This document shows positions 1 through 64,000 of a stretch of DNA of 64,000 nt, in pieces. Position numbers and translations under genes: made by a program. The DNA comes from Corallococcus macrosporus DSM 14697 (GTDB lineage Bacteria > Myxococcota > Myxococcia > Myxococcales > Myxococcaceae): NCBI RefSeq assembly GCF_002305895.1, contig NZ_CP022203.1, forward strand, positions 5,000,501 through 5,064,500, given 5' to 3'. The notes beneath the pieces were generated by a model. The model was not told where the DNA came from. It was given only the letters and a program-made list of their open reading frames with translations, and ran no database searches. Within the stretch, counting starts at the first letter, position 1. Every line of letters starts with the position of its first letter.

Positions 1-5144
<5,144 letters not shown>

Positions 5145-5148
<4 letters not shown>

Positions 5149-5609
5149 ACGTCCACAATGTCCTGAAGCTCCTGCACCTCATCGCCGTGGTGGTGTTCCT
5201 GGGCGACATCGTCGTGACGGCCGTCTGGCGGCTGCTCGCGGACCGGACCCGCGAGCCGCGGGTGATTGCCTACGCCCTGCGCCTGGTGCAGTTCACCGAC
5301 AAGTACCTGCTGGTGCCCAGCGTCTTCGCGCTCGCCCTCACCGGCATGCTGCGCGCGCACCTGCAGGGAATCCCGCTGTGGACGAACCCGGCGCTGGCCG
5401 CGGGGCAGGTCTGCTTCATGCTGTGCGGCGTCGTCTGGAGCCAGACGCTGCGCCCCATCCAGGCGCGGCAGTTGGCCATGGCCGAGGCGTTCCCCGCCAC
5501 CGGCGCCTCGTTCGACGAGTACCTGCTGCTCACGAGGAAGTGGTTCCGCTGGGGCATCCTGGCCATGGCGCTGGCGTTCGGCTCCATGGCGCTGATGGTG
5601 CTGCGCTGA
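5145..5609 (+). CDS. Small integral membrane protein, DUF2269-like
   Basis: 154-residue protein with about four hydrophobic segments. It begins with a membrane helix containing LLHLIAVVVFLGDIV, the conserved His-containing opening typical of DUF2269 proteins. Its ATG overlaps the NRPS stop as ATGA, so translation is probably coupled to the NRPS. That suggests co-expression with the peptide pathway, but no enzymatic role can be assigned. The family resemblance is from memory of its pattern and the function is unknown. Confidence 0.85.
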
Positions 5610-5616
5610 AACGCGA

Positions 5617-5650
5617 AAGGGAGCCCGCGCCCACTGGCACGAGCTCCCTT
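5617..5650. terminator. Putative bidirectional terminator hairpin
   Basis: Inverted repeat aagggagc / gctccctt (8-bp arms, 18-nt loop) in the short convergent gap between the DUF2269 gene and the helicase gene. On the minus strand the hairpin is followed by a T-containing stretch (TTTCGCGTTTC). The position fits shared termination, but the U-tract is weak. Confidence 0.45.
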
Positions 5651-5695
5651 CCGTGACGTCAAGGGCGGCCCAAGCCGCCCGCGGGACTCAGCGGC

Positions 5696-7213
5696 TCAGA
5701 ACCACTTCGGCGACGGCCGGCGCGGAGGCGGCGGCGGGGCCTCGGGCGCCTTCGCGGGGCCCTGCGCCACCGCACCCGCGGGACGGCCACCGCCGGAGCC
5801 CCGGGAGCCACCCTGGCCACCCCGACTGCCATTGCCGCCGGAGCCACCAGCGCCCTGCGCCGAGCGGCCGCCCTCGGGACGGCCCTGTCCACGGCCTCCG
5901 CCAGCACCACCTCCCCGGCCACCGCGGCGACGACGCGAGGCGCCCGCCGAGTGCCCGCCACCCCCACCGCCTTTGCCGGCCGGACGCGGCGCGCCCTGGG
6001 GACGGCCACCATTGCCCGATGAAGCACGGGCCTCCGGCGCGGCGCCCGTGGCGTGGCTCACCGAACGCGGCGCGGGCTGGCCCGAGCGGTACGGGTGGTC
6101 CTCCACCACCGGCACGTTGCGGCGGATGGTGCGCTCGATGTCGCGCAGGTACGCGCGCTCCTCGGCGTCGCAGAAGGACACCGCCGTGCCGCTGGCGCCC
6201 GCGCGGCCGGTGCGGCCGATGCGGTGCACGTACTGCTCCGGCACGTTGGGCAGGTCGTAGTTGACGACGTAGCTCAGCCCGTCGATGTCGATGCCGCGCG
6301 CGGCGATGTCCGTGGCCACGAGCACGCGCAGCGTCCCGGAGCGGAACTCGTCGAGCGCGCGCTCGCGGGCGTTCTGGCTCTTGTTGCCGTGGATGGCCGC
6401 CGAGCTGACGCCCGCGCCCTCCAGCTGCTTCGCCACCCGGTTCGCGCCGTGCTTGGTGCGCGTGAAGACGAGCGCGCGGGAGATGTTGCCTTCCTTCAGC
6501 AGGTGCGTCAGCAGGCCGCGCTTCTGCTCGCGCTCCACGAAGTACACCTGCTGGCTCACCGTCTCCGCGGTGCTGGAGGCGGGCGACACCTCCACGCGGA
6601 TGGGGTCGGTGAGGATGCTGCGAGCCAGGTCCACGATGTCCGGCGGCAGCGTGGCGCTGAAGAACAGCGTCTGCCGCTTGGGCGGCAGCGCCTTGATGAC
6701 GCGCCGCACGTCGTGGATGAAGCCCATGTCGAGCATGCGGTCCGCCTCGTCGAGCACGAAGACCTCGAGCGAGCGCAGGGACACGAAGCCCTGCTCCATC
6801 AGGTCGAGCAGGCGGCCCGGCGTGGCCACCAGCACGTCCACGCCGTTGCGCAGCGCCTGCACCTGGGGGTTCTGCCCCACGCCGCCAAAGATGACCGCGT
6901 GACGCAGGGGCAGCCCCTTGCCATAGGTCTGGAAGCTGTCACCCACCTGCCCCGCCAGCTCGCGCGTGGGCGTCAGGACCAGGCAGCGCACCGGCCGCGC
7001 CCCGCCCGCGGGCGCCTTGGCGGACAGCCGCTGGAGGATGGGGAGCGCGAAGGCCGCCGTCTTGCCCGTGCCCGTCTGGGCCACGCCCAGCACGTCCCGC
7101 CCCGTCAACGCGTGGGGGATGGCCTTCTGCTGGATGGGCGTGGGGGTGGTGTAGCCCTCCGCCTTGACGGCGCGCAGGAGGGTGTCGTGAAGCTGAAGTT
7201 CGTCGAAAGTCAT
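5696..7213 (-). CDS. rhlE: DEAD-box ATP-dependent RNA helicase, RhlE type
   Basis: 505-residue RNA helicase likely acting in ribosome assembly or RNA turnover. Motifs in order: Q motif ([11 protein letters not shown]), motif I (AQTGTGKT), [12 protein letters not shown] box ([13 protein letters not shown]), SAT, then [18 protein letters not shown] and [10 protein letters not shown] in the second RecA domain. The last ~130 residues are a low-complexity Gly/Arg/Ser/Pro tail, typical of RNA-binding tails in this group. The ATG at 7213 was chosen because AGGA lies 7 nt upstream and the DEAD-box core starts directly after it; the longer open frame upstream has no motif. The RhlE assignment rests on core architecture and the basic tail, and the exact subgroup is inferred. 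Confidence 0.93.
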
Positions 7214-7563
7214 GGGTTCCTGAGTTGAAGTGAGCCCGCTCCCTCCCTCGGGGGAGGAAGCCCGCGCAGCGCGCCCGTGCGGGCTCATGCCCAGGGCGCC
7301 TGGCGGTGCGCAGTCGGGCCCGACAGGCCGAACCGCTTTGGGAACGGATGGAAACAGGGCGTCAGCCCTACCCATTCCGGAGAATCGGCGGGCGACCCTG
7401 CACTTTCCTGTCCCGGAAGTCCCGTGAAATCAACGGCTTGCTTGCCGGTTTTGTGGCCCCGGGTGGACATTTGTACAGCGTCCAGGTCCTTCCACCTCGA
7501 AAGACCTGGAATGCCCCACGGGCCCCGGGAGCCCATGCGGGGCTCCCGGGAGCGCGCTTCACC
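7214..7563 (-). other. 350-bp gap between EF-G and helicase genes, with two strong hairpins
   Basis: No convincing gene on either strand. It must hold the helicase promoter/leader and the end of the EF-G transcript. Two dyads stand out: an 11-bp perfect stem at 7524-7550, and a second stem at 7482-7509 (ccaggtc / gacctgg, extendable by four pairs including one G-U). A third, shorter one (agcccgc / gcgggct) lies close to the helicase start. No clear -35/-10 pair was recognised. Confidence 0.5.
7524..7550 (-). terminator. Putative terminator hairpin downstream of EF-G
   Basis: Perfect 11-bp inverted repeat cccgggagccc / gggctcccggg with a 5-nt loop, 14 bp past the EF-G stop. There is no T-run after it on the minus strand, so it may instead be a Rho-dependent pause or an mRNA-stabilising structure. 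Confidence 0.45.
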
Positions 7564-9672
<2,109 letters not shown>

Positions 9673-10108
9673 GGAGGACTCCTGTTCCCGTCGGGCAGCG
9701 AGGCCCGCGGGTCGTGTTTGAAGGCGCCGGTTGGATTGAAGGGCGACGCCGCGGAGGCCTCGGCGGCACGCACGCGCGACTCGCCGGAAGCGGCACGTCA
9801 GGCCCGCTCAGGGACGCGTGAGGACACACGAAGCCGCGGCATGAGTCAGGCGGAGCCGGGACTCACGGCGCACGGGAACCAGACCACCCGCGCGCCGGAG
9901 CACCCCGGTCCGCCTGCTCAAATGTCGAGCAGAACCTCGTGACGGGGGGCGAGGCACACGTCCGCCGCCGGCGCGAAAGCGCGCGCGTTCAGCAGGGCGT
10001 TGAAGGAGACGGGCCTCATGATGCGCTTGAAGCAAAGCACAGACGCCGTGTTGTCAATCCGGGCGCCGGTGTGAAACGCCGGGCCCGGAAAGACAGACAC
10101 GCGCGCCG
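9673..10108 (-). other. 436-bp gap upstream of EF-G; possible long leader with a short ORF
   Basis: No recognised gene. On the minus strand a TTGACA (10057-10052) is followed, 17 nt later, by a poor -10 (TGCTTC). Directly after that point is a 33-codon frame from ATG 10020 to a TGA ending at 9918, encoding MRPVSFNALLNARAFAP and 16 further residues. It has no ribosome binding site, so it would have to be leaderless. The remaining ~245 nt to the EF-G start show nothing recognisable. Confidence 0.3.
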
Positions 10109-11278
10109 TCAGGTGCTCAGCGCCCGGACACGCGCCGCGAGGTTGTGCGTGAACAGGCGGAAGATGCGCAGCGCCGCCGCCTCGTGCGTGTCCAGATAGT
10201 GCTGGAAGCCCGCGCGGGTGATGCGCAGCGCGCGGACCGCGGTGCGCGCGCGGACCTGCGCGGACACGGGCGCGTCCTGCACCAGGGAGATTTCCCCCAG
10301 GTACGCGCCAGGCCCCAGCGTGTTGAGCTGGCGCGCGTCCGCCTCCGGACCGCTGAACACGTCCACCGCGCCCTCCAGGAGCACGAACAAGCCGCTGCCC
10401 GCCGAGCCCTTCTCCAGCAGCACCGCGCCGGCGGGGATGAGCACCTGCCGGGCCACGCGGTACAGGTCCTTCATGTCGTCGAGCGACAGCTCCCCGAAGA
10501 TGGGGATGGCCTTCAGGTAGTGGTAGCCGTTGGACTCCGGCGCCGCCGCGTTCGACGGCAGCCGGGCGATGACGGCCTCGGCCTCGGCGTCCATGCCCAG
10601 GCGGCGCAGCAGCCGGGCCTTCTCCGCGGCCAGCGCCGGGTCGGCCCGCGCCGTCTCCGAGCCGCGCATCGTGTCGGCCAGGAGCGCCAGCGCGCGCCGC
10701 GTGAAGCCCTCGCCGTCCAGCAGCTTGCACATGCGCAGCACGGACTCCAGGTGGCGCGGGTCCCCCGAGGGCACGCTGGCCAGCGCCTCCACCTCCGCGT
10801 GCGGCTGGCCCAGCTCCCGGTAGAGCTGCGCCGCTTCATACGGCCGGCCCAGGCGCACCAGGCAGTGCGCCATGGCCTCGCGCGCGCCCAGGCCCCGGTA
10901 GGCCTCCAAGGCGCGCTCCATGGCCCCGCCCCGCTCGAAGGCGGCCGCGGCGCGCTCCACCTCGCCCGCGCGCAGGTACGCCTCCGCCGCGTCCACGTAA
11001 CGGCCGCCCTGGACGTACAGCTCCGCCACCAGGGCCGCCGCGCCGCAGCCATCCAGCAGGCGCGCCGCGCCCGAGAAGTCACGGGCCTGGCGCAGCACCT
11101 CCGCCAGCCGCTGCCGCTCCGCCACCGCGGCCTGCGCCGCTTCCTTCTGGAGCCGCTCGCGCTGGGAGCTCCCCAGCTCCTCGTAGAGCTGCGCCGCCAC
11201 CTCGGGCGACGGCTGCGTCAGCAGCGCCTGGAACGCCCGAGGGACCTCCACACTCAACTCCGCTTCGGACACCGACAT
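10109..11278 (-). CDS. TPR-like repeat protein with C-terminal cyclic-nucleotide-binding-type domain
   Basis: 389 residues. The N-terminal two thirds are Ala/Arg/Leu-rich helical repeats (recurring pattern such as AAELYVQGGRYVDAAEAYLRAG), consistent with TPR-type scaffolding. From about residue 253 comes a cNMP-binding beta-barrel (YHYLKAIPIFGELSLDD, LLEKGSAGSGLFVLLEGAVDV, GPGAYLGEISLVQDAPVSA). In nucleotide-binding members the cassette reads G-E-L/I-x-L-x(4)-P-R-x-A; here the Arg position is Val (PVSA), so cAMP or cGMP binding is doubtful. Start ATG 11278 was chosen for GGAGG 7 nt upstream, rather than an upstream start at 11332. It is probably a regulatory or scaffold protein; the output partner is unknown. 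Confidence 0.88.
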   Translation of the reverse strand: MSVSEAELSVEVPRAFQALLTQPSPEVAAQLYEELGSSQRERLQKEAAQAAVAERQRLAEVLRQARDFSGAARLLDGCGAAALVAELYVQGGRYVDAAEAYLRAGEVERAAAAFERGGAMERALEAYRGLGAREAMAHCLVRLGRPYEAAQLYRELGQPHAEVEALASVPSGDPRHLESVLRMCKLLDGEGFTRRALALLADTMRGSETARADPALAAEKARLLRRLGMDAEAEAVIARLPSNAAAPESNGYHYLKAIPIFGELSLDDMKDLYRVARQVLIPAGAVLLEKGSAGSGLFVLLEGAVDVFSGPEADARQLNTLGPGAYLGEISLVQDAPVSAQVRARTAVRALRITRAGFQHYLDTHEAAALRIFRLFTHNLAARVRALST

Positions 11279-11401
11279 CACTCGCCTCCCCCATTCCGGT
11301 CCGGGACACCCCGTGCGTCCAGGCCGGTCCACGCCGGCCCGGACTCCCCGGAAGACAAGGAAATCCTATATCACGTCGGCGAGCTGCGTCCCGCGCTCCC
11401 T

Positions 11402-11878
11402 TCAGCGGACGGACACCAATTCGGTGTCGAAGATGAGCACCGTGTACGGCGGGATGCGGCCGCCCGAGCCGGTGGCGCCGTAGCCCAGCGCGGAGGGGAT
11501 GACGAGCCGGCGCCGTCCCCCCACCCGCATGCCCGCGATGCCCTCGTCCCAGCCCTCGATGACCTCGCCCGCGCCCAGGGTGAAGCTGAAGGCCGGCCCG
11601 TTCCCGGTGGCATCGAAGCTGCGGCCGTCCGGCAGATAGCCCGTGTAGCGCACCTGCACGCGGCTGCCCGCCTGGGCCAGCGCGCCGTCCTCGGCGACGA
11701 AGGTGTCCTGGATGTAGAGCCCGCTGGGCAGCAGCGTCATCTGGGCCAGGTCCACGCCCAGGGACTCCGCGTACGTCACCTTGGTGGGGTCCCCCGAGTC
11801 GGGGTTGACGCTTTCGTCGTCTCCACAGGCGAGCAGCGAGACGGCCAGGAGCATGGGGACCAGCAGGGAGCGGAGCAT
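11402..11878 (-). CDS. FKBP-type peptidyl-prolyl isomerase lipoprotein
   Basis: 158 residues. Signal peptide with lipobox (LLAVSLLAC, then GDDE), so a membrane-anchored envelope protein. The FKBP domain fills the rest: VQVRYTGYLPDGRSFDAT, FTLGAGEVIEGWDEGIAGM, RRRLVIPSALGYGATG, IPPYTVLIFDTELVSV, matching the FKBP core with conserved Tyr, Asp, Trp and Phe positions. It probably catalyses prolyl isomerisation during folding of exported proteins. The ATG at 11878 places the signal peptide at the N-terminus; an open frame extends 59 codons further but has no coding character. It is divergent from the phosphoesterase gene. Confidence 0.93.
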   Translation of the reverse strand: MLRSLLVPMLLAVSLLACGDDESVNPDSGDPTKVTYAESLGVDLAQMTLLPSGLYIQDTFVAEDGALAQAGSRVQVRYTGYLPDGRSFDATGNGPAFSFTLGAGEVIEGWDEGIAGMRVGGRRRLVIPSALGYGATGSGGRIPPYTVLIFDTELVSVR

Positions 11879-12048
11879 GAGGACCTCGAAGGGGTGCGCG
11901 GGCCGGGAATCGGCCTCACGGGACGGCGAAGCCTGCCCCGGCCGGGCGGCGCGGGAAAGGGGCCTGGGGTGCGCCCGCGCCAGCTTCCCGCCTGCCCCCC
12001 TGGAATCCTGGAGCGCGACGGGAGGGCTTCCGTTATGCAGCATCCCCG

Positions 12049-13254
12049 ATGCCACGCTGGGTCAGCCTGCTCCTCTTCTTCGTTCCCGTGCTCGCCGTGC
12101 TGCTGGTGGGCCACGTCTACCTCTACCGCCGGCTCGTCCGGGACGTGACGCGGCGTCAGGGGACGCGGCGCGCCGCGCAGGGCCTGTTCGCCGTGGGCTT
12201 CGTGGGCGCGCTGGGCTCACGGGCCATTGGCGCGGCGCTGCCCTCCGAGGGCGCCCGGAGCCTGGGCATCCTCTTCCTCCTGTGGACTGGCCTGGTCCTC
12301 TACCTGCTCATGTTCACCCTGGCGGTGGACGCGGTGAGGCTCCTGGCCGCCTGGCGCGCCCGCCGCCAGGCGCGTGGGGCGGAGGGCGCGCGGGCGACCC
12401 CTTCCGCGCCGGTGTCGCCGGAGCGCCGGGCCCTCCTGGGACAGGGGCTCGCGATGGGCGCGGGGCTGGCGGGCGTGGCGGTGAGCGCCTATGGGAGCTG
12501 GCGCGCCTACCACCCACCCGACGTGCGCGACATCCCCGTGCGGCTGCCGAACCTGCCGCGCGCGCTGGAGGGCCTCACCCTGGTCCAGCTCACCGACATC
12601 CACATCGGCGGGGTGATTCAGCGCCGCTTCATCGATGACCTGGTGGCGCGCACCAACGCGCTCAAGCCGGACGTCATCGCCATCACCGGAGACCTGGTGG
12701 ACGGCTCGGTGGACGCGCTCGGCGGCTTCGCGGGCGGCCTGGGCAGGCTGAGCGCGCGGTACGGCACCTGGTTCGTCACCGGCAACCACGACTACTACTC
12801 CGGCGCGAACGCGTGGGTCGCCTTCCTGGAGGGGCTGGGCATCCACGTCCTGCGCAACCGCTCGGTGTCCATTGGCGACGGCGCGGCGTCCTTCCAGCTC
12901 GCCGGCGTGGATGACTGGAGCGCCCACCGGATGGGCGAGCGTGGGTATGACCTGGACGCGGCGCTGCGCGACGTGCGGCCCGACCGGGCCTCGGTGCTGC
13001 TGGCGCACCAGCCGTCCAACTTCGACGAGGTGGCCCGGCGCGGCGTGGGGCTCCAGGTGTCGGGGCACACGCACGGAGGGCAGATGTTCCCGGGCAACCT
13101 GATGGGCGACCTCATCTGGGGGGAGCGCAACGCGGGCCTGAGCCGCACGGGCGACTCGCTCATCTACGTCAGCCGGGGCTGCGGCTTCGTGGGCCCGCCC
13201 ATGCGCGTGGGCGCGCCCCCGGAGATTGCCCGCCTGGTGCTGCTGCCCGCGTAG
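12049..13254 (+). CDS. Membrane-anchored calcineurin-like metallophosphoesterase
   Basis: 401 residues. About four N-terminal hydrophobic segments (from LLLFFVPVLAVLLVGHVYLY) are followed by a catalytic domain from about residue 175. All metal-ligand blocks are present: QLTDIHIGG (DxH), GDLVDG, GNHDYY and GHTHGGQ. The arrangement resembles YaeI/YkuE-type phosphoesterases, some of which act on phospholipids, but the substrate here cannot be told. The ATG lacks a close Shine-Dalgarno sequence; GGAGGG lies about 20 nt upstream. Divergent from the FKBP gene with 170 bp between them. Confidence 0.93.
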   Translation: MPRWVSLLLFFVPVLAVLLVGHVYLYRRLVRDVTRRQGTRRAAQGLFAVGFVGALGSRAIGAALPSEGARSLGILFLLWTGLVLYLLMFTLAVDAVRLLAAWRARRQARGAEGARATPSAPVSPERRALLGQGLAMGAGLAGVAVSAYGSWRAYHPPDVRDIPVRLPNLPRALEGLTLVQLTDIHIGGVIQRRFIDDLVARTNALKPDVIAITGDLVDGSVDALGGFAGGLGRLSARYGTWFVTGNHDYYSGANAWVAFLEGLGIHVLRNRSVSIGDGAASFQLAGVDDWSAHRMGERGYDLDAALRDVRPDRASVLLAHQPSNFDEVARRGVGLQVSGHTHGGQMFPGNLMGDLIWGERNAGLSRTGDSLIYVSRGCGFVGPPMRVGAPPEIARLVLLPA

Positions 13255-13264
13255 CCCGCCGCCG

Positions 13265-14053
13265 TCAGCCCAGCGACACGTCCAGCACCAGCGCGAGCAC
13301 GAAGCCCCACATGAGGCCGGTGGTGGCCTCGCGCTCGAAGCCGCCGCGGTGGCTCTCCGGAATCATCTCGTGGCTGATGACGTAGAGCATCGCGCCGCCC
13401 GCGAAGGCCAGGCCCCACGGCAGCAGCGCGGCGCTGAGTGACAGGGCCGCCAGCCCGAACAGCGCCCCCACCGGCTCCACCAGGCCGGTGAGCAACGCCA
13501 GCAGCGCCGCGCGAGTCGCCGACGCGCCGGTGGCCCGCAGCGCGAGCGCCACCACCAGGCCTTCGGGGATGTTCTGCGCGCCAATGCCCAGCGCCACCGA
13601 CAGGCCCAGCGCGGGCTGCGGCGCGGCGAAGGACACCCCCACCGCCAGCCCCTCCGGGAAGTTGTGCAGCGTCATGGCCAGCACGAACAGCAGCACGCTG
13701 TTCCACTTCGCGCCGCCGTGGCCTTCGTGGCCCTTGAGCGAGTGCGCGTGCGGCATCAGGTCATGCCACACGCGCAGGAACAGGCCCCCCAGCAGCACCG
13801 CCGCGGCCACGCGCAGCGCCGCCGCAGGGCCGTCATACCCCTGGCCTCGCACCAGCTCCATGGCGGGGATGACCAGCGAGAAGGAGGTGGCCGCCAGCAT
13901 CACCCCCGCGCTGAAACCCAACATCCGGTCCTGGGCCTTCCGGCTGAGCTCCGAGGTGACGAGCACGGGCAACGCGCCCAGCCCCGTCGCCGTTCCCGCC
14001 AGCAGGCTTGCCACCAGCCCCGCCCCCATGCCTTCGATGCTCCAATGGTCCAC
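13265..14053 (-). CDS. gufA: ZIP-family metal transporter GufA
   Basis: 262-residue polytopic membrane protein likely importing Zn or related divalent metals. It has the ZIP signature helices, with HNFPEG in one and QNIPEG in the next, a His-rich loop before them (HDLMPHAHSLKGHEGHGG) and a final helix with HEMIPESH. In M. xanthus gufA, the gene that named this ZIP subgroup, lies next to carQRS and diverges from it, exactly as here. The start is GTG at 14053, with GGAGG about 12 nt upstream; ATG 14029 is an alternative. Its role in the light response is not established. Confidence 0.93.
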   Translation of the reverse strand: MDHWSIEGMGAGLVASLLAGTATGLGALPVLVTSELSRKAQDRMLGFSAGVMLAATSFSLVIPAMELVRGQGYDGPAAALRVAAAVLLGGLFLRVWHDLMPHAHSLKGHEGHGGAKWNSVLLFVLAMTLHNFPEGLAVGVSFAAPQPALGLSVALGIGAQNIPEGLVVALALRATGASATRAALLALLTGLVEPVGALFGLAALSLSAALLPWGLAFAGGAMLYVISHEMIPESHRGGFEREATTGLMWGFVLALVLDVSLG

Positions 14054-14114
14054 GCGTCCGAGGTGCCTCCACGCCCAACACTAACGGCCTGGCCCCGTGG
14101 GGCAACCCCTCGAC

Positions 14115-14184
14115 TTTTCGAGCCTTTCCCCGCCAGCGCTTGGAAATCACGGCCGCCGGAAACACTTTCCGGGGTGGCCCGTAG
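14115..14184 (+). promoter_or_regulatory. Putative carQRS promoter with upstream CarD-type TTTCC sites
   Basis: The gufA-carQ gap contains GGAAAC (14158-14163), 16 nt, then CGTAG (14180-14184), a good ECF-sigma -35/-10 pattern and presumably the CarQ-autoregulated promoter. About 60 bp upstream of the predicted start point are CTTTTCG and CTTTCCCC (14114-14130). TTTCC tracts near -65 are known from M. xanthus work as the contact site for the CarD/CarG regulator at this promoter. Their role here is inferred from position and sequence only. Confidence 0.6.
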
Positions 14185-14196
14185 ATGAGCCGGGTG

Positions 14197-14748
14197 ATGC
14201 GGAGCCAATCGGACGAAGCGCTCATGGAACGGTTTCGCGACGGAGCACAGGACGCCTTCGAGGACCTCTTCGCGCGGCACGCGCCGCGGGTCCAAGGCTT
14301 CCTGGCCCGGATGGTGCGCGATGGCGCGCTCGCGGAGGACCTGCTCCAGGCCACCTTCCTGTCCGTCATCCGCTCGCGAGGCCGCTACGAGCCCGGCACG
14401 CGCTTCACGCCGTGGCTGATGACCATCGCCGCCAACGCCGCGCGCGACGCGCTGAGGCACCAGCGGCACGTGGACGCCTACGCCACCCGGGAGGACACCG
14501 CCGCCCCCCTGGCCCCGGCGCCGGACGCCAGCGACCCGTCCTTGCGCCGGCACCTGCTGGACGCGCTGCAACAGCTCCCCCCGGACCACCGGGAGGCGGT
14601 GGTGCTCAGCAAGGTGGAGGGCTGGTCCTTCGAGGAGATTGGCGCGCTGCGGGGCATCAGCGCGGGCGCGGCGCGGCTGCGGGCGCACCGGGGCTATGAG
14701 CGGCTGCGCGAGCTGCTGGGCGAGCTGGAGCCGGAGGTGGCGCGATGA
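14197..14748 (+). CDS. carQ: ECF RNA polymerase sigma factor CarQ
   Basis: Light-induced extracytoplasmic-function sigma factor that, in M. xanthus, transcribes its own operon and crtI. Sigma region 2 (AFEDLFARHAPRVQGFLARM, GALAEDLLQATFLSVI, FTPWLMTIAANAARDALR) and region 4 (LPPDHREAVVLSKVEGWSF, EEIGALRGIS) are intact, and the length is normal. An ATG at 14185 is in frame, but it falls on the predicted -10 box, so 14197 is preferred; the mRNA would then be nearly leaderless. The stop overlaps carR as ATGA. Assignment as CarQ rather than another ECF rests on the carR, carS and gufA neighbours. Confidence 0.92.
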   Translation: MRSQSDEALMERFRDGAQDAFEDLFARHAPRVQGFLARMVRDGALAEDLLQATFLSVIRSRGRYEPGTRFTPWLMTIAANAARDALRHQRHVDAYATREDTAAPLAPAPDASDPSLRRHLLDALQQLPPDHREAVVLSKVEGWSFEEIGALRGISAGAARLRAHRGYERLRELLGELEPEVAR

Positions 14749-15410
14749 AGCCGCCCATGGACCTGGACCGGCTGCTCACCCAGGATCCCGCGCGGGACTC
14801 CGCCGCGATGGCGCGAGTGCTCGCGGCGGCCCGGGGTGAGCTGGCGCTGCGGCGCCCGGCGCGGCGCTGGCGCACGCAGGCCGTCTGGCTGATGGCGGCC
14901 TCCGCGGGGCTGGGCCTGCTGGCGGCGGTGGTGATGTTCGCGGTGGGCGCCGTCAGCGGCCCGCTGCTCCTGGCGCGGGCGCCCCTGCTGACGCTGCTGG
15001 TGGGAACCAGCGCGGTGTGCGCGTGGGGTGCGCTGTCCCCGAAGGGCCGCTGGGCGCGCCGGCTGGGCATGGGCCTGGCGGTGGCCAGCGCCGCGGCGCT
15101 GGTGCTGGCCCGGGCCACGCCCCACGGCCCGTCGACCTTGCCAGAGTGGGTCTGCACCGTGAGTCACCTGGCCATTGGCGTGGTGCCGCTGGTGGTGGCG
15201 CTGGTCGCGCTGCGCGGCGCCGTGTTCCAGCCCCTGCGCGCCGGGGTGGCGGGCCTGGCGGTGGGCTCGACGGGCGCGCTGCTCGGAGAGCTCGCCTGCG
15301 AACAGGACGGGCGTCACGTCCTCACGCACCACCTGCTGGCGTGGGTCGTCATCACCGCCGTGCTGGTGGTCATCTCGAAGTCACTCAAGCCCCGCTCCTA
15401 CGCGCCATGA
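14745..15410 (+). CDS. carR: Membrane anti-sigma factor CarR (DUF1109/NrsF type)
   Basis: 221 residues, the same length as M. xanthus CarR. A ~45-residue cytoplasmic N-terminus is followed by six hydrophobic segments (such as [20 protein letters not shown] and [18 protein letters not shown]), matching the NrsF/DUF1109 anti-sigma topology. In the dark CarR holds CarQ at the inner membrane; in blue light it is inactivated and CarQ is released. Four-base ATGA overlaps with both carQ and carS imply translational coupling and fixed stoichiometry. Confidence 0.93.
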
Positions 15411-15742
15411 TCCAGGACCCCTCACTCATCATCTGTCATGACGTGGACGGCGCGCCGGTCCGCATCGGCGCGTCCGTGACGGTCATCCCCCACTCCGAGG
15501 ACGGCACCATCAGCCCGCGCTTCCTGGGCAGGACGGGCGTCGTCGTGGGGCTGGTGTTCGACGACCCGGCCACCCAGTACCCGGATGACCCGCTCATCCA
15601 GGTGCTCGTCGAGGGCCTGGGCGAGGACCTCTTCTTCCCCGAGGAGCTGGCGCTGGCGCCGGAGTGGGCCCGCAACCGGATTGCCCAGCACCGCCGGGCC
15701 GTGCGCGCGGGTGGCCGGAGCCCCTTGGCGCGCGGGCCCTAG
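15407..15742 (+). CDS. carS: Antirepressor CarS
   Basis: 111-residue acidic protein, the length of M. xanthus CarS, which folds as an SH3-like domain and mimics operator DNA to sequester the CarA (and CarH) repressors of the carB carotenogenic operon. Recognised from the distinctive sequence (SLIICHDVDGAPVRIGASV, GLVFDDPATQYPDD, EGLGEDLFFPEELALAPEW). The acidic patches that contact the repressor are present. The ATG overlaps the carR stop. Its stop overlaps the stop of the convergent next gene by four bases, so no separate terminator fits between them. Confidence 0.95.
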   Translation: MIQDPSLIICHDVDGAPVRIGASVTVIPHSEDGTISPRFLGRTGVVVGLVFDDPATQYPDDPLIQVLVEGLGEDLFFPEELALAPEWARNRIAQHRRAVRAGGRSPLARGP

Positions 15743-16251
15743 CGAGCCCCCGCGCGCCCTTGCGCGGACGCCACGGCCTGGGTGATGGCGCTGGAGTTGG
15801 GGAAGATGCGGCGCGCCTGCGCCTCCACCTCCAGCGCGGCCTCCACCTGCCCCTGCGCCCCCAGCGCATGAATCCACCCCGCCCACGCCTCCTCCAGCAG
15901 CACCAGCGCCGCGCTCGCCGCGGAGGCATACGCCCGCTCCGCCTCGTCGGGCGCCCGCCGCACCGTGGCCAGGAAGTGCCCCAGCGCCAGCATCGGCTCG
16001 GGCGCCCCCGCGGAGACATCCGACGCGGAGTGGAGCAGCTTCTCGGCCTCGGCCACCGCGGCGTCCGGGTCCTCCGCCTCGTGCCGGCCCGCCAGCAGCG
16101 TGCGGCTCAACGACAGCAGGTTGGGGACGAACGCGGGGCAGCCGTGCGCCAGCTCGCGGTACGCCTCGCGCCGCCGGCCGCCCTCCAGCGGCTCCGCGTT
16201 CGCCAGCTTCCACTTCCTGCGCAGCGCCTGGGGGGACTCGTGCTCGGACAT
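15739..16251 (-). CDS. Hypothetical TPR-like helical protein
   Basis: 170 residues with helix-turn-helix repeats (LALGHFLATVRRAPDEAERAY, WAGWIHALGAQGQVEAALEV) resembling one to three TPR units. No signal peptide or catalytic motif. It follows the beta-barrel-like gene on the same strand with a 50-bp gap, so they may be co-transcribed. Family and role not recognised. Confidence 0.7.
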   Translation of the reverse strand: MSEHESPQALRRKWKLANAEPLEGGRRREAYRELAHGCPAFVPNLLSLSRTLLAGRHEAEDPDAAVAEAEKLLHSASDVSAGAPEPMLALGHFLATVRRAPDEAERAYASAASAALVLLEEAWAGWIHALGAQGQVEAALEVEAQARRIFPNSSAITQAVASAQGRAGAR

Positions 16252-16301
16252 TTCCGCACCCTACGCCTCCGCCGCGCGGGAGTGGGAGCCGGCAGCGCGC
16301 C

Positions 16302-17465
16302 TCAGTAGGACGCGGTGAGGCCCCAGTGCAGGCTGGAGTACGTCTCCGCCGCCACGCCGCCGTCATCCCAACCCCGCTTCGTCCCCGCGCCGGAGAACGT
16401 GTCCTGGTAGCGCGACAGCCGGAAGCGGACCGAGTAGCCGAAGGGCCCCCAGAGCTCGCCACCCACGCCCAGCTCCGCCTCCCAGCCGAAGCTGGACACC
16501 GACGTGCCGTAGTCACCGACCTCCGCGTCCAGGGCCGCGCCGCCACCGCCCAGGCCCGTGCCCGGCTTCGGGCTGAAGAAGAACTGCCCCGCGCCCTCCA
16601 GCCGGACCTGGCGCAGCAGCGGCACCGACACCTCCAGGCCCACCGCGGGGAACAGCCGGTGCGTGCCGGTGAGGTGACTGTCTGCGGACGCGTCCACGTC
16701 GAAGGCGCGGGTGAGCAGGCCGGCGCGCAGCCCCGCGTAGCCTGGCGACGCGTGCGACGCGCCCATGCCGAAGAAGTAGCGGTACAGCGCCTGCGCGGTG
16801 AGCACCGAGTCGGTGGCCGCCACCTCGCGCGTCGTCGACTGGCCGGCGTCACCCACCAGCGTCACGTGGGTGGAGGAAAATCCGCGCCGGTAGCCCAGCG
16901 ACAGGCCCAGCCCGCGCAGCGGCGATTCACCGCGCGCCAGCGGCAGCAGCTCCAGCTCGGCGGCGACGCCCAGGTACGGCACCGACGACGAATAGCTGAC
17001 CGTGTCCCCCAGCCGCTCGTTCGCCGGGAGCCCGTCATACTCACCGCAGGACTTCACGCCGGGCCGCGCGCAGTAGTTGCGCCACGTCGTCGTGCCGCTC
17101 AGCGTCAGCCGCGCCAGGGGCGGACGCACCGGCGCCTCCCCCACCGTGCCGCCCGAGCCAGTGTCCAACGACACCTCCAGGAACGGCTCCGTGGGGGTGT
17201 GCGACTCGGGCTCCACCTTCATGCCGCGCGTCGCCTCGTCCCGCCCCTGGGCCGCCACGCGCACCCGCCGCGTCGCCCGCGGGGCCGGCTCGAGCCGCGT
17301 GCCCAGCCGGTGGCGCGCGTCCCCCTCCATCGCCAGCACCACCACGCTCGGCTCCTCCGGGGCCTCCCGCTTCCCCGCGGCGGCCAGCGCCGGCGGGGAG
17401 ACCAGCGCCGCCAACAGGGCGCACCACGGGCCCCAGTGAATCCTCGAGTGTCGGGCGTTCGTCAT
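16302..17465 (-). CDS. Secreted, probably outer-membrane beta-barrel protein
   Basis: 387 residues from ATG 17465. Signal peptide with hydrophobic core WCALLAALVSPPALA, then a Pro/Arg-rich linker, then alternating amphipathic strands (LGLSLGYRRGFSSTHVTLV, GYSVRFRLSRYQDTF), ending SSLHWGLTASY with a C-terminal aromatic residue, as in outer-membrane barrels. A Cys pair (NYCARPGVKSCGEY) may form a disulfide. No specific family recognised. A GTG at 17486 would add seven residues; ATG 17465 is preferred because the signal peptide then starts with a short basic region. Confidence 0.75.
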   Translation of the reverse strand: MTNARHSRIHWGPWCALLAALVSPPALAAAGKREAPEEPSVVVLAMEGDARHRLGTRLEPAPRATRRVRVAAQGRDEATRGMKVEPESHTPTEPFLEVSLDTGSGGTVGEAPVRPPLARLTLSGTTTWRNYCARPGVKSCGEYDGLPANERLGDTVSYSSSVPYLGVAAELELLPLARGESPLRGLGLSLGYRRGFSSTHVTLVGDAGQSTTREVAATDSVLTAQALYRYFFGMGASHASPGYAGLRAGLLTRAFDVDASADSHLTGTHRLFPAVGLEVSVPLLRQVRLEGAGQFFFSPKPGTGLGGGGAALDAEVGDYGTSVSSFGWEAELGVGGELWGPFGYSVRFRLSRYQDTFSGAGTKRGWDDGGVAAETYSSLHWGLTASY

Positions 17466-17525
17466 TCTCCGGGGAGGTTCACCCACCCCGTGTGGGAAGT
17501 CCAGGCGGGGCGGCGCCCCCTCCCC

Positions 17526-18683
17526 TCAGGCGTTCAGCGTGGCCGCCGAGCCCATCGCCTGCGCGGGCGCGGACACCCGGGCGGGCGCGGGCTCCGCCAT
17601 GGGCGGCGTCGACTCGGCGCGGTCCTCCTCCGTCAGGTGCTCGGCGCGGCCAATGCCCAGGAAGTCACGGCGGTAGATGCGGACCATGGCCATGAAGATG
17701 GAGGCGATGAGCGGCCCCACCAGGAGCCCCATCATCCCGAAGACGGCCAGCCCGCCGAACATGGACAGGAAGACGAGCAGCGGGTGCAGCGCCATGCGTG
17801 AGCCACACAGCCGGGGCCGGATGACATTGTCGATGCTGCCCACCAGGAAGGCGCCCCAGGCCAGGAGGAACACGCCCTCGCTGACGCGGTTGGCCGCGAT
17901 GAGCACCACGCCAATGGGCCCCCAGACCAGGGCCGTGCCGCCCACCGGCACCAGCGCCACCAGCACCATGGCCGCGCCCCACACGCCGGCATGGGGCACC
18001 CCGGCGATGAGCAGCCCGACGAAGCCCACCGCGCCCTGGATGAGGGCGGTGACGGTGTTGCCATAGATGATGGCGTAGGCGACGTCGGTGAACTCGCGCG
18101 CGAAGGCCTCGAAGTAGCGCCTGTCCAACGGGATGAGCCGCGTGACCTCGGCCACCAGCCGGCGGCCGTCGAGGAAGAAGTAGTACATGGCCACGGTCAT
18201 CAGGAACATGTTGATGACCAGGTCCGTGCCCGCGGCCGCCACGTCGCGCAGCAGGGCCGCGCCGCCCGTCACCGCGGACAGGATGGCCCGCTCCACGTCC
18301 TGACCGTCCGCGCCCAGCCGGAGGTAGCGCTCCACGTCCAGCGGCAGGCCGGCGAGCAGCGGGTGGCGCAGGTGCCCCTGCGCGAGCAGCCCCTGGGCCT
18401 GACCCACGAGGGTGAAGAGCTCGCGCGCCACCATCCACCCGACGAGCGCCAGCGGCGCAAGGATGAGCAGGAACACGATGACGGTGGACACCCCGGCGCT
18501 GAGGGACTTGCGGCCCCGCAGCTTGTGGCTCAGGTAGTCTTGCACCGGCATGAACAACACGACCAGGAAGCCGCCCAGCAACACCGGCATGAGGAACGGC
18601 AGCAGAATCCTGGAGAAGAGAATCAGCGCCAGGGCGAAGAGCCCGGCGAAAACAAAGTTGGACCACCGCCTCGTGTCAGCCAC
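17526..18683 (-). CDS. AI-2E (PerM/TqsA) family transporter-like membrane protein
   Basis: About 385 residues from GTG 18683. Typical layout of the family: two N-terminal helices (FVFAGLFALALILFSRILL), a third helix, a ~100-residue soluble stretch, a helix (DLVINMFLMTVAMYYFFLDG), then a glycine-rich C-terminal helical block (LIQGAVGFVGLLIAGVP, IDNVIRPRLCGS, MFGGLAVFGMMGLLVGPLI). Some family members export autoinducer-2 and others act in ion exchange, so the substrate is open. The open frame extends upstream to 18878 but that part is non-hydrophobic and low in coding character. Confidence 0.85.
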   Translation of the reverse strand: MADTRRWSNFVFAGLFALALILFSRILLPFLMPVLLGGFLVVLFMPVQDYLSHKLRGRKSLSAGVSTVIVFLLILAPLALVGWMVARELFTLVGQAQGLLAQGHLRHPLLAGLPLDVERYLRLGADGQDVERAILSAVTGGAALLRDVAAAGTDLVINMFLMTVAMYYFFLDGRRLVAEVTRLIPLDRRYFEAFAREFTDVAYAIIYGNTVTALIQGAVGFVGLLIAGVPHAGVWGAAMVLVALVPVGGTALVWGPIGVVLIAANRVSEGVFLLAWGAFLVGSIDNVIRPRLCGSRMALHPLLVFLSMFGGLAVFGMMGLLVGPLIASIFMAMVRIYRRDFLGIGRAEHLTEEDRAESTPPMAEPAPARVSAPAQAMGSAATLNA

Positions 18684-18792
18684 CGCACCACCCCGCCCCG
18701 CCCTACGAGCCCACCGAACGCCGCCCTTGCCCAACCTAGGAACCGGCCGCCCCACCGGGAAGTCCGGCTTCCGCCTCGAGGAGAGCCGACTC

Positions 18793-19272
18793 ATGACTTC
18801 TGGACGTTTCGTCCCCTTCTTCGCCGGGTTGCTCCTGCTCACCACCACCGCCTGTGGGGGCGCTGACACGCGCTGCACGGACTGCCCCGCGGTGGAGGGC
18901 CGCTACCGGCTGCAGTGGAACACGAGCGGGGGCCTGCCCTCGGAGTGCGCGCTGATGGGGGTGGAGCTCCCCACGGATGAGCGCATGGACATCTCGCGCA
19001 CGGGCGACCGCCTCACCAGCCAGCTCGCGAACATCCCCCTCCGGGGCTCCATCTCCGCCCAGGGGAACTTCCTGCTGACGGGCAGCGGCGCCGGGGCGCC
19101 CACGGGTGGCCGGACGGACACCCTGAGCCTCTCCGGGACCTTCGCGGCCCCGGTGACGGACGGCGGGACGGCGTCCCTGTCCGGCGTCTTCTCGGGCAGT
19201 TACGTGCGCGCGTCCGGCACGGGGGGACAGCGCTGCGACGTCTCCAGTCCGTTCTCGGCGACCCGGGACTGA
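18793..19272 (+). CDS. Predicted lipoprotein, unknown function
   Basis: 159 residues. Signal peptide FVPFFAGLLLLTTTAC followed by GGADT gives a lipobox Cys at about residue 18. The mature part is small, rich in Gly, Ser and Thr, with two Cys close to the N-terminus and one near the C-terminus; the alternating beta-strand pattern resembles other myxobacterial surface lipoproteins. GAGGAGAG lies 8 nt before the ATG, fixing the start; the frame extends upstream to 18550 only by chance. Confidence 0.8.
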   Translation: MTSGRFVPFFAGLLLLTTTACGGADTRCTDCPAVEGRYRLQWNTSGGLPSECALMGVELPTDERMDISRTGDRLTSQLANIPLRGSISAQGNFLLTGSGAGAPTGGRTDTLSLSGTFAAPVTDGGTASLSGVFSGSYVRASGTGGQRCDVSSPFSATRD

Positions 19273-19303
19273 GCCACGGGCCGCACGAGCGCGGTCGGAA
19301 CGA

Positions 19304-19423
19304 CTACTTCTTCTTCGACTCGGCGGCGGCCTTGGCCTCGGCCTTGTTCTTCTTCGCCCGCTTCTTCCAGGCCTGCTTGATCTTCATCTGCACGCGACGG
19401 TGCTTGCTCTTGCTGCGGGCCAT
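19304..19423 (-). CDS. Very small, highly basic protein (39 aa)
   Basis: Begins MARSKSKHRRVQMK and ends AAAESKKK; 16 of 39 residues are Lys or Arg, with an Ala/Glu/Lys helical tail. A clear AGGAG lies 7 nt before the ATG and third positions are G/C-rich. It resembles a nucleic-acid-binding or ribosome-associated peptide. It lies 42 bp after the P1 peptidase stop on the same strand, so co-transcription is possible. No family recognised. Confidence 0.7.
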   Translation of the reverse strand: MARSKSKHRRVQMKIKQAWKKRAKKNKAEAKAAAESKKK

Positions 19424-19465
19424 CTTTGACTCCTGTGCTCCGTACGGAGACGTGAAAAGAGGGGC

Positions 19466-20818
19466 TTAACTATCAGAACCCGCCGGGCTCCCGGAAGAGG
19501 AACCCTCGGGCCCCCCCGGCTCCCCGGCGTCGTCCGGTGCCGGACGGGTGGGAAAAGGGATGCCCTCGGCGCCCCGGACCTGGGTGGGCCGGGCGGTGGA
19601 CACCGTCACCTCCCCTTCCCGGTCCTCGTTGCTGGGCCGCTCCCTGGCCGCGGGGGCGCTCGACTGCTGGGGGCGCTTCTTCACGGAGGCGAAGATCGGC
19701 TTGTAGGCGTCCAGGAAGCGCCGGACCTCGTCCAGGGGCAGCGCCTGGCAGTGGTTGCCGTTGGCGCCCGTCATGGACGTGGCCATGCACAGGGCGTTGA
19801 GGATGGCCTCCTCGGTGGCCTCCATGACGGCCTCGTAGAGGGGGTCCAGGCGCTGGTCCAACAGGAGCTTCAGCTTGTAGACCATCTTCTGGGTGCGCCG
19901 GGGGATGATGTTCGCCGTCGAGAAGCCGACGACAATCTCCCCGGAGCCGTGCGCCGCGTAGCTGCCCACCCGGCCGATGCCCAGCGCCACCCGCTTGCAC
20001 AGGCGGTTGATCTGGTGGCTCAGGAGCGGCGCGTCCGTGGCCACCACCGCGATGATGGAGCCGTACGTCTGGCCGCGCTTGGGCGTGCCCTTGAACTTCT
20101 CCGCCAGCACCTCGCCCACGGGCAGGCCGCCCACGCGCAGGTTGTGCATCTTCCCGAAGTTGGACATCACCAGCACGCCCAGCGTGTAGCCGCCCAGCAC
20201 CTCCGGCAGCTTGCGGGACGACGTGCCGATGCCGCCCTTGAAGTCGCACGTCACCATGCCGGTGCCGCCGCCCACGTTGCCCTCGGCCACCGGGCCGCTG
20301 GAGGCCTTGTGGATGGCCTCGAAGACGTGCGACTCGCGCACGTGGCGCCCGGAGATGTCGTTGAGCCACGAGTCGTCGCACTCCCCCACCACCGGGATGA
20401 TGACGTCGTGCTCGTCGCCAATGCCGGGGTAGCGGTCCACCAGGTAGCGCGCCACGCCGTCCGACACCGCCCCCACCGCCATGGTGTTGGTGAGGAGGAT
20501 GGGCGTCTCGATGAGGCCCCACTCCATGAGCTGCGTCATGCCGGAGACCTCGCCCGCGCCGTTGAGCACGAAGCCGCCTCCCGTCATGCGCTCCATGAAG
20601 ATGTTGCCCTTGTTGGGGAGGATGGCGGTGACGCCCGTGCGCACCGGGCCGTGGCCGGGCCGCAGCGGGCCGTCACCCTGGATCAACGTGCTGTGCCCGA
20701 CGAGCACCCCGTCCACGTCGGTGATGGCGTTGAACTTGCCGGGCTTGAAGCGCCCCAGCGGCAAGCCCAGCTCACGGGCCCGGACGCGCGGGCCACTCTC
20801 CTCGGGGATGTGCACCAT
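19466..20818 (-). CDS. P1-family (S58, DmpA-like) aminopeptidase
   Basis: 450 residues. The P1 fold is clear: NAITDVDGVLVGHSTLI, RTGVTAILP, the oxyanion/substrate loop LTNTMAVGAVSDGV, NVGGGTGMVTCDFKGGIGTS. The probable autoprocessing site is G253-S254 in TYGSIIAVVATDAPL, where DmpA/BapA enzymes cleave to expose the N-terminal Ser nucleophile. Family members cleave D-amino-acid amides, beta-peptides or ordinary dipeptides. The last ~70 residues are an unconserved Pro/Gly/Ser-rich tail. The next gene upstream on the strand is a double D-Ala-D-Ala-ligase-like ATP-grasp protein, hinting at a shared peptide substrate. No signal peptide is seen. Confidence 0.92.
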   Translation of the reverse strand: MVHIPEESGPRVRARELGLPLGRFKPGKFNAITDVDGVLVGHSTLIQGDGPLRPGHGPVRTGVTAILPNKGNIFMERMTGGGFVLNGAGEVSGMTQLMEWGLIETPILLTNTMAVGAVSDGVARYLVDRYPGIGDEHDVIIPVVGECDDSWLNDISGRHVRESHVFEAIHKASSGPVAEGNVGGGTGMVTCDFKGGIGTSSRKLPEVLGGYTLGVLVMSNFGKMHNLRVGGLPVGEVLAEKFKGTPKRGQTYGSIIAVVATDAPLLSHQINRLCKRVALGIGRVGSYAAHGSGEIVVGFSTANIIPRRTQKMVYKLKLLLDQRLDPLYEAVMEATEEAILNALCMATSMTGANGNHCQALPLDEVRRFLDAYKPIFASVKKRPQQSSAPAARERPSNEDREGEVTVSTARPTQVRGAEGIPFPTRPAPDDAGEPGGPEGSSSGSPAGSDS

Positions 20819-20930
20819 AGATGGGGCACACTAACCGACCGCTCCCCACCGTCAACCACTCCACCGGGCCCCGCCCGTCTCCTCGAAGGGAGGACACGGG
20901 ACGGGACGCTCCAAGTGTCGTGTGGAGGGC

Positions 20931-23126
20931 TCAGGCCTTCGCGTCCACGCGGGGTGACGGCTCCGCCGCCGGGGCCGCCGGGGCCACGGGGGCAGGCGCG
21001 GGCATGGCGGGCTGCGCCGCGGCGTGCGCCGCTTCCTCCAGGGGCACGCTCTTGCGGATCACCGAGGCGGAGTGCTCGCTGGCGGCGCGGCGGGCCTCTC
21101 GCTCCTTGTAGCGGCGGATGGCGGGGGCCATGATTTCGCCAATCAGGCCCCGGTAGTCCATGCCGGCGCCCTGGGCGATGAGCACCAGGTCGCTCCAGCC
21201 CGGCGTCAGGCCCGGCAGCGGGTTGCATTCAATGAAGTAGATGCGCCCCTTGTCATCCATGCGGAAGTCGATGCGCGCCACGTCGCGGCACCCCAGCGCC
21301 ATGAACGAGCTGCGCGCCGCCGTGCGCAGCCGCTCCAGCAGCGCGGGCTCCAGCTTCGCCGGCGCGTCGTAGCGGATGCGGTCCGTCCAATCCAGCTTGT
21401 GCTGGAAGCTGTAGACGGGGTTCTTCTCCTCCTTGTCCAGGAAGACGATCTCCATGGGCGGCAGGACGCGGGGACGCCGCTCGCCCAGCAGGCCCACGGT
21501 GAACTCCCGGCCGCGGACGTACTCCTCGATGAGCGCGGGCTGCTGGTACTTGCCGGCGATCTCCCGCACCACGTCGCGCAGCTCCGCCTCGCTGTGGCAG
21601 ACGCTCTTGGTGACCACGCCCTTGGAGCTGCCCTCCGCCACCGGCTTCACGATGAGCGGGAAGGTGGTGAACTCCTTGTTGAGGCGCTCCTTGCCCGTCA
21701 CCATGAGCTGGAAGTTGGGCGTGAGGATGCCGGCCTGCCGGACGATCTTCTTCGCCAGGCCCTTGTCCAGGGCGATGGACAGCGTCGCCGGGTCGGAGCC
21801 CGTGTACGGGATGTCCAGCAGCTCCAGCAGCGCGGGCACCTGGCTCTCGCGGTTGCGGCCCTTGAAGCCCTCCGCGATGTTGAACACCAGGTCCAGCGGC
21901 GTGCTCGACAGCACCGACGGCAGCTCCGCCGTGGCCTCCAGGTCGATGACCTCGTGGCCCCAGGAGGCAATCGCCTCGCGGATGGCCTGGAGCGTGTTGG
22001 GCGAGTCGTACTCCGCCTCGCTGTCCTCCACCGACTCCGCCGTGGCCGTGGGCTTCACGCGCTTGACGTTGAAGCTGAAGCCGACGCGCAGCGGACCGCT
22101 CTTGCGCGCGGGCTTGCCCTGGCGGCGCGACGAGTCCTTGATTTTGTACCGCTTCGCCGCGCTGGTGATGATGGCGTTCATCACGCCATCCAGGTGCAGG
22201 CCGTCCAGCTCCGCCGACGCGTAGATGCCCGCGCCCGGCTCCAGGCTGGGCAGCGCGTTGATCTCCAGGAAGTACGGCACGCCCGCGTCACTGAGGCGGA
22301 TGTCGATGCGGCCCAAATCCCGGCAGTCCAGCGCCTGGTACACCTTCTGCGCCATCCGCCGGATGTCCTCCGCCGTGCGGGGCGGAATCTGCGCCGGGGC
22401 GCGCACGCTGACCGCGCCCTCGCGGGACGTCTTCAGCGCGTAGTCGTAGATGGCGTACCTGCGGCCCGCGGTGACGGCCGGGTCGATGACGTACTCCACC
22501 GGGGTGAGCACGCCGTCGTAGTCATTGTCCACCGACTCCAGGAAGGGCACGGCCAGGTCGCGGCCGGTGATGTACTCCTCCACCAGCACGCCGGAGGGGT
22601 ACTTCTCCAGCGCGGCGGCCACCTTGGCGCGCACCTCGTCCAGCGTCTCCGCGATGGAGTCCTGGGTGATGCCCTTGGAGGAACCCTCGAAGTTCGGCTT
22701 CACGATGACGGGGAAGCGCAGGTTCTCCGCGGACAGCTCGCTGAGCTTCTCCACGTACTGCCAGCCGGGCGTGCGGATGCCCTGCTTGGACAGCACCAGC
22801 TTGGTGAGCTGCTTGTCCAGCGTCACCGCCAGCGCGTACGCGTCCGAGCCCGTGTAGGGGAAGCCCAGCTCGTCGAAGAGCGCCGGGTAGAAGGCCTCGC
22901 GGAAGCGGCCGCGGCGCCCCTCCGCGGTGTTGAAGATGAGGTCCGGGCTGTACGCCTCCAGCCGCGCCACGGTGCGCGAGGCCGGGCCGCTGACCTCGAA
23001 GCGCTCCAGCCGGTGGCCGATGCGCTCGATGGCCGCCGCGAGCGCGTTGACCGTCTCCTGGGTGTCGAACTCCGCCTCTTCTTCCGAATCAGACAGCCTG
23101 AGGTTGTGGGTCAGCGCGATGCGCAC
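20931..23126 (-). CDS. Tandem (two-domain) ATP-grasp ligase-like protein, D-Ala-D-Ala ligase family
   Basis: 731 residues with two complete ATP-grasp units, about 1-340 and 350-690. Each opens with a Ddl-type N-domain (LIFNTAEGRRGRFREAFYPA / LVFNIAEGFKGRNRESQVPA, then LGFPYTGSDAYALAVTLDK / LDIPYTGSDPATLSIALDK), followed by the ATP loop (VIVKPNFEGSSKGI / LIVKPVAEGSSKGV) and the Mg-ligand block (RIDIRLSDAGVPYFLEINAL / RIDFRMDDKGRIYFIECNPL). Both sites look intact. The family joins a carboxylate to an amine using ATP; the double form is not the 300-residue peptidoglycan enzyme. The start is GTG with AGGGGG upstream, overlapping the RDD gene by 16 bp. The C-terminal ~40 residues are Ala/Pro-rich. 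Confidence 0.92.
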   Translation of the reverse strand: MRIALTHNLRLSDSEEEAEFDTQETVNALAAAIERIGHRLERFEVSGPASRTVARLEAYSPDLIFNTAEGRRGRFREAFYPALFDELGFPYTGSDAYALAVTLDKQLTKLVLSKQGIRTPGWQYVEKLSELSAENLRFPVIVKPNFEGSSKGITQDSIAETLDEVRAKVAAALEKYPSGVLVEEYITGRDLAVPFLESVDNDYDGVLTPVEYVIDPAVTAGRRYAIYDYALKTSREGAVSVRAPAQIPPRTAEDIRRMAQKVYQALDCRDLGRIDIRLSDAGVPYFLEINALPSLEPGAGIYASAELDGLHLDGVMNAIITSAAKRYKIKDSSRRQGKPARKSGPLRVGFSFNVKRVKPTATAESVEDSEAEYDSPNTLQAIREAIASWGHEVIDLEATAELPSVLSSTPLDLVFNIAEGFKGRNRESQVPALLELLDIPYTGSDPATLSIALDKGLAKKIVRQAGILTPNFQLMVTGKERLNKEFTTFPLIVKPVAEGSSKGVVTKSVCHSEAELRDVVREIAGKYQQPALIEEYVRGREFTVGLLGERRPRVLPPMEIVFLDKEEKNPVYSFQHKLDWTDRIRYDAPAKLEPALLERLRTAARSSFMALGCRDVARIDFRMDDKGRIYFIECNPLPGLTPGWSDLVLIAQGAGMDYRGLIGEIMAPAIRRYKEREARRAASEHSASVIRKSVPLEEAAHAAAQPAMPAPAPVAPAAPAAEPSPRVDAKA

Positions 23127-23755
23127 GGGTACCCCCTTCGCTTCCTGAACGACGAGCGTCCCCGGCGCACCTTCGCCGCGGACATGAGCCTGCCGGGGGC
23201 GCGCTCATGCGCGACCGGCGTGCGAGCTGCAACGGTTACGCCCGCGACAACCTTCCCGTCGACCACCTGCGTCTGCGCCCAGGTGTCGCCCAGCCGCCAG
23301 CCCAGCGGATCCCTCAGCACGCGCCACGCCTCCACGCTGCCAATGACGAGCAGCCCCGCGGCGGCGGCCACCGTCCCGTGCGGCGCGGGCATCATCCAAA
23401 GCAGGACGATGAGCGCCAGCGGCGCGTTGCGCAGCGTGCTGTCGCGGTGCCGCGCCGCCGAGCGCGTGGGCAGGTGCATCACCTTCACGCCGAAGAGGCG
23501 CTTGCCCACGCTCTGGCCCTGGAGCATCCCGTCCGCGAGCAGCAGGAACAGCAGCGCCACCACCGCGCCCGCCGCGCCGCACACCACGTACAGGCCCCAC
23601 GCCACCGCCACGTCCACCGCCCGCGCGCCCCCGCGCAGCCAGAGCGAGGCCTTCGGATAGGGAGACTGGGGTGGAACGTCCTCGGACACCAGCCGCAGCG
23701 TCCGCCCCCCCTGCCGGCTCGCCGCCATCAGCACGCGGCTTCGCGCGGTGCTCAC
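23111..23755 (-). CDS. RDD-family membrane protein
   Basis: 214 residues from GTG 23755. Hydrophobic helices (AVDVAVAWGLYVVCGAAGAV, VVALLFLLLADGML), the RDD-type GQSVGKRLFGVKVMHL motif, and a third helix pair (LRNAPLALIVLLWMMPAP, VAAAAGLLVIGSVEAWRVL). The GTG overlaps the upstream gene's stop (GTGA) and its own end overlaps the ATP-grasp start, so the three genes form a tight unit. RDD proteins are poorly characterised; some have been linked to transport. ATG 23728 is a possible alternative start. Confidence 0.85.
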   Translation of the reverse strand: MSTARSRVLMAASRQGGRTLRLVSEDVPPQSPYPKASLWLRGGARAVDVAVAWGLYVVCGAAGAVVALLFLLLADGMLQGQSVGKRLFGVKVMHLPTRSAARHRDSTLRNAPLALIVLLWMMPAPHGTVAAAAGLLVIGSVEAWRVLRDPLGWRLGDTWAQTQVVDGKVVAGVTVAARTPVAHERAPGRLMSAAKVRRGRSSFRKRRGYPCASR

Positions 23756-24258
23756 TCCTCGGGCTCCAGCGTGAGGCCTTCCTCGCGCGGCTCGGGCTCG
23801 TCCAGGCCCGCCAGCCGGGCCAGCCGTTCGTGGGCGCTCAAGGGAGAAATCCTGGGCGCGGCCCACTCGGCGTGCTCGCGCGCGTGCTCGGCCGCGAGCG
23901 CCGCGGTGGGGCTGCCCGTCTCCGACATCCGCAGCAGCCGTCCGCGCGCCGCGTCTTCATCGTGCGCGGCGGCGTCGCCCTCGCGCGTGAAGAGGATGAA
24001 GGCCATGGCGGGGCGCTTGGAGGACTCCCGCATGGCGAACTGGATGCCGTCGAGGTTCCAGCCCTTGGCCGTCCACTCGTTGAGGGTGCGCTCCAGGGCG
24101 CCCTCGTCCACGGTGGACAGCTCAACCACTTTGTACTGCAAGGGTCCTGGGGAGGTGACACGGACCGCGCGCCCGGCGCCGGACCGCTTCTTCGCGGTGC
24201 GCCGGCGTGGGGGCGAGGGCTTCTGGGACTTGCGTCCAGGCCGCTTGGGGGTTGGCAT
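23752..24258 (-). CDS. Hypothetical protein with DUF4177-like core
   Basis: 168 residues. A Lys/Arg/Pro-rich N-terminus (about 30 residues) precedes a small alpha/beta core (YKVVELSTVDEGALERTLNE, WTAKGWNLDGIQFAMRESS, RPAMAFILFTREGD), the layout of DUF4177-type proteins. The tail is acidic (GLDEPEPREEGLTLEPEE). First gene of the unit that includes the RDD and ATP-grasp genes. There is no good ribosome binding site; ATG 24258 was preferred to a TTG at 24306 because conserved-looking sequence starts after it. Function unknown. Confidence 0.75.
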   Translation of the reverse strand: MPTPKRPGRKSQKPSPPRRRTAKKRSGAGRAVRVTSPGPLQYKVVELSTVDEGALERTLNEWTAKGWNLDGIQFAMRESSKRPAMAFILFTREGDAAAHDEDAARGRLLRMSETGSPTAALAAEHAREHAEWAAPRISPLSAHERLARLAGLDEPEPREEGLTLEPEE

Positions 24259-24333
24259 CGTGCGACGCGCATTTGGACGCAACGCGCGCGGCGGATCAAG
24301 CCTCAACCCGCCACGAGTCCGTCCGGCTGTTGC

Positions 24334-25302
24334 CTACAGGAGCTTCGCCGCCTCCAGGGCGTGGTAGGTGATGATGAGGTCGGAGCCGGCGCGCTTCATG
24401 GACGTGAGCGTCTCCAGCATCACCCGCTCGTAGTCGATCCAACCATTCTGCCCGGCGGCCTTGAGCATCGAGTACTCACCGGAGACGTTGTAGGAGACGA
24501 CGGGCAGCTCCCACCGCTCCCGCACGGCCCGGATGACGTCCAGGTAGGCGAGCGCGGGCTTCACCATGATGAGGTCCGCGCCCTCCTCCACGTCCAGGGC
24601 CACCTCCTTGAGGGCCTCCCGGACGTTGCCGGGGTCCATCTGGTAGCCCCGGCGGTCACCGGAGGACGGGGTGTTCTGCGCGGCCTCGCGGAAGGGCCCG
24701 TAGTAGCCGGACGCGAACTTGGCCGAGTACGCCATGATGGGCAGCTCGCCGAAGCCCGCCTCATCCAGCGCGGCGCGGATGGCGGCCACGCGGCCGTCCA
24801 TCATGTCCGACGGGGCGATGATGTCCGCGCCCGCCTTCGCGCAGCTCACGGCCATCTTCGCCAGCAGCGGCAGCGTGGCGTCATTGACGACGTGGCCGCC
24901 CTCCAGCACGCCGCAGTGGCCATGGTCGGTGAACTCGCAGAGGCAGATGTCCACGACGACCTGGAGGTCCGGCTCGGCCGCCTTGATCTCCCGGATGGCG
25001 CGCTGGACGATGCCGTCGTCGGCGTAGGCCTGGGTGCCGTGCGCGTCCTTGTGGTTCGGGATGCCGAACAGGAGCACGGCGGGCACGCCCAGCCCGCGGG
25101 CCCGCCGGGCCTCGGTGACGACGTGCTCCAGGGACAGGTTGAAGATCCCCGGCATGGAGACGATGGGACGGCGCACGTCCCGGCCCTCCACGACGAAGAG
25201 GGGGTAGATGAAGTCGCCCGGGTCGAGGCGCGTCTCACGCACCATGTCGCGCAGGACGGCGTTGCGGCGCAGGCGGCGGGGTCGGTGGATGGGATAGGCC
25301 AT
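24334..25302 (-). CDS. hemB: Delta-aminolevulinic acid dehydratase (porphobilinogen synthase)
   Basis: 322 residues, normal length. Condenses two 5-aminolevulinate molecules to porphobilinogen in haem/tetrapyrrole synthesis in the cytoplasm. The active-site lysines lie in [16 protein letters not shown] and [12 protein letters not shown]. The Cys-rich metal site [15 protein letters not shown] marks the zinc-binding type. [12 protein letters not shown] and [15 protein letters not shown] are family blocks. ATG 25302 gives the usual N-terminus ([20 protein letters not shown]). No Shine-Dalgarno is visible; instead a 16-bp dyad sits just upstream. Confidence 0.97.
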
Positions 25303-25309
25303 GGCGGTC

Positions 25310-25325
25310 GCCGGTATAAACCGGC
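25310..25325. promoter_or_regulatory. 16-bp dyad upstream of hemB
   Basis: Perfect inverted repeat gccggt-ataa-accggc, 7 bp upstream of the hemB start. It could be an operator overlapping a TATA-like -10, or a short leader hairpin. Nothing ties it to a known regulator. Confidence 0.3.
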
Positions 25326-25366
25326 GGCGCCGCGGCTTCATCGTTTCCGGTCCCCTGCCCGGCTGC

Positions 25367-25576
25367 TCAGCCTGCGACGAGCCTCCAGCTCCGCTGATGA
25401 TTCCACTGCTCCCGGGCGTGCCGCTGGGCGCGGCGCTCGGCGATGTCCGCTTCGTGCAAGGCGCGGGCGTAGCGCACGCGCGCCGCCTCCGTCCCCGTCG
25501 CCAGGTCCCGGTCGGCCTGCGCCAGCTCGCGACGGGCATCCAGGAGCTGCTGTTCGATGCGGTCCTCGTACGTCAT
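25367..25576 (-). CDS. Small charged helical protein (69 aa)
   Basis: Starts [18 protein letters not shown]; almost entirely one predicted amphipathic helix rich in Ala, Arg, Glu and Asp, compatible with a coiled coil. GAGGAG lies 8 nt before ATG 25576. It precedes hemB on the same strand by 64 bp. No family recognised. Confidence 0.65.
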
Positions 25577-25838
25577 GTCCGTTTCTCCTCGGGGCTTGGG
25601 TCCGCCCGCGGGCAATGCATGGGCCGGACCGTGGAGCCCCAAGGAAGCTGGGAGGCGCCAAGTCCCCGGAACGACGGGCTACCGCGGCGCGGCAGGCACG
25701 ACAGCGTGCGAAGCGGCTTTCCCACGGGCGCGAACGAGGCGCCGCAGGGGGGCGCCACCCGACCGCTCCGCCCGCCCGGACGACCGCCCGGCAAACCGGC
25801 GCAATCGGTGGGCGGCCCGGTCGTCTACAGTCCCGACC

Positions 25839-26762
25839 GTGACAAGCCAGGCACCCGCCATTGAAGTGAGGGGTTTGCGGAAGACGTACCACCGGGCCTT
25901 CCGGAGGGGGGGCAGCGAGGCCCTCCGGGGAATGGACCTGACGGTGCCGGAGGGGAGCGCCTTCGGCCTCATTGGCCCCAACGGTGCGGGCAAGACGACC
26001 TTCATCAAGAGCATCCTCGGCATCGTCCAGCCCACGGAGGGCACGGTGCGGGTGCTGGGGGGCTCCCCGGAGGACCCGCGCATCCGCGCCCGCATCGGCT
26101 ACCTGCCCGAGCGCCTGCACCTGCCCGGCACCTGGACGGCGCCCGCCTTCCTGGCGACGGTGACGCGGCTCAAGGGCCTCCCCGTGGACGGCTCGGTGAA
26201 CCTGCGCCTCCTGGAGCGCGTGGGCCTGGCGGACGCGGTGGGCCGGCGCATCGGCGGGTACTCCAAGGGCATGCGGCAGCGGCTGGGCCTGGCCGCGGCG
26301 CTGGTGGGCACCCCTTCCCTGCTGGTGCTGGACGAGCCCACGGACGGCATCGACCCCATGGGGCGCATGGAGGTGCGGCGCATCCTCCAAGAAGAGGTGC
26401 AGCGCGGGACGACGCTGTTCCTCAACTCGCACCTGCTGGCGGAGACCGAGCGCGTCTGTGACCGGGTCGCCATCCTGGCGAAGGGCCGCGTGGTGCGCGA
26501 GGGCCGGCTGGAGGACCTGGCGCGCGGCGGCGCGCGGTGGCTGGTGCGCTTCGCGCCCGGGGCCCGCGCGGAGGGCCTGGCGGCGGCGGGCTTCGCCCGG
26601 GGCGGCGCGGAGGGACAGTACTTCGTGGAGGCGGCGGACCCGGCGGCGCTCAATGAAGCGCTGGACCGGGCGCGGGCGGCCGGGGCATTGATGGTGGAGC
26701 TGCGGCGAGACGGAACGGACCTGGAGTCGGTGCTGATGGGAACGGTGGAGGCCGCGGCGTGA
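25839..26762 (+). CDS. ABC transporter ATP-binding protein
   Basis: 307 residues. Walker A GPNGAGKTT, Q-loop region, signature YSKGMRQRLGLAAAL, Walker B LLVLDEPTDGIDP, and the H-loop NSHLL: all motifs intact, in the single-domain layout of exporters of the CcmA/NatA type. The start is GTG 25839 (encoding VTSQAPAIEVRGL); sequence upstream is not conserved and no strong ribosome binding site is seen. The stop overlaps the permease start as GTGA, so the two are coupled and should form the exporter. Substrate unknown. Confidence 0.95.
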   Translation: MTSQAPAIEVRGLRKTYHRAFRRGGSEALRGMDLTVPEGSAFGLIGPNGAGKTTFIKSILGIVQPTEGTVRVLGGSPEDPRIRARIGYLPERLHLPGTWTAPAFLATVTRLKGLPVDGSVNLRLLERVGLADAVGRRIGGYSKGMRQRLGLAAALVGTPSLLVLDEPTDGIDPMGRMEVRRILQEEVQRGTTLFLNSHLLAETERVCDRVAILAKGRVVREGRLEDLARGGARWLVRFAPGARAEGLAAAGFARGGAEGQYFVEAADPAALNEALDRARAAGALMVELRRDGTDLESVLMGTVEAAA

Positions 26763-27595
26763 AGCCAGTCCTGGGAATCGCGGGGTACGTGCTCCGAGAG
26801 GCGTTGTCGCGCAAGTTCATCCTGGCCTTCCTGGTGGGCATCACCCTGGTGCTGGCCGTGGTGGCGCTGAGCCTGCGCATCGAGGTGGTGGACGGGGCGC
26901 TCGCGGCGTCCCGCCTGTTCGGCGAGGAGCTGAAGAACAGCATCCGCTCCGTCGACGTGGCCCTGCGGCCCGTGTACCAGGCCGCGGCGTTCCTGGTGTT
27001 CTACGGCGGCATCCTGTTCGGCATCGTGGCGTGCTCGGACTTCGCGCCGTCGTTGATGTCACCGGGGCGCATCGAGCACCTGCTGGCGCTGCCGCTTCAA
27101 CGCTGGCACCTGCTGGCCGGGACGTTCCTGGGCGTGATGACGCTGGCGCTGGGTGGGACGCTGTATGGGACGACGGGCCTGGTGCTCATCTTCGGCGTGA
27201 AGGCGGGGTACTGGACGGCGGGGCCGCTCATCGCGGGGCTGCTGGCGTGCGTGGGCTTCGCGGCGGTGTACGCGGTGATGCTGACCACGGCGACGCTGGT
27301 GCGCAGCGCGGCGCTGTGCGCGGCATCCGGCTTCGTGGCCCTGGTGGGCGGCATCATCGCGGGCTACCGGCAGGACCTGACGCCCTTCTTCGAGGAGGGC
27401 CTGGGGCGCCAGGCCTTCCGGGCGGTGACGCTGGTGTTGCCGCGCCTCTCCTCGCTGGCCGTGGCCGGAGGCGACATCGCCGCGTCCACGCCGCTGGAGG
27501 TGCGCTCGCTGGGCATGTTGCTGCTCGGCGTGCTGGTGTTTGGATTCGGGGCCCTGGCGGTGGGGTTCTGGCGCTTCGAGGGGAAGGACTACTGA
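26759..27595 (+). CDS. ABC-2-type transporter permease
   Basis: 278 residues with six hydrophobic segments (AFLVGITLVLAVVALSL, AAFLVFYGGILFGIVAC, AVYAVMLTTATLVRSAAL, LLLGVLVFGFGALAVGFW). SPGRIEHLLALPLQRWHLLAG between helices 2 and 3 is characteristic of ABC-2 permeases. Translation starts at GTG inside the ATPase stop. Partner of the preceding ATPase. Confidence 0.9.
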   Translation: MKPVLGIAGYVLREALSRKFILAFLVGITLVLAVVALSLRIEVVDGALAASRLFGEELKNSIRSVDVALRPVYQAAAFLVFYGGILFGIVACSDFAPSLMSPGRIEHLLALPLQRWHLLAGTFLGVMTLALGGTLYGTTGLVLIFGVKAGYWTAGPLIAGLLACVGFAAVYAVMLTTATLVRSAALCAASGFVALVGGIIAGYRQDLTPFFEEGLGRQAFRAVTLVLPRLSSLAVAGGDIAASTPLEVRSLGMLLLGVLVFGFGALAVGFWRFEGKDY

Positions 27596-27596
27596 C

Positions 27597-28712
27597 ATGG
27601 ACAACCGAGGACGCCGCCGGGTGTGGCTCGTCGTGGCGGCGATGCTGTTCGTGGTGGCCGCGGTGCTGATGTTCACGGGCCAGGGGGACGAGCCCACGCC
27701 GGAGACGCCGAAGGTGGAGTTCCCCCGGCGGATGCGCGCCCCCGAGCGCGAGCGCGCGGAGCGGCGGCGGACGCTGGTGCTGCCGGTGCAGGTGGACGCG
27801 GGCACGAAGCCGGAGCGCCAGCGCCCCCGGGATCCGGTGCTGGCCGCCCTGCCCCGCGGCGAGGGCAAGACGGCGGTGGTCATCGAGGCGAACGCGCTGC
27901 GGCACTCGCCCATTGGGGAGCTGCTGCTGGACTGCCTGATGCGGGATGGCGGCAAGCGGCTGGAGGAGCTGCGCAACCTCAGCGGCGTGGACCCGCTCCA
28001 GGACCTGGACCGGCTGGTCATCACCGACGAGGGGATGATGCTTTCGGGCAACTTCGCCAACGCGAAGTTCAAGGAGCTGCTGGGCGAGCGCGTGTCCATG
28101 GACTACGGCGAAGGCGCCCGGGTGTACGAGCCGGGCGAGATGACGGTGACGCGGCCGGACGGGAGCACGGTGCGTCGGCGGAGCGACGCCGCGGTGGCGA
28201 CGTGGAACAACGAGCTGCTGGTGATTGGCCAGTCGCCGGACGAGGTGAAGGCGGTGGTGGACCGGGTGGAGGGCCGCGGCCCCGACGAGCCGCCCGCCAT
28301 CGGCGAGGGCAGCACCTACGGGGAGATGTACGGCGTGCTGTCGGTGGAGCAGCTCGCGCGGCTGTTGCCCAAGGAGCAGGCGGAGCTGGCGCAGCGCATC
28401 CGCGACGTGGCGCAGAACGTGGAGCTGCACGTGGACGCCAGCGGCGACGTGGCCATGGTGGCCGAGGTCCGCGGCGCCAATGGCGATGAAGTCACGGACC
28501 TGGGCAAGACGCTGGGCGCCGCGCTGAGCATGGCGCGCATCAAGGCGCAGGCCGAGGGTGAGAAGGACCTGGCGCAGTTGCTCGACTTCGCGCGCGTCCA
28601 GCCGGATGGCACGTCGTTCAAGCTGGAGATGGCCGTGCCGCTGGACGTCATCCAGCAGCGGCTGGCGTTCTGCAAGGAGGAGCGGCAGGCGGCGGAGGCG
28701 ACCGAGCGCTGA
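27597..28712 (+). CDS. Membrane-anchored hypothetical protein of the ABC operon
   Basis: 371 residues. One N-terminal transmembrane anchor (VWLVVAAMLFVVAAVLMFTG), a Pro/Arg-rich linker, then an exported alpha/beta domain of about 280 residues without cysteines until near the end. Starts 2 bp after the permease stop, so it belongs to the transporter operon, perhaps as a periplasmic accessory. I do not recognise the family. Confidence 0.75.
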   Translation: MDNRGRRRVWLVVAAMLFVVAAVLMFTGQGDEPTPETPKVEFPRRMRAPERERAERRRTLVLPVQVDAGTKPERQRPRDPVLAALPRGEGKTAVVIEANALRHSPIGELLLDCLMRDGGKRLEELRNLSGVDPLQDLDRLVITDEGMMLSGNFANAKFKELLGERVSMDYGEGARVYEPGEMTVTRPDGSTVRRRSDAAVATWNNELLVIGQSPDEVKAVVDRVEGRGPDEPPAIGEGSTYGEMYGVLSVEQLARLLPKEQAELAQRIRDVAQNVELHVDASGDVAMVAEVRGANGDEVTDLGKTLGAALSMARIKAQAEGEKDLAQLLDFARVQPDGTSFKLEMAVPLDVIQQRLAFCKEERQAAEATER

Positions 28713-28731
28713 CGTCCCGGCCGCGGCGCCC

Positions 28732-28767
28732 ACGACGCCCCCCTGGCCTTCCCGCAAGGGGCGTCGT
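28732..28767. terminator. Rho-independent-type terminator between convergent genes
   Basis: Perfect 10-bp inverted repeat acgacgcccc / ggggcgtcgt with a 16-nt loop, followed on the plus strand by cgtttctgg. It lies 20 bp after the stop of the membrane-anchored gene and directly before the convergent membrane-protein stop, so it may serve both. Confidence 0.65.
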
Positions 28768-28778
28768 CGTTTCTGGCA

Positions 28779-29432
28779 TCAGGGCTGGAGCGACACGCCC
28801 GCCTCTTCCTGGGCGCGGCGGCGCAGGTCCCCCGCGGCCTTCGCGGCCCTGAAGAGCGTGACGATGATGTAGATGCGGATGATGATGGCGAAGATGGGCG
28901 CGCGCCCTCCCGACGTGACGGTGTCCGCCACCGTGAAGAGCGCGTCCGCGATGTACAGGACGCCGGCGAGCATGGGCGCCGCCGGGGCGCCCCGGTAGGT
29001 GAAGAAGCCAAGCACCGCGACCACCAGACCGAAGATGATGGAGCCCAGCCCCATTCCCACGGCCTCCAGGACATCACTCCGCGCCACCATGGCGACGACA
29101 CCGAGCAACGTGTTCAGGCCCGCCAGGAAATAGAGCAGGTTCGCCGCGCGCTTGACCTGCTGCACCGGGTCCGTGTCCGAGCCAGGAAGCGCCTCCCCGT
29201 TGCGTGACACCGACAGGCCCGAATGAAACGCGCCGCTCAGCAGCAGGACGTTCAGCGAGCTCCCGTCGGGGAGCGTGAAGAACACCCCCCGCTTGAGCTC
29301 GTCCGCCCCGCCGTCCACCGTCCCCAGGACCTTTCCGTCCAAGGTGACGGTGAACTGCTTCCACCGCCATCCCCACGACAGCTCCAGGCGAGGCGGCCCG
29401 CCCGCCTCCAGCGCCAGCTTCTTCGAACCCAT
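28779..29432 (-). CDS. Hypothetical membrane protein, beta domain plus four helices
   Basis: 217 residues. The first ~80 form a beta-rich soluble domain (LELSWGWRWKQFTVTLDGK, VFFTLPDGSSLNVLLL). Then come four hydrophobic helices (NLLYFLAGLNTLLGVVAMV, GLGSIIFGLVVAVLGFFTY, MLAGVLYIADALFTVADTV, IFAIIIRIYIIVTLFRAAK). AGGGGG precedes ATG 29432 by 6 nt. No family recognised. Confidence 0.75.
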   Translation of the reverse strand: MGSKKLALEAGGPPRLELSWGWRWKQFTVTLDGKVLGTVDGGADELKRGVFFTLPDGSSLNVLLLSGAFHSGLSVSRNGEALPGSDTDPVQQVKRAANLLYFLAGLNTLLGVVAMVARSDVLEAVGMGLGSIIFGLVVAVLGFFTYRGAPAAPMLAGVLYIADALFTVADTVTSGGRAPIFAIIIRIYIIVTLFRAAKAAGDLRRRAQEEAGVSLQP

Positions 29433-29542
29433 GTGAACCCCCTCGGTCGACCCGGCTCGGGTCGGGGAGGCGAAGCTAGCCGTCTTGTAGCCGACATTGC
29501 AAAGCCGCGAGCGACCTCGGGCGGCGGCGCCAGGCGCCCCGC

Positions 29543-29923
29543 TCAGGAGCGAAAGGTCACCACGAGTCCGATGAGGACCAGCATGGCCACATGGAACCAG
29601 CCGACGTTGCGAGCGAGGATGGCCCACCCCTCCCCTGAGCCAGGGGCGGCACCGCGCCGGATGGCCGCCAGTTCCTGGTAGCCCAGCACGAGGCCCACGA
29701 GGCCCGGCACGAACCCGATGAACCCCGCGGTGGCGAAGATGAGCGCCAGCGTGGCGCGCTGGGAGGGCTTCTCCCCCAGCGCGACGGTGTGGCAGCGCAG
29801 GCAGAGCATGCGCCCCACCTGCCATTTGCGGCAGCCTTCACACAGGAAGGTGCCACAGCGGCTGCACGTCCCCTCCGCGGGGCGCTCGGGGTGAAGGGGG
29901 CACAGCGCGACGGTTGCTTCCAT
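29543..29923 (-). CDS. B-box-type zinc-finger membrane protein (DUF4190-like)
   Basis: 126 residues. The N-terminal Cys/His cluster (CPLHPERPAEGTCSRCGTFL, CEGCRKWQ, CLRCH) has the spacing of a B-box zinc finger. It is followed by two membrane helices (TLALIFATAGFIGFVPGLVG, VAMLVLIGLVVTF) separated by GYQELAAIRRG, as in DUF4190 proteins. This combination is common in myxobacteria and of unknown function. No ribosome binding site is evident before ATG 29923. Confidence 0.8.
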   Translation of the reverse strand: MEATVALCPLHPERPAEGTCSRCGTFLCEGCRKWQVGRMLCLRCHTVALGEKPSQRATLALIFATAGFIGFVPGLVGLVLGYQELAAIRRGAAPGSGEGWAILARNVGWFHVAMLVLIGLVVTFRS

Positions 29924-29984
29924 GCCCGTGCTTTATCACGCGTCCAGCCGCCTCGCGGGAGCCGTGCGGCTGACGGTCCCCCGC

Positions 29985-32423
29985 TCAATGCCCGCAGTAG
30001 CGAGCCTTCTCGTCCTCGAAGCGTGCCAGCGCCTCGGGACGAATGGACCGGGGCCCCGACTGCAAGGCCCCGACGACCACGTCTGCTGGAATGCTGGCTT
30101 CGACAATCGACTGCACCGCGCTGGAGCGTCCTTCGATGGCCGCTCGCATTCGGTCCATGACCACGTGATTCACGGCGGCCTCCAGGTCCGAGCCGCTGAA
30201 GGCTCGAGCCTCCGAGGCATTGGCGTCCATGACCGGGCGCAGCAGGGACAGCAACGCCTCCCGGGACGGGATGTGCACCCGCAGTTGCGGTTGCTCGGCG
30301 GAGACGCGCGCGAACTGTCTCAGGTAATAGTCGAGGATGTCCGCTGCGGCCTCCACGTCTGGCGGCCCCACCGGAACGAAGCTGCCGAACCGCCCTGTTC
30401 TCAGGACCGCATCGTCCAACGAGTCGACATCATTCGTCGTCGCCACGACAATGCGGCCCAAACGCGTGACCTTGTCGAACTGGACCAGGAGTTCATTCAC
30501 GGTCGACTTCTCATCCGAGTGCATCTCGCCGTCCCGGCGCGACCTGGCGATGGCATCGAATTCGTCGATGACGAGCATCCGCTGCTCTCGCTCCGCGAGC
30601 CAATTGAAGTGCTCCCGGACACGGATTTGACCCCACCCGATGTATTCGCCGCGCAGGTCCGAGGGCGCGAGGAGCCGGACTTCTTGCTCCAGCTCCCCCG
30701 CGATGGCCTTGGCCATTCGCGACTTTCCGCATCCTGGCGGCCCGAAGAACAGAATGCCCGGTGAGCGGGAGATGCCCCGCAGCCACCGCGAGTGCCGCTC
30801 CGGCCAGATGACCTGCGCCTCGATACGTTTGCGCAGCTCCGCGTACCCCACGACGTCGTTCAGCTTCAGGGACTCGACGCTCGGCGTGCGTCCTGGCGCG
30901 GCGAGAAAGTCCTCGGTGGCGACCTCCGGAGACTCCACTTCCGTGGCGCTCTCCGGCAACTGGACGCCTTCAAGCTGCATCCAGACCTGCTCCGCGCCGG
31001 GAATCAACACCCGCCCCTTCTCCCCCAGATGAAAGGCGACGTCCGCCAGATAGGGCCCTGCCCAGAGGAGCGCGTCGTTGGGAACCACCAGCGTGAAGCG
31101 CTTGTCCCGAAGCCGGGCGAAGACCTTCTGATGGATGAAGTCCTCCATCGGGCCCGAGCCGCGCAGGCTCTCGACCTCGAAGTGCCCCTCGCCCTCGACC
31201 ACCAGGTCGATACGCCGGTCGACGCCGCCGTCCCGACCGTCCGCGACCTCGAAGTCCAGCTTCACCTCCGGGTCCTGCCTGATGAGCCAATGCGCCAGCA
31301 AGGCCTTGAGCGCGAGGGAGGTGTCGCCCTCGGTGCTTCCCTTCAGCTTGGATGCCCCCCGCGTCGAAAAGACCTCCCCCACCAGCGCCGAGCCGCGAAC
31401 AAGCAACTGTTCAGCGGATTCGCGCGCCCAGACCGCCAGACGAACCGGAGACAACCTGGAGAGTGAACTCGGCGCGTCCGCCGCGGGCAAACCACCGAGC
31501 AGCAAGAGGAGGCTCTGGACGGCGGCCCTGCTCGCCTCTATTTCGTTCGCATCCTCCGGAGGGAAGAACTCGAAGAGCGGGCCGGGCCAGCTCGCCTTGA
31601 GGCGGTCGAAGTCGACCGGAAGCTCGGCGTCACGCCGGACGGTGACCAGATTGAGGCTCCTGGGTCCCGTTTGTAGCCGCCCCCCGCAATCGTCGATCGA
31701 CGTGGGCGCCAGATGCGACTGGAGCAGCGCGGACGACCCCTGGCGCACCGTGACGTCTTCATCCCGGGAGAACTGCCAGACGAAGCGCTGTGCCGCGCGG
31801 TAGGCCCAGGACACCAGCGCCTCCCAGGTCGCTCGAAGCCAGCTTCCGTCCGCCGCGGTATCGGAGAGGTGCAGGATGCACAGGAGCGGCTCCCGCTCCG
31901 TCAATGCACGAAGGAGCGCCACTTCCCGGTGAGCGGCCAGCCCGAGCGCCAGGGGCCAGGATGGCGACGGGAACACGATGTTTCTCAAATGCTCCTGCCG
32001 GGACGCGTCGGCGGCGGAGTCTGGCTCGGGTTCAGGAAGGTCGAGCAACGTGAGCCAGAAGGGAGAATCTCGCCGCGCGCCGTCGTCTTCCGTGTCGAGC
32101 CTCAACCCAGCGCGCTCAAGCTGCGAGCGAACCTTGCGCAGGGACCCACTGCGCATGTGCCCCGTCGAGTAGCCAAACCGGGAGACCAGGTCCGCCAGGG
32201 ACGACGCCCCCGTGAGGCTCAACGTCGTGCTGAAGAGCCTCGATGCCTGACGCGCTTCTGCCATCGCCTCCGCGAGCCCCTGTACCTCGTTCCTCGGAAT
32301 GGTTTCACGCTGGCCATTGCGCTCGGGCCAGCGCAGCACGACGTGGTTCCCATCATGGCGCTCGACGATGCCCACCTCCCGCGTCCTGCGGTGGATGACG
32401 GTATCTCCCTTCAAGACTCGCAT
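29985..32423 (-). CDS. Large AAA+ ATPase with unrecognised N-terminal modules (defence candidate)
   Basis: 812 residues. The C-terminal third is a clear AAA+ domain of the FtsH/Cdc48-like clade: VVGYAELRKRIEAQV, Walker A FGPPGCGKS (K567), Walker B MLVIDEFDAIA (near 617), sensor ATTND, and arginine-finger-like RTGRFG. Residues 1-55 look like an SH3/KOW-type beta domain (MRVLKGDTVIHRRTREVG, VVLRWPERNGQRETI). Around residue 400 is a strand pattern RRIDLVVEGEGHFEVESL that recalls a PD-(D/E)XK nuclease core, but the ExK position reads ExE, so it may be inactive or not a nuclease. The start at ATG 32423 follows GGGGGAC; longer starts (32450, 32531) lack one. It sits beside insertion-sequence remnants. 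Function not established. Confidence 0.85.
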   Translation of the reverse strand: MRVLKGDTVIHRRTREVGIVERHDGNHVVLRWPERNGQRETIPRNEVQGLAEAMAEARQASRLFSTTLSLTGASSLADLVSRFGYSTGHMRSGSLRKVRSQLERAGLRLDTEDDGARRDSPFWLTLLDLPEPEPDSAADASRQEHLRNIVFPSPSWPLALGLAAHREVALLRALTEREPLLCILHLSDTAADGSWLRATWEALVSWAYRAAQRFVWQFSRDEDVTVRQGSSALLQSHLAPTSIDDCGGRLQTGPRSLNLVTVRRDAELPVDFDRLKASWPGPLFEFFPPEDANEIEASRAAVQSLLLLLGGLPAADAPSSLSRLSPVRLAVWARESAEQLLVRGSALVGEVFSTRGASKLKGSTEGDTSLALKALLAHWLIRQDPEVKLDFEVADGRDGGVDRRIDLVVEGEGHFEVESLRGSGPMEDFIHQKVFARLRDKRFTLVVPNDALLWAGPYLADVAFHLGEKGRVLIPGAEQVWMQLEGVQLPESATEVESPEVATEDFLAAPGRTPSVESLKLNDVVGYAELRKRIEAQVIWPERHSRWLRGISRSPGILFFGPPGCGKSRMAKAIAGELEQEVRLLAPSDLRGEYIGWGQIRVREHFNWLAEREQRMLVIDEFDAIARSRRDGEMHSDEKSTVNELLVQFDKVTRLGRIVVATTNDVDSLDDAVLRTGRFGSFVPVGPPDVEAAADILDYYLRQFARVSAEQPQLRVHIPSREALLSLLRPVMDANASEARAFSGSDLEAAVNHVVMDRMRAAIEGRSSAVQSIVEASIPADVVVGALQSGPRSIRPEALARFEDEKARYCGH

Positions 32424-32699
32424 ATGTCCCCCAGCGGCGCAGATACGCATGACGACGCACGACCTCACACGCTCCAGCCTACCGGCACCCTCAATTCGTG
32501 TCGGCGCAGCTCCCCGAGAAGACCTTACCACAGGCCCCGAGCATCACCGCCGACACGACCGGCAACAGACATGCAATGGAACGCATCATCTGCCTTTACC
32601 GGGGATGCGCATCCAGCCCCATACCTCTCGCGAGGTATGGCATATGGCATTCCCGCTCCATCAGGGCTCAGCCGAGAGCCGCCCACCAGAGGCCCACGT

Positions 32700-32890
32700 C
32701 AACGGAACGCCGCCGAGTCCCCCCACTCCGCCACGGGCCCTACCGTGGGGCCTGACGGCGCGCGCTACTTCGGCGTGGGCGCTGCGGCGAACTCCGGTGT
32801 CGTGGGCCCGGACAACGCGAGCATGGGCTCGATGAAGCGCAATCCGACCTTCCACGACGTGCCCTGCCGCGACGTCACGCTGGCCATGCG
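32700..32890 (+). pseudogene. Coding remnant, unknown family
   Basis: One frame shows strong G/C third-position bias for about 60 codons (VGPDGARYFGVGAAANSGVV, GPDNASMGSMKRNPTFHDV), without start, ribosome binding site or plausible end. Most likely an internal piece of a lost gene. No family recognised. Confidence 0.35.
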
Positions 32891-32904
32891 TACGCGGATA
32901 CGCC

Positions 32905-33180
32905 TGCCGTGGGCAAGCCCAGGTGCTTCAAAATCTCGCGCACCCTCGTGCGCCCTTCACCTACCGCCAAGACCCGCCGCCTGCCCCCGCACCTCACGCA
33001 GCCGCACACACACGGCGTCCTCGCGGGCGAGCCGTTGCTCTCCGACCCGGCCCTTCTCGGTCCCGCCGCTCAAACCCTCACGCGAGCGGGCGTCCCCGCC
33101 CGTGGAGCAGGGCTTCGCCAGGTATCGGGAGTGGCGAGGTTCGTCGGAGTCCCAACGAAAGCGTGCAGCGACATGCCGGG
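32905..33180 (-). pseudogene. Possible transposase C-terminal remnant
   Basis: Minus-strand frames contain RTRVREILKHLGLPTAG, a phrase of the type found near the C-terminus of IS91-like transposases, next to an Arg-rich coding-like stretch in another frame (GGTEKGRVGEQRLAREDA). Two frames and stops between them imply decay. The family call is tentative. Confidence 0.3.
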
Positions 33181-33200
33181 CGCGGGTAAGGTGAGGCGTC

Positions 33201-33692
33201 ATGCCGCCGCGCCCTCCGCACGATAGACACCTCCCCTCATCGGCCATCTCGAGGTTCGTCGACACCGCGCGCATCGAAGCACTGCTGGCCCCATACCTGC
33301 CGGCCCCGCAAGAGCGCGCCTTCGTCGTCCGGTGCGTGCTCGGCGAGGGGCCGGCGCACCACCGCGGCGCCAACTACGTGCTGCTCTCGCTGCTCGGGCT
33401 GGTGCTCGAGCGGGTGGCACGCGGTGACCGCGAGGCCCTGGACCTCGGCGCGTCCCAGGAGGTCCCCATGCGGCTGCCGCCACACCTCGCGCGGCGCGAC
33501 GACGCGCCCAGCTATCCGCTGCCGCTCCCCACCGCGCCCCTGGAGTTCCTGGCGCGCAAGGGCACCCGGGACTTCGACGCCATGGTGGACTGCCTCACCG
33601 ACGGGCCTCCGCAGCACGCGCTGGCGAACGTGGCCATGGTGACGCTGCTGACGGAGCTGCTGGCGCGGCTTCCAGAGAGCCCGGAAGAGTGA
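33201..33692 (+). CDS. Hypothetical protein
   Basis: 163 residues, helical and Ala/Leu/Pro-rich (FVDTARIEALLAPYLPAP, ANYVLLSLLGLVLERVARG, ALANVAMVTLLTELLARL). No signal peptide or known motif. GTGAGG precedes the ATG. Its stop overlaps the next gene's GTG start, so the two are coupled and probably functionally linked. Confidence 0.7.
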   Translation: MPPRPPHDRHLPSSAISRFVDTARIEALLAPYLPAPQERAFVVRCVLGEGPAHHRGANYVLLSLLGLVLERVARGDREALDLGASQEVPMRLPPHLARRDDAPSYPLPLPTAPLEFLARKGTRDFDAMVDCLTDGPPQHALANVAMVTLLTELLARLPESPEE

Positions 33693-34327
33693 GCGTCGAG
33701 CTGCCCCAGGGCCTGGCGCAGGCGTTCTCGGTCGCCGCGGGCGAGCTGGGGATGTGTTGCGCTGCGTGGCTCTACGTGAAGGACGTGGCGCGGTTCGCGG
33801 GCGACGCGGGCGTGAGCAGCCTGCGCGACGCGCTGGGCCGCTCGTTCCCGGTGCTGGACACGGTCGCCGAGAAGTGGCTCGCCGGCTCACGCGAGCCCCA
33901 CACGGACCCCGGAGCCGTGCTCGGCGCGCTCGACGGTACCCGGCAGCTCGTGGTGGTCGGCCTGGAGACGGAGTTCCTCGACGCGTTGATTCCGAAGCTG
34001 GAAGGCATCCGCCTCGCGCTGTTGCGGAGCTCGCCGTTCGAGGTGGACTGGGAGCGCGTGCTGTCCAACTACGCGGGGCGGGTGGAGCTCGTGGAGCTCG
34101 AGCGCTTCCAGGCGTGGGCGGGGCCCCGAAGCACGCTGCTCACCTTCGCCTACGGCGTCCATGGCGCCGGGACGCACGTGATGCCGGCGTGGCTCCGCGT
34201 CACCGGCGACGACGTGCGCACCCAGTTCCGCTCGCTGATTGCCTGGGACGTGCTCCGAGCCCCGATGTTCGTGTATCCGCGCTGGCTGGTGGAGGTCGAT
34301 TCCGCCACGTTCACGGAGCTGGTCTGA
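33689..34327 (+). CDS. Hypothetical protein, coupled to its upstream neighbour
   Basis: 212 residues, soluble alpha/beta (TRQLVVVGLETEFLDALIP, GRVELVELERFQAWAGPR). GTG start inside the previous stop (GTGA). The following permease begins one base after its stop, so 33201-35646 is a likely three-gene operon. Family not recognised. Confidence 0.7.
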   Translation: MSVELPQGLAQAFSVAAGELGMCCAAWLYVKDVARFAGDAGVSSLRDALGRSFPVLDTVAEKWLAGSREPHTDPGAVLGALDGTRQLVVVGLETEFLDALIPKLEGIRLALLRSSPFEVDWERVLSNYAGRVELVELERFQAWAGPRSTLLTFAYGVHGAGTHVMPAWLRVTGDDVRTQFRSLIAWDVLRAPMFVYPRWLVEVDSATFTELV

Positions 34328-35646
34328 ATGACCCAGGCCATCCTCGCCGGCATCCTCATCACCGCGCTGCTGGTTCAGGCGGTGCTCCCCACGCGCCGGC
34401 TGGTGGTCGTGAGCATGGGCGCCGGCCTGGCGGCCCTGGCGTCTTCGCTGCTGGGCACCGGCACCGCGCCCGAGTTGCTGGCGCAGGTGCCGTGGGACGT
34501 CATCGTGATTCTCGTCACGCTGGGGCTGCTCTCGCAGCTGTTCGTCGAGTCGCGGCTCTTCGGCGTGCTGGCGCTGCACGCCACCCGGTTGAGCCACGCT
34601 GGCCCCCGGCGAATCCTGCTGCTCTTCGCGGTGGGCATGTACGTGGTCAGCGGGCTGGTGAACAACCTCACCGCGCTGTTGCTCGTGCTGCCGGTGCTGC
34701 TCATCCTCTTCAAGCTGATGGGCGTGCGACAGCGGTATGTGACGTGGACGCTGGCATTGGTCCTGGTGTCCTGCAACCTCGGCGGCGCCGCCACCCCCAT
34801 TGGAGATTTTCCGGCCATCCTGCTGCTAGGCACCGGGGTGATGAGCTTCCCCGACTACCTGGTGCGCGCGCTGCCGGTGACGCTGGTCGCGCTGGCCGGT
34901 GTGCTGGGGGCAGCGTTCCTGCTGGTCCGCCCCGGTAGCCGGCTGGGACAGACGCCCATCTCGGCCACGCTGACGCTCTCCACCATGGGCGCGCTGTACC
35001 GCAACGTGCGGGTGGAGCGCCGCAGGCTGCTGCCACCGTTGCTGCTGCTCGGGTGCATGCTCGCGGCCTGGGTCGCCATTCCCAGAGAGACGGGGGTGAC
35101 GCCCGACCTGGTGGCCTGGCTCGGGGCGGGGGGGCGCTCGCGCTCGCCGGGGGGCTGGGCGAGCGGATTGTGCGCACGCGCATCGACATGGAGGCAGCGC
35201 TGTTCCTGCTGTCCTTGTTCGTGATGGTGGGCGCGGTGGGGCGCAGCGGCCTGTTCGCCGACGCCGCCGTCTGGTTGCAGGCGCTGCCGATTTCGCCGCT
35301 GGCGCAACTGTGCGTGTTCTTCGTCGCCGCCGGGCTCCTCACCGGCGTCTTCTCCGCCGGCCCCAGCATGGCCGCGCTGCTTGAGGTGGCCGAGCGCCTG
35401 GCACAGCAGCATTCTCCGGAGACGGTCTACATCGGGCTGGCCTTGTCGGTGTGCGCCGGCAGCTCGCTGTTCCTGACCGCGGCCACCTCCGGACCGCTGG
35501 CCCAAGCGCTCACCGAACGCGCGGCGCTGAGAGACCCGGAGGGGAACCTCATCCGGTTCGGGTTCGCCGAGTTCCTTCCGGCCGGGCTGCTGAGCTTCGC
35601 CGTCATCCAAACCGTGGCGATTGCGTGGGGCCTGTTGTCTGCCTGA
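34328..35646 (+). pseudogene. SLC13/ArsB-type anion permease, split by a frameshift
   Basis: A polytopic permease in two frames. The first part (34328 to about 35134) has helices LAGILITALLVQAVLPTRRL, WDVIVILVTLGLLSQLFV and the conserved loop SGLVNNLTALLLVLPVLLI typical of the ion-transporter superfamily. The second (from about 35128 to 35646) has FLLSLFVMVGAVGRSGLF, LCVFFVAAGLLTGVFSAGP and SLFLTAATSGPLAQAL. The frames meet at a run of seven G (35128-35134); one extra G would restore WLGAGGALALAGGLGERI and a ~440-residue protein of normal length. Either a real phase or decay mutation, or a sequencing error. Confidence 0.8.
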
Positions 35647-36155
35647 GCCGCGAGGCGACAGCCACGTCGCCGCCAGCGCCGCCAAGACAGACAGCATGCG
35701 AACGAATGGCCCGGTGGCCCTGCTTCCTACGAACGGCATTCTTCCGACGGACATGAGCTCCTCCTGCTTCGCGGCGGTCTCCCGCTTCGCCACCGGCACG
35801 GCACAGTGGGAAGCAGGTGGAACCCGCGATGGCGCCACCACCACGTCGGCGGCAACCGCGGCGGGCATCTCTGGCGGCGAGGCGGAAGGGCGCGCGGAGG
35901 TTCATCGTCGGGCGCCTCGCTGAGCGTGTCCGCAAAGCCATGCTCACGGTGCAAATGTCGCGTGCCTCGGCCCGGAGGAGCACGAGGCTCGCGACATGTC
36001 GCGCGGTCATGGGTGTGGCTTTGCGGCGCATCGTCATCGAATCGACGGGCCACTACTGGCAGCTCGTCAACAATGAACAACCAGAACTTCAAGGCAGCCC
36101 GCCAGCAACGGACGAGCCCCGGAGCGGAGCCGGGCCATGCCGCATCGCGGCACCA
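35647..36155. other. 509-bp gap with a possible IS110 transposase fragment
   Basis: No intact gene. Near 36012-36070 on the plus strand is ALRRIVIESTGHYWQLVN, close to the E-x-T-G-x-Y-W block of IS110-family (DEDD) transposases; flanking frames do not continue the family. Upstream (35650-35900) both strands show weak coding character only. The region appears to be insertion-sequence debris between the permease and the convergent oxidoreductase. Confidence 0.4.
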
Positions 36156-37205
36156 TCAGGGCGCGGCCCCTGCTGCCTGGCCTTCGCTCGCGGTGACGTG
36201 CACGAGCTGCTTGCCCAGATTGCGGCCCTCGAACAGGCCTCGCAGGGCCGAGGGGGCCTGCTCCAGGCCCTCGGCGATGGACTCCGCGCAGTGGAGCTCG
36301 CCCTGGGCGTCCCAGGCGGCGAGCTCTCGGAACGCCTCGGGGAAGCGGGAGACGTAGTCGAGGAAGATGAAGCCCTCCATCCGTGCCCGCTGGAAGCCGA
36401 GCTGCATGTAGTTGCGCGGCGCGGCGCCGTAGTCGCCGTCCTTGTAGCCCGAGGACACGCTGCCAGAGAGCACCACCCGCGCGCCTCGGGCGAGGTGGTC
36501 CAGCGCGGCCTCCAGGATGGGGCCGCCCACGTTGTCGAAGACGACATCAACGCCCCGTGGAGCCAGGGCCCGGAGACGCGTCCGGAGGTCTTCGGACTTG
36601 TAGTCGATGCAGGCATGGAAGCGCGCGGCGCGGGTGACCCATTCGGCCTTGTGGGGACCGCCCGCGATGCCAATGACACGGCAGCCCCGGAGCCGGGCCA
36701 CCTGTCCGGCGATGGAGCCCACGCTGCCGGCGGCGGCGGACACGAGGACCGTCTCTCCCGGCGCGACGCGGCCCACGGCGGTCATGCCGAAGTATGCGGT
36801 CAGCCCGCTCGCGCCAAAGAGGTTCAGCATCGCCTTGGGAGCGACGCCGTCCGGCACCTTGTTGAAGCCAAAGAGGCCCGAGTCTCCGGCCAGGACGTAG
36901 TCCTGCCAGCCGGTGAGCCCGGCCACCCAGTCCCCGACCTTCAGTCGCTCCGTGTGCGAGGCGACGACCTGCCCCACGCCGGCGCCACGCATCACCTCGC
37001 CGAGCGCGACGGGTTGGATGTACGTCGCCTTCTCGTTGAGCCAGGTACGCTGGGTGGGCTCGATGGCGAGCCAGGAGACACGGACGAGGGCCTCGCCAGG
37101 GCCAGGGGTGGGGATCGGGCCCTCGCGCCACTCGAAGCAGTCGTCCGACACCGCAGCGGAGGGACGGCGCTTCAACACCCACTGCCGATTGACACCCGTG
37201 CTCAT
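36156..37205 (-). CDS. Zinc-independent NADPH-dependent oxidoreductase (MDR superfamily)
   Basis: 349 residues. Layout of the prostaglandin reductase/2-alkenal reductase-like group: an N-terminal GroES-like domain (NRQWVLKRRP, GEALVRVSWLAIEPTQRTW, RLKVGDWVAG), then a Rossmann domain with GASGLTAYFGM, SAAAGSVGSIAGQVAR and DVVFDNVGGPILEAAL. The structural and catalytic zinc Cys clusters are absent. It should reduce activated C=C bonds with NADPH; substrate unknown. AAAGGAG is 6 nt before ATG 37205. The start overlaps the DUF2239 stop (ATGA). Confidence 0.92.
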   Translation of the reverse strand: MSTGVNRQWVLKRRPSAAVSDDCFEWREGPIPTPGPGEALVRVSWLAIEPTQRTWLNEKATYIQPVALGEVMRGAGVGQVVASHTERLKVGDWVAGLTGWQDYVLAGDSGLFGFNKVPDGVAPKAMLNLFGASGLTAYFGMTAVGRVAPGETVLVSAAAGSVGSIAGQVARLRGCRVIGIAGGPHKAEWVTRAARFHACIDYKSEDLRTRLRALAPRGVDVVFDNVGGPILEAALDHLARGARVVLSGSVSSGYKDGDYGAAPRNYMQLGFQRARMEGFIFLDYVSRFPEAFRELAAWDAQGELHCAESIAEGLEQAPSALRGLFEGRNLGKQLVHVTASEGQAAGAAP

Positions 37206-37789
37206 CGCGTCTCCTTTCCAAACGCAGGCGCCGCCAGCCTGCGGGCGTGGTCCCGGAGATCGTCCGGCCATGACCGGGTCCACTTGTTGAACCGGGTGCG
37301 GTCTCCGGCATACAGGGCGCGGGCGGCTTCCTCGTAGCCCGGCAGGTTGCCGGCCATCGTGGTCATGAACCGGTCCGCCGCGGCCTGGGCCTGGCGGCGG
37401 CGGTCGGTGTCGCCGCTGCTCGCGCGCGCGGCCTCCACCAGCTTGCGCAACGCCACGGAGGCTCCACCCGGCTGGGTGGCCAGCCACTCCCAATGCCGGG
37501 GAAGCAGCGTCACCTCGCGCGCCACCACGCCCAGCTTCGGCCTGCCGGGGCCCCGATGCCCTGTGCCCCCCTCCCCCGCCACCGGCGCGGGCTGAAGGCG
37601 GGCCAGGAGCTCCTCCGTCGAGCCTCGCAGGTGGAAGTCCACCGTCCGGCCCGTGGCGTCGTCAAAGAGCAACAGCGGCGCGGACTCCCCGGCGTCGAGC
37701 GCGCGGCGGGCCGCGAGGACGACGTCCGCGGGAGGACCCGAGGCGAGCAGCCGCTGTCCGGCGAAGGCAGTCCAGGTGGTCGAAGTCAT
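37202..37789 (-). CDS. DUF2239 family protein
   Basis: 195 residues. The family is recognised from its opening (TTWTAFAGQRLLASGPPADV), the acidic segment LLLFDDATGRTVDFHLRG, and the conserved GRPKLGVVAREVTLLPRHWE, WLATQPGGASVALRKLVEAA core. No catalytic motif. Coupled by ATGA to the oxidoreductase. Function unknown in the family. Confidence 0.88.
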   Translation of the reverse strand: MTSTTWTAFAGQRLLASGPPADVVLAARRALDAGESAPLLLFDDATGRTVDFHLRGSTEELLARLQPAPVAGEGGTGHRGPGRPKLGVVAREVTLLPRHWEWLATQPGGASVALRKLVEAARASSGDTDRRRQAQAAADRFMTTMAGNLPGYEEAARALYAGDRTRFNKWTRSWPDDLRDHARRLAAPAFGKETR

Positions 37790-38314
37790 GGGCGTCTCCG
37801 GCGTCGCGGTAGCGAGAGGTGCCGAATATTACCCGGATGAAATCCACGATCAAGCACATCCGGGAGGCCCGTGTGAAAGCGCATCATCGCCAGGCCCGTG
37901 CGCAGCCAGGCCAGCACGTGCCACTCGCGGGGCCCCAACGCGCCGGGGGCGTCCGTCTCATCAGAAGCGCACCGGAACCCGCGTCATCACCCAGGCATCC
38001 TCAGCGCTGGCGTCGAGGCCCCATTCAAGACGCGCGCGCCTCGCGGCAGGGGCCACTCGCCCGCGAGGCGCCATGCAACGGAGGCACCCGCGGCGATGGA
38101 GAGCCAGCCTTTGGCCGAGGGAGCCCGGACGCACCCGTCACTTCCACCTGGACCGCATCCGCCCACGCGGAGGTGCTGCGGACCACGGCGCCATGAGGGA
38201 GGGCCGGCCTTCTCCCGGGGTCAGCCCGGGCATGGACAGACAGGCTCAACCCAGCCCCTATTGACAAACCCAACCGCGCCACCGAAGGTCCGGCGCTTTC
38301 AGGGGGAGCCTGAC
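37790..38314 (-). pseudogene. 525-bp gap with two minus-strand gene remnants
   Basis: No intact gene. Part one (about 37961-38230) reads, across frames, like the end of an outer-membrane barrel: ADAVQVEVTGASG, then SIAAGASVAWRLAGEWPLP, then RLEWGLDASAEDAWVMTRVP with a final Phe and TGA; at least two shifts are needed. Part two (about 37790-37955) contains GPREWHVLAWLRTGLAMM, similar to the LAWLRTGLAL motif of DUF202 membrane proteins, without a start. The plus-strand frame through here is probably chance. Confidence 0.35.
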
Positions 38315-39400
38315 GTGAAGCGCCTTTCATTGGCCATTTCGACTGCACTCATTGTCATGGGCGTTTGGGGTTGCGGGGGATCCGAAGGTACGGATGGCCT
38401 GGAGCCACTCACCCTCGCGCCGCTGCCTGGTCAGGTGTACGTCGCGCAGATCGAGGTGGATGACAGCTCGGTCTACGTGCTGAACTTCCTCGAAGGCGCA
38501 CAGCACACCGAGCCGCCTCGGGCGACGCTATATCGCACGCGCATCGGCGAGCCGCAGGAGACCGCGACGATCCTGGCGGAGGGTACCTTCAGCCGCTTCG
38601 TGCTCGGTCCCACGCACGTCTATTTCATCGAGCACGTGCGTGTCGATGCGCCCCCGAACGGTGGAAGCCGTGAACTGGGTCGTCTCTTTCGCATCCCCAG
38701 GTCCGGTGGCGGCAAGGAGCTGCTCGCCGAGGGGTTGGAGCTGGGATACTCCGCAGCGCCCATCCTCGCGGGCCCCCACCTGTACTGGATGGGCTCTGCG
38801 TATCAACCCACGAACTCAGTCTGGCGCACGAGCGCCGATGCGCCAGGGCCCATCGAGCGGGTCGCCGAAGTCCCAGTGCATTCGGCGTACAACCTCATGC
38901 GGAGTGAGACGCACTTCTACTGGCGAGAGAAGCGGACGGTGAGCTTCACGCCCCGCGTGGTCAGCAACGCGCTGGTGAGACTGGACCTCCAGTCGGAAGG
39001 CCCCCAAGAGGATGTCCTCACCTGGCCCGACGACGAGGGGCTGGTAACCCCCTATGCGCCCATTTCGATGGCGCTGACGCCCACTGGCCCCTTCGCCGTG
39101 TTCGGCGAGGATGACGCCCCCTCACATCGGCTGGTGCATCTCCCGCTCGCGCCGCACGCAGCAGCCCAGCCCACCGGCATCCAGGAGTTGCCCCCCGGAG
39201 TCGCGAGCCTCCGGTTTCACGCGGGGAGCCTCTACTACGTCTCGACGCACGCCCAGGGAATCCACCGGAGGAATTTGGAAGAGGGCCGCGTCTCCGTCCT
39301 CCTGCCAGACCTCCGTGGCCTCAACCAACTGGCGGTGAGCGACCAGGGCCTCTTCTTCGTCAACGCCGGCAGGATTCAGCACCTCCCACACGCGGATTGA
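38315..39400 (+). CDS. Predicted lipoprotein with beta-propeller-like repeats
   Basis: 361 residues from GTG 38315, with GGGGGAG 7 nt upstream. Signal peptide LSLAISTALIVMGVWGC, then GGSEGTD, a lipobox. The mature part repeats a pattern of short strands with x-x-Y/F-Y-V/W ends (DSSVYVLNFL, GPTHVYFIEHV, GPHLYWMGSAY, ETHFYWREKRT, GSLYYVSTHAQG, DQGLFFVNAG), suggesting a six- or seven-bladed propeller. Similar myxobacterial surface lipoproteins are of unknown function. Confidence 0.8.
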   Translation: MKRLSLAISTALIVMGVWGCGGSEGTDGLEPLTLAPLPGQVYVAQIEVDDSSVYVLNFLEGAQHTEPPRATLYRTRIGEPQETATILAEGTFSRFVLGPTHVYFIEHVRVDAPPNGGSRELGRLFRIPRSGGGKELLAEGLELGYSAAPILAGPHLYWMGSAYQPTNSVWRTSADAPGPIERVAEVPVHSAYNLMRSETHFYWREKRTVSFTPRVVSNALVRLDLQSEGPQEDVLTWPDDEGLVTPYAPISMALTPTGPFAVFGEDDAPSHRLVHLPLAPHAAAQPTGIQELPPGVASLRFHAGSLYYVSTHAQGIHRRNLEEGRVSVLLPDLRGLNQLAVSDQGLFFVNAGRIQHLPHAD

Positions 39401-39497
39401 GCAAGGGGCCCTCGCCCATCGTCTCGTGGCTGGCCTCGAAGAAGGAGCGCGAGGACGCGCGCGTGCATCGTCGCCGCCGATGTGATGCAGTCGCGCG

Positions 39498-40433
39498 GTG
39501 CTCGAAAGCGTCACCATCGACCAGCTCCGCACGCTCCGCGCGGTGGCCGAGGAGGGCAGCTTCTCCGCGGCGGCCCGGAAGCTCGGCCAGGGGCAGCCCG
39601 CCGTCAGTCAGGCCATGCAGCGGCTGGAGAAGCAGCTCGGCTTGCGGCTCTTCGACCGGAGCGGGCGCGTCCCGCGTCTGACGGCGAAGGGAGAAGCCGT
39701 CGTCGCGGCGGCGCAGCGGCTCCACGAGGACATCGCCTCGTTCCAGGCGGTGGTGGGCCGGCTCAAGAGCGGCGAGGAGACGAAGCTGTCGCTGGTGGTG
39801 GACGCCATGTTCCCCACCGACGCCCTGCTGGACTTCGTGCGGGAGCTGGCGCGCACGCACCCAGGGGTGGAGCTGGCGCTGGAGGTGGAGCTGCTGTCCG
39901 CGGTGACGGCGCGCGTGCGCGAGCGGCGCGCGACGCTGGGCATCGCCGGCGCGGACCTGGACCTCACCGGCCTGGAGCAGCGCCCCATCGCGCTCCTCAA
40001 GATGATCCCCGTCGCCGCGCCCTCGCATCCGCTCGCGGCGGTGAAGGGCGTCCTCACGGAGGCGCACCTCGCCTCCGCCATCCAGCTCGTCTTGAGTGAG
40101 CGGCTGCCGGAGGGCAAGGCGGGCACGGCGGACCGGGGCGTCATCGGCTCGCGCCTCTGGCGTGTCGCGGACCTGATGACCAAGCACTCCCTCCTCGTCG
40201 GCGGCGTCGGCTGGGGCCATGAGCCCGAGCACCTCGTCCGCGACGACCTCGCCGCCGGGCGACTGGTGGCGCTGCGACTGGCGGCCTGGGAGGGAGGCCC
40301 CCCACCCCAGCGCCCGCTCGCCCTGGTGCGCCGCAAGGGCACGCCGCTGGGCCCGGTGGCGACGTGGGCCTCCAACCGGCTCACCTCGCTGTGCCAGCTC
40401 GCGCTCGGGGGCGCGGACCATCACACGACGTGA
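39498..40433 (+). CDS. LysR-family transcriptional regulator
   Basis: 311 residues. N-terminal winged helix-turn-helix (DQLRTLRAVAEEGSFSAAAR, KLGQGQPAVSQAMQRLEKQL, GLRLFDRSG), then a LysR substrate-binding domain from about residue 90. Start GTG 39498. It precedes a pirin gene on the same strand by 60 bp; such LysR-pirin pairs are frequent, so the regulator likely controls pirin expression. Its 3' end overlaps a half-site array described separately. Confidence 0.93.
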   Translation: MLESVTIDQLRTLRAVAEEGSFSAAARKLGQGQPAVSQAMQRLEKQLGLRLFDRSGRVPRLTAKGEAVVAAAQRLHEDIASFQAVVGRLKSGEETKLSLVVDAMFPTDALLDFVRELARTHPGVELALEVELLSAVTARVRERRATLGIAGADLDLTGLEQRPIALLKMIPVAAPSHPLAAVKGVLTEAHLASAIQLVLSERLPEGKAGTADRGVIGSRLWRVADLMTKHSLLVGGVGWGHEPEHLVRDDLAAGRLVALRLAAWEGGPPPQRPLALVRRKGTPLGPVATWASNRLTSLCQLALGGADHHTT

Positions 40434-40446
40434 TGATAAGCATCAC
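40419..40446. promoter_or_regulatory. Triple CATCAC half-site array, putative LysR operator
   Basis: catcac (40419-40424), 5 nt, gtgatg (40430-40435), 5 nt, catcac (40441-40446). The half-sites alternate in orientation with exactly 11-bp spacing, one helical turn, so two overlapping dyads share the centre. The array overlaps the lysR stop and lies about 50 bp before the pirin start, where a LysR tetramer would bind. Confidence 0.55.
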
Positions 40447-40493
40447 GACCTGGAGCGATTTACAGACGGGGCTCGGCGCTTAGGTTTGGAGCC

Positions 40494-41432
40494 ATGAGCA
40501 CGACGACCCAAGTCAGCGTTCCCACTTCTCCTCGAGCCACTTCCCACCCCCGCACCCTGGAGAGTGTCCATGGTGGCGGCGAGCTGCACTGGGTGGGTGA
40601 CGGCTTCCGCGTCCACACCCTCGTGCCGAGCGGCGGCCTGCGCCAGAAGCGGACCAGTCCGTTCCTGCTGCTCGACTACCATCCGCCCCGTGCCTACCCC
40701 GCGCTGGCGAAGGGCCAGCGGGGCGTCGGCTGGCATCCGCACCGTGGCTTCGAGACGGTGACGCTCGCCTTCGACGGGTACGTCGCGCACCGCGACAACG
40801 CGGGCCACTCCGGCGTCATCGGTCCCGGCGACGTGCAGTGGATGACGGCGGCGTCCGGCATCCTCCACGAGGAGTACCACGAGCACGACTTCTCCCGGCG
40901 CGGCGGCACCTTCCACATGCTCCAGCTCTGGGTGAACCTGCCTCGCGAGCACAAGATGTCCGCTCCGGGTTACCAGCCCATCACGAAGGAGCAGATTCCG
41001 GTGGTCCCCCTTCAAGGAGGTGGGGAGGCCACGGAGCACAGCCGGGTGCGCGTCATCGCCGGGAGCTACGGTGACGCGAAGGGCCCCGCCAGGACCTTCA
41101 CGCCCATCTCCCTGCTCGACGTGAAGGTGCGCGCGGGCGAGGACTTCCACCTGCCGCTGCCCTCGGACCACAACGCCCTGGTGCTCGTCGCCAACGGCCG
41201 CGTGACGGTGGGCACGGAGCGCATCCGGAGCGGTGAGCTCGGGGTGTTCGCCAACGACGGGGAAATTCTCTCCCTCCGGGCCGACGAGGACACGCACTTC
41301 CTCGTCCTCGCGGGCGAGCCCATCCACGAGCCCATCGCCCACACCGGGCCGTTCGTGATGAACAACCACCGGGAAATCATCCAGGCCCTCTACGACTTCG
41401 ATTCGGGCGCCTTCGGTGGGATTCCCGAGTAA
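40494..41432 (+). CDS. Pirin family protein (bicupin)
   Basis: 312 residues. The pirin N-terminal cupin has the metal-binding set: GVGWHPHRGFETVTLAFDG with two His, then SGILHEEYHEH with the further His/Glu ligands. The C-terminal cupin follows (FHLPLPSDHNALVLVANGRV, FLVLAGEPIHEPIAHTGPFV). Bacterial pirins include quercetinase-like dioxygenases and stress-linked proteins. Likely regulated by the adjacent LysR protein. Confidence 0.93.
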   Translation: MSTTTQVSVPTSPRATSHPRTLESVHGGGELHWVGDGFRVHTLVPSGGLRQKRTSPFLLLDYHPPRAYPALAKGQRGVGWHPHRGFETVTLAFDGYVAHRDNAGHSGVIGPGDVQWMTAASGILHEEYHEHDFSRRGGTFHMLQLWVNLPREHKMSAPGYQPITKEQIPVVPLQGGGEATEHSRVRVIAGSYGDAKGPARTFTPISLLDVKVRAGEDFHLPLPSDHNALVLVANGRVTVGTERIRSGELGVFANDGEILSLRADEDTHFLVLAGEPIHEPIAHTGPFVMNNHREIIQALYDFDSGAFGGIPE

Positions 41433-41476
41433 CGGGGCGCGCGGCGGCTGACGTCGCGCAAGGGGTGCTGGCGCCT

Positions 41477-41495
41477 CCGGGACACACCGTCCCGG
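41477..41495 (+). terminator. Putative terminator hairpin after pirin
   Basis: Inverted repeat ccgggac / gtcccgg with a 5-nt loop, 45 bp past the pirin stop. No T-tract follows, so it may act with Rho or not at all. Confidence 0.35.
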
Positions 41496-41685
41496 GGGCG
41501 TCAACGGTTCGGCGGGGTGCGGGGTGGAGCCCGTCGAACCACGGCGGACGACGTGGACTCCGATTGAAGGGAGTGTCGGCGGGGAGCGCTCGCACTGCCC
41601 GCGGGGGGGCTTGTCGTCCTCCACGTCCCTCCAAGATTCCAGCGCTCCAGGGCTGCAAGCCTTCGCAAGCCCCGAGGAGGGCAAG

Positions 41686-44685
41686 ATGTCTCGATGTTCG
41701 AAGTGGCGACTGCTGGCGATTCTCGCTGTCTGTCTTTGGGCCGGACGTGGCAACGCCGCGGACGCGCGGCGGTCCATCGAGCGCCGGCACCCGCTGCCCG
41801 TCTGCCCGACGCCGCGGTGCGCCCCGGCCCTGCCCGTCAAGGACATCAGCTTCGGACGGAGCTCGAGCTTGCCCGGCGCCTTCGTGAACCTGGGTGGCAC
41901 GCTGTTGTTCACCGCCACGGACCCGCTTCACGGCCGCGAGTTGTGGCGGAGCGACGGCACGGCCTCCGGCACGGTGCGAGTGAAGGACATCAACCCCGGT
42001 CCAGAGGACGCGTTCCGCGACTTCGATGACGAGCTGTTCATTTCCTTCCGGCCGCTGGTGGTGATGGGCGGTGCCATCTACTTCATGGCCAACGACGGCG
42101 TGCACGGCGACGAGCTGTGGCGGAGCGACGGCACGGAGGGGGGCACGGTCCTCGTCAAGGACATCCAGCCCGGCGAGGGGGGCGGGTTCCCCAGAAACCT
42201 GAGCGTCGTGGGTGACACGTTGTTCTTCTCCGCGATGGACGACCTCCACGGCTTCGAGCTGTGGAAGAGCGATGGCACGGAGGAAGGCACCGTCCTGGTG
42301 GCGGACATCAACCCGGGGCCAGAGGGCTCGACGCCCTCTTCCTTCGCCCACCTGGGGGACACGCTGTACTTCTCCGCTGATGACGGCACGCATGGCTCCG
42401 AGCTGTGGAGGAGCGACGGAACGGCCGAAGGCACGGTGCTCGTCAGGGACATCGCCGAAGGTTCGGAGGGCAGCTCACCGTTCTGGCTGACGGCGCTGGG
42501 GGACACGCTGTACTTCGTCGCGGAGGAGGCGCTGCACGGCCGAGAGCTGTGGCAGAGCGACGGGACACCCGAGGGGACGATGCTCGTCGAGGACATCGTT
42601 CCCGGCGAGGAGAGCTCGAGCCCCTGGGCCCTCATCGCGACGGGAGGGCGCCTCTTCTTCTTCGCCCGCACGCCGGCGACGGGCGAAGAGCCCTGGGTGA
42701 GTGACGGGACGGAGTCGGGGACGTTCCTGCTCAAGGACGTCTTCCCCGGCCCCGAGGATTCGTACCCCGACATCGACCCTTCGCGCTTCCGCACGACCCT
42801 GGACGGGAGCCTCATCTTCAACGCGGACGACGGCATTCACGGCGTCGAACCGTGGAAGAGCGATGGGACTCCCGGGGGCACGGTGCTCGTCAAGGACATC
42901 AACCCTGGCGCGGACAGCTCGGTTCCGTTCCTGCCGGTGGCCGTGGACGGGACGCTCCTCTTCGCCGCCCGCGACGCGAAGGGCCGTGACGAGCTCTGGC
43001 GGAGCGATGGCACGGAGGACGGCACCTACCGCATGCGCACCGTGACGGGAGGCCCCCGCATGTCCGCGCCCCGAGGCTTCACCGCATCCGGCGAGTCCGT
43101 CTTCTTCCTGGCCTTCGACGACAACATCGGCGGGGAGCTGTGGTCCTTGCCGCTGGCCTCGCTGGGCGACTGCGGCACCCCAGCGGGGAGCCTGGGCCTT
43201 CACGAGGCGGGGGCCCGCGGCCTCGTCCCCTGGGCCGCCATCCTGGGGCTGCCAATGCTCGCGTTGAGCGTGTTGAGCGGGCGGCGCAGGAAGTGGCCGC
43301 TCATGGCGGTGATGCTGCTCGTCGTGCCCGGGCTGGCCTGCACGTCCGTGGACGCCGAGGAAGGGTCGCCCGAGGTGACGGACTTCCATTCGAGCTGCAA
43401 GGGGCCGGTGCTCGTCAGGGACGTCGCCGCCTGCATCGAGGACTCGGTGCCGGAGAACCTGGTGGACTGGCGGGGCATGCTCTACTTCACCGCGAATGAT
43501 GGCCGCATCGGCACCGAGCTGTGGCGGAGCGACGGCACGCGGGGCGGCACTCGGCGCGTGGATGACATCGCCCCCGGACTCGCCGGCTCGGACCCTCAGG
43601 AGCTGACGCCCGTGGGCGGGCTGCTCTACTTCTCCGCGGACGACGGGGTGCACGGCCGCGAGCTGTGGAAGAGCGACGGCACCGCGGCCGGAACGCGCCT
43701 CGTGGAGGACAGTGTCCCGGGCCCCCAAGGCTCGGCGCCGCGTAACCTGACGGTGGCGGACGGGAAGCTCTTCTACGTCGCCGCGAATGCCAGCGACGAC
43801 TGGGAGCTGTGGAAGAGCGATGGCACGCGGGGCGGGACGACGCGTGTGAAGGCCGGAGTCGCTCCCTGGAACCTCGTGGCGCTGGGACGCCTCGTCATCT
43901 TCACCGCGTATGACCCGGAGACGGGCTCCGAGCTGTGGCGGAGCAACGGGACGCGCGCGGGCACGTACCGGCTCGCGGACCTCGTCCCGGGGCCCGGCAG
44001 CGCCAATCCCATCTTCCTGACGGCGGTGGGTGACAAGGTCTACTTCGCCGCCTTCACCGCCGAATTCGGTGGCCGCGAGCTGTTCGTCACGGATGGGACC
44101 CCCTCGGGGACGCGGCTGGTGAAGGACATCATCCCTGGCGACGATGGCTCGTATCCGGAGGGCTTCGTGGGCCTGGGCGACACCGTGTACTTCACCGCCA
44201 CGAGCACGGGTTCCACGCCCGAGCTCTGGAAGAGCCGTGGAACAGCGGCGAGCACCGTACGCATCGGGACGGTGTCGCCGGTTCCCTTCTCGCTGGTGGC
44301 GGCGGGCGGCCAGGTCTTCTTCCGCGGCAGCGCGGACGGCGTGGACGTCGAGCTGTGGCGGACCCATGGGACGGCCTCGGGGACGCGGAGGGTGAAGGAC
44401 ATCGTCCCGGGCCCCGAGGGCTCGGACCCCCAGGACATGACGGCGGTGGGCGACTGGCCGTTCTTCACCGCGTTCCAGGCGGACACGGGCCGCGAGGCGT
44501 GGCGCAGCGACGGGACGGAGGCCGGCACGGTGCGAGTCGCGGAGCTCGTGCCGGGCCCGCTGTCCTCCTACCCGGGCGGCTTCACCCGTTCGGGCTCACG
44601 GGTGTACTTCGCAGGGGATGACACCGCGACGGGAGCCGAGCTCTGGGCCCTGCCGCTGGCCTGTCTCCCGCCGTCAGGGAAGTGA
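41686..44685 (+). CDS. ELWxxDGT-repeat protein, in-frame fusion of two eight-repeat units
   Basis: 999 residues from ATG 41686 (GAGGAGGG 6 nt upstream; signal peptide LLAILAVCLWAGRGNA). Repeats of about 60 residues centre on ELWRSDGTxxGT and should build beta-propellers at the cell surface. Unit 1 (about residues 50-500) has eight repeats and closes with GELWSLPLASLGDCG. Then come a hydrophobic stretch and Arg run (LVPWAAILGLPMLALSVLSG, RRRK), like a MYXO-CTERM sorting tail, and directly after it MAVMLLVVPGLAC from residue 540, like a lipoprotein signal. Unit 2 has eight more repeats and closes with AELWALPLACLPP. No stop separates the units. Function of the repeats is unknown. Confidence 0.88.
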   Translation: MSRCSKWRLLAILAVCLWAGRGNAADARRSIERRHPLPVCPTPRCAPALPVKDISFGRSSSLPGAFVNLGGTLLFTATDPLHGRELWRSDGTASGTVRVKDINPGPEDAFRDFDDELFISFRPLVVMGGAIYFMANDGVHGDELWRSDGTEGGTVLVKDIQPGEGGGFPRNLSVVGDTLFFSAMDDLHGFELWKSDGTEEGTVLVADINPGPEGSTPSSFAHLGDTLYFSADDGTHGSELWRSDGTAEGTVLVRDIAEGSEGSSPFWLTALGDTLYFVAEEALHGRELWQSDGTPEGTMLVEDIVPGEESSSPWALIATGGRLFFFARTPATGEEPWVSDGTESGTFLLKDVFPGPEDSYPDIDPSRFRTTLDGSLIFNADDGIHGVEPWKSDGTPGGTVLVKDINPGADSSVPFLPVAVDGTLLFAARDAKGRDELWRSDGTEDGTYRMRTVTGGPRMSAPRGFTASGESVFFLAFDDNIGGELWSLPLASLGDCGTPAGSLGLHEAGARGLVPWAAILGLPMLALSVLSGRRRKWPLMAVMLLVVPGLACTSVDAEEGSPEVTDFHSSCKGPVLVRDVAACIEDSVPENLVDWRGMLYFTANDGRIGTELWRSDGTRGGTRRVDDIAPGLAGSDPQELTPVGGLLYFSADDGVHGRELWKSDGTAAGTRLVEDSVPGPQGSAPRNLTVADGKLFYVAANASDDWELWKSDGTRGGTTRVKAGVAPWNLVALGRLVIFTAYDPETGSELWRSNGTRAGTYRLADLVPGPGSANPIFLTAVGDKVYFAAFTAEFGGRELFVTDGTPSGTRLVKDIIPGDDGSYPEGFVGLGDTVYFTATSTGSTPELWKSRGTAASTVRIGTVSPVPFSLVAAGGQVFFRGSADGVDVELWRTHGTASGTRRVKDIVPGPEGSDPQDMTAVGDWPFFTAFQADTGREAWRSDGTEAGTVRVAELVPGPLSSYPGGFTRSGSRVYFAGDDTATGAELWALPLACLPPSGK

Positions 44686-45005
44686 GGTCAGGCCGCCTCG
44701 TCCCGGCGCAGCCTTCGCCGAGGGCGCCGGGACGAGGACGGCCCGCACCACCACCTGCCTCCACACCCCACGCAGCCGAACACGGCGAAGTCGAACGTCC
44801 TCCTGAGCCGCTGCCTCAAGCCCCGCGCGCGCCGCCCGCGCACCTGCTTGACCAGCGCCAGCGCACCACGCGCCCCGTAGCGGCGTCGCCGCGCCAGCCC
44901 CTGGCCGTGCGCTGAACGGGGCGGACTCAACGCGAAAGCGCCCCGTCCCGCGCCGCCCGTGTAGGCTTCACGGGCCGGTGCGGTTCACATGCTTTGGGGA
45001 GACAG
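44686..45005 (-). other. 320-bp gap; possible small basic protein on the minus strand
   Basis: A minus-strand frame 44688-44930 (80 codons, TTG start, no ribosome binding site) has G/C third-position bias and encodes an Arg-rich protein with a Cys/Trp motif (FAVFGCVGCGGRWWCGPSS). It could be a real small gene or an antisense shadow. The rest should hold the antiporter promoter; none was recognised. Confidence 0.3.
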
Positions 45006-46832
45006 ATGGCGGACGTGGGATCGAACGATCTGGTGAAGGTGGTGGCCCTGCTGGGCGCGGCGGTGGTCGCGGTGCCCGTGTTCAGGCGACTGGGGCTCGG
45101 TTCAGTGCTGGGATACCTCGCCGCGGGGCTGGTGATCGGGCCGTTCGGGATGGGCTGGTTCTCCGACCCCCAGGCGGTCCTGCACGTCGCCGAGCTGGGC
45201 GTGGTGATGTTCCTCTTCGTCATCGGCCTGGAGATGCGCCCCTCGCACCTGTGGAGCCTGCGTCGGCAGATCTTCGGCCTGGGCACGCTGCAGATCGCCG
45301 CCTGCACCGCGGCGCTGACCGGCGTCGGCCTGCTGTTCGGCCAGGAGCCGGTGGTCGCATTCATCGGGGCGATGGGCTTCGTGCTGACCTCCACCGCCAT
45401 CGTCATGCAGTTGCTGAGCGAACGCGGCGACATCGCCCTGCCCCACGGACAGCAGATCGTCTCGGTGCTGCTGTTCGAGGATCTGCTCATCGTGCCGCTG
45501 CTGGTGCTGGTGGCGCTGCTCGCGCCGGGCGAGCCCAGCAGCGACGCTTCGCGCTGGACCTCGATAGGCATTGCCACCGGCGTGCTGGTCGCGCTCGTCG
45601 CCGCCGGCATCTGGCTGCTCAATCCGCTGTTCCGCCTGCTCGCCGCGGCGCGGGCGCGCGAGGTGATGACGGCCGCCGCGCTGCTCGTCGTGCTGGGGTC
45701 CGCGCTGCTGATGCAGCTCGGCGGTCTGTCGATGGCGATGGGCGCGTTCCTCGCCGGCGTGCTGCTGTCGGAGTCGACGTTCCGCCATCAGCTCGAAGCC
45801 GACGTCGAACCCTTCCGCGGCCTGCTGCTCGGCCTGTTCTTCCTCGGCGTGGGCATGGCGCTGGACCTGTCGGTGGTGCGCGACCACTGGGCGCTGATCC
45901 TCGGCGCGGTGCTGGCGATGATGCTGGTCAAGGCGCTGTGCATCTACGCCGTCGCGCGGCTTACCGGGTCCACCCATCACGAAGCGCTCGATCGCGCCAC
46001 GCTGATGGCGCAGGGCGGCGAATTCGCCTTCGTGCTGTATTCCACCGCCGCCGCCAGCGGCGTGCTCGCCGCCGCGCAGAACGCCAACCTCACCGCCATC
46101 GTCGTGCTGTCCATGGCGCTGACGCCCCTGGTCGTGCTCGCGGTGCGTCCGTGGCTCAAGCGCCAGGATGAGAAGATCGACGACCTGGACGTCGCCGACG
46201 GCCTGTCCGGCAGCGTGCTGATGATCGGGTTCGGCCGCTTCGGCCAGGTCGTGAGCCAGTCGCTGCTCGCGCGCGGCGTGGACGTGACCATCATCGACAA
46301 CGACGTGGAGATGATCCGCAGCGCCGGCACGTTCGGGTTCAAGATCTACTACGGCGACGGCACGCGCCTGGACGTGCTGCGCGCATCGGGCGCGGACAGC
46401 GCGCAGGTGATCGCCGTGTGCATCGACAACAAGGAGGCCGCCAACCGCATCGTCGAGCTGGTGAAGTCCGAGTTCGGCCAGGCGAAGCTGCTCGTGCGCT
46501 CCTTCGATCGCGAACATTCCCTGCAGTTGATAAACGCCGGGGTCGACGTGCAGGTGCGCGAGACGTTCGAATCGGCGATCAGGTTCGGCCATCACGCGCT
46601 GTGCCAACTGGGCGTTCCGAAGGAAGACGCACTGGAGATCGTCGAGGAGGTGCGCCGCCGCGATGCGGAGCGCGTGCAGTTGGAACTGGCCGGGGGACTC
46701 GCCGCGGGCACACGCCTGCTGATCGGCAACCTCGTCCCGGGCCCGACGCCGACGCCGTTCACGCCTCCGCGCAAGGCCGCCACGCCGCTCACCCCGGAAA
46801 CGGCCGAAGCGACCCAGGGCAGGAACGAGTAG
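45006..46832 (+). CDS. CPA2-family monovalent cation:proton antiporter (KefB/KefC type)
   Basis: 608 residues. About 12 transmembrane helices (LGYLAAGLVIGPFGMGWF, GVVMFLFVIGLEMRP, GFVLTSTAIVMQLLSERGD, FFLGVGMALDLSVV), then a cytosolic RCK_N/TrkA domain from about residue 402 with GFGRFGQVV, TIIDNDVEMI and the GDGTRLDVLRASGAD block. It should exchange K+ or Na+ for H+ and be gated by nucleotide or redox ligands at the RCK domain. ATG 45006 follows GGGGAG; a TTG four codons earlier is less likely. The coding style (many GATC/ATC codons) differs from the core genes at the start of the window and the protein looks gammaproteobacterial, suggesting transfer. Confidence 0.93.
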   Translation: MADVGSNDLVKVVALLGAAVVAVPVFRRLGLGSVLGYLAAGLVIGPFGMGWFSDPQAVLHVAELGVVMFLFVIGLEMRPSHLWSLRRQIFGLGTLQIAACTAALTGVGLLFGQEPVVAFIGAMGFVLTSTAIVMQLLSERGDIALPHGQQIVSVLLFEDLLIVPLLVLVALLAPGEPSSDASRWTSIGIATGVLVALVAAGIWLLNPLFRLLAAARAREVMTAAALLVVLGSALLMQLGGLSMAMGAFLAGVLLSESTFRHQLEADVEPFRGLLLGLFFLGVGMALDLSVVRDHWALILGAVLAMMLVKALCIYAVARLTGSTHHEALDRATLMAQGGEFAFVLYSTAAASGVLAAAQNANLTAIVVLSMALTPLVVLAVRPWLKRQDEKIDDLDVADGLSGSVLMIGFGRFGQVVSQSLLARGVDVTIIDNDVEMIRSAGTFGFKIYYGDGTRLDVLRASGADSAQVIAVCIDNKEAANRIVELVKSEFGQAKLLVRSFDREHSLQLINAGVDVQVRETFESAIRFGHHALCQLGVPKEDALEIVEEVRRRDAERVQLELAGGLAAGTRLLIGNLVPGPTPTPFTPPRKAATPLTPETAEATQGRNE

Positions 46833-47002
46833 GCGCGACGAGCAGGGGCGCGGCGTCGGCCGGTTCGGCGGGCCTCATTCAGCCCGCGGAGGAGTCCGGC
46901 AAGGCCCGGGCGTTGAAAGCAGTCACGAGCGGCGGGCCGGGAGGAAGCCGTGCGTTCATCCCCTCCCCCTACCCCGCGGGCATCCCCCACGGAGGGCACG
47001 CC

Positions 47003-47776
47003 TCACACGTCCTGATATGCGTAGCGCACCTGTGGTTCGTGAGTCCGCGCGCGGCCCGAGAGGTACACGTCGTTCCCCTCCATGCGGACCTCCTCGACGC
47101 TGTTGATGACGAACCCCGAGGCCTCGGGGGCGCCATCATCGAACCAGCGCAGCAACAGCTCATGGGCGAAGAAATCGAGAACCCGTGGCGCCGCCACGGG
47201 GTCGCCGAGCGCGCGCTCCGGCCCTGGCCAATCGAGCGCCTCGAGGGCTTGCCCCAGCGGATCATCCGGATCGGGATACCGATGATAGTCGTCCACCAGG
47301 TCGTCCCAGTCGCGTCCGAGCAACGCCACGGCATAGGCGCCGGGCAGGAGGACCTCGTAACGAACCTCGGCGACCTTCGGCGTGCGCCAATACTGTCCGA
47401 AGTTCATGGAACGCACGCGCAAGGACTCCGCGCTCACAGGCTGGCCATCGACGCTACAGGTTGACGCCGGGAAGCGGGAGCGCCACTCGTGCACAGGGAC
47501 TCCGGGGAGCGAGACGACCACGGGTGCCGCTTCATCCTCATCCCACTGCCTTCGCCCACGCAAGGCGAAGGCGAACGACAGCCAGCAGCGGGCCGTCACC
47601 GCCCGCCCGACCGAATCGAGCTCGGGGTCCAGCCGCAGCCGCTGCCAGACCCATGAAGCCGGCAGGAACAGGCCAATGCCAGGCGACCCGCCGCGGGTAT
47701 CCCGAGCTCCCGGGCAACGACGCATGAGGCTGAGCCCGACTTGCAGGGACTGCTTGCTATCCCACCTGCCGTCCAT
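47003..47776 (-). CDS. Hypothetical protein
   Basis: 257 residues, soluble, with no signal peptide. Trp- and Asp-rich C-terminal half (GRDWDDLVDDYHRYPDPDDP, FFAHELLLRWFDDGAPEASG, INSVEEVRMEGNDVYL). The ATG at 47776 was chosen because the region upstream overlaps the divergent gene's leader; no ribosome binding site is clear. Family not recognised. Confidence 0.65.
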   Translation of the reverse strand: MDGRWDSKQSLQVGLSLMRRCPGARDTRGGSPGIGLFLPASWVWQRLRLDPELDSVGRAVTARCWLSFAFALRGRRQWDEDEAAPVVVSLPGVPVHEWRSRFPASTCSVDGQPVSAESLRVRSMNFGQYWRTPKVAEVRYEVLLPGAYAVALLGRDWDDLVDDYHRYPDPDDPLGQALEALDWPGPERALGDPVAAPRVLDFFAHELLLRWFDDGAPEASGFVINSVEEVRMEGNDVYLSGRARTHEPQVRYAYQDV

Positions 47777-47790
47777 GCCAGTCTGACCGG

Positions 47791-50118
47791 ATGAACCGCG
47801 TCCTACTGCTGGCCGGACTGCTGAGCCTCGCTGCGTGCAAGGGCTCCGTCGAGCCAAACACCGACACCGGAGGCCCCAACAACCCAGGGGGGCCCGGTGA
47901 GCCCGGGGGGAACCTGGGCGCCGCGTGCGTGGTGCAGTCGGTGCTCACCGAGCGCTGCGCCAGTTGTCACGGCGCGATGCCGACCCAGGGGGCGACGATG
48001 CCGCTGCGCACCCTGCACGACATGCGGGTGAGCTCCGCGATGGATGGGAGGCTCAGCAACGCCCAGCGCGCGCTCATCCGCATGCGCGACGACGCGTCTC
48101 CGATGCCGCCGGCCCCCCATGCGCGCGTGAGCGCAGCCGACCTCGCCGCGCTCGAGACCTGGATTGGCGAGGGGATGCCCCTCTGCGATGGCACGGGCGG
48201 CCCGGACGTGACGGTGGTGCCCGAGCCCAACCTGCTCGACCAGTCCGCGCTCTTCAGTTGCACCGAGGGCGTGCGCTCGGATGCGCCCACGCGCATCCGC
48301 CGCTTGAACCGGCGCGAGTTCACCCGCAACGTCGGTGGCTCGGTCGAGCGCAGTTGGACCGGGTTCAGCTTCTACGACAACCCGCTCGACCCCAGCGCCA
48401 TCGAGCAGTACAGCTCCTGGGCCACGGACGAGACGCTGGACGAGGCCACGGTGGAGCTCTTCCTGCCGGTGGTCGGCGCGGCCGCCGCGCCCTGGACGAT
48501 GAACTACCCGGACGGCAACCGGATGGAGCGTGTCTACACCGACAGACGCTTCCGCTGCATGTTCGACGACGCGAACCCGAGCGACGACTGCAAGCGCTTC
48601 CACCTTGGCCAGATGCTCGAGTTCGGCGTCTTCTTCCGCCCGCCCACCGAGGATGAGCTCACGCGCCTCACCGACTTCGCGACGGCGGTCATCGCGCAGG
48701 AGCCGAGCCACTCCCCGCAAACCCGCGCGGACTCTATCACGCGGATCTCCAACGCCGCGTGGATGATGACCGGCGCCATGTTCCGCCGCGAGATGGGCGG
48801 CGAGCCGGCCGACGGTCGCGTGGAGCTGACCAGCCTCGAGCTGGGCTCGCAGCTGGCCTACGCGCTGGCGGGGCGCGCGCCCTCGGCGACGCCGAGCTTC
48901 GTGTGGCCGCACTACTCCGCGCCCCTCGAGGGGCACCTGGCGGACGTGGCGACCGCCGCGAAGGATGGCTCGCTCAAGCAGGACGCGACGACCACCGCCC
49001 TGATCGAGAAGTACCTGGGCGGCGTCGACGCCAATGAGAACGGGACACCGCGCTTCGATCTGGTGCAGGACTACAACGAGGAGCAGCGCTCCAAGCGCGG
49101 GCAGTACTGGCTGGGTGACGGCGTCGCGGGCTTCTTCCGCGAGTGGCTCGGCTACGAGCACGTGGCCGGGGTGTTCAAGGAGTCCCCGGCGGCGACCTCG
49201 CGCTTCGAGCTCGAGGGGCTCGGCTACATCAGCGCGGTCTCGTACGACAACCTGCTCACCAACTTCCATCCGCTGGAGCCGACCTTCATCCAGCAGTTCG
49301 ACGACCTGATCGCGCGGGTGGTCGTCGAGGACCGGGACGTGCTGGCGAACCTGCTCACCACGCGCACCTTCTACGTGCCCTCCATGCAGCACGCGGCGTA
49401 CGACTCGCACAAGGGCCTCTCGCACCCCTACAACGTCAGCGAGATCCTCCCGGCGACCGTCGAGGGCCGATGGAAGACACTGCCCGCCACCGAGCGCGCG
49501 GGCGTGCTGACCCACCCGGTGTGGCTGGCCGCGCACGGCGGCAACTTCGAGGACGATCCATCCATCGTCCACCGCGGCAAGTGGGTGCGAGAGAACCTCC
49601 TGTGCGGCTTCGTCCCACCGCTCAGCAGCGTGCAGGTGGCGGCCCAGGTCGGCCCTCACGCCGCGGACAAGAACGCGCGCCGCCGCCTGCAGGAGGCGAC
49701 GGCCGGAGCGCAGTGTCAGGGCTGTCACCGCCTGATGGAGCCGCTCGGCCTGCCCTTCGAGATCTACAACCACGCGGGCTTCCTGCGGGCGCGGGATCAC
49801 TCGCCCGACGGAGGCTGGACCACGCCAGACGGGAGCTCGACGCTCACGTCGATGCCGGACCCCGGGCTGGACGGCCCGGTGCGCGACGCGGTGGAGTTGA
49901 GCGAGCGCCTGGCGGCCTCGCGGCACGTGAAACGCTGCTTCCTGCGACAGGCCTTCCGCTACTTCATGGGCCGCCCGGAGAACCCGAGCGACGCCTGTAC
50001 GCTGACGCGGATGGAGCAGGCCTATGATCAGAACAACGGCTCGTTCTCCAAGATGCTGACCACGCTGATGACCAGTGACACCTGGAAGACGCGGCGCGTG
50101 CCGCAGGCTGGAGAGTGA
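47791..50118 (+). CDS. DUF1592/DUF1588/DUF1585-containing lipoprotein with cytochrome c-like motif
   Basis: 775 residues. Signal peptide with lipobox (LLLAGLLSLAAC, then KGSVEP). An N-terminal CxxCH (CASCHGAM) at about residue 54 suggests a haem-binding c-type domain. Then comes the planctomycete-type array: RRLNRREFTRNVGG (DUF1587-like opening), the central DUF1592 region, RRRLQEATAGAQCQGCHRLM (DUF1588, second CxxCH), and the C-terminal DUF1585 (RHVKRCFLRQAFRYFMGRPE). The whole is almost always paired with a DUF1552 protein, as here. Role unknown; a secreted redox or polymer-processing pair is inferred. Confidence 0.9.
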   Translation: MNRVLLLAGLLSLAACKGSVEPNTDTGGPNNPGGPGEPGGNLGAACVVQSVLTERCASCHGAMPTQGATMPLRTLHDMRVSSAMDGRLSNAQRALIRMRDDASPMPPAPHARVSAADLAALETWIGEGMPLCDGTGGPDVTVVPEPNLLDQSALFSCTEGVRSDAPTRIRRLNRREFTRNVGGSVERSWTGFSFYDNPLDPSAIEQYSSWATDETLDEATVELFLPVVGAAAAPWTMNYPDGNRMERVYTDRRFRCMFDDANPSDDCKRFHLGQMLEFGVFFRPPTEDELTRLTDFATAVIAQEPSHSPQTRADSITRISNAAWMMTGAMFRREMGGEPADGRVELTSLELGSQLAYALAGRAPSATPSFVWPHYSAPLEGHLADVATAAKDGSLKQDATTTALIEKYLGGVDANENGTPRFDLVQDYNEEQRSKRGQYWLGDGVAGFFREWLGYEHVAGVFKESPAATSRFELEGLGYISAVSYDNLLTNFHPLEPTFIQQFDDLIARVVVEDRDVLANLLTTRTFYVPSMQHAAYDSHKGLSHPYNVSEILPATVEGRWKTLPATERAGVLTHPVWLAAHGGNFEDDPSIVHRGKWVRENLLCGFVPPLSSVQVAAQVGPHAADKNARRRLQEATAGAQCQGCHRLMEPLGLPFEIYNHAGFLRARDHSPDGGWTTPDGSSTLTSMPDPGLDGPVRDAVELSERLAASRHVKRCFLRQAFRYFMGRPENPSDACTLTRMEQAYDQNNGSFSKMLTTLMTSDTWKTRRVPQAGE

Positions 50119-50123
50119 CTGTC

Positions 50124-51521
50124 ATGTTCTCGCGACGAACCGTCCTGAAGGGCATGGCCGCCGGCCTCTTCGCGCCCTACTTCCACGACGTCTACGCCCA
50201 GCCGTCCGCGTTGCCGGCGCGCCTGGTGCTGGTCCTCGAGTGCAATGGCGTCTACCCCCGCGCGCTCCTGAGCACGGGCACCCGCGCGGCGCTGGGGGGG
50301 CGCGCCAACACCTCCGACCGCATCTTCTGGGACGCGTACAAGGACGCGCCGCTGGTGCGTGAGGGCGACGATCTCGCCAGCGCGATCAGCCTCGGGCCGC
50401 TGGCGGCGTCTTCCGGCAACATCGACCTGGTGAACCGCTCCGCCGTGCTGCTGGGGATCTCGAACCTCATCGCGGGCGGCGGGCACTCCAGCGGGACGGG
50501 CGGGCTGAGCTGCGCGGTGAACGGCGCGGGCGCGACCTTCGACGCGGTGATCGCACCTCGCCTGCGCCGGGGTGCCCCGTTCGACGTGCTGCGCCTGGGC
50601 ACCAGCTCCGCGCGCGTGTCGATCGTGTACGAGACCTGCGCGCTCGGACCCCGCAAGCCCGCGGGCATCATCGTCAACCCGTCGCTCGCGTTCGACAGCA
50701 CCTTCGGCTCGCTGCTCGGCGGCTCGACGAACGGGCGCGATCGCAAGATGCTCTTCGACTTCGCGCTGGCCGACTCGCGCAAGGCGCTGGCGGAGTTCAG
50801 CGGCAACTCCAACGAGCGGCTGAAACTGGAGCGCTACGTCTCCTCGCTCGAGTCGCTGCGCACGCGGGAGGATCAGCTCGAAGGCATGGCGGGCCGCGTG
50901 CGGCCCTACCTGCCCCTGGCGCCGCGGGACAACCCGCTCATCACCGGCGCGGGCTCACCGCCCGACTCGCTGAAGTGGTTCGAGGCGCAGTTCCAGATCG
51001 CCACGGCGTCCCTCCTGGGCGGGCTGACGAACACGGTGGTGCTGGCGACGGGGACCTCGGGCTTCGACGTGGCCTACGGCCCGGACGTGTCCGACGTCGC
51101 GCGGCACAGCCTGCAGCACGGCCTGGATGCGGGGCAGAACTGGGATCGCGTCGCCGAGGTCACCCGCCGTCACGTGCAACTGGTGGCGAACCTGGCGAGG
51201 ACGCTGGCCGCCACGCCCGAGGTCGGCGCGAGCGGCTCGATGTTGGACCACACCGCGATCGTCTTCATGTCCGACAACGGAGAGCAGCACCACTCCACCT
51301 CGCGCGAGTGGCCGAAGCTCGTGGTGGGCGGCAACGCGCTGGGCCTGAAGACCGACGGGCGCACGGTCGTGTACCCGAAGTACGACGCGGCCCGGAACCG
51401 GCAGGTGTCGAACCTCTTCAACACGCTCGGCCACGCGTTCGGAGACGCGGACTTCAACACCTTCGGACAGGAGGGCAGCACGCGCATCGCGCCGGGACCG
51501 CTGAGCGAGCTGTATGGCTGA
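50124..51521 (+). CDS. DUF1552 family exported protein, Tat signal
   Basis: 465 residues from ATG 50124 (GGAG about 10 nt upstream; GTG 50115 overlapping the previous stop is the alternative). A twin-arginine signal (SRRTVLKGMAAGLFAPYF) implies folded export. The DUF1552 core follows: ARLVLVLECNGVYPRALLS, GGGHSSGTGGLSC, FDVAYGPDVSDVARHSLQH, TAIVFMSDNGEQHHSTSREW, resembling sulfatase/alkaline-phosphatase-like folds of the DUF1501/1552 group. Forms a two-gene operon with the upstream DUF1592 lipoprotein. Confidence 0.9.
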   Translation: MFSRRTVLKGMAAGLFAPYFHDVYAQPSALPARLVLVLECNGVYPRALLSTGTRAALGGRANTSDRIFWDAYKDAPLVREGDDLASAISLGPLAASSGNIDLVNRSAVLLGISNLIAGGGHSSGTGGLSCAVNGAGATFDAVIAPRLRRGAPFDVLRLGTSSARVSIVYETCALGPRKPAGIIVNPSLAFDSTFGSLLGGSTNGRDRKMLFDFALADSRKALAEFSGNSNERLKLERYVSSLESLRTREDQLEGMAGRVRPYLPLAPRDNPLITGAGSPPDSLKWFEAQFQIATASLLGGLTNTVVLATGTSGFDVAYGPDVSDVARHSLQHGLDAGQNWDRVAEVTRRHVQLVANLARTLAATPEVGASGSMLDHTAIVFMSDNGEQHHSTSREWPKLVVGGNALGLKTDGRTVVYPKYDAARNRQVSNLFNTLGHAFGDADFNTFGQEGSTRIAPGPLSELYG

Positions 51522-51760
51522 GCCGTGTGAGCGGGCTGGGGGGGCTCCACGTCATTGCTGGCAGGCATGTCTCGCTGGTGCCACTCCTGGGCCGGAGGTG
51601 TTCCCCTTCGTGTTGACGCGCACGTCTGCTGATGGACGAGCAAACCAGCTGGTTGATGAGCATCCGTCAGGAGCATGCGAGCCGTCAGGGGGCGTGATGC
51701 CCATCAAGCCCGGCTCCGGGACGCCACCAGGGTCGATGATGGCGTCCCGAGGCCGAATGG

Positions 51761-52572
51761 CTACGCGGTGAACTGCGCGCGCTCAATCACGCCGCAGGCG
51801 AGCTCGCCGTCGACGAGCTTGCGCTTGAGGCGGGCAGCGTCGCGCAGGCAGAGCTGGGCGAGGCGGTCGAGCTCGCGATGGGCGCCCTCGCTGGCCTCGT
51901 GGAGAAGCGCGACGGCGTCACAAGGGAACAGCTCGCGCTCGCATCCGGCCAGGCGCAGGCGGTGCCGCAGGTACTCGGCGGAGTCGTCGAGAGAGACTGG
52001 GGCGATGTGTACGCGCGTGTGCAGGCGCGACAGGAGCGGTTTGTGGAGGCTCGTCGACGGACGGGCCTCGAGTTCGGGGAGGCCGCCGAGGACGACAAAG
52101 AGCAGGGCCGGCTGCCCCAGTCATCGTTGAGCAGGATGTGGAGGTGGCCAAGCACGTCGGGGTGGAGCAGGTGCGCTTCGTCGAGGAGGAAGACGGGGTG
52201 GACGCGGCTGGTGGCGAGCTCGTGCACGTGTGTGGTGACGGCGTGGAACACGGCGGCCGCGGTGGCCTTCACCTGCAGCCCGAGCGCCAGGCACAGTTGC
52301 CGATAGAAGTCGCGGCGGCCGAGCGGCGCGGTGTGGCAGTACGTCAGTCGGAAGCGCTGCTTCGGGAGGCGATGGCGCAGGGCGAGCAGGACACATGTCT
52401 TGCCGACGCCGGGCTCGCCGGCGACGAGGACGGGCTGACGCGACTCGAGGGCGTCGACGACGTCGGTGACGACGGCCTCTTTCGAGGGAGGCAGCCAGAA
52501 CTCGGCGTCGGGAATCTCCTTGGTGAAGGGCAGGTCGGCGAGGCCGAAGGCGGAGAGGAGTTGCTGGGACAT
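51761..52572 (-). pseudogene. TnsC/TniB/ExeA-like transposition ATPase, frameshifted
   Basis: AAA ATPase partner of the neighbouring transposase. From ATG 52572: FGLADLPFTKEIPDAEFWLP, Walker A AGEPGVGKTCVLLAL, Walker B HPVFLLDEAHLLHPDVL, HLHILLNDDWG. There the frame breaks at a run of four (CCCC on the plus strand, 52115-52118); one more base restores QPALLFVVLGGLPELEARPS and continues to a TAG at 51761, giving about 270 residues. Only that single base separates it from an intact gene, so it is either a recent mutation or a sequencing error. Confidence 0.8.
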
Positions 52573-52792
52573 GGTGGTGTCACTCCAAGTCGCGGGCGGT
52601 GGGGTCGAAGGGGACGAACGGGGCCGGCGGGAGGGGACTGCGTGCGCGGTGGGCGCGGGCATTGGCCTGCACGTCGAGCGGCTGCAGCTCGTAGCAGCGG
52701 CCGTCGTTCTCGACGCGGACAGAGGCGGGCAGCCCCTCGACGAGGCAGCTGGCGACATTCACCAGACGGCCGGCGAGAAAGCCGTGGCGCAC

Positions 52793-52820
52793 CTAAACCG
52801 CCTCGACGAATCCCCTAAAC
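52793..52820 (+). repeat. Left terminal inverted repeat of the IS630 element
   Basis: 28-nt end pairing with 53876-53903; 26 of 28 positions match when inverted (core ctaaaccgcctcgacga). Includes the flanking TA. Confidence 0.85.
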
Positions 52821-52856
52821 CCCGGAACGGTTGTTCCAATGAAGGGGGTGGTGGTG

Positions 52857-53447
52857 ATGGGGCAGCAGCCATTCAGGCTGACGCCCGAGCAGATGGAGGA
52901 GCGGCGATTGTTCGCCGCTTCACTGCTGAAATCGGGCTGGCGCCCAGTCGACGTAGCGGACGAGTGCGGTGTCACCCGGGGGGCGGTGTCTCAATGGTGC
53001 AAAGCCCTCGCACAGGGCGGTGTCAGGAAGCTGCGGCGCAAGCCGCATCAGGGGCGTCCCTCGCAGCTGAGCCCCTCGCAGTGGAAGCAAGTGGCCCGAG
53101 CGCTCAATGCCGGCGCTGTCAGGGCCGGCTTTCCCACGGAGCGGTGGACCCTTCCACGCATCGCACATCTCATCGAGCACCGCTGGGGCGTGCGGTACCA
53201 CCCACGCTCCCTGACGAGGCCGCTGCATCGGCTCGGGTTCTCCGCGCACCGCCCTCGTTCCCAGGCCAGCGAGCGGGATGATGCGCTCATCGAAGCTTGG
53301 GTGCGAAGAGATTGGCCTCGAATAAAAAGGGGGCTCGAAGAAGCGGGAGGACAATTGCCTTCTTGGATGAGACGGGTCACACGTTTCGGGCCCGCCTGGG
53401 CACCACCTGGGCGCCGGTGGGACAAGTCCGAGTCCTCAAGCGTCTGA
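52857..53447 (+). CDS. IS630 transposase, first frame (DNA-binding half)
   Basis: Helix-turn-helix N-terminus (GWRPVDVADECGVTRGAVSQ, WCKALAQGGVRKLRRKPHQG) and the homeodomain-like second unit (RIAHLIEHRWGVRYHPRSL, TRPLHRLGFSAHRPRSQ) of IS630 OrfA. ATG 52857 follows AGGGGG by 8 nt; ATG 52839 is the longer alternative. The slip site ATA-AAA-AGG-GGG at 53322-53333 allows a -1 shift into the catalytic frame; without it translation stops at 53447. Confidence 0.85.
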   Translation: MGQQPFRLTPEQMEERRLFAASLLKSGWRPVDVADECGVTRGAVSQWCKALAQGGVRKLRRKPHQGRPSQLSPSQWKQVARALNAGAVRAGFPTERWTLPRIAHLIEHRWGVRYHPRSLTRPLHRLGFSAHRPRSQASERDDALIEAWVRRDWPRIKRGLEEAGGQLPSWMRRVTRFGPAWAPPGRRWDKSESSSV

Positions 53448-53881
53448 GCAGGCGCCGAGAGATTTCCAGCGTCGTGCTCCTGACGGCGCCGCGGGGGCGT
53501 GAACGCCCCAAGGTGTTCGCCCGCCACTTCGTCGGCGCTGTCCACGACAAGGAAGTCATCGCCGCATTGAGGTACTTCCATCGGCGCCTCGGACGTCCGC
53601 TCGTCATCATCTGGGACCGCCTTCAGGCGCACCGTTCCAAGGCGGTCAGGGCCTGGCTGCAACGCCACTCGAAGGACGTCCTCGTCGAGTGGCTGCCCCC
53701 GTACGCTCCTGACCTCAACCCAGAGGAGGGCTGCAATGGCGTGGTGAAGGAGGCATTGCTCAACGCAACGCCCCCTGCCATTTCGGACCTCATGCGCCTG
53801 GCGCGAAGGGAATTTCGGGCCCTACAGCATCGTCCCGACGTCCTTCGCTCCTTCTTCGAGCACGCTGGGCTGGATGTTTAG
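53297..53881 (+). CDS. IS630 transposase, second frame (DDE catalytic half)
   Basis: Catalytic triad of the family in order: TIAFLDETGHTFRARL (Asp), PLVIIWDRLQAHRS (Asp), PYAPDLNPEEGCNGVVK (Glu). It has no start codon of its own with a ribosome binding site, so it is presumably made as a fusion with the first frame through -1 frameshifting at the A5-G5 run (53324-53333). Ends inside the right inverted repeat. Confidence 0.87.
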   Translation: MGAKRLASNKKGARRSGRTIAFLDETGHTFRARLGTTWAPVGQVRVLKRLSRRREISSVVLLTAPRGRERPKVFARHFVGAVHDKEVIAALRYFHRRLGRPLVIIWDRLQAHRSKAVRAWLQRHSKDVLVEWLPPYAPDLNPEEGCNGVVKEALLNATPPAISDLMRLARREFRALQHRPDVLRSFFEHAGLDV

Positions 53882-53903
53882 CGGACTCGTCGAGGCGGTT
53901 TAG
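53876..53903 (-). repeat. Right terminal inverted repeat of the IS630 element
   Basis: Inverted partner of 52793-52820, differing at two positions. It overlaps the last codons of the transposase second frame. Confidence 0.85.
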
Positions 53904-55109
53904 AAGAGGCGGCCGGCGAGGCTGACGACGCCGTCGCGGGAGACGCGGCGGCACGCCCGCACGGTGAGCGCCTCGACCAACTGCGTCTCGGAGACGAGGC
54001 GCGTCTGGTGGGAAGCCCAGACGAGGCCTGGCGTGTCGCACATGAGCGAGGCGTGCGGCTGCGAGTGGTAGTGGCGGGTGAGGAAGGTGTCGAGGCGACG
54101 CTGGACTTCGGCGAGGCGCAGCGAGCGGTCCAGGTGGTCCAGACAGGCCTCGCGAAGTGTGCGCCAGAAGCGCTCCATCTTTCCGCGAGCCTGCTAGTCC
54201 TAGAGCCTGGCGTGCACGAGCGCGATGCCCAGGCGCGGGCAGGCGGTGGCGAGCGCCTTGCCGGAGTAGGTGGAGCCGTTGTCGAGGTAGAGCGTCTCCG
54301 GCCCGCCGTGCTGGTGCGCGGCGCGCACCAGCAGGCTGAGCATGTCATCCTCGCGCTCGGTGGAGCGCGCCTCGAGCGCGACGACGTAGCGGTTCCTGTC
54401 GTCGAGCAGTGCGTGAATGCGCGGCGGCGTCCACTTCGTGCCGCCGGTGAGCACCGGGCCATGGCAGACGTCGCCGTGCCACAGCGCGCCGGGGTACGCG
54501 GCCTCCCAGCGCCGGCGCTCGAGTCCCTCGCTCGTGCCGCGCAGCGAGACGCGGTCGAGCCCGCGCTCAGTGAGCAGCCTGCGTACGGTGGCGGCGCCCA
54601 CCACGCCCTCGTGCACGCGGCCCTGGCGCACCAGCGTCGCGAGAATCAGCTCTGCGGACGCGCTCGCGCCGCACGTCGCAGACCAGTTGCTTCTCCTTCT
54701 CGTCGAGCGCCCTGGCGCGGCCCGCGTCCTTGCGCGGCTAGGGCCGCAGCGCGACGAGGCCGTGCTTGCGGAAGCGGTAGTACCACCGCTCCAGCGTCGG
54801 CACGCTGAAGTGCCGCGTGCGCTCGGCGCCGGGCGGACGGAACTTCTGCCGCGTCAGTTCCCTCAGCGCGCCGCGCAGCTCTCCGCGCGTCAACTGGCGG
54901 TGCACCACCGGGGCAATGACCTGGCTGCGGAAGATTGCAATCGCTTCACCGTGGTCCTTCGGGACGAGCTCGTCCATGGAGGTCTCCTTCCCGCCGCCGC
55001 GTCCATCGCGGGCCTGGCGGGAAGTGCACCCCTCGCATCCGTCTGGGCCGCTGGGAGCGTGCCCAACGCGGTGGGCGCGGATTCCCGAGCCACTTCGCGG
55101 TGATGGGCA

Positions 55110-55510
55110 TCAGCTCACATGTCGGGCTCCGGCGAAGGCTTGATGCGCGAGCGGCGCGCTCCGCCACGCGAGCGGCGCGTGCTCGCAGAGCGCCTGCGCC
55201 GCTCGCGCTGTGACGGCCCGGGGCCCGTCCGCCACCGCGCCGAGGTGGAGCGCGCCGAACAGCTGCCGCGCCCGCAGCTGCCGCGCCCACCTAGTGAGCG
55301 ACCGCCAGCCACGGGCGGCGTCCCCCTGGCGCCTCCAGTCGCTCGTCCGCTGTCGCACCTCGTCCGCGCCGAGGCCGCACAGGGCCCACAGCGCCAGTGC
55401 GAAGGCAATCGCCTCCCCACTGAAGCGCTTGCGTGGAGAGATGGACACGTAAGCGTCCGGCCAACGACGTGATGAGGGGCGGATGGCGAGCGGCGCGAAC
55501 CCATCATGCA
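55110..55510 (-). pseudogene. 5'-truncated small gene of the dead transposon
   Basis: The minus-strand frame reads FAPLAIRPSSRRWPDAYVSI, SPRKRFSGEAIAFALALWAL, CGLGADEVRQRTSDWRRQ and ends RHVS-TGA at 55110. Similar small genes precede the transposase in this kind of element. Reading upstream, good sequence runs into AT-richer DNA at about 55510 without a start codon, so the 5' end appears lost to the island insertion. A GTG at 55448 could still start a 112-residue product. Family not recognised. Confidence 0.5.
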
Positions 55511-55594
55511 GCCGGCTCGAACTCGGGCCTCGTTCCCTCAGCCACCGTGCTCAGCAACAACTGTCCTCCGACAACTGGCATTCCAGCGCTTGTC

Positions 55595-55607
55595 CCAGTT
55601 AAACTGG
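55595..55607. promoter_or_regulatory. 13-bp palindrome upstream of hamA
   Basis: ccagtt-a-aactgg, a perfect dyad about 80 bp before the hamA start, within the only non-coding part of the island. Possible operator or promoter element. No regulator gene lies in the island. Confidence 0.35.
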
Positions 55608-55685
55608 ACTTGCAGTCGTTCGCGACGTGCGCACGCCTGTGGATCGGAAACTCGCAGAGCATGGATGCAAGAAGGTATAGATCCA

Positions 55686-56519
55686 ATGACCTTTCAAGCG
55701 GTTAAGCCCTTTTTGGGGGAACGGGTGTCACTCAAGCTTTCAGATGCCCGCTTGACGATTCTGCGTTCCGGGTGGCAGTGCACTTTGAGTGAAAGCCAGC
55801 AGGACCGATCTCTGGCCTATTCGGTAGCAGGCCAGATCCCTTACTATTATCGCTCGCCCAGCAAGATAGCTTTGGACTTTCAAGAACGACGCCATGCGTT
55901 GGAAATGGTGCTGGATCTAGCCACCAAGATCCCTAGGACACCAAAATTTCAGCGCAGTCATTTTGGCGAAATCCTATGTTCGGTCTATCTAGAGGAAGCA
56001 TTCAGTCTTCGTCGGCTTTATGCCAAATTAAGCATGACCACGGCGGAAGATACGAACGTCCACAAAATGGACGCATTCTTTGTAAACACAAAAAAGAAAC
56101 CATACGACTACATAGCGGTTGAGGCCAAAACCAGCATCAGACCAATGCCTGGGAGCAAATTCACCGGGCACAGACAAGGAATTTACAGGCAACTCATCCA
56201 ATCTCTAGATGGCTATGGTGCATCGGACGGTCGATTTGACCTGGTGGCGATACGAGACAATCTTGAACGGGAATCTTTCACTAGCGATGAAGCAAAGCAG
56301 ATCCGCCAAGATCTAGTACCTCCTGGGCCACCATCATTGAAAATTCTCGGGATGGCAGTTGTCAACACAAACAGCGTCATACCGCAGGATATTGACTATG
56401 TCTTGACCGCCTCCTGCAAGCAAACATTCGAATTCGAGGCATTGGTTGTAACGGATTTAGCATCCCTCGCAGGCCAAGCATACAAGAACGTGAAGCAGCA
56501 CCTGGGAGGGAGGAAATAA
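55686..56519 (+). CDS. hamA: Hachiman anti-phage protein HamA (DUF1837 nuclease)
   Basis: 277 residues from ATG 55686; ATG 55665 would add seven. DUF1837 proteins are the effector of the Hachiman system and carry a PD-(D/E)XK nuclease fold. Here the candidate active-site residues are E95 (RSHFGEILCSVYLEEAF), D129 (VHKMDAFFVN) and E146-x-K148 (DYIAVEAKTS), in the right order and spacing. It should cut DNA when released or activated by HamB. The stop is immediately followed by the hamB ATG, whose ribosome binding site (GGGAGG) lies in the hamA end. AT-rich relative to neighbours. Identification is by gene pairing plus motif; the DUF call could not be searched. Confidence 0.85.
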   Translation: MTFQAVKPFLGERVSLKLSDARLTILRSGWQCTLSESQQDRSLAYSVAGQIPYYYRSPSKIALDFQERRHALEMVLDLATKIPRTPKFQRSHFGEILCSVYLEEAFSLRRLYAKLSMTTAEDTNVHKMDAFFVNTKKKPYDYIAVEAKTSIRPMPGSKFTGHRQGIYRQLIQSLDGYGASDGRFDLVAIRDNLERESFTSDEAKQIRQDLVPPGPPSLKILGMAVVNTNSVIPQDIDYVLTASCKQTFEFEALVVTDLASLAGQAYKNVKQHLGGRK

Positions 56520-59500
56520 ATGTTCTCAGAAAAGGAACTCGCGGCATGCACTGAGACCGAATGGTTTCGCGAAGACTTCTCTCGACTTAGCTATTTCTTA
56601 ACGAGTCTTCGCATCAAGGGGATGGCCGAAGACCAGCAATCGCCCAAGCCAGGACTTGGCCGATTGTCGAGGTTTTCGGAAGCCGTGTTGGCCAGTGCGG
56701 CTCAATGGCAACTAACAGAAAGCCGAATCGCATCGCGCCTGTGTACTCTTGCCGGCGACATTGAAATGGCCAGCGCAAAGTTGTCGCAACAGCAACAACG
56801 AGCAGTCGAAACGGCCCTTCATTACCTGAAGGCAGCTATTCTCTACGACCTGGGGCGACAGCCAGGCCCTGCGGCATCAGCTGGCATGAACGAGCATTTA
56901 GCTTTAGACATTCGCAACTACTTTGCTCGAGACAAAGAATCATGCTGGGGCACCATTGGAGCTTCCCGCCAACCAAATACATCACCACCCCCCGCAGAAA
57001 TTGACGACGAATCAACACAGCCATCAATCATGATTCAAGCAGCCATAAGCGAGGTGATGCTCGCTTATGGCACTGCCCTGCAGGATCCGAGCCAAGACGC
57101 ATTCATGCCGCTCTCGAATGCGCTCGCTTTCTTGCAGCAAGTCTCAACCTCTTTTTTCACAGGGCTTAATGGTGGTGACCTTGAATCACTGTCAAAGTCG
57201 CTCGAATTAAGGCGGGGAGCATCAACAGTCTTAACGCTTGAGGCTCGTTCAGCGCTCTCGCGGCCTGAACTGAAGGTACTTGGAATGCCTGTCGACTTGT
57301 GGCCTTCGCAGCAGGCCGCAATCAATGCAGGCGTGTTGAGCGATAGCATTCGCGGGTTTGGGCTGGCGGCACCGACTGGCACAGGCAAGACCGCCCTAAT
57401 GAGAATTTTGTTAGCCGATTTCCTAAAAAGAAACGAGGGGGCTCGCGCGATATATGTAGCACCAAGTCGAGCTCTGGCTGCCCAAGTGACCAAAGACCTG
57501 CAAAATTGTCTTGGACCGATAGGGATCTCCGTTGCTGGCTTGGGTGCCAGCTTGACTATATTCGAGGCGGTGCCCACTGAACTCGATGCTGCTCGCGTCT
57601 TAGTGTTCACGCCTGAAAAAGCCGATCTGATTTTGCGGATCGGGAAGCCAGCGATCAAATCTATCGGGCTTGCAGTAATCGACGAGGCTCACCATATCGA
57701 GGATGGTACTCGTGGCATTCTCCTTGAGTTTTATCTCTGGCGATTGAAATCCATCCTTGGAAGTAAGTGCAGAGTCGTGCAGTTATCTGCAGTTACGCCG
57801 AACATCAAAGATCTGACCGGGTGGCTGGACCCAAGCGAAACGTCGGAAGCGATTACAGTTGAGTGGCGCGCTGCGCCACTTCGCATTGGGACATTTGAAT
57901 GCCGAACGGATCGTAGTGGGATCTTGAATTTTGGCGAGTCTGAGATGCACCAAGTGCTCGCACCCGGGGAATGTCCAGAAGATCCAATCCAAGGCATAGC
58001 GGCACTGGCCAGCCGCCTAAGTAAAGCAGGGGTTGTTCTAGTTCTTGCGACAAGTCCAGGCAGATCTGAGGCTTTGGCTGATGAAATCTGCAAACTTCGC
58101 CAGGAACATATGCAGAGCGGAGTTTCTGCCGAGAGACTGGATGCCCGCCTAGAGCGCGAAATGCATGCGGATGTTCCGTTACGAAGTCATTTTCGCAAGC
58201 GGGTGGCCTACCATCACGCCAGGTTGCCTCCTCGGGTTCGGAGTGCAGTGGAAGCAGCAATCTCCGATCGGCTAGTTGACATTGTTTGTGCGACCACAAC
58301 TTTGGCCGAGGGGGTTAACTTCCCATTCTCGACTGTTATCGTCGAATCGCTGGTTGCCGACAATTACGAGATAAGTCCCCGCGTTCTATGGAATATTGCT
58401 GGAAGGGCAGGCCGGTTCGGAGTTGATGCGGAGGGCTATTGCATCCTCTTTCGGCCGAGTGCTTGGAAACATCGACTTAGTGAATTTTCATTCGACCAGT
58501 ACTTTCCAGAAAAGCTTCGCGACATGCCCCCTGTCCGCTCTGCGTTAGGTACTGCGATGAGCCAACTGCGGCAGGCGGTCAATAAGGGGGGGCTCAATCT
58601 TGAAAGCTTAAATCAAATTGACCTCTCCGCCTTATCAAAAGAAAGCACCGAGATTTCAGAAAGAGGCCTAAAGCGTATTAGAGGCCTCATCAACATGCTG
58701 CGGGTTGGCTATGTGCATGCAAAAGTTTCTGGAGCCATAAAACGCGAGGGCGATTGGGCCCAGCAACTTGAGCACGGAATGTTTGCCTCACAGGCAATGA
58801 ATGAGGAGGATCGAGCTTTCTGTGGCACAGTCGCCAAACAGCAGCAAAAGTTGGTTGGTGCAACTCTCGAGCGGAATACTGAGCTTCTGCAGATAGCTGC
58901 ACGAATCGGGTGGTCCTTGGAGTCACAATCGGAACTCATGAAATGGATTCGAAGCTGCAAGGATTTTCAGCTTAGGAATTTTGGCGTCATCGTCGTCGGA
59001 GGACAAATCAAAAATCCTAGCAAGTTGGGGTACCTGCTCGGGCCAGCGTCTAAGCACATGGCTGAGTTTGAGGGGGATAAATTAGGCGGCATGACGGCAT
59101 TTATTTCTTCTACTTGGCTTGAAGGCTTGCCATTAACGATTATTCGGGATCGTCAAGACAAGGAGAAAAGTTGGAGTCGCCTGATTAAAATCATTTATGC
59201 GCGCGTCATTTACCTGCTGCCTTGGGCTTTGTTTGGCATCGATGAACTGGTGCAGTATGAAGCACGAACTAGAGGCGCCAAGGTTGGTAGTGGGATCAGG
59301 GATCTTTCAGTATTGGCGTCTGAGGGCGTCCCAAGTTTCGATGCACTTCGATTGGTGCTTGAGTTAGATATAGAGCGCGTTGATGCGACTCGTTTGGCAG
59401 CCCAGTATCAGCGGGGGCGTAAGAAAACCGATGTGCTCGGCTGGCTTCGGAGGCAACAATGGCGCGACATAGTTTCGATAGTCCGCGAGCCTGATGGTCG

Positions 59501-59558
59501 GCGTCTAGATCCAGATCTGCGATCTGTTTACGAGAGACTTCAGGCAAGTTCTGATTAG
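56520..59558 (+). CDS. hamB: Hachiman anti-phage helicase HamB
   Basis: 1012 residues, normal for HamB. N-terminal ~260 residues are helical without motifs. The SF2 helicase core follows: Walker A LAAPTGTGKTALM (K290), motif Ia YVAPSRALAAQV, DEAH box LAVIDEAHHIED (388-391), motif III QLSAVTP, motif V VCATTTLAEGVNFPFSTVIV and motif VI WNIAGRAGRFG. The C-terminal ~300 residues are helical, as in Ski2-like helicases. HamB is thought to bind HamA and to sense or process DNA structures from phage replication. All helicase motifs look intact, so the system is probably functional. Abuts hamA with no gap. Confidence 0.88.
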   Translation: MFSEKELAACTETEWFREDFSRLSYFLTSLRIKGMAEDQQSPKPGLGRLSRFSEAVLASAAQWQLTESRIASRLCTLAGDIEMASAKLSQQQQRAVETALHYLKAAILYDLGRQPGPAASAGMNEHLALDIRNYFARDKESCWGTIGASRQPNTSPPPAEIDDESTQPSIMIQAAISEVMLAYGTALQDPSQDAFMPLSNALAFLQQVSTSFFTGLNGGDLESLSKSLELRRGASTVLTLEARSALSRPELKVLGMPVDLWPSQQAAINAGVLSDSIRGFGLAAPTGTGKTALMRILLADFLKRNEGARAIYVAPSRALAAQVTKDLQNCLGPIGISVAGLGASLTIFEAVPTELDAARVLVFTPEKADLILRIGKPAIKSIGLAVIDEAHHIEDGTRGILLEFYLWRLKSILGSKCRVVQLSAVTPNIKDLTGWLDPSETSEAITVEWRAAPLRIGTFECRTDRSGILNFGESEMHQVLAPGECPEDPIQGIAALASRLSKAGVVLVLATSPGRSEALADEICKLRQEHMQSGVSAERLDARLEREMHADVPLRSHFRKRVAYHHARLPPRVRSAVEAAISDRLVDIVCATTTLAEGVNFPFSTVIVESLVADNYEISPRVLWNIAGRAGRFGVDAEGYCILFRPSAWKHRLSEFSFDQYFPEKLRDMPPVRSALGTAMSQLRQAVNKGGLNLESLNQIDLSALSKESTEISERGLKRIRGLINMLRVGYVHAKVSGAIKREGDWAQQLEHGMFASQAMNEEDRAFCGTVAKQQQKLVGATLERNTELLQIAARIGWSLESQSELMKWIRSCKDFQLRNFGVIVVGGQIKNPSKLGYLLGPASKHMAEFEGDKLGGMTAFISSTWLEGLPLTIIRDRQDKEKSWSRLIKIIYARVIYLLPWALFGIDELVQYEARTRGAKVGSGIRDLSVLASEGVPSFDALRLVLELDIERVDATRLAAQYQRGRKKTDVLGWLRRQQWRDIVSIVREPDGRRLDPDLRSVYERLQASSD

Positions 59559-59734
59559 GTGACTAATTTCACCTGAACAGTTGTCTCAAAGTCATGCGGC
59601 GTGACCTCCTCCTGCACTTGGCAGGAGCGCAGGGAAATGGCTGCATTATCGTGAGGCTGTACCCGCCATGGTAATCGGCACGACCCGCTGGCGGCGCCAG
59701 TTCGCTAGATCGTTTAAGGAGGAACACGGGGGCA

Positions 59735-60180
59735 GCACCGAGCGTGGTGCGCACGGCCGCCCACCGCGAAATGCGTCAACTGCACAGCGCCCCGGTCCTC
59801 GCCAAGCTGCATGCCTGGCTGGACGCCCAGGCACCGCATCACCCGCCCAAGAGTCCACTGGGCCAGGCCATCTCCTACGCCCTCAAGCAGTGGGAAGCCC
59901 TCACACGCTTCGTGGAGAATGAGCGCCTGCCTCTCGACAACAATCGCTCGGAGGCGGCGCTGAGAAAGGCGGCCCTGGGCCGCAAAAACTTTCTCTTCGT
60001 CGGCCACGAGGCCGCGGGAGAGAACCTCGCCGGCATCTACGCGCTGGTGGCCACCTGCGAGGCCAACCAAATCAATCCCGAGGCGTATCTGGCCGACGTG
60101 CTGCTGCGTGTGCAGGCGCCCCAACCCGCGCATCGGTGAGCTGCTACCCACGAGTGGGTGCGACGACGCGCCGCCGAACT
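59735..60180 (+). pseudogene. IS66-family transposase (TnpC) C-terminal fragment
   Basis: Begins mid-protein at the island edge (REMRQLHSAPVLAKLHAWL) and contains the hallmark C-terminal blocks: PLGQAISYALKQWEALTRF, RLPLDNNRSEAALRKAALGR, KNFLFVGHEAAGENLAGIYA, LVATCEANQINPEAYLADVL. Near the end the frame shifts (stop TGA at 60137-60139, while PNPRIGELLPTSG continues in another frame). The N-terminal two thirds are absent. Just upstream (59668-59720) RWRRQFARSFKEE may be the start of another insertion-sequence frame. Confidence 0.8.
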
Positions 60181-60259
60181 GGCCCAGTCCCCCCGCCAGC
60201 CCAGTCCCTGAACACCCTCGCGGCGCTCGCCGAGCACGGTCCTCGTCCGTCGTTAAACT

Positions 60260-60901
60260 TCCCGGCACGACGTCCACCGGACGGTTACGATGAAGCCGCA
60301 ACACAGACGTCAGCTCACCAAATCGTGACGCCGGGTACACCATGAACAGCGTGCCTCGCGGCACCAGCAGGTGGTCCGCCGCGCGCACCACATCCTGGAG
60401 TTCACACGCCAGTTCATGCCGAGCAACCGCCTTCTCCATGGACACGCTGCTGCGCCCCGCAGCCCGCGCCCGGTACGGTGGATTGCACAGCACATGCGCG
60501 AAGCCGCCCGCAGCGAACTGTGCCCCTACCCTGCGCAGGTTCCCCTGCACCAGCGACACCTCGCGCTCACAGCGGTTGAGGTACACGTTCCGCTCGGCCT
60601 GGGAGAACAGACGCCGCTGAAGCTCCAGCGCAGTGATGTCCTTGCGCCCCAGCTTGCGCGCGAGCACCAGGGGGATGGTTCCGCAGCCCGTGTCCAAATC
60701 CATCAACCGCCCCCGCTGCGCCCTCGTCCATGGCGAAGTGCGCCAGCAACAGCGGGTCCAACGTGAAGCGGTACCCCTGACGGCGTTGCAGCACCTGCAC
60801 CCCGCCGCCACAGAATCCAGCGTCTCCCCGGACCCCGGCCGGATTTCGAGCGGAACACGCCGGAGAAGGTCCTCCGGCGGGCTTTGGCTCAGGATCCACA
60901 C
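60260..60901 (-). pseudogene. tRNA1(Val) N6-adenine methyltransferase-like gene, truncated and frameshifted
   Basis: From GTG 60901 on the minus strand: VWILSQSPPEDLLRRVPLEI, then a shift to GGGVQVLQRRQGYRFTLDPL, LLAHFAMDEG, then a shift back near 60700 to LMDLDTGCGTIPLVLARKLG (SAM-binding), HVLCNPPYRARAAG (NPPY catalytic motif) and VPRGTLFMVYPASRFGELTS, after which homology fades at about 60290, where IS66 debris begins. The TrmN6 pattern is clear, but two indels and the lost C-terminus make it non-functional as read. It starts 8 bp after the DUF1015 stop, so it was probably the second gene of that operon. Confidence 0.75.
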
Positions 60902-60908
60902 ACCAAGG

Positions 60909-62054
60909 TCAGGCTTCCCGGTCCAGGTAGAGAAGCCCCGCCGGCGGCAGCGGCTCAACCCGCAGCGTGCTGGGGGGCAACGTCGCCTGCGCCTCCATGA
61001 CCGCGCGAACCTCCCACAGCGGGGGCGGGTTGAGCGCGAAGCCCGCTTGGAACATCCCGGACTCCACGCCCTGCACCAGCGACTCCAGGCCCTGCACCGG
61101 GTACACCTGCGAGTGCCCCGGCGCCTCCGGGTCCTTGATGCCCAGCACCGTCCGCAGCACCAGCGCGTTGAGCAGCGCCAGGTCCAGGCTCCGCAGCGTG
61201 GGATTGCGCGGCGCACCCTTCAGGTGCGCCAGGTCCAGCCCCTGACGGAACCGCAGGATGCGGCCTCGCCCACCCGGCAGCACCAGCAGCACCGCGTGGT
61301 GCCCGGTGATGAGCGTGGCCAGCCGCTCCCGCGCCACCGCCAGGCCTCGCGGCGTGTTCAGCGGCTCGTCCAACTCGTAGACGCGCGCATACGCCGTCAC
61401 CAGCGTGAGGAACGTCTCCTCCTTGAAGGTGTCCACGCCCTTGAGTGCCCGGTGGATGGGCAGCAGCTCCAACCCCGGGTCAGACAGCGGCACCACGGCC
61501 GCCAGCGTCGGCCCGCGTTCATCCAGCGCCGCCAGCGGGCGCATGGGCGCCTCATCCAGCACGGCCTGGAGCCGCTTCGACACGGGCGAAGGCTCGATGC
61601 GCCGCAGCGACAGCGTGTTCGGGCCGTACCTGCCCTCCCACACGACGATGGCGCGCTCCGAGGCCTCCGCGAGCAGCCCACGCAGCACCCCGTGGTCATC
61701 CGCCGTGAGCGTGACGGCGGGCTCCGCCTCCCAGGCCCGAGGCCGGTATGGGTCGTGCTCCAACGAAGCGCCCGCATCCGGGTTCAGGGCACACAGCAGG
61801 AAGCGCACCGGCGGGCCGCCGAGCTTCCCGGCGGGGCCCTGCACCTCCACCAGGTACATCGCGGGCCGGGTGTCCCGCAGCAGCGCGCCCGACTCCCTCA
61901 GACGGCGCAGCTCCGCGGTGGGGTTGGCCGCCTCCAGCAGCGGCCGGACGTGGGACGGCTGGGGCACCGCGTTGCCACGCGGCACGTAGCCGCTGGGCTC
62001 CAGCGAGGAGTCCAGCGAGGCAAGGAGGGCCGAGAATGGATTGACGCGCGCCAT
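60909..62054 (-). CDS. DUF1015 family protein
   Basis: 381 residues. DUF1015 pattern: ARVNPFSALLASLDSSLEPS at the start, RESGALLRDTRPAMYLVEVQ, and the C-terminal FQAGFALNPPPLWEVRAVME, PSTLRVEPLPPAGLLYLD, which parallels the family's LNPT-x-P-x-K-S-T-x-F-x-P-K ending in divergent form. Function unknown in the family; often near serine/SerC-type genes, which is not the case here. ATG 62054 was chosen over 62093 for its better N-terminus; there is no clear ribosome binding site. Confidence 0.8.
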   Translation of the reverse strand: MARVNPFSALLASLDSSLEPSGYVPRGNAVPQPSHVRPLLEAANPTAELRRLRESGALLRDTRPAMYLVEVQGPAGKLGGPPVRFLLCALNPDAGASLEHDPYRPRAWEAEPAVTLTADDHGVLRGLLAEASERAIVVWEGRYGPNTLSLRRIEPSPVSKRLQAVLDEAPMRPLAALDERGPTLAAVVPLSDPGLELLPIHRALKGVDTFKEETFLTLVTAYARVYELDEPLNTPRGLAVARERLATLITGHHAVLLVLPGGRGRILRFRQGLDLAHLKGAPRNPTLRSLDLALLNALVLRTVLGIKDPEAPGHSQVYPVQGLESLVQGVESGMFQAGFALNPPPLWEVRAVMEAQATLPPSTLRVEPLPPAGLLYLDREA

Positions 62055-62122
62055 GTCGGGGGGAAGGTGGTGCCTCCTGCCCCGCCGTGCCATGGCGCTC
62101 GCCAGGTTGCTTCAGGCCGCGT

Positions 62123-63553
62123 CTACCACCAGACGTTCGTGTACGGCCGTTCCTTCTCCGAGCGGCCGACCATCTTCACGGCCGAACGGTCCACGCTCTC
62201 CTCCCACAGCAGGCTCACCGTGGTGATGGCGCCCGCCGAGCCCAGGAAGGACAGGACGTACGGCGTGGACTGGTCGAAACCACCCAGCACCAGACCGGAG
62301 ATGAGCAGCACCACCGCGCCCACGCCGCTGCCGAAGATGTTCGCTCGGACGATTTGGGACGGCGTCGGGTTGTAGCGCATGGTGGCCAGCGCCAGCGCGC
62401 CCGCGCCGATGCCCGGCGCCAGGAGCAGCGTGTCCCGCCACGTCTTGCCGGACACGGGCGTCCCGGAGAAGTGGATGATGGCCAGCAGCAACGCCGCATA
62501 GGCCGCGCCCCAGCCCGCACCGGAGGAGATCAACAGGCCGTCATTGAGCGGGAGCTGCCCTCCGCCAATGCCCGCGGTGAGCCACGCACCCAGCTCCGCG
62601 CCCAGGAAGGCGGACCACGTCAGGATGCCCGCGTCCTGCGTGAAGAGGTCCATCAGGCCCGCGGTGAACATGCCGCCCACCACCGAGTTGGCGATGCCGA
62701 AGGTCGCCATGGGCCGGTCCACCCAGTTGTTGAACTGCCACCACGACGAGGCACCGAAGCCCAGGCCCGCGCCGATGAGCGTGCCCGCCAGCATCGCCTC
62801 ACGCGAGCTCTTGTCGAAGTTGAAGTCGCTGGCGAACGCCTGCGTGAAGAAGCCACCCAGCGCGCCCAGCGCCGTGTGGTGCACGATGAAGCTGAAGCTG
62901 CCCGGGCCCGACAGGAACGGTCCCTGGCGCGGCCGGCCGTCCAGCATCACGCCCGTGTCCTCCACCGGAGGCACGCCCCGCTTCGCCATGGCCTGGTCGT
63001 CTGGCGTCAGCGGCGACTGCGGCTTCGTCCGCAGCGAGTCCGGATCCGGGGGCAGCGTGGGCGCGTCGCTCACGGCCGGCTCCTGGGCATCCGGCGAAGG
63101 GTAGGCATCCTGCGCGGGGGGATAGCCCGGCTGCGTCTGCGGCTGCGCGTACGGGTCCACGGGCTGCTGGGACGACGGTTGCCCATACGGGTCCGCCGGT
63201 TGCGCCGACGACGGCGGCTGCGCATACGGGTCCGCGGACGGCTGGGACTGCGGCTGCCCGTACGAATCCACGGGCTGCTGCGCTGGCGGCTGCCCATACG
63301 AATCCACGGGCTGCTGCGGCTGCGGTTGCGCGGACGACGGCGGTTGCGCATACGGGTCCGCGGGCGGCTGCGGCTCCGCTTGGCGATACGTGGGCTGCGG
63401 CGGGGCCGCGTAACCCGCGGGGGCAGGCGGCGGCTGCGAATACCCGGGGGATGGATAGGTTCCGCCCGCCTGCGCCTTCGCGGGCTCCGGAAGGACCAGC
63501 GCGAGAGCGAGGGCGGTGATGGGGAGACAGCTCCAGGTTCTCAGTGATGACAC
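62123..63553 (-). CDS. Exported membrane protein with Gln/Pro repeat region
   Basis: 476 residues from GTG 63553 (AAGGAG 8 nt upstream). Signal peptide LPITALALALVLPEPAKA. Residues ~25-160 are a low-complexity repeat of PYAQPPSSAQP / VDSYGQPP units. After a short acidic linker come about eight hydrophobic glycine-rich helices (ALGALGGFFTQAFA, LIGAGLGFGASSWWQ, LLLAPGIGAGALALATM, VGAVVLLISGLVLGGF), ending ERPYTNVWW. The mix of signal peptide, disordered repeat and polytopic domain is seen in myxobacterial envelope proteins; no family recognised. Confidence 0.75.
   Translation of the reverse strand: MSSLRTWSCLPITALALALVLPEPAKAQAGGTYPSPGYSQPPPAPAGYAAPPQPTYRQAEPQPPADPYAQPPSSAQPQPQQPVDSYGQPPAQQPVDSYGQPQSQPSADPYAQPPSSAQPADPYGQPSSQQPVDPYAQPQTQPGYPPAQDAYPSPDAQEPAVSDAPTLPPDPDSLRTKPQSPLTPDDQAMAKRGVPPVEDTGVMLDGRPRQGPFLSGPGSFSFIVHHTALGALGGFFTQAFASDFNFDKSSREAMLAGTLIGAGLGFGASSWWQFNNWVDRPMATFGIANSVVGGMFTAGLMDLFTQDAGILTWSAFLGAELGAWLTAGIGGGQLPLNDGLLISSGAGWGAAYAALLLAIIHFSGTPVSGKTWRDTLLLAPGIGAGALALATMRYNPTPSQIVRANIFGSGVGAVVLLISGLVLGGFDQSTPYVLSFLGSAGAITTVSLLWEESVDRSAVKMVGRSEKERPYTNVWW
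63095..63445. repeat. Coding tandem repeats (Pro-Tyr-x-Gln-Pro type)
   Basis: Degenerate 12- to 30-bp units encoding ADPYAQPP, VDSYGQPP and SSAQP recur about ten times within the exported membrane protein gene. Several units are nearly identical at DNA level (tgcgcatacgggtccgc), so copy number may vary between strains. Confidence 0.7.
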
Positions 63554-63713
63554 GCAAGGACTCCTTCGGTCCGGCCGGGCGGCAGAAAACCACAACCTGT
63601 CCCCGGGTGCCGGAAATTGGAGCGCCACCCGACCTTCCGTGTCCCCTCGTTCACAGCCACGCACTCCTTTTCTTCCGCGACGCGAACTCGGCTCGCGTAT
63701 CAACTGAGGCCCC

Positions 63714-64000
63714 ATGCCTGAAGGCTTCTCGTGGTCCGAACTCGGCGTCGACTCGGCGCGTGTCCAGGTGGTGAAGGACCTCCCCCTGCCCTCCGGCCGC
63801 CGCGACTTCGTCCTCTATTGGTGCATGGTCAACCATCGCGCCGAACAGAACCACGCGCTGGACGCCGCCATCGGCCTGGGCAACCACCTGGGCCTGCCCG
63901 TCGTCGTCTACCAGGCCATCCGTCCGGACTACCCCTACGCGTCGGACCGGCTCCACGCCTGGGCCCTGGAGGGGATGATGGACATGGCCGCCGGCTGCGC
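63714..64000 (+). CDS. Deoxyribodipyrimidine photolyase, N-terminal part (runs past window end)
   Basis: The first 95 residues only. DFVLYWCMVNHRAEQNHALD, LGNHLGLPVVVYQAIRPDYP and SDRLHAWALEGM match the photolyase/cryptochrome N-terminal alpha/beta domain in the class II style (x-LYW-x-N-x-R-x-E-x-N-x-AL). It would repair UV-induced pyrimidine dimers with FAD. ATG 63714 has GAGG 4-5 nt upstream. Divergent from the repeat-rich membrane protein gene, 160 bp apart. Confidence 0.8.
   Translation, partial: MPEGFSWSELGVDSARVQVVKDLPLPSGRRDFVLYWCMVNHRAEQNHALDAAIGLGNHLGLPVVVYQAIRPDYPYASDRLHAWALEGMMDMAAGC

Follow-up and report, generated by a model that had tools for sequence, protein, structure and literature searches.

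Few descriptions exist of secreted polyproteins in bacteria whose translocation starts anew at an internal signal sequence. The fbcH cytochrome b/c1 polyprotein of Bradyrhizobium is a single bacterial precursor that is split at an internal signal peptide and in this respect resembles the model favored here. A limited literature search found no secreted polyprotein cut by signal peptidase II, and searches on ELWxxDGT, lipo-invert, internal lipobox and fbcH returned nothing usable. In myxobacteria, TraA and TraB constitute an exported MYXO-CTERM protein and its OmpA-type partner, encoded by neighbouring genes (PMC11980579). Another myxobacterial case is MXAN_5598, which carries an internal MYXO-CTERM that perhaps originated from a gene fusion and for which processing has been proposed (PMC11980579).

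The window, a stretch of 64,000 nucleotides from Corallococcus macrosporus DSM 14697, lies within a genome that consists of one contig of 8,973,512 bases. Positions 41686-44685 of the plus strand form one uninterrupted frame of 999 amino acids with zero internal stops, whose ATG start is immediately preceded by the SD-like sequence GAGGAGGG. ELWxxDGT repeats cover nearly its full length. Against the ELWxxDGT profile TIGR04534, the whole protein scores 956 bits over 17 stretches (curated cut-off 65 bits), and the separate halves reach 542 and 445 bits, far beyond chance. The original prediction of two ELWxxDGT domains in one frame, with the stop between the halves absent, is therefore confirmed by the open frame, and both halves indeed close with ELW(S/A)LPLA (ELWSLPLA or ELWALPLA). 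Its count of eight repeats per half holds for the xxDGT-type turns, degenerate examples of which occur in the second half (SNGT, SRGT, THGT), and rises to nine units once the closing ELWxLPLA is included. Long minus-strand ORFs that overlap 41686-44685 look like GC-rich antisense frames. The features of the locus are as follows.

41519-44855, no strand: putatively acquired segment, given as the outer limits of DNA that the empty site of G066 lacks; homology to the orthologue locus L128 covers about 41513-44669 (blastn against the G066 intergenic region and L128)
41686-44685, plus strand: complete coding sequence of 999 amino acids, a predicted two-propeller ELWxxDGT precursor (frame, TIGR04534, orthologues)
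41686-41760, plus strand: predicted N-terminal Sec signal peptide, about residues 1-25 (SRCSKWRLLAILAVCLWAGRGNAA; the orthologues likewise begin with a hydrophobic stretch)
41815-43167, plus strand: predicted propeller A, about residues 44-494, nine units (TIGR04534, AlphaFold, Cys positions)
43222-43272, plus strand: TM1, residues 513-529 (LVPWAAILGLPMLALSV), predicted stop-transfer helix (Kyte-Doolittle scan, orthologue alignment)
43279-43293, plus strand: predicted cytoplasmic basic loop GRRRK, residues 532-536 (orthologue alignment)
43294-43341, plus strand: TM2 (residues 539-551) and putative internal signal peptide, with lipobox-like GLAC end at Cys552 (alignment, Kyte-Doolittle, Cys list)
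43303-43305, plus strand: candidate internal ATG, not conserved (codon listing of the five orthologues)
43396-44667, plus strand: predicted propeller B, about residues 571-994, nine units (TIGR04534, Cys positions, full-length model)

The AlphaFold model of the first half, built from a small alignment (pLDDT 85, pTM 0.86), contains nine strand units, and its most N-terminal strand closes the final blade. The second half shows the same strand pattern in the full-length model, and together these models suggest that each half is a nine-bladed, velcro-closed beta-propeller. The linker between them falls below pLDDT 50 in the full-length model, for which the alignment held no linker homologues. The best Foldseek matches in the PDB were ten-bladed sortilin-type and other large propellers, at a TM of about 0.5, and no solved relative emerged when the PDB was searched by sequence. 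Cysteines are rare in this protein, being restricted to three per propeller and Cys552 directly after TM2. Two of the three lie near the start of each propeller and one at its end (Cys40, Cys45 and Cys496 in propeller A; Cys571, Cys583 and Cys993 in propeller B). All of these are invariant in the five orthologous sequences, and a velcro disulphide is plausible. Large propeller folds typically bind ligands, and the two propellers of this protein may do so as well.

A search of 195 Myxococcota genomes yielded four full-length orthologues, three from congeners (G063, 71% identity; G067, 67%; G073, 66%) and one from Archangium lansinium (G003, 52%). All four are single open frames, none with an internal stop. 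In the alignment of the five sequences, the linker, which spans residues about 497-570 in the window copy, always follows the same order of TM1, basic loop, TM2 and an invariant Cys. Its length ranges from 72 to 106 residues between the defined propeller ends and always keeps the frame; frame 0 of the five linkers has no stop, and the other frames mostly have at least one. TM1 is weakly conserved, and its Archangium counterpart is less hydrophobic in the Kyte-Doolittle scan. The basic loop contains three to five Arg/Lys and zero acidic residues in all five sequences, with WRR-type clusters after TM1 in the orthologues and GRRRK in the window copy. The TM2 counterparts are Leu-rich and end in PG(ML)xxC, followed by an acidic spacer, and the Cys, which is Cys552 in the window copy (codon 43339-43341), is present in five of five.

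The stretch MAVMLLVVPGLAC had originally been read as a lipoprotein signal, which stands in part. Together with the preceding RRRK it looks like a signal peptide, and its Cys is retained in all five sequences; on its own it has no basic n-region, and the residues at -3/-4 (G, P) do not make a strict lipobox. The lipobox of the window copy (PGLAC) and that of G063 (PGVAC) are not canonical, and those of the other three orthologues are good, with MLVGC or LLGGC at the same place. Two profile matches were set aside. A weak match to the ‘lipo-invert’ family NF058595 (13.1 bits) was treated as noise from hydrophobic sequence; this profile exceeds its cut-off in none of 96 Myxococcaceae genomes, and control genomes give similar weak matches. 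A match to Pfam NDUF_B12 is spurious, as no matched stretch passes alone.

That the locus encodes a fused precursor is near certain. A hairpin with both propellers outside is likely, because the positive-inside pattern recurs in all five sequences, an N-terminal signal peptide is present and ELWxxDGT repeats lie on both sides. For the TM2-end Cys, lipidation is the best explanation, since it is a lone invariant Cys in an otherwise poorly conserved linker of a Cys-poor protein. We therefore lean, with some reserve, towards one exported precursor in which a stop-transfer helix and an internal lipoprotein-like signal peptide separate two propellers and Lgt/LspA act at Cys552. The single gene would give rise to one exported precursor of 999 amino acids with two velcro-closed beta-propellers. 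Its N-terminal signal peptide would direct propeller A through Sec, TM1 would halt translocation and leave the GRRRK loop in the cytoplasm, and TM2 would serve as a second, internal signal sequence for the export of propeller B. Lgt would probably attach a lipid to Cys552, with LspA probably cleaving the chain just ahead of this residue; we regard this cleavage as somewhat the more probable outcome. Propeller B would then become a free lipoprotein, and propeller A would remain anchored through the hairpin pending its release by another protease; the precursor would supply both in a 1:1 ratio. A Thr at +2 of Cys552 suggests the outer membrane by the general rules of lipoprotein sorting, so that propeller B may reside there. 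The earlier idea of a double-anchored surface protein fits this model in outline.

Alternatively, the hairpin could remain uncut, leaving a double-pass inner-membrane protein with a helical hairpin and two propellers on the periplasmic side. This is the main rival, which we consider possible but rather unlikely. It draws on the same topology evidence from linker alignment and hydrophobicity, and it is compatible with the weak lipobox of the window and G063 copies. In related genomes it is ordinary for two ELWxxDGT propellers to follow one another in a single chain that has no hairpin (L132, L133, L143 and L152). An uncut hairpin leaves unexplained, however, why an invariant Cys should sit at the exact end of TM2 in a variable linker, and three orthologues have good lipoboxes; for these two reasons we favor the internal lipoprotein signal peptide. 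Among the proteins examined, these five orthologues alone have two propellers joined by a membrane hairpin that bears a lipobox-like Cys, and across about 30 loci no mid-chain hairpin was found in other ELWxxDGT proteins.

A free lipoprotein could also be produced from a second start at ATG 43303, with or without the full-length product, as had been suggested from the AGGAAG at 43288-43293, 9 nt upstream of this ATG. Both elements are confined to the window copy: the codon listing revealed no ATG with an SD-like sequence at the matching place in any of the four orthologues, nor is the first half ended by a stop codon in any orthologue, as a separate first product would require. Internal initiation is therefore unlikely as a conserved mode of generating a second product, and we consider this explanation improbable.

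Scarcely more probable, and if anything less so, is that the first half is a MYXO-CTERM substrate of myxosortase and that the hairpin is cut on both sides. TM1 followed by GRRRK does have the arrangement of a transmembrane helix and an arginine-rich segment that characterizes MYXO-CTERM tails (TIGR03901/TIGR03382), which is the likeness pointed out in the original prediction; true internal MYXO-CTERM and signal peptide modules also exist elsewhere in the same genome. The resemblance ends there, and by the curated model TM1 is no MYXO-CTERM. Such a tail is expected at the C-terminus, and about 460 residues follow this one in frame. It has no GC-type Cys motif next to TM1 and scores 7.6 bits against the TIGR03382 cut-off of 15.85, and the same profile matches none of the four orthologous tails. 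In the window copy TM1 begins 17 residues after Cys496, and the corresponding gap is wider in the orthologues.

The history of the fusion can be read from the halves themselves. Across all ten pairs of sequences, dN/dS is 0.38-0.56 for the first half and 0.33-0.59 for the second, and both halves are under purifying selection. In a tree of the halves, the five first halves form one clade and the five second halves another (100/99), with the same inner order in each: the window copy with G063, G067 with G073, and G003 outside. Since the trees match and selection is purifying, the fusion appears to be old rather than recent. The matching trees further indicate that the halves have been inherited as a unit ever since the Archangium and Myxococcus copies diverged, or from the time of an early transfer between these lineages. 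An old fusion of two genes is plausible, and the fused protein is real and conserved, not an accident.

The window copy itself is most simply seen as a horizontal gain. It lies between the genes for a pirin (40494-41432) and a Na+/H+ antiporter (44994-46832). In the close relative G066, whose flanking proteins are about 93% identical to those of the window, these two genes are about 413 bp apart and the ELWxxDGT gene is absent, leaving an empty site; homology between the window and G066 ends at 41519 and restarts at 44855 (blastn). In the remaining three congeners the gene occupies a common locus that differs from that of the window and is 83-85% identical in DNA across more than 10 kb; window homology to this orthologue locus (L128) is limited to about 41513-44690. 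From the empty site, the different congener locus and the limited homology, we infer that the window copy is an inserted single gene, accompanied by about 170 bp of upstream sequence.

The proposed comparison of orthologues for a stop near 43300 found one in none of the four and a conserved linker, the very result that the original prediction had named as its refutation, and a recent loss of the stop is thereby refuted. Adjacent separate ELWxxDGT pairs do exist, as at L135, but a recent accidental stop-loss fusion, whether neutral or in decay, is highly improbable, as is a mistake in assembly or sequencing, given the same open junction in five genomes of two genera (the window copy and four orthologues), the matching half trees, the purifying selection and the one-contig genome. 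At L135 (7854-10879), the two adjacent genes overlap by stop and start at ATGA, and the second encodes a predicted lipoprotein; this pair is a possible picture of the unfused state.

Long ORFs with an internal tail and a second signal peptide are found elsewhere in the genome of the window. L215 (2530-10623, minus strand; G000:C1:6773000-6788000) contains an ORF of 2698 amino acids with an AgmC-like N-terminus, Ig-like repeats and a TraB-like/OmpA C-terminus. Its internal MYXO-CTERM-like tail, GCSTSGAG-TM-RFRR (15.4 bits, below the 20-bit cut-off), is directly followed by a Sec signal peptide (..ARPAVA|QV) and then by the TraB-like/OmpA part. L216 (2673-8360, plus strand; G000:C1:7458500-7468500) contains an ORF of 1896 amino acids with Kelch and HYR domains and an OmpA C-terminus, in which an internal MYXO-CTERM over cut-off leads directly into a signal peptide (..APNALA|QS) and the OmpA domain. 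Similar tail and signal-peptide modules occur in G063 (L247) and in Archangium (L259, L266), the junction in L259 being equivalent to that of L216.

These proteins point to a small group of surface proteins in myxobacteria that combine a tail and a second signal peptide in one ORF and that automated annotation would otherwise regard as odd or fused. More tentatively than for the model itself, we propose that the window protein might be a natural bacterial polyprotein split by Lgt/LspA into two equimolar envelope propellers and that, together with the MYXO-CTERM fusions, it might reflect a recurrent means by which myxobacteria export a pair of anchored proteins in a single chain. If true, Lgt and LspA would accept internal signals, and the window protein would offer a defined system in which to test this.

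By its repeats, the window protein belongs with the ELWxxDGT proteins, as both halves consist of this repeat far above the cut-off. The fbcH polyprotein differs from it in being cut by signal peptidase I, in giving rise to respiratory-chain subunits and in having no lipobox. TraA and TraB are encoded by two overlapping ORFs, whereas the window protein is one fused chain. With MXAN_5598-type proteins, L215 and L216, it shares an ORF in which an exported domain ends in a hydrophobic-Arg tail and another signal peptide comes at once, leading into a further exported domain, and it is a variant of this theme of internal tail and second signal. Those proteins have a GC-type MYXO-CTERM, an AxA second signal for signal peptidase I and an OmpA-type C-terminal part; the window protein, in contrast, is without the MYXO-CTERM motif and places a lipoprotein-like second signal before another propeller.

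Follow-up and report, generated by a model that had tools for sequence, protein, structure and literature searches.

What is encoded on a segment of AT-richer DNA in the chromosome of Corallococcus macrosporus DSM 14697, and could it serve in phage defence? We analysed a window of 64,000 nucleotides around this segment. Two open reading frames, hamA with 277 and hamB with 1012 residues, were present (Table 1), and the ATG of hamB directly followed the stop codon of hamA. In all likelihood they make up a complete Hachiman (HamAB) anti-phage system with two genes in the type I layout, which belongs to a deeply diverged, rare lineage and was acquired from elsewhere.

The GC content was 49% for hamA, 52% for hamB and 52% for the patch overall, whereas segments of 3.9 kb from the rest of the window had a mean of 71% (sd 1.7 points, minimum 67%). 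At the third codon position hamAB had a GC content of only 51-53%. By composition, the hamAB DNA is clearly foreign to its host. The preliminary description had reported two abutting genes in DNA of different composition, and both frames as well as the contrast in GC content were found exactly as described. Of the range given there, 55505-59740, the AT-rich island was real, while its ends had to be refined to approximately 55560 and 59744, between remnants of insertion sequences (IS). Because a distant virus-catalogue contig, IMGVR_UViG_3300050190_000122 (L047), carries the same two genes at full length and in the same order, hamAB is not a chance frame; both genes are real and have been kept together. 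The HamA homologue of L047 begins at the position equivalent to 55686, and the start of hamA was therefore fixed there. A longer hamA starting at 55506 was rejected, since the additional stretch lies largely in an IS end.

Table 1. Features of the hamAB locus (positions within the window; L047 and G120 denote the virus-catalogue contig and a comparison genome).
Feature	Position	Strand	Basis or remarks
IS630-type IS inside upstream transposon	52793..53903	+	28-nt inverted repeats; Pfam HTH_33 and DDE_3; uninterrupted copy in G120
IS66-family left terminal 33 nt	55449..55481	+	100% identical to left end of intact IS66
75-nt end of multi-copy transposon (rve transposase and AAA ATPase), directly upstream of AT-rich segment	55485..55559		matched at 81-88% in several genomes, frequently at the ends of contigs
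AT-richer foreign segment	55560..59744		composition; limits from flanking IS sequences
Short leader before hamA	55560..55685	+	ribosome-binding-like AGAAGG at ~55670
hamA, predicted HamA/DUF1837 nuclease, 277 aa	55686..56519	+	PF08878; fold match; start supported by L047
hamB, Ski2-like SF2 helicase, 1012 aa, N-terminal helical region, without E. coli-type C-terminal tail	56520..59558	+	PADLOC HamB1; fold match; C-terminal comparison
IS66-family right 544 nt (C-terminal transposase fragment and right terminus)	59745..60288	+	94% identical to intact copy; Pfam DDE_Tnp_IS66

HamA was recognised by Pfam PF08878 with 34.1 bits at a curated cut-off of 25. The match to the HamA models of PADLOC was weak (21 bits at best), and NCBIfam gave no match for the protein. 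The nuclease residues E95, D129, E146 and K148, which had been proposed beforehand, were present and aligned with conserved HamA positions. In an alignment of 19 sequences, consisting of the window HamA and 18 other HamA-like proteins, E95 and D129 were invariant and E146-x-K148 was located in the ExK column. The glycine of the GExK motif is replaced by valine in the window HamA, where the motif reads VEAK. A profile built from this alignment, with the window HamA included, matched the solved E. coli HamA 8vx9_A with E = 2e-31, and E138 and K140 of 8vx9_A shared columns with E146 and K148. In HamA of E. coli ECOR31 changing E138/K140 abolishes defence (PMC12278908). The AlphaFold2 model of HamA had a pLDDT of 79 and a pTM of 0.83; this model and that of HamB were both built from alignments that included other Hachiman proteins. 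Its best fold matches were 8vx9_A with a Z-score of 14.7 over 241 residues and 8zue_A with 14.6, followed by the next unrelated fold at 6.9. Strong matches were limited to chains of the Hachiman/AbpA type. The protein consists of a single domain with an intact active-site motif, and no second domain was detected.

The best PADLOC family for HamB was HamB1 with 221 bits, and PDC-M23B was a close second with 199 bits. The motifs of an SF2 helicase were intact throughout, as had been claimed: PTGTGKT at 285-291 with K290, TPEK at 364-367, DEAH at 388-391, TTTLAEGVN at 592-600 and AGRAGR at 627-632. The HamB model (pLDDT 70) aligned with solved HamB (8vxa/8vx9) from residue 1 over 927 residues with a Z-score of 27.4. 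The helicases Brr2, Hel308 and Pol-theta reached nearly equal Z-scores for the core, but their alignment began only at about residue 234. From residue 4 to about 234 the model is helical. According to Tuck and colleagues, HamB proteins share an N-terminal HamA-binding bundle (NAH) that related Ski2 helicases lack (PMC12278908). The N-terminal helical region of the window HamB is predicted to correspond to this bundle, in a part of the model that is of low confidence (pLDDT mostly 32-73). At the other end, the window HamB is without a C-terminal tail beyond its last conserved block. The tail is likewise absent from HamB of L047 and also short in L028, a protein of the HamB1 type in PADLOC. Thus the C-terminal OB-like barrel does not appear to be required for membership in Hachiman. 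Being distant, the pair can serve to test what is indispensable in HamAB: it has retained the active site and the N-terminal bundle and lost the C-terminal tail.

The preliminary description had arrived at the name Hachiman from the pairing of a DUF1837 protein with a helicase. The name is borne out by the Pfam match of HamA and by both predicted folds, which match solved Hachiman proteins best. Moreover, the helicase did not group with a different two-gene system, although PDC-M23B scores nearly as well as HamB1 and the window HamB branches weakly with it. Among characterised systems, HamAB of E. coli ECOR31 (type I; PDB 8VX9, 8VXA, 8VXY) has in common with the window pair the gene order, the nuclease residues, the Ski2-type motifs, the N-terminal helical region and both folds. 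On the other hand, identity in structure-based alignments was only about 16-19%, the GExK motif of the ECOR31 type is VEAK in the window HamA, and the OB-like barrel of ECOR31 HamB resides in the tail that the window HamB does not have. AbpAB, a Hachiman-like system of E. coli (PDB 8ZUE, 9WH1), also combines a HamA-like domain of nearly equal fold score with a helicase. AbpA carries a Cap4-type nuclease N-terminal to its HamA domain (PMC10732053), whereas the window HamA stands alone with its own active site intact. In HamMAB a trypsin-like protease is fused to HamA, an MBL nuclease is encoded upstream and the HamA active site is lost (PMC12799240). This system was rejected for the window pair, in which the 277-residue HamA is a single domain with an intact motif and the upstream frames are transposon genes. 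A search of the genome for hamC (DUF3223) of Hachiman type II gave no match, and the control search likewise matched nowhere.

How widespread is the pair? A gene of the HamA family was present in 13 of the 195 genomes of the phylum, none of them close to the window HamA, and same-genus genomes had no gene of its lineage. The pair on L047 shares 43% identity in HamA (BLAST E 1e-72) and 42% in HamB. This contig is AT-rich with a GC content of 31-35%, and the genes next to the pair are of the GIY-YIG and HNH types. The catalytic blocks HFGEI, TNVHKMD and ExKTS are common to both HamA proteins. Further scans for a third member of the lineage found none. Single-protein scans of genome contigs with HamB and with HamA as well as tblastn searches of plasmids and phages with HamA yielded no relative. 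The best plasmid helicases matched HamB with 25-32%, mostly in the core only, and fall into other branches that are either of HamB or PDC-M23-like. The window and L047 pairs represent a real, rare lineage far from the known subfamilies. With them, Hachiman comes to include a lineage that is scarcely recognised by current models of HamA.

In trees of HamB the window and L047 proteins clustered together (100%), and their long branch lay among the HamB types to which that of E. coli belongs. A rival placement would put the pair within PDC-M23, or closest to it, instead of within Hachiman proper, in which case trigger or effector may differ. PDC-M23 is a candidate system of PADLOC that also consists of a HamB-like helicase and a small upstream nuclease with an E...D...GExK pattern; it differs in that its nuclease is below the HamA cut-off and matches the window HamA weakly or not at all in profile comparisons. 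The similar helicase scores, 199 bits with PDC-M23B versus 221 with HamB1, and a weak grouping of the window HamB with PDC-M23B (86/84) would be compatible with such a placement, but a grouping with the E. coli-type branch was not rejected (p-AU 0.079). The nuclease argues for Hachiman. It did not match PDC-M23A of PADLOC at E<=1, yet exceeded the HamA cut-off, and in profile comparisons it showed a probability of 95% with HamA versus 3.6% with the PDC-M23 nucleases of L038 and L039 (hhalign). Furthermore, PDC-M23A is itself HamA-like, and both may be one superfamily. We thus regard an assignment to PDC-M23 as quite improbable.

The PDC-M23A nucleases of the candidate pairs in relatives (L038:5039-9099 and L039:4703-8748) reached 17.9 and 14.7 bits, which is under the HamA cut-off. 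Since their E...D...GExK pattern is HamA-like and HamA profiles match them, if weakly, PDC-M23 probably represents a distant branch of Hachiman within the same superfamily, as is also suggested by the window pair. A further-reaching view, which we consider rather unlikely, is that the window and L047 pairs form a branch of their own within the Hachiman superfamily. This branch and PDC-M23 would connect the classical types of HamAB, and the branch would have a trigger or a restraint of HamA of its own.

The diverged Hachiman pair is situated in a variable chromosomal slot (51612-60288). The content of the slot differs among the same-genus genomes examined; shared chromosome extends up to about 51612 and starts again at about 60288. 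The slot contains a transposon with rve transposase and AAA ATPase, which is interrupted by the IS630-type element; hamAB follows, and after it the right-hand 544 nt of IS66. Only IS genes flank hamAB. A defence island was rejected, as there was no other PADLOC match among ten flanking proteins. An intact IS66 copy with an 8-bp target duplication is located on the same chromosome (G000:C1:5246508-5248884). Both exact IS66 termini are present around hamAB, but they have no 8-bp target duplication, and the left terminus is separated from hamA by the end of the other transposon. A clean IS66 transposon carrying HamAB was therefore dismissed, and a rearranged mosaic is the more likely setting than a mobile HamAB-carrying element.

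Genes stranded among IS remnants might look intact and still be a silent passenger, unexpressed or non-functional in the host. The codon composition of hamAB is unadapted, and a scan of 55560-55685 on the hamA strand found no consensus sigma-70 promoter; a consensus scan is, however, blind to other promoter types, and hamA is preceded by a ribosome-binding-like site. The 3.9 kb of hamAB are without frameshift or stop, and every motif is kept. Silence is a minor possibility, and the diverged Hachiman pair is probably functional.

The ECOR31 system is a DNA-damage-sensing, self-destructive defence (PMC12278908). By homology, HamB of the window would bind HamA via the N-terminal helical bundle and patrol DNA. 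Loading of HamB on damaged or replicating phage DNA would lead to hydrolysis of ATP and to release or switching-on of HamA. HamA would then degrade phage and host DNA alike, and infection would be stopped by cell death. For the window pair we infer that the two proteins form a complex, respond to such a trigger, degrade DNA and confer resistance to phages, and that the genes are expressed; the view of how Hachiman works is left unchanged by the pair. A role of nuclease and helicase in DNA repair or plasmid control instead of phage defence appears highly improbable. Helicases of the Ski2/Hel308/Brr2 type are near HamB by fold, and Hachiman responds to DNA damage even without phage (PMC12278908). 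Yet the HamA domain, the gene pairing and the N-terminal helical region are hallmarks of Hachiman, and a sparse, patchy distribution and foreign composition are ill-suited to a housekeeping gene.

Some relatives encountered in the searches are unusual in their own right. On a Nostoc plasmid, a gene with the annotation HamA (1409 aa; L043:3321-7550) was matched in a HamB-like helicase region and is apparently a HamA-HamB fusion. The nuclease partner on a Rhizobium plasmid (L045:3257-4111), which is encoded beside a CBASS operon, has QVK at the expected ExK, and its active site may be lost. Finally, HamAB occurs as two tandem copies (L018:4122-12194) in G064, a genome from the same family.
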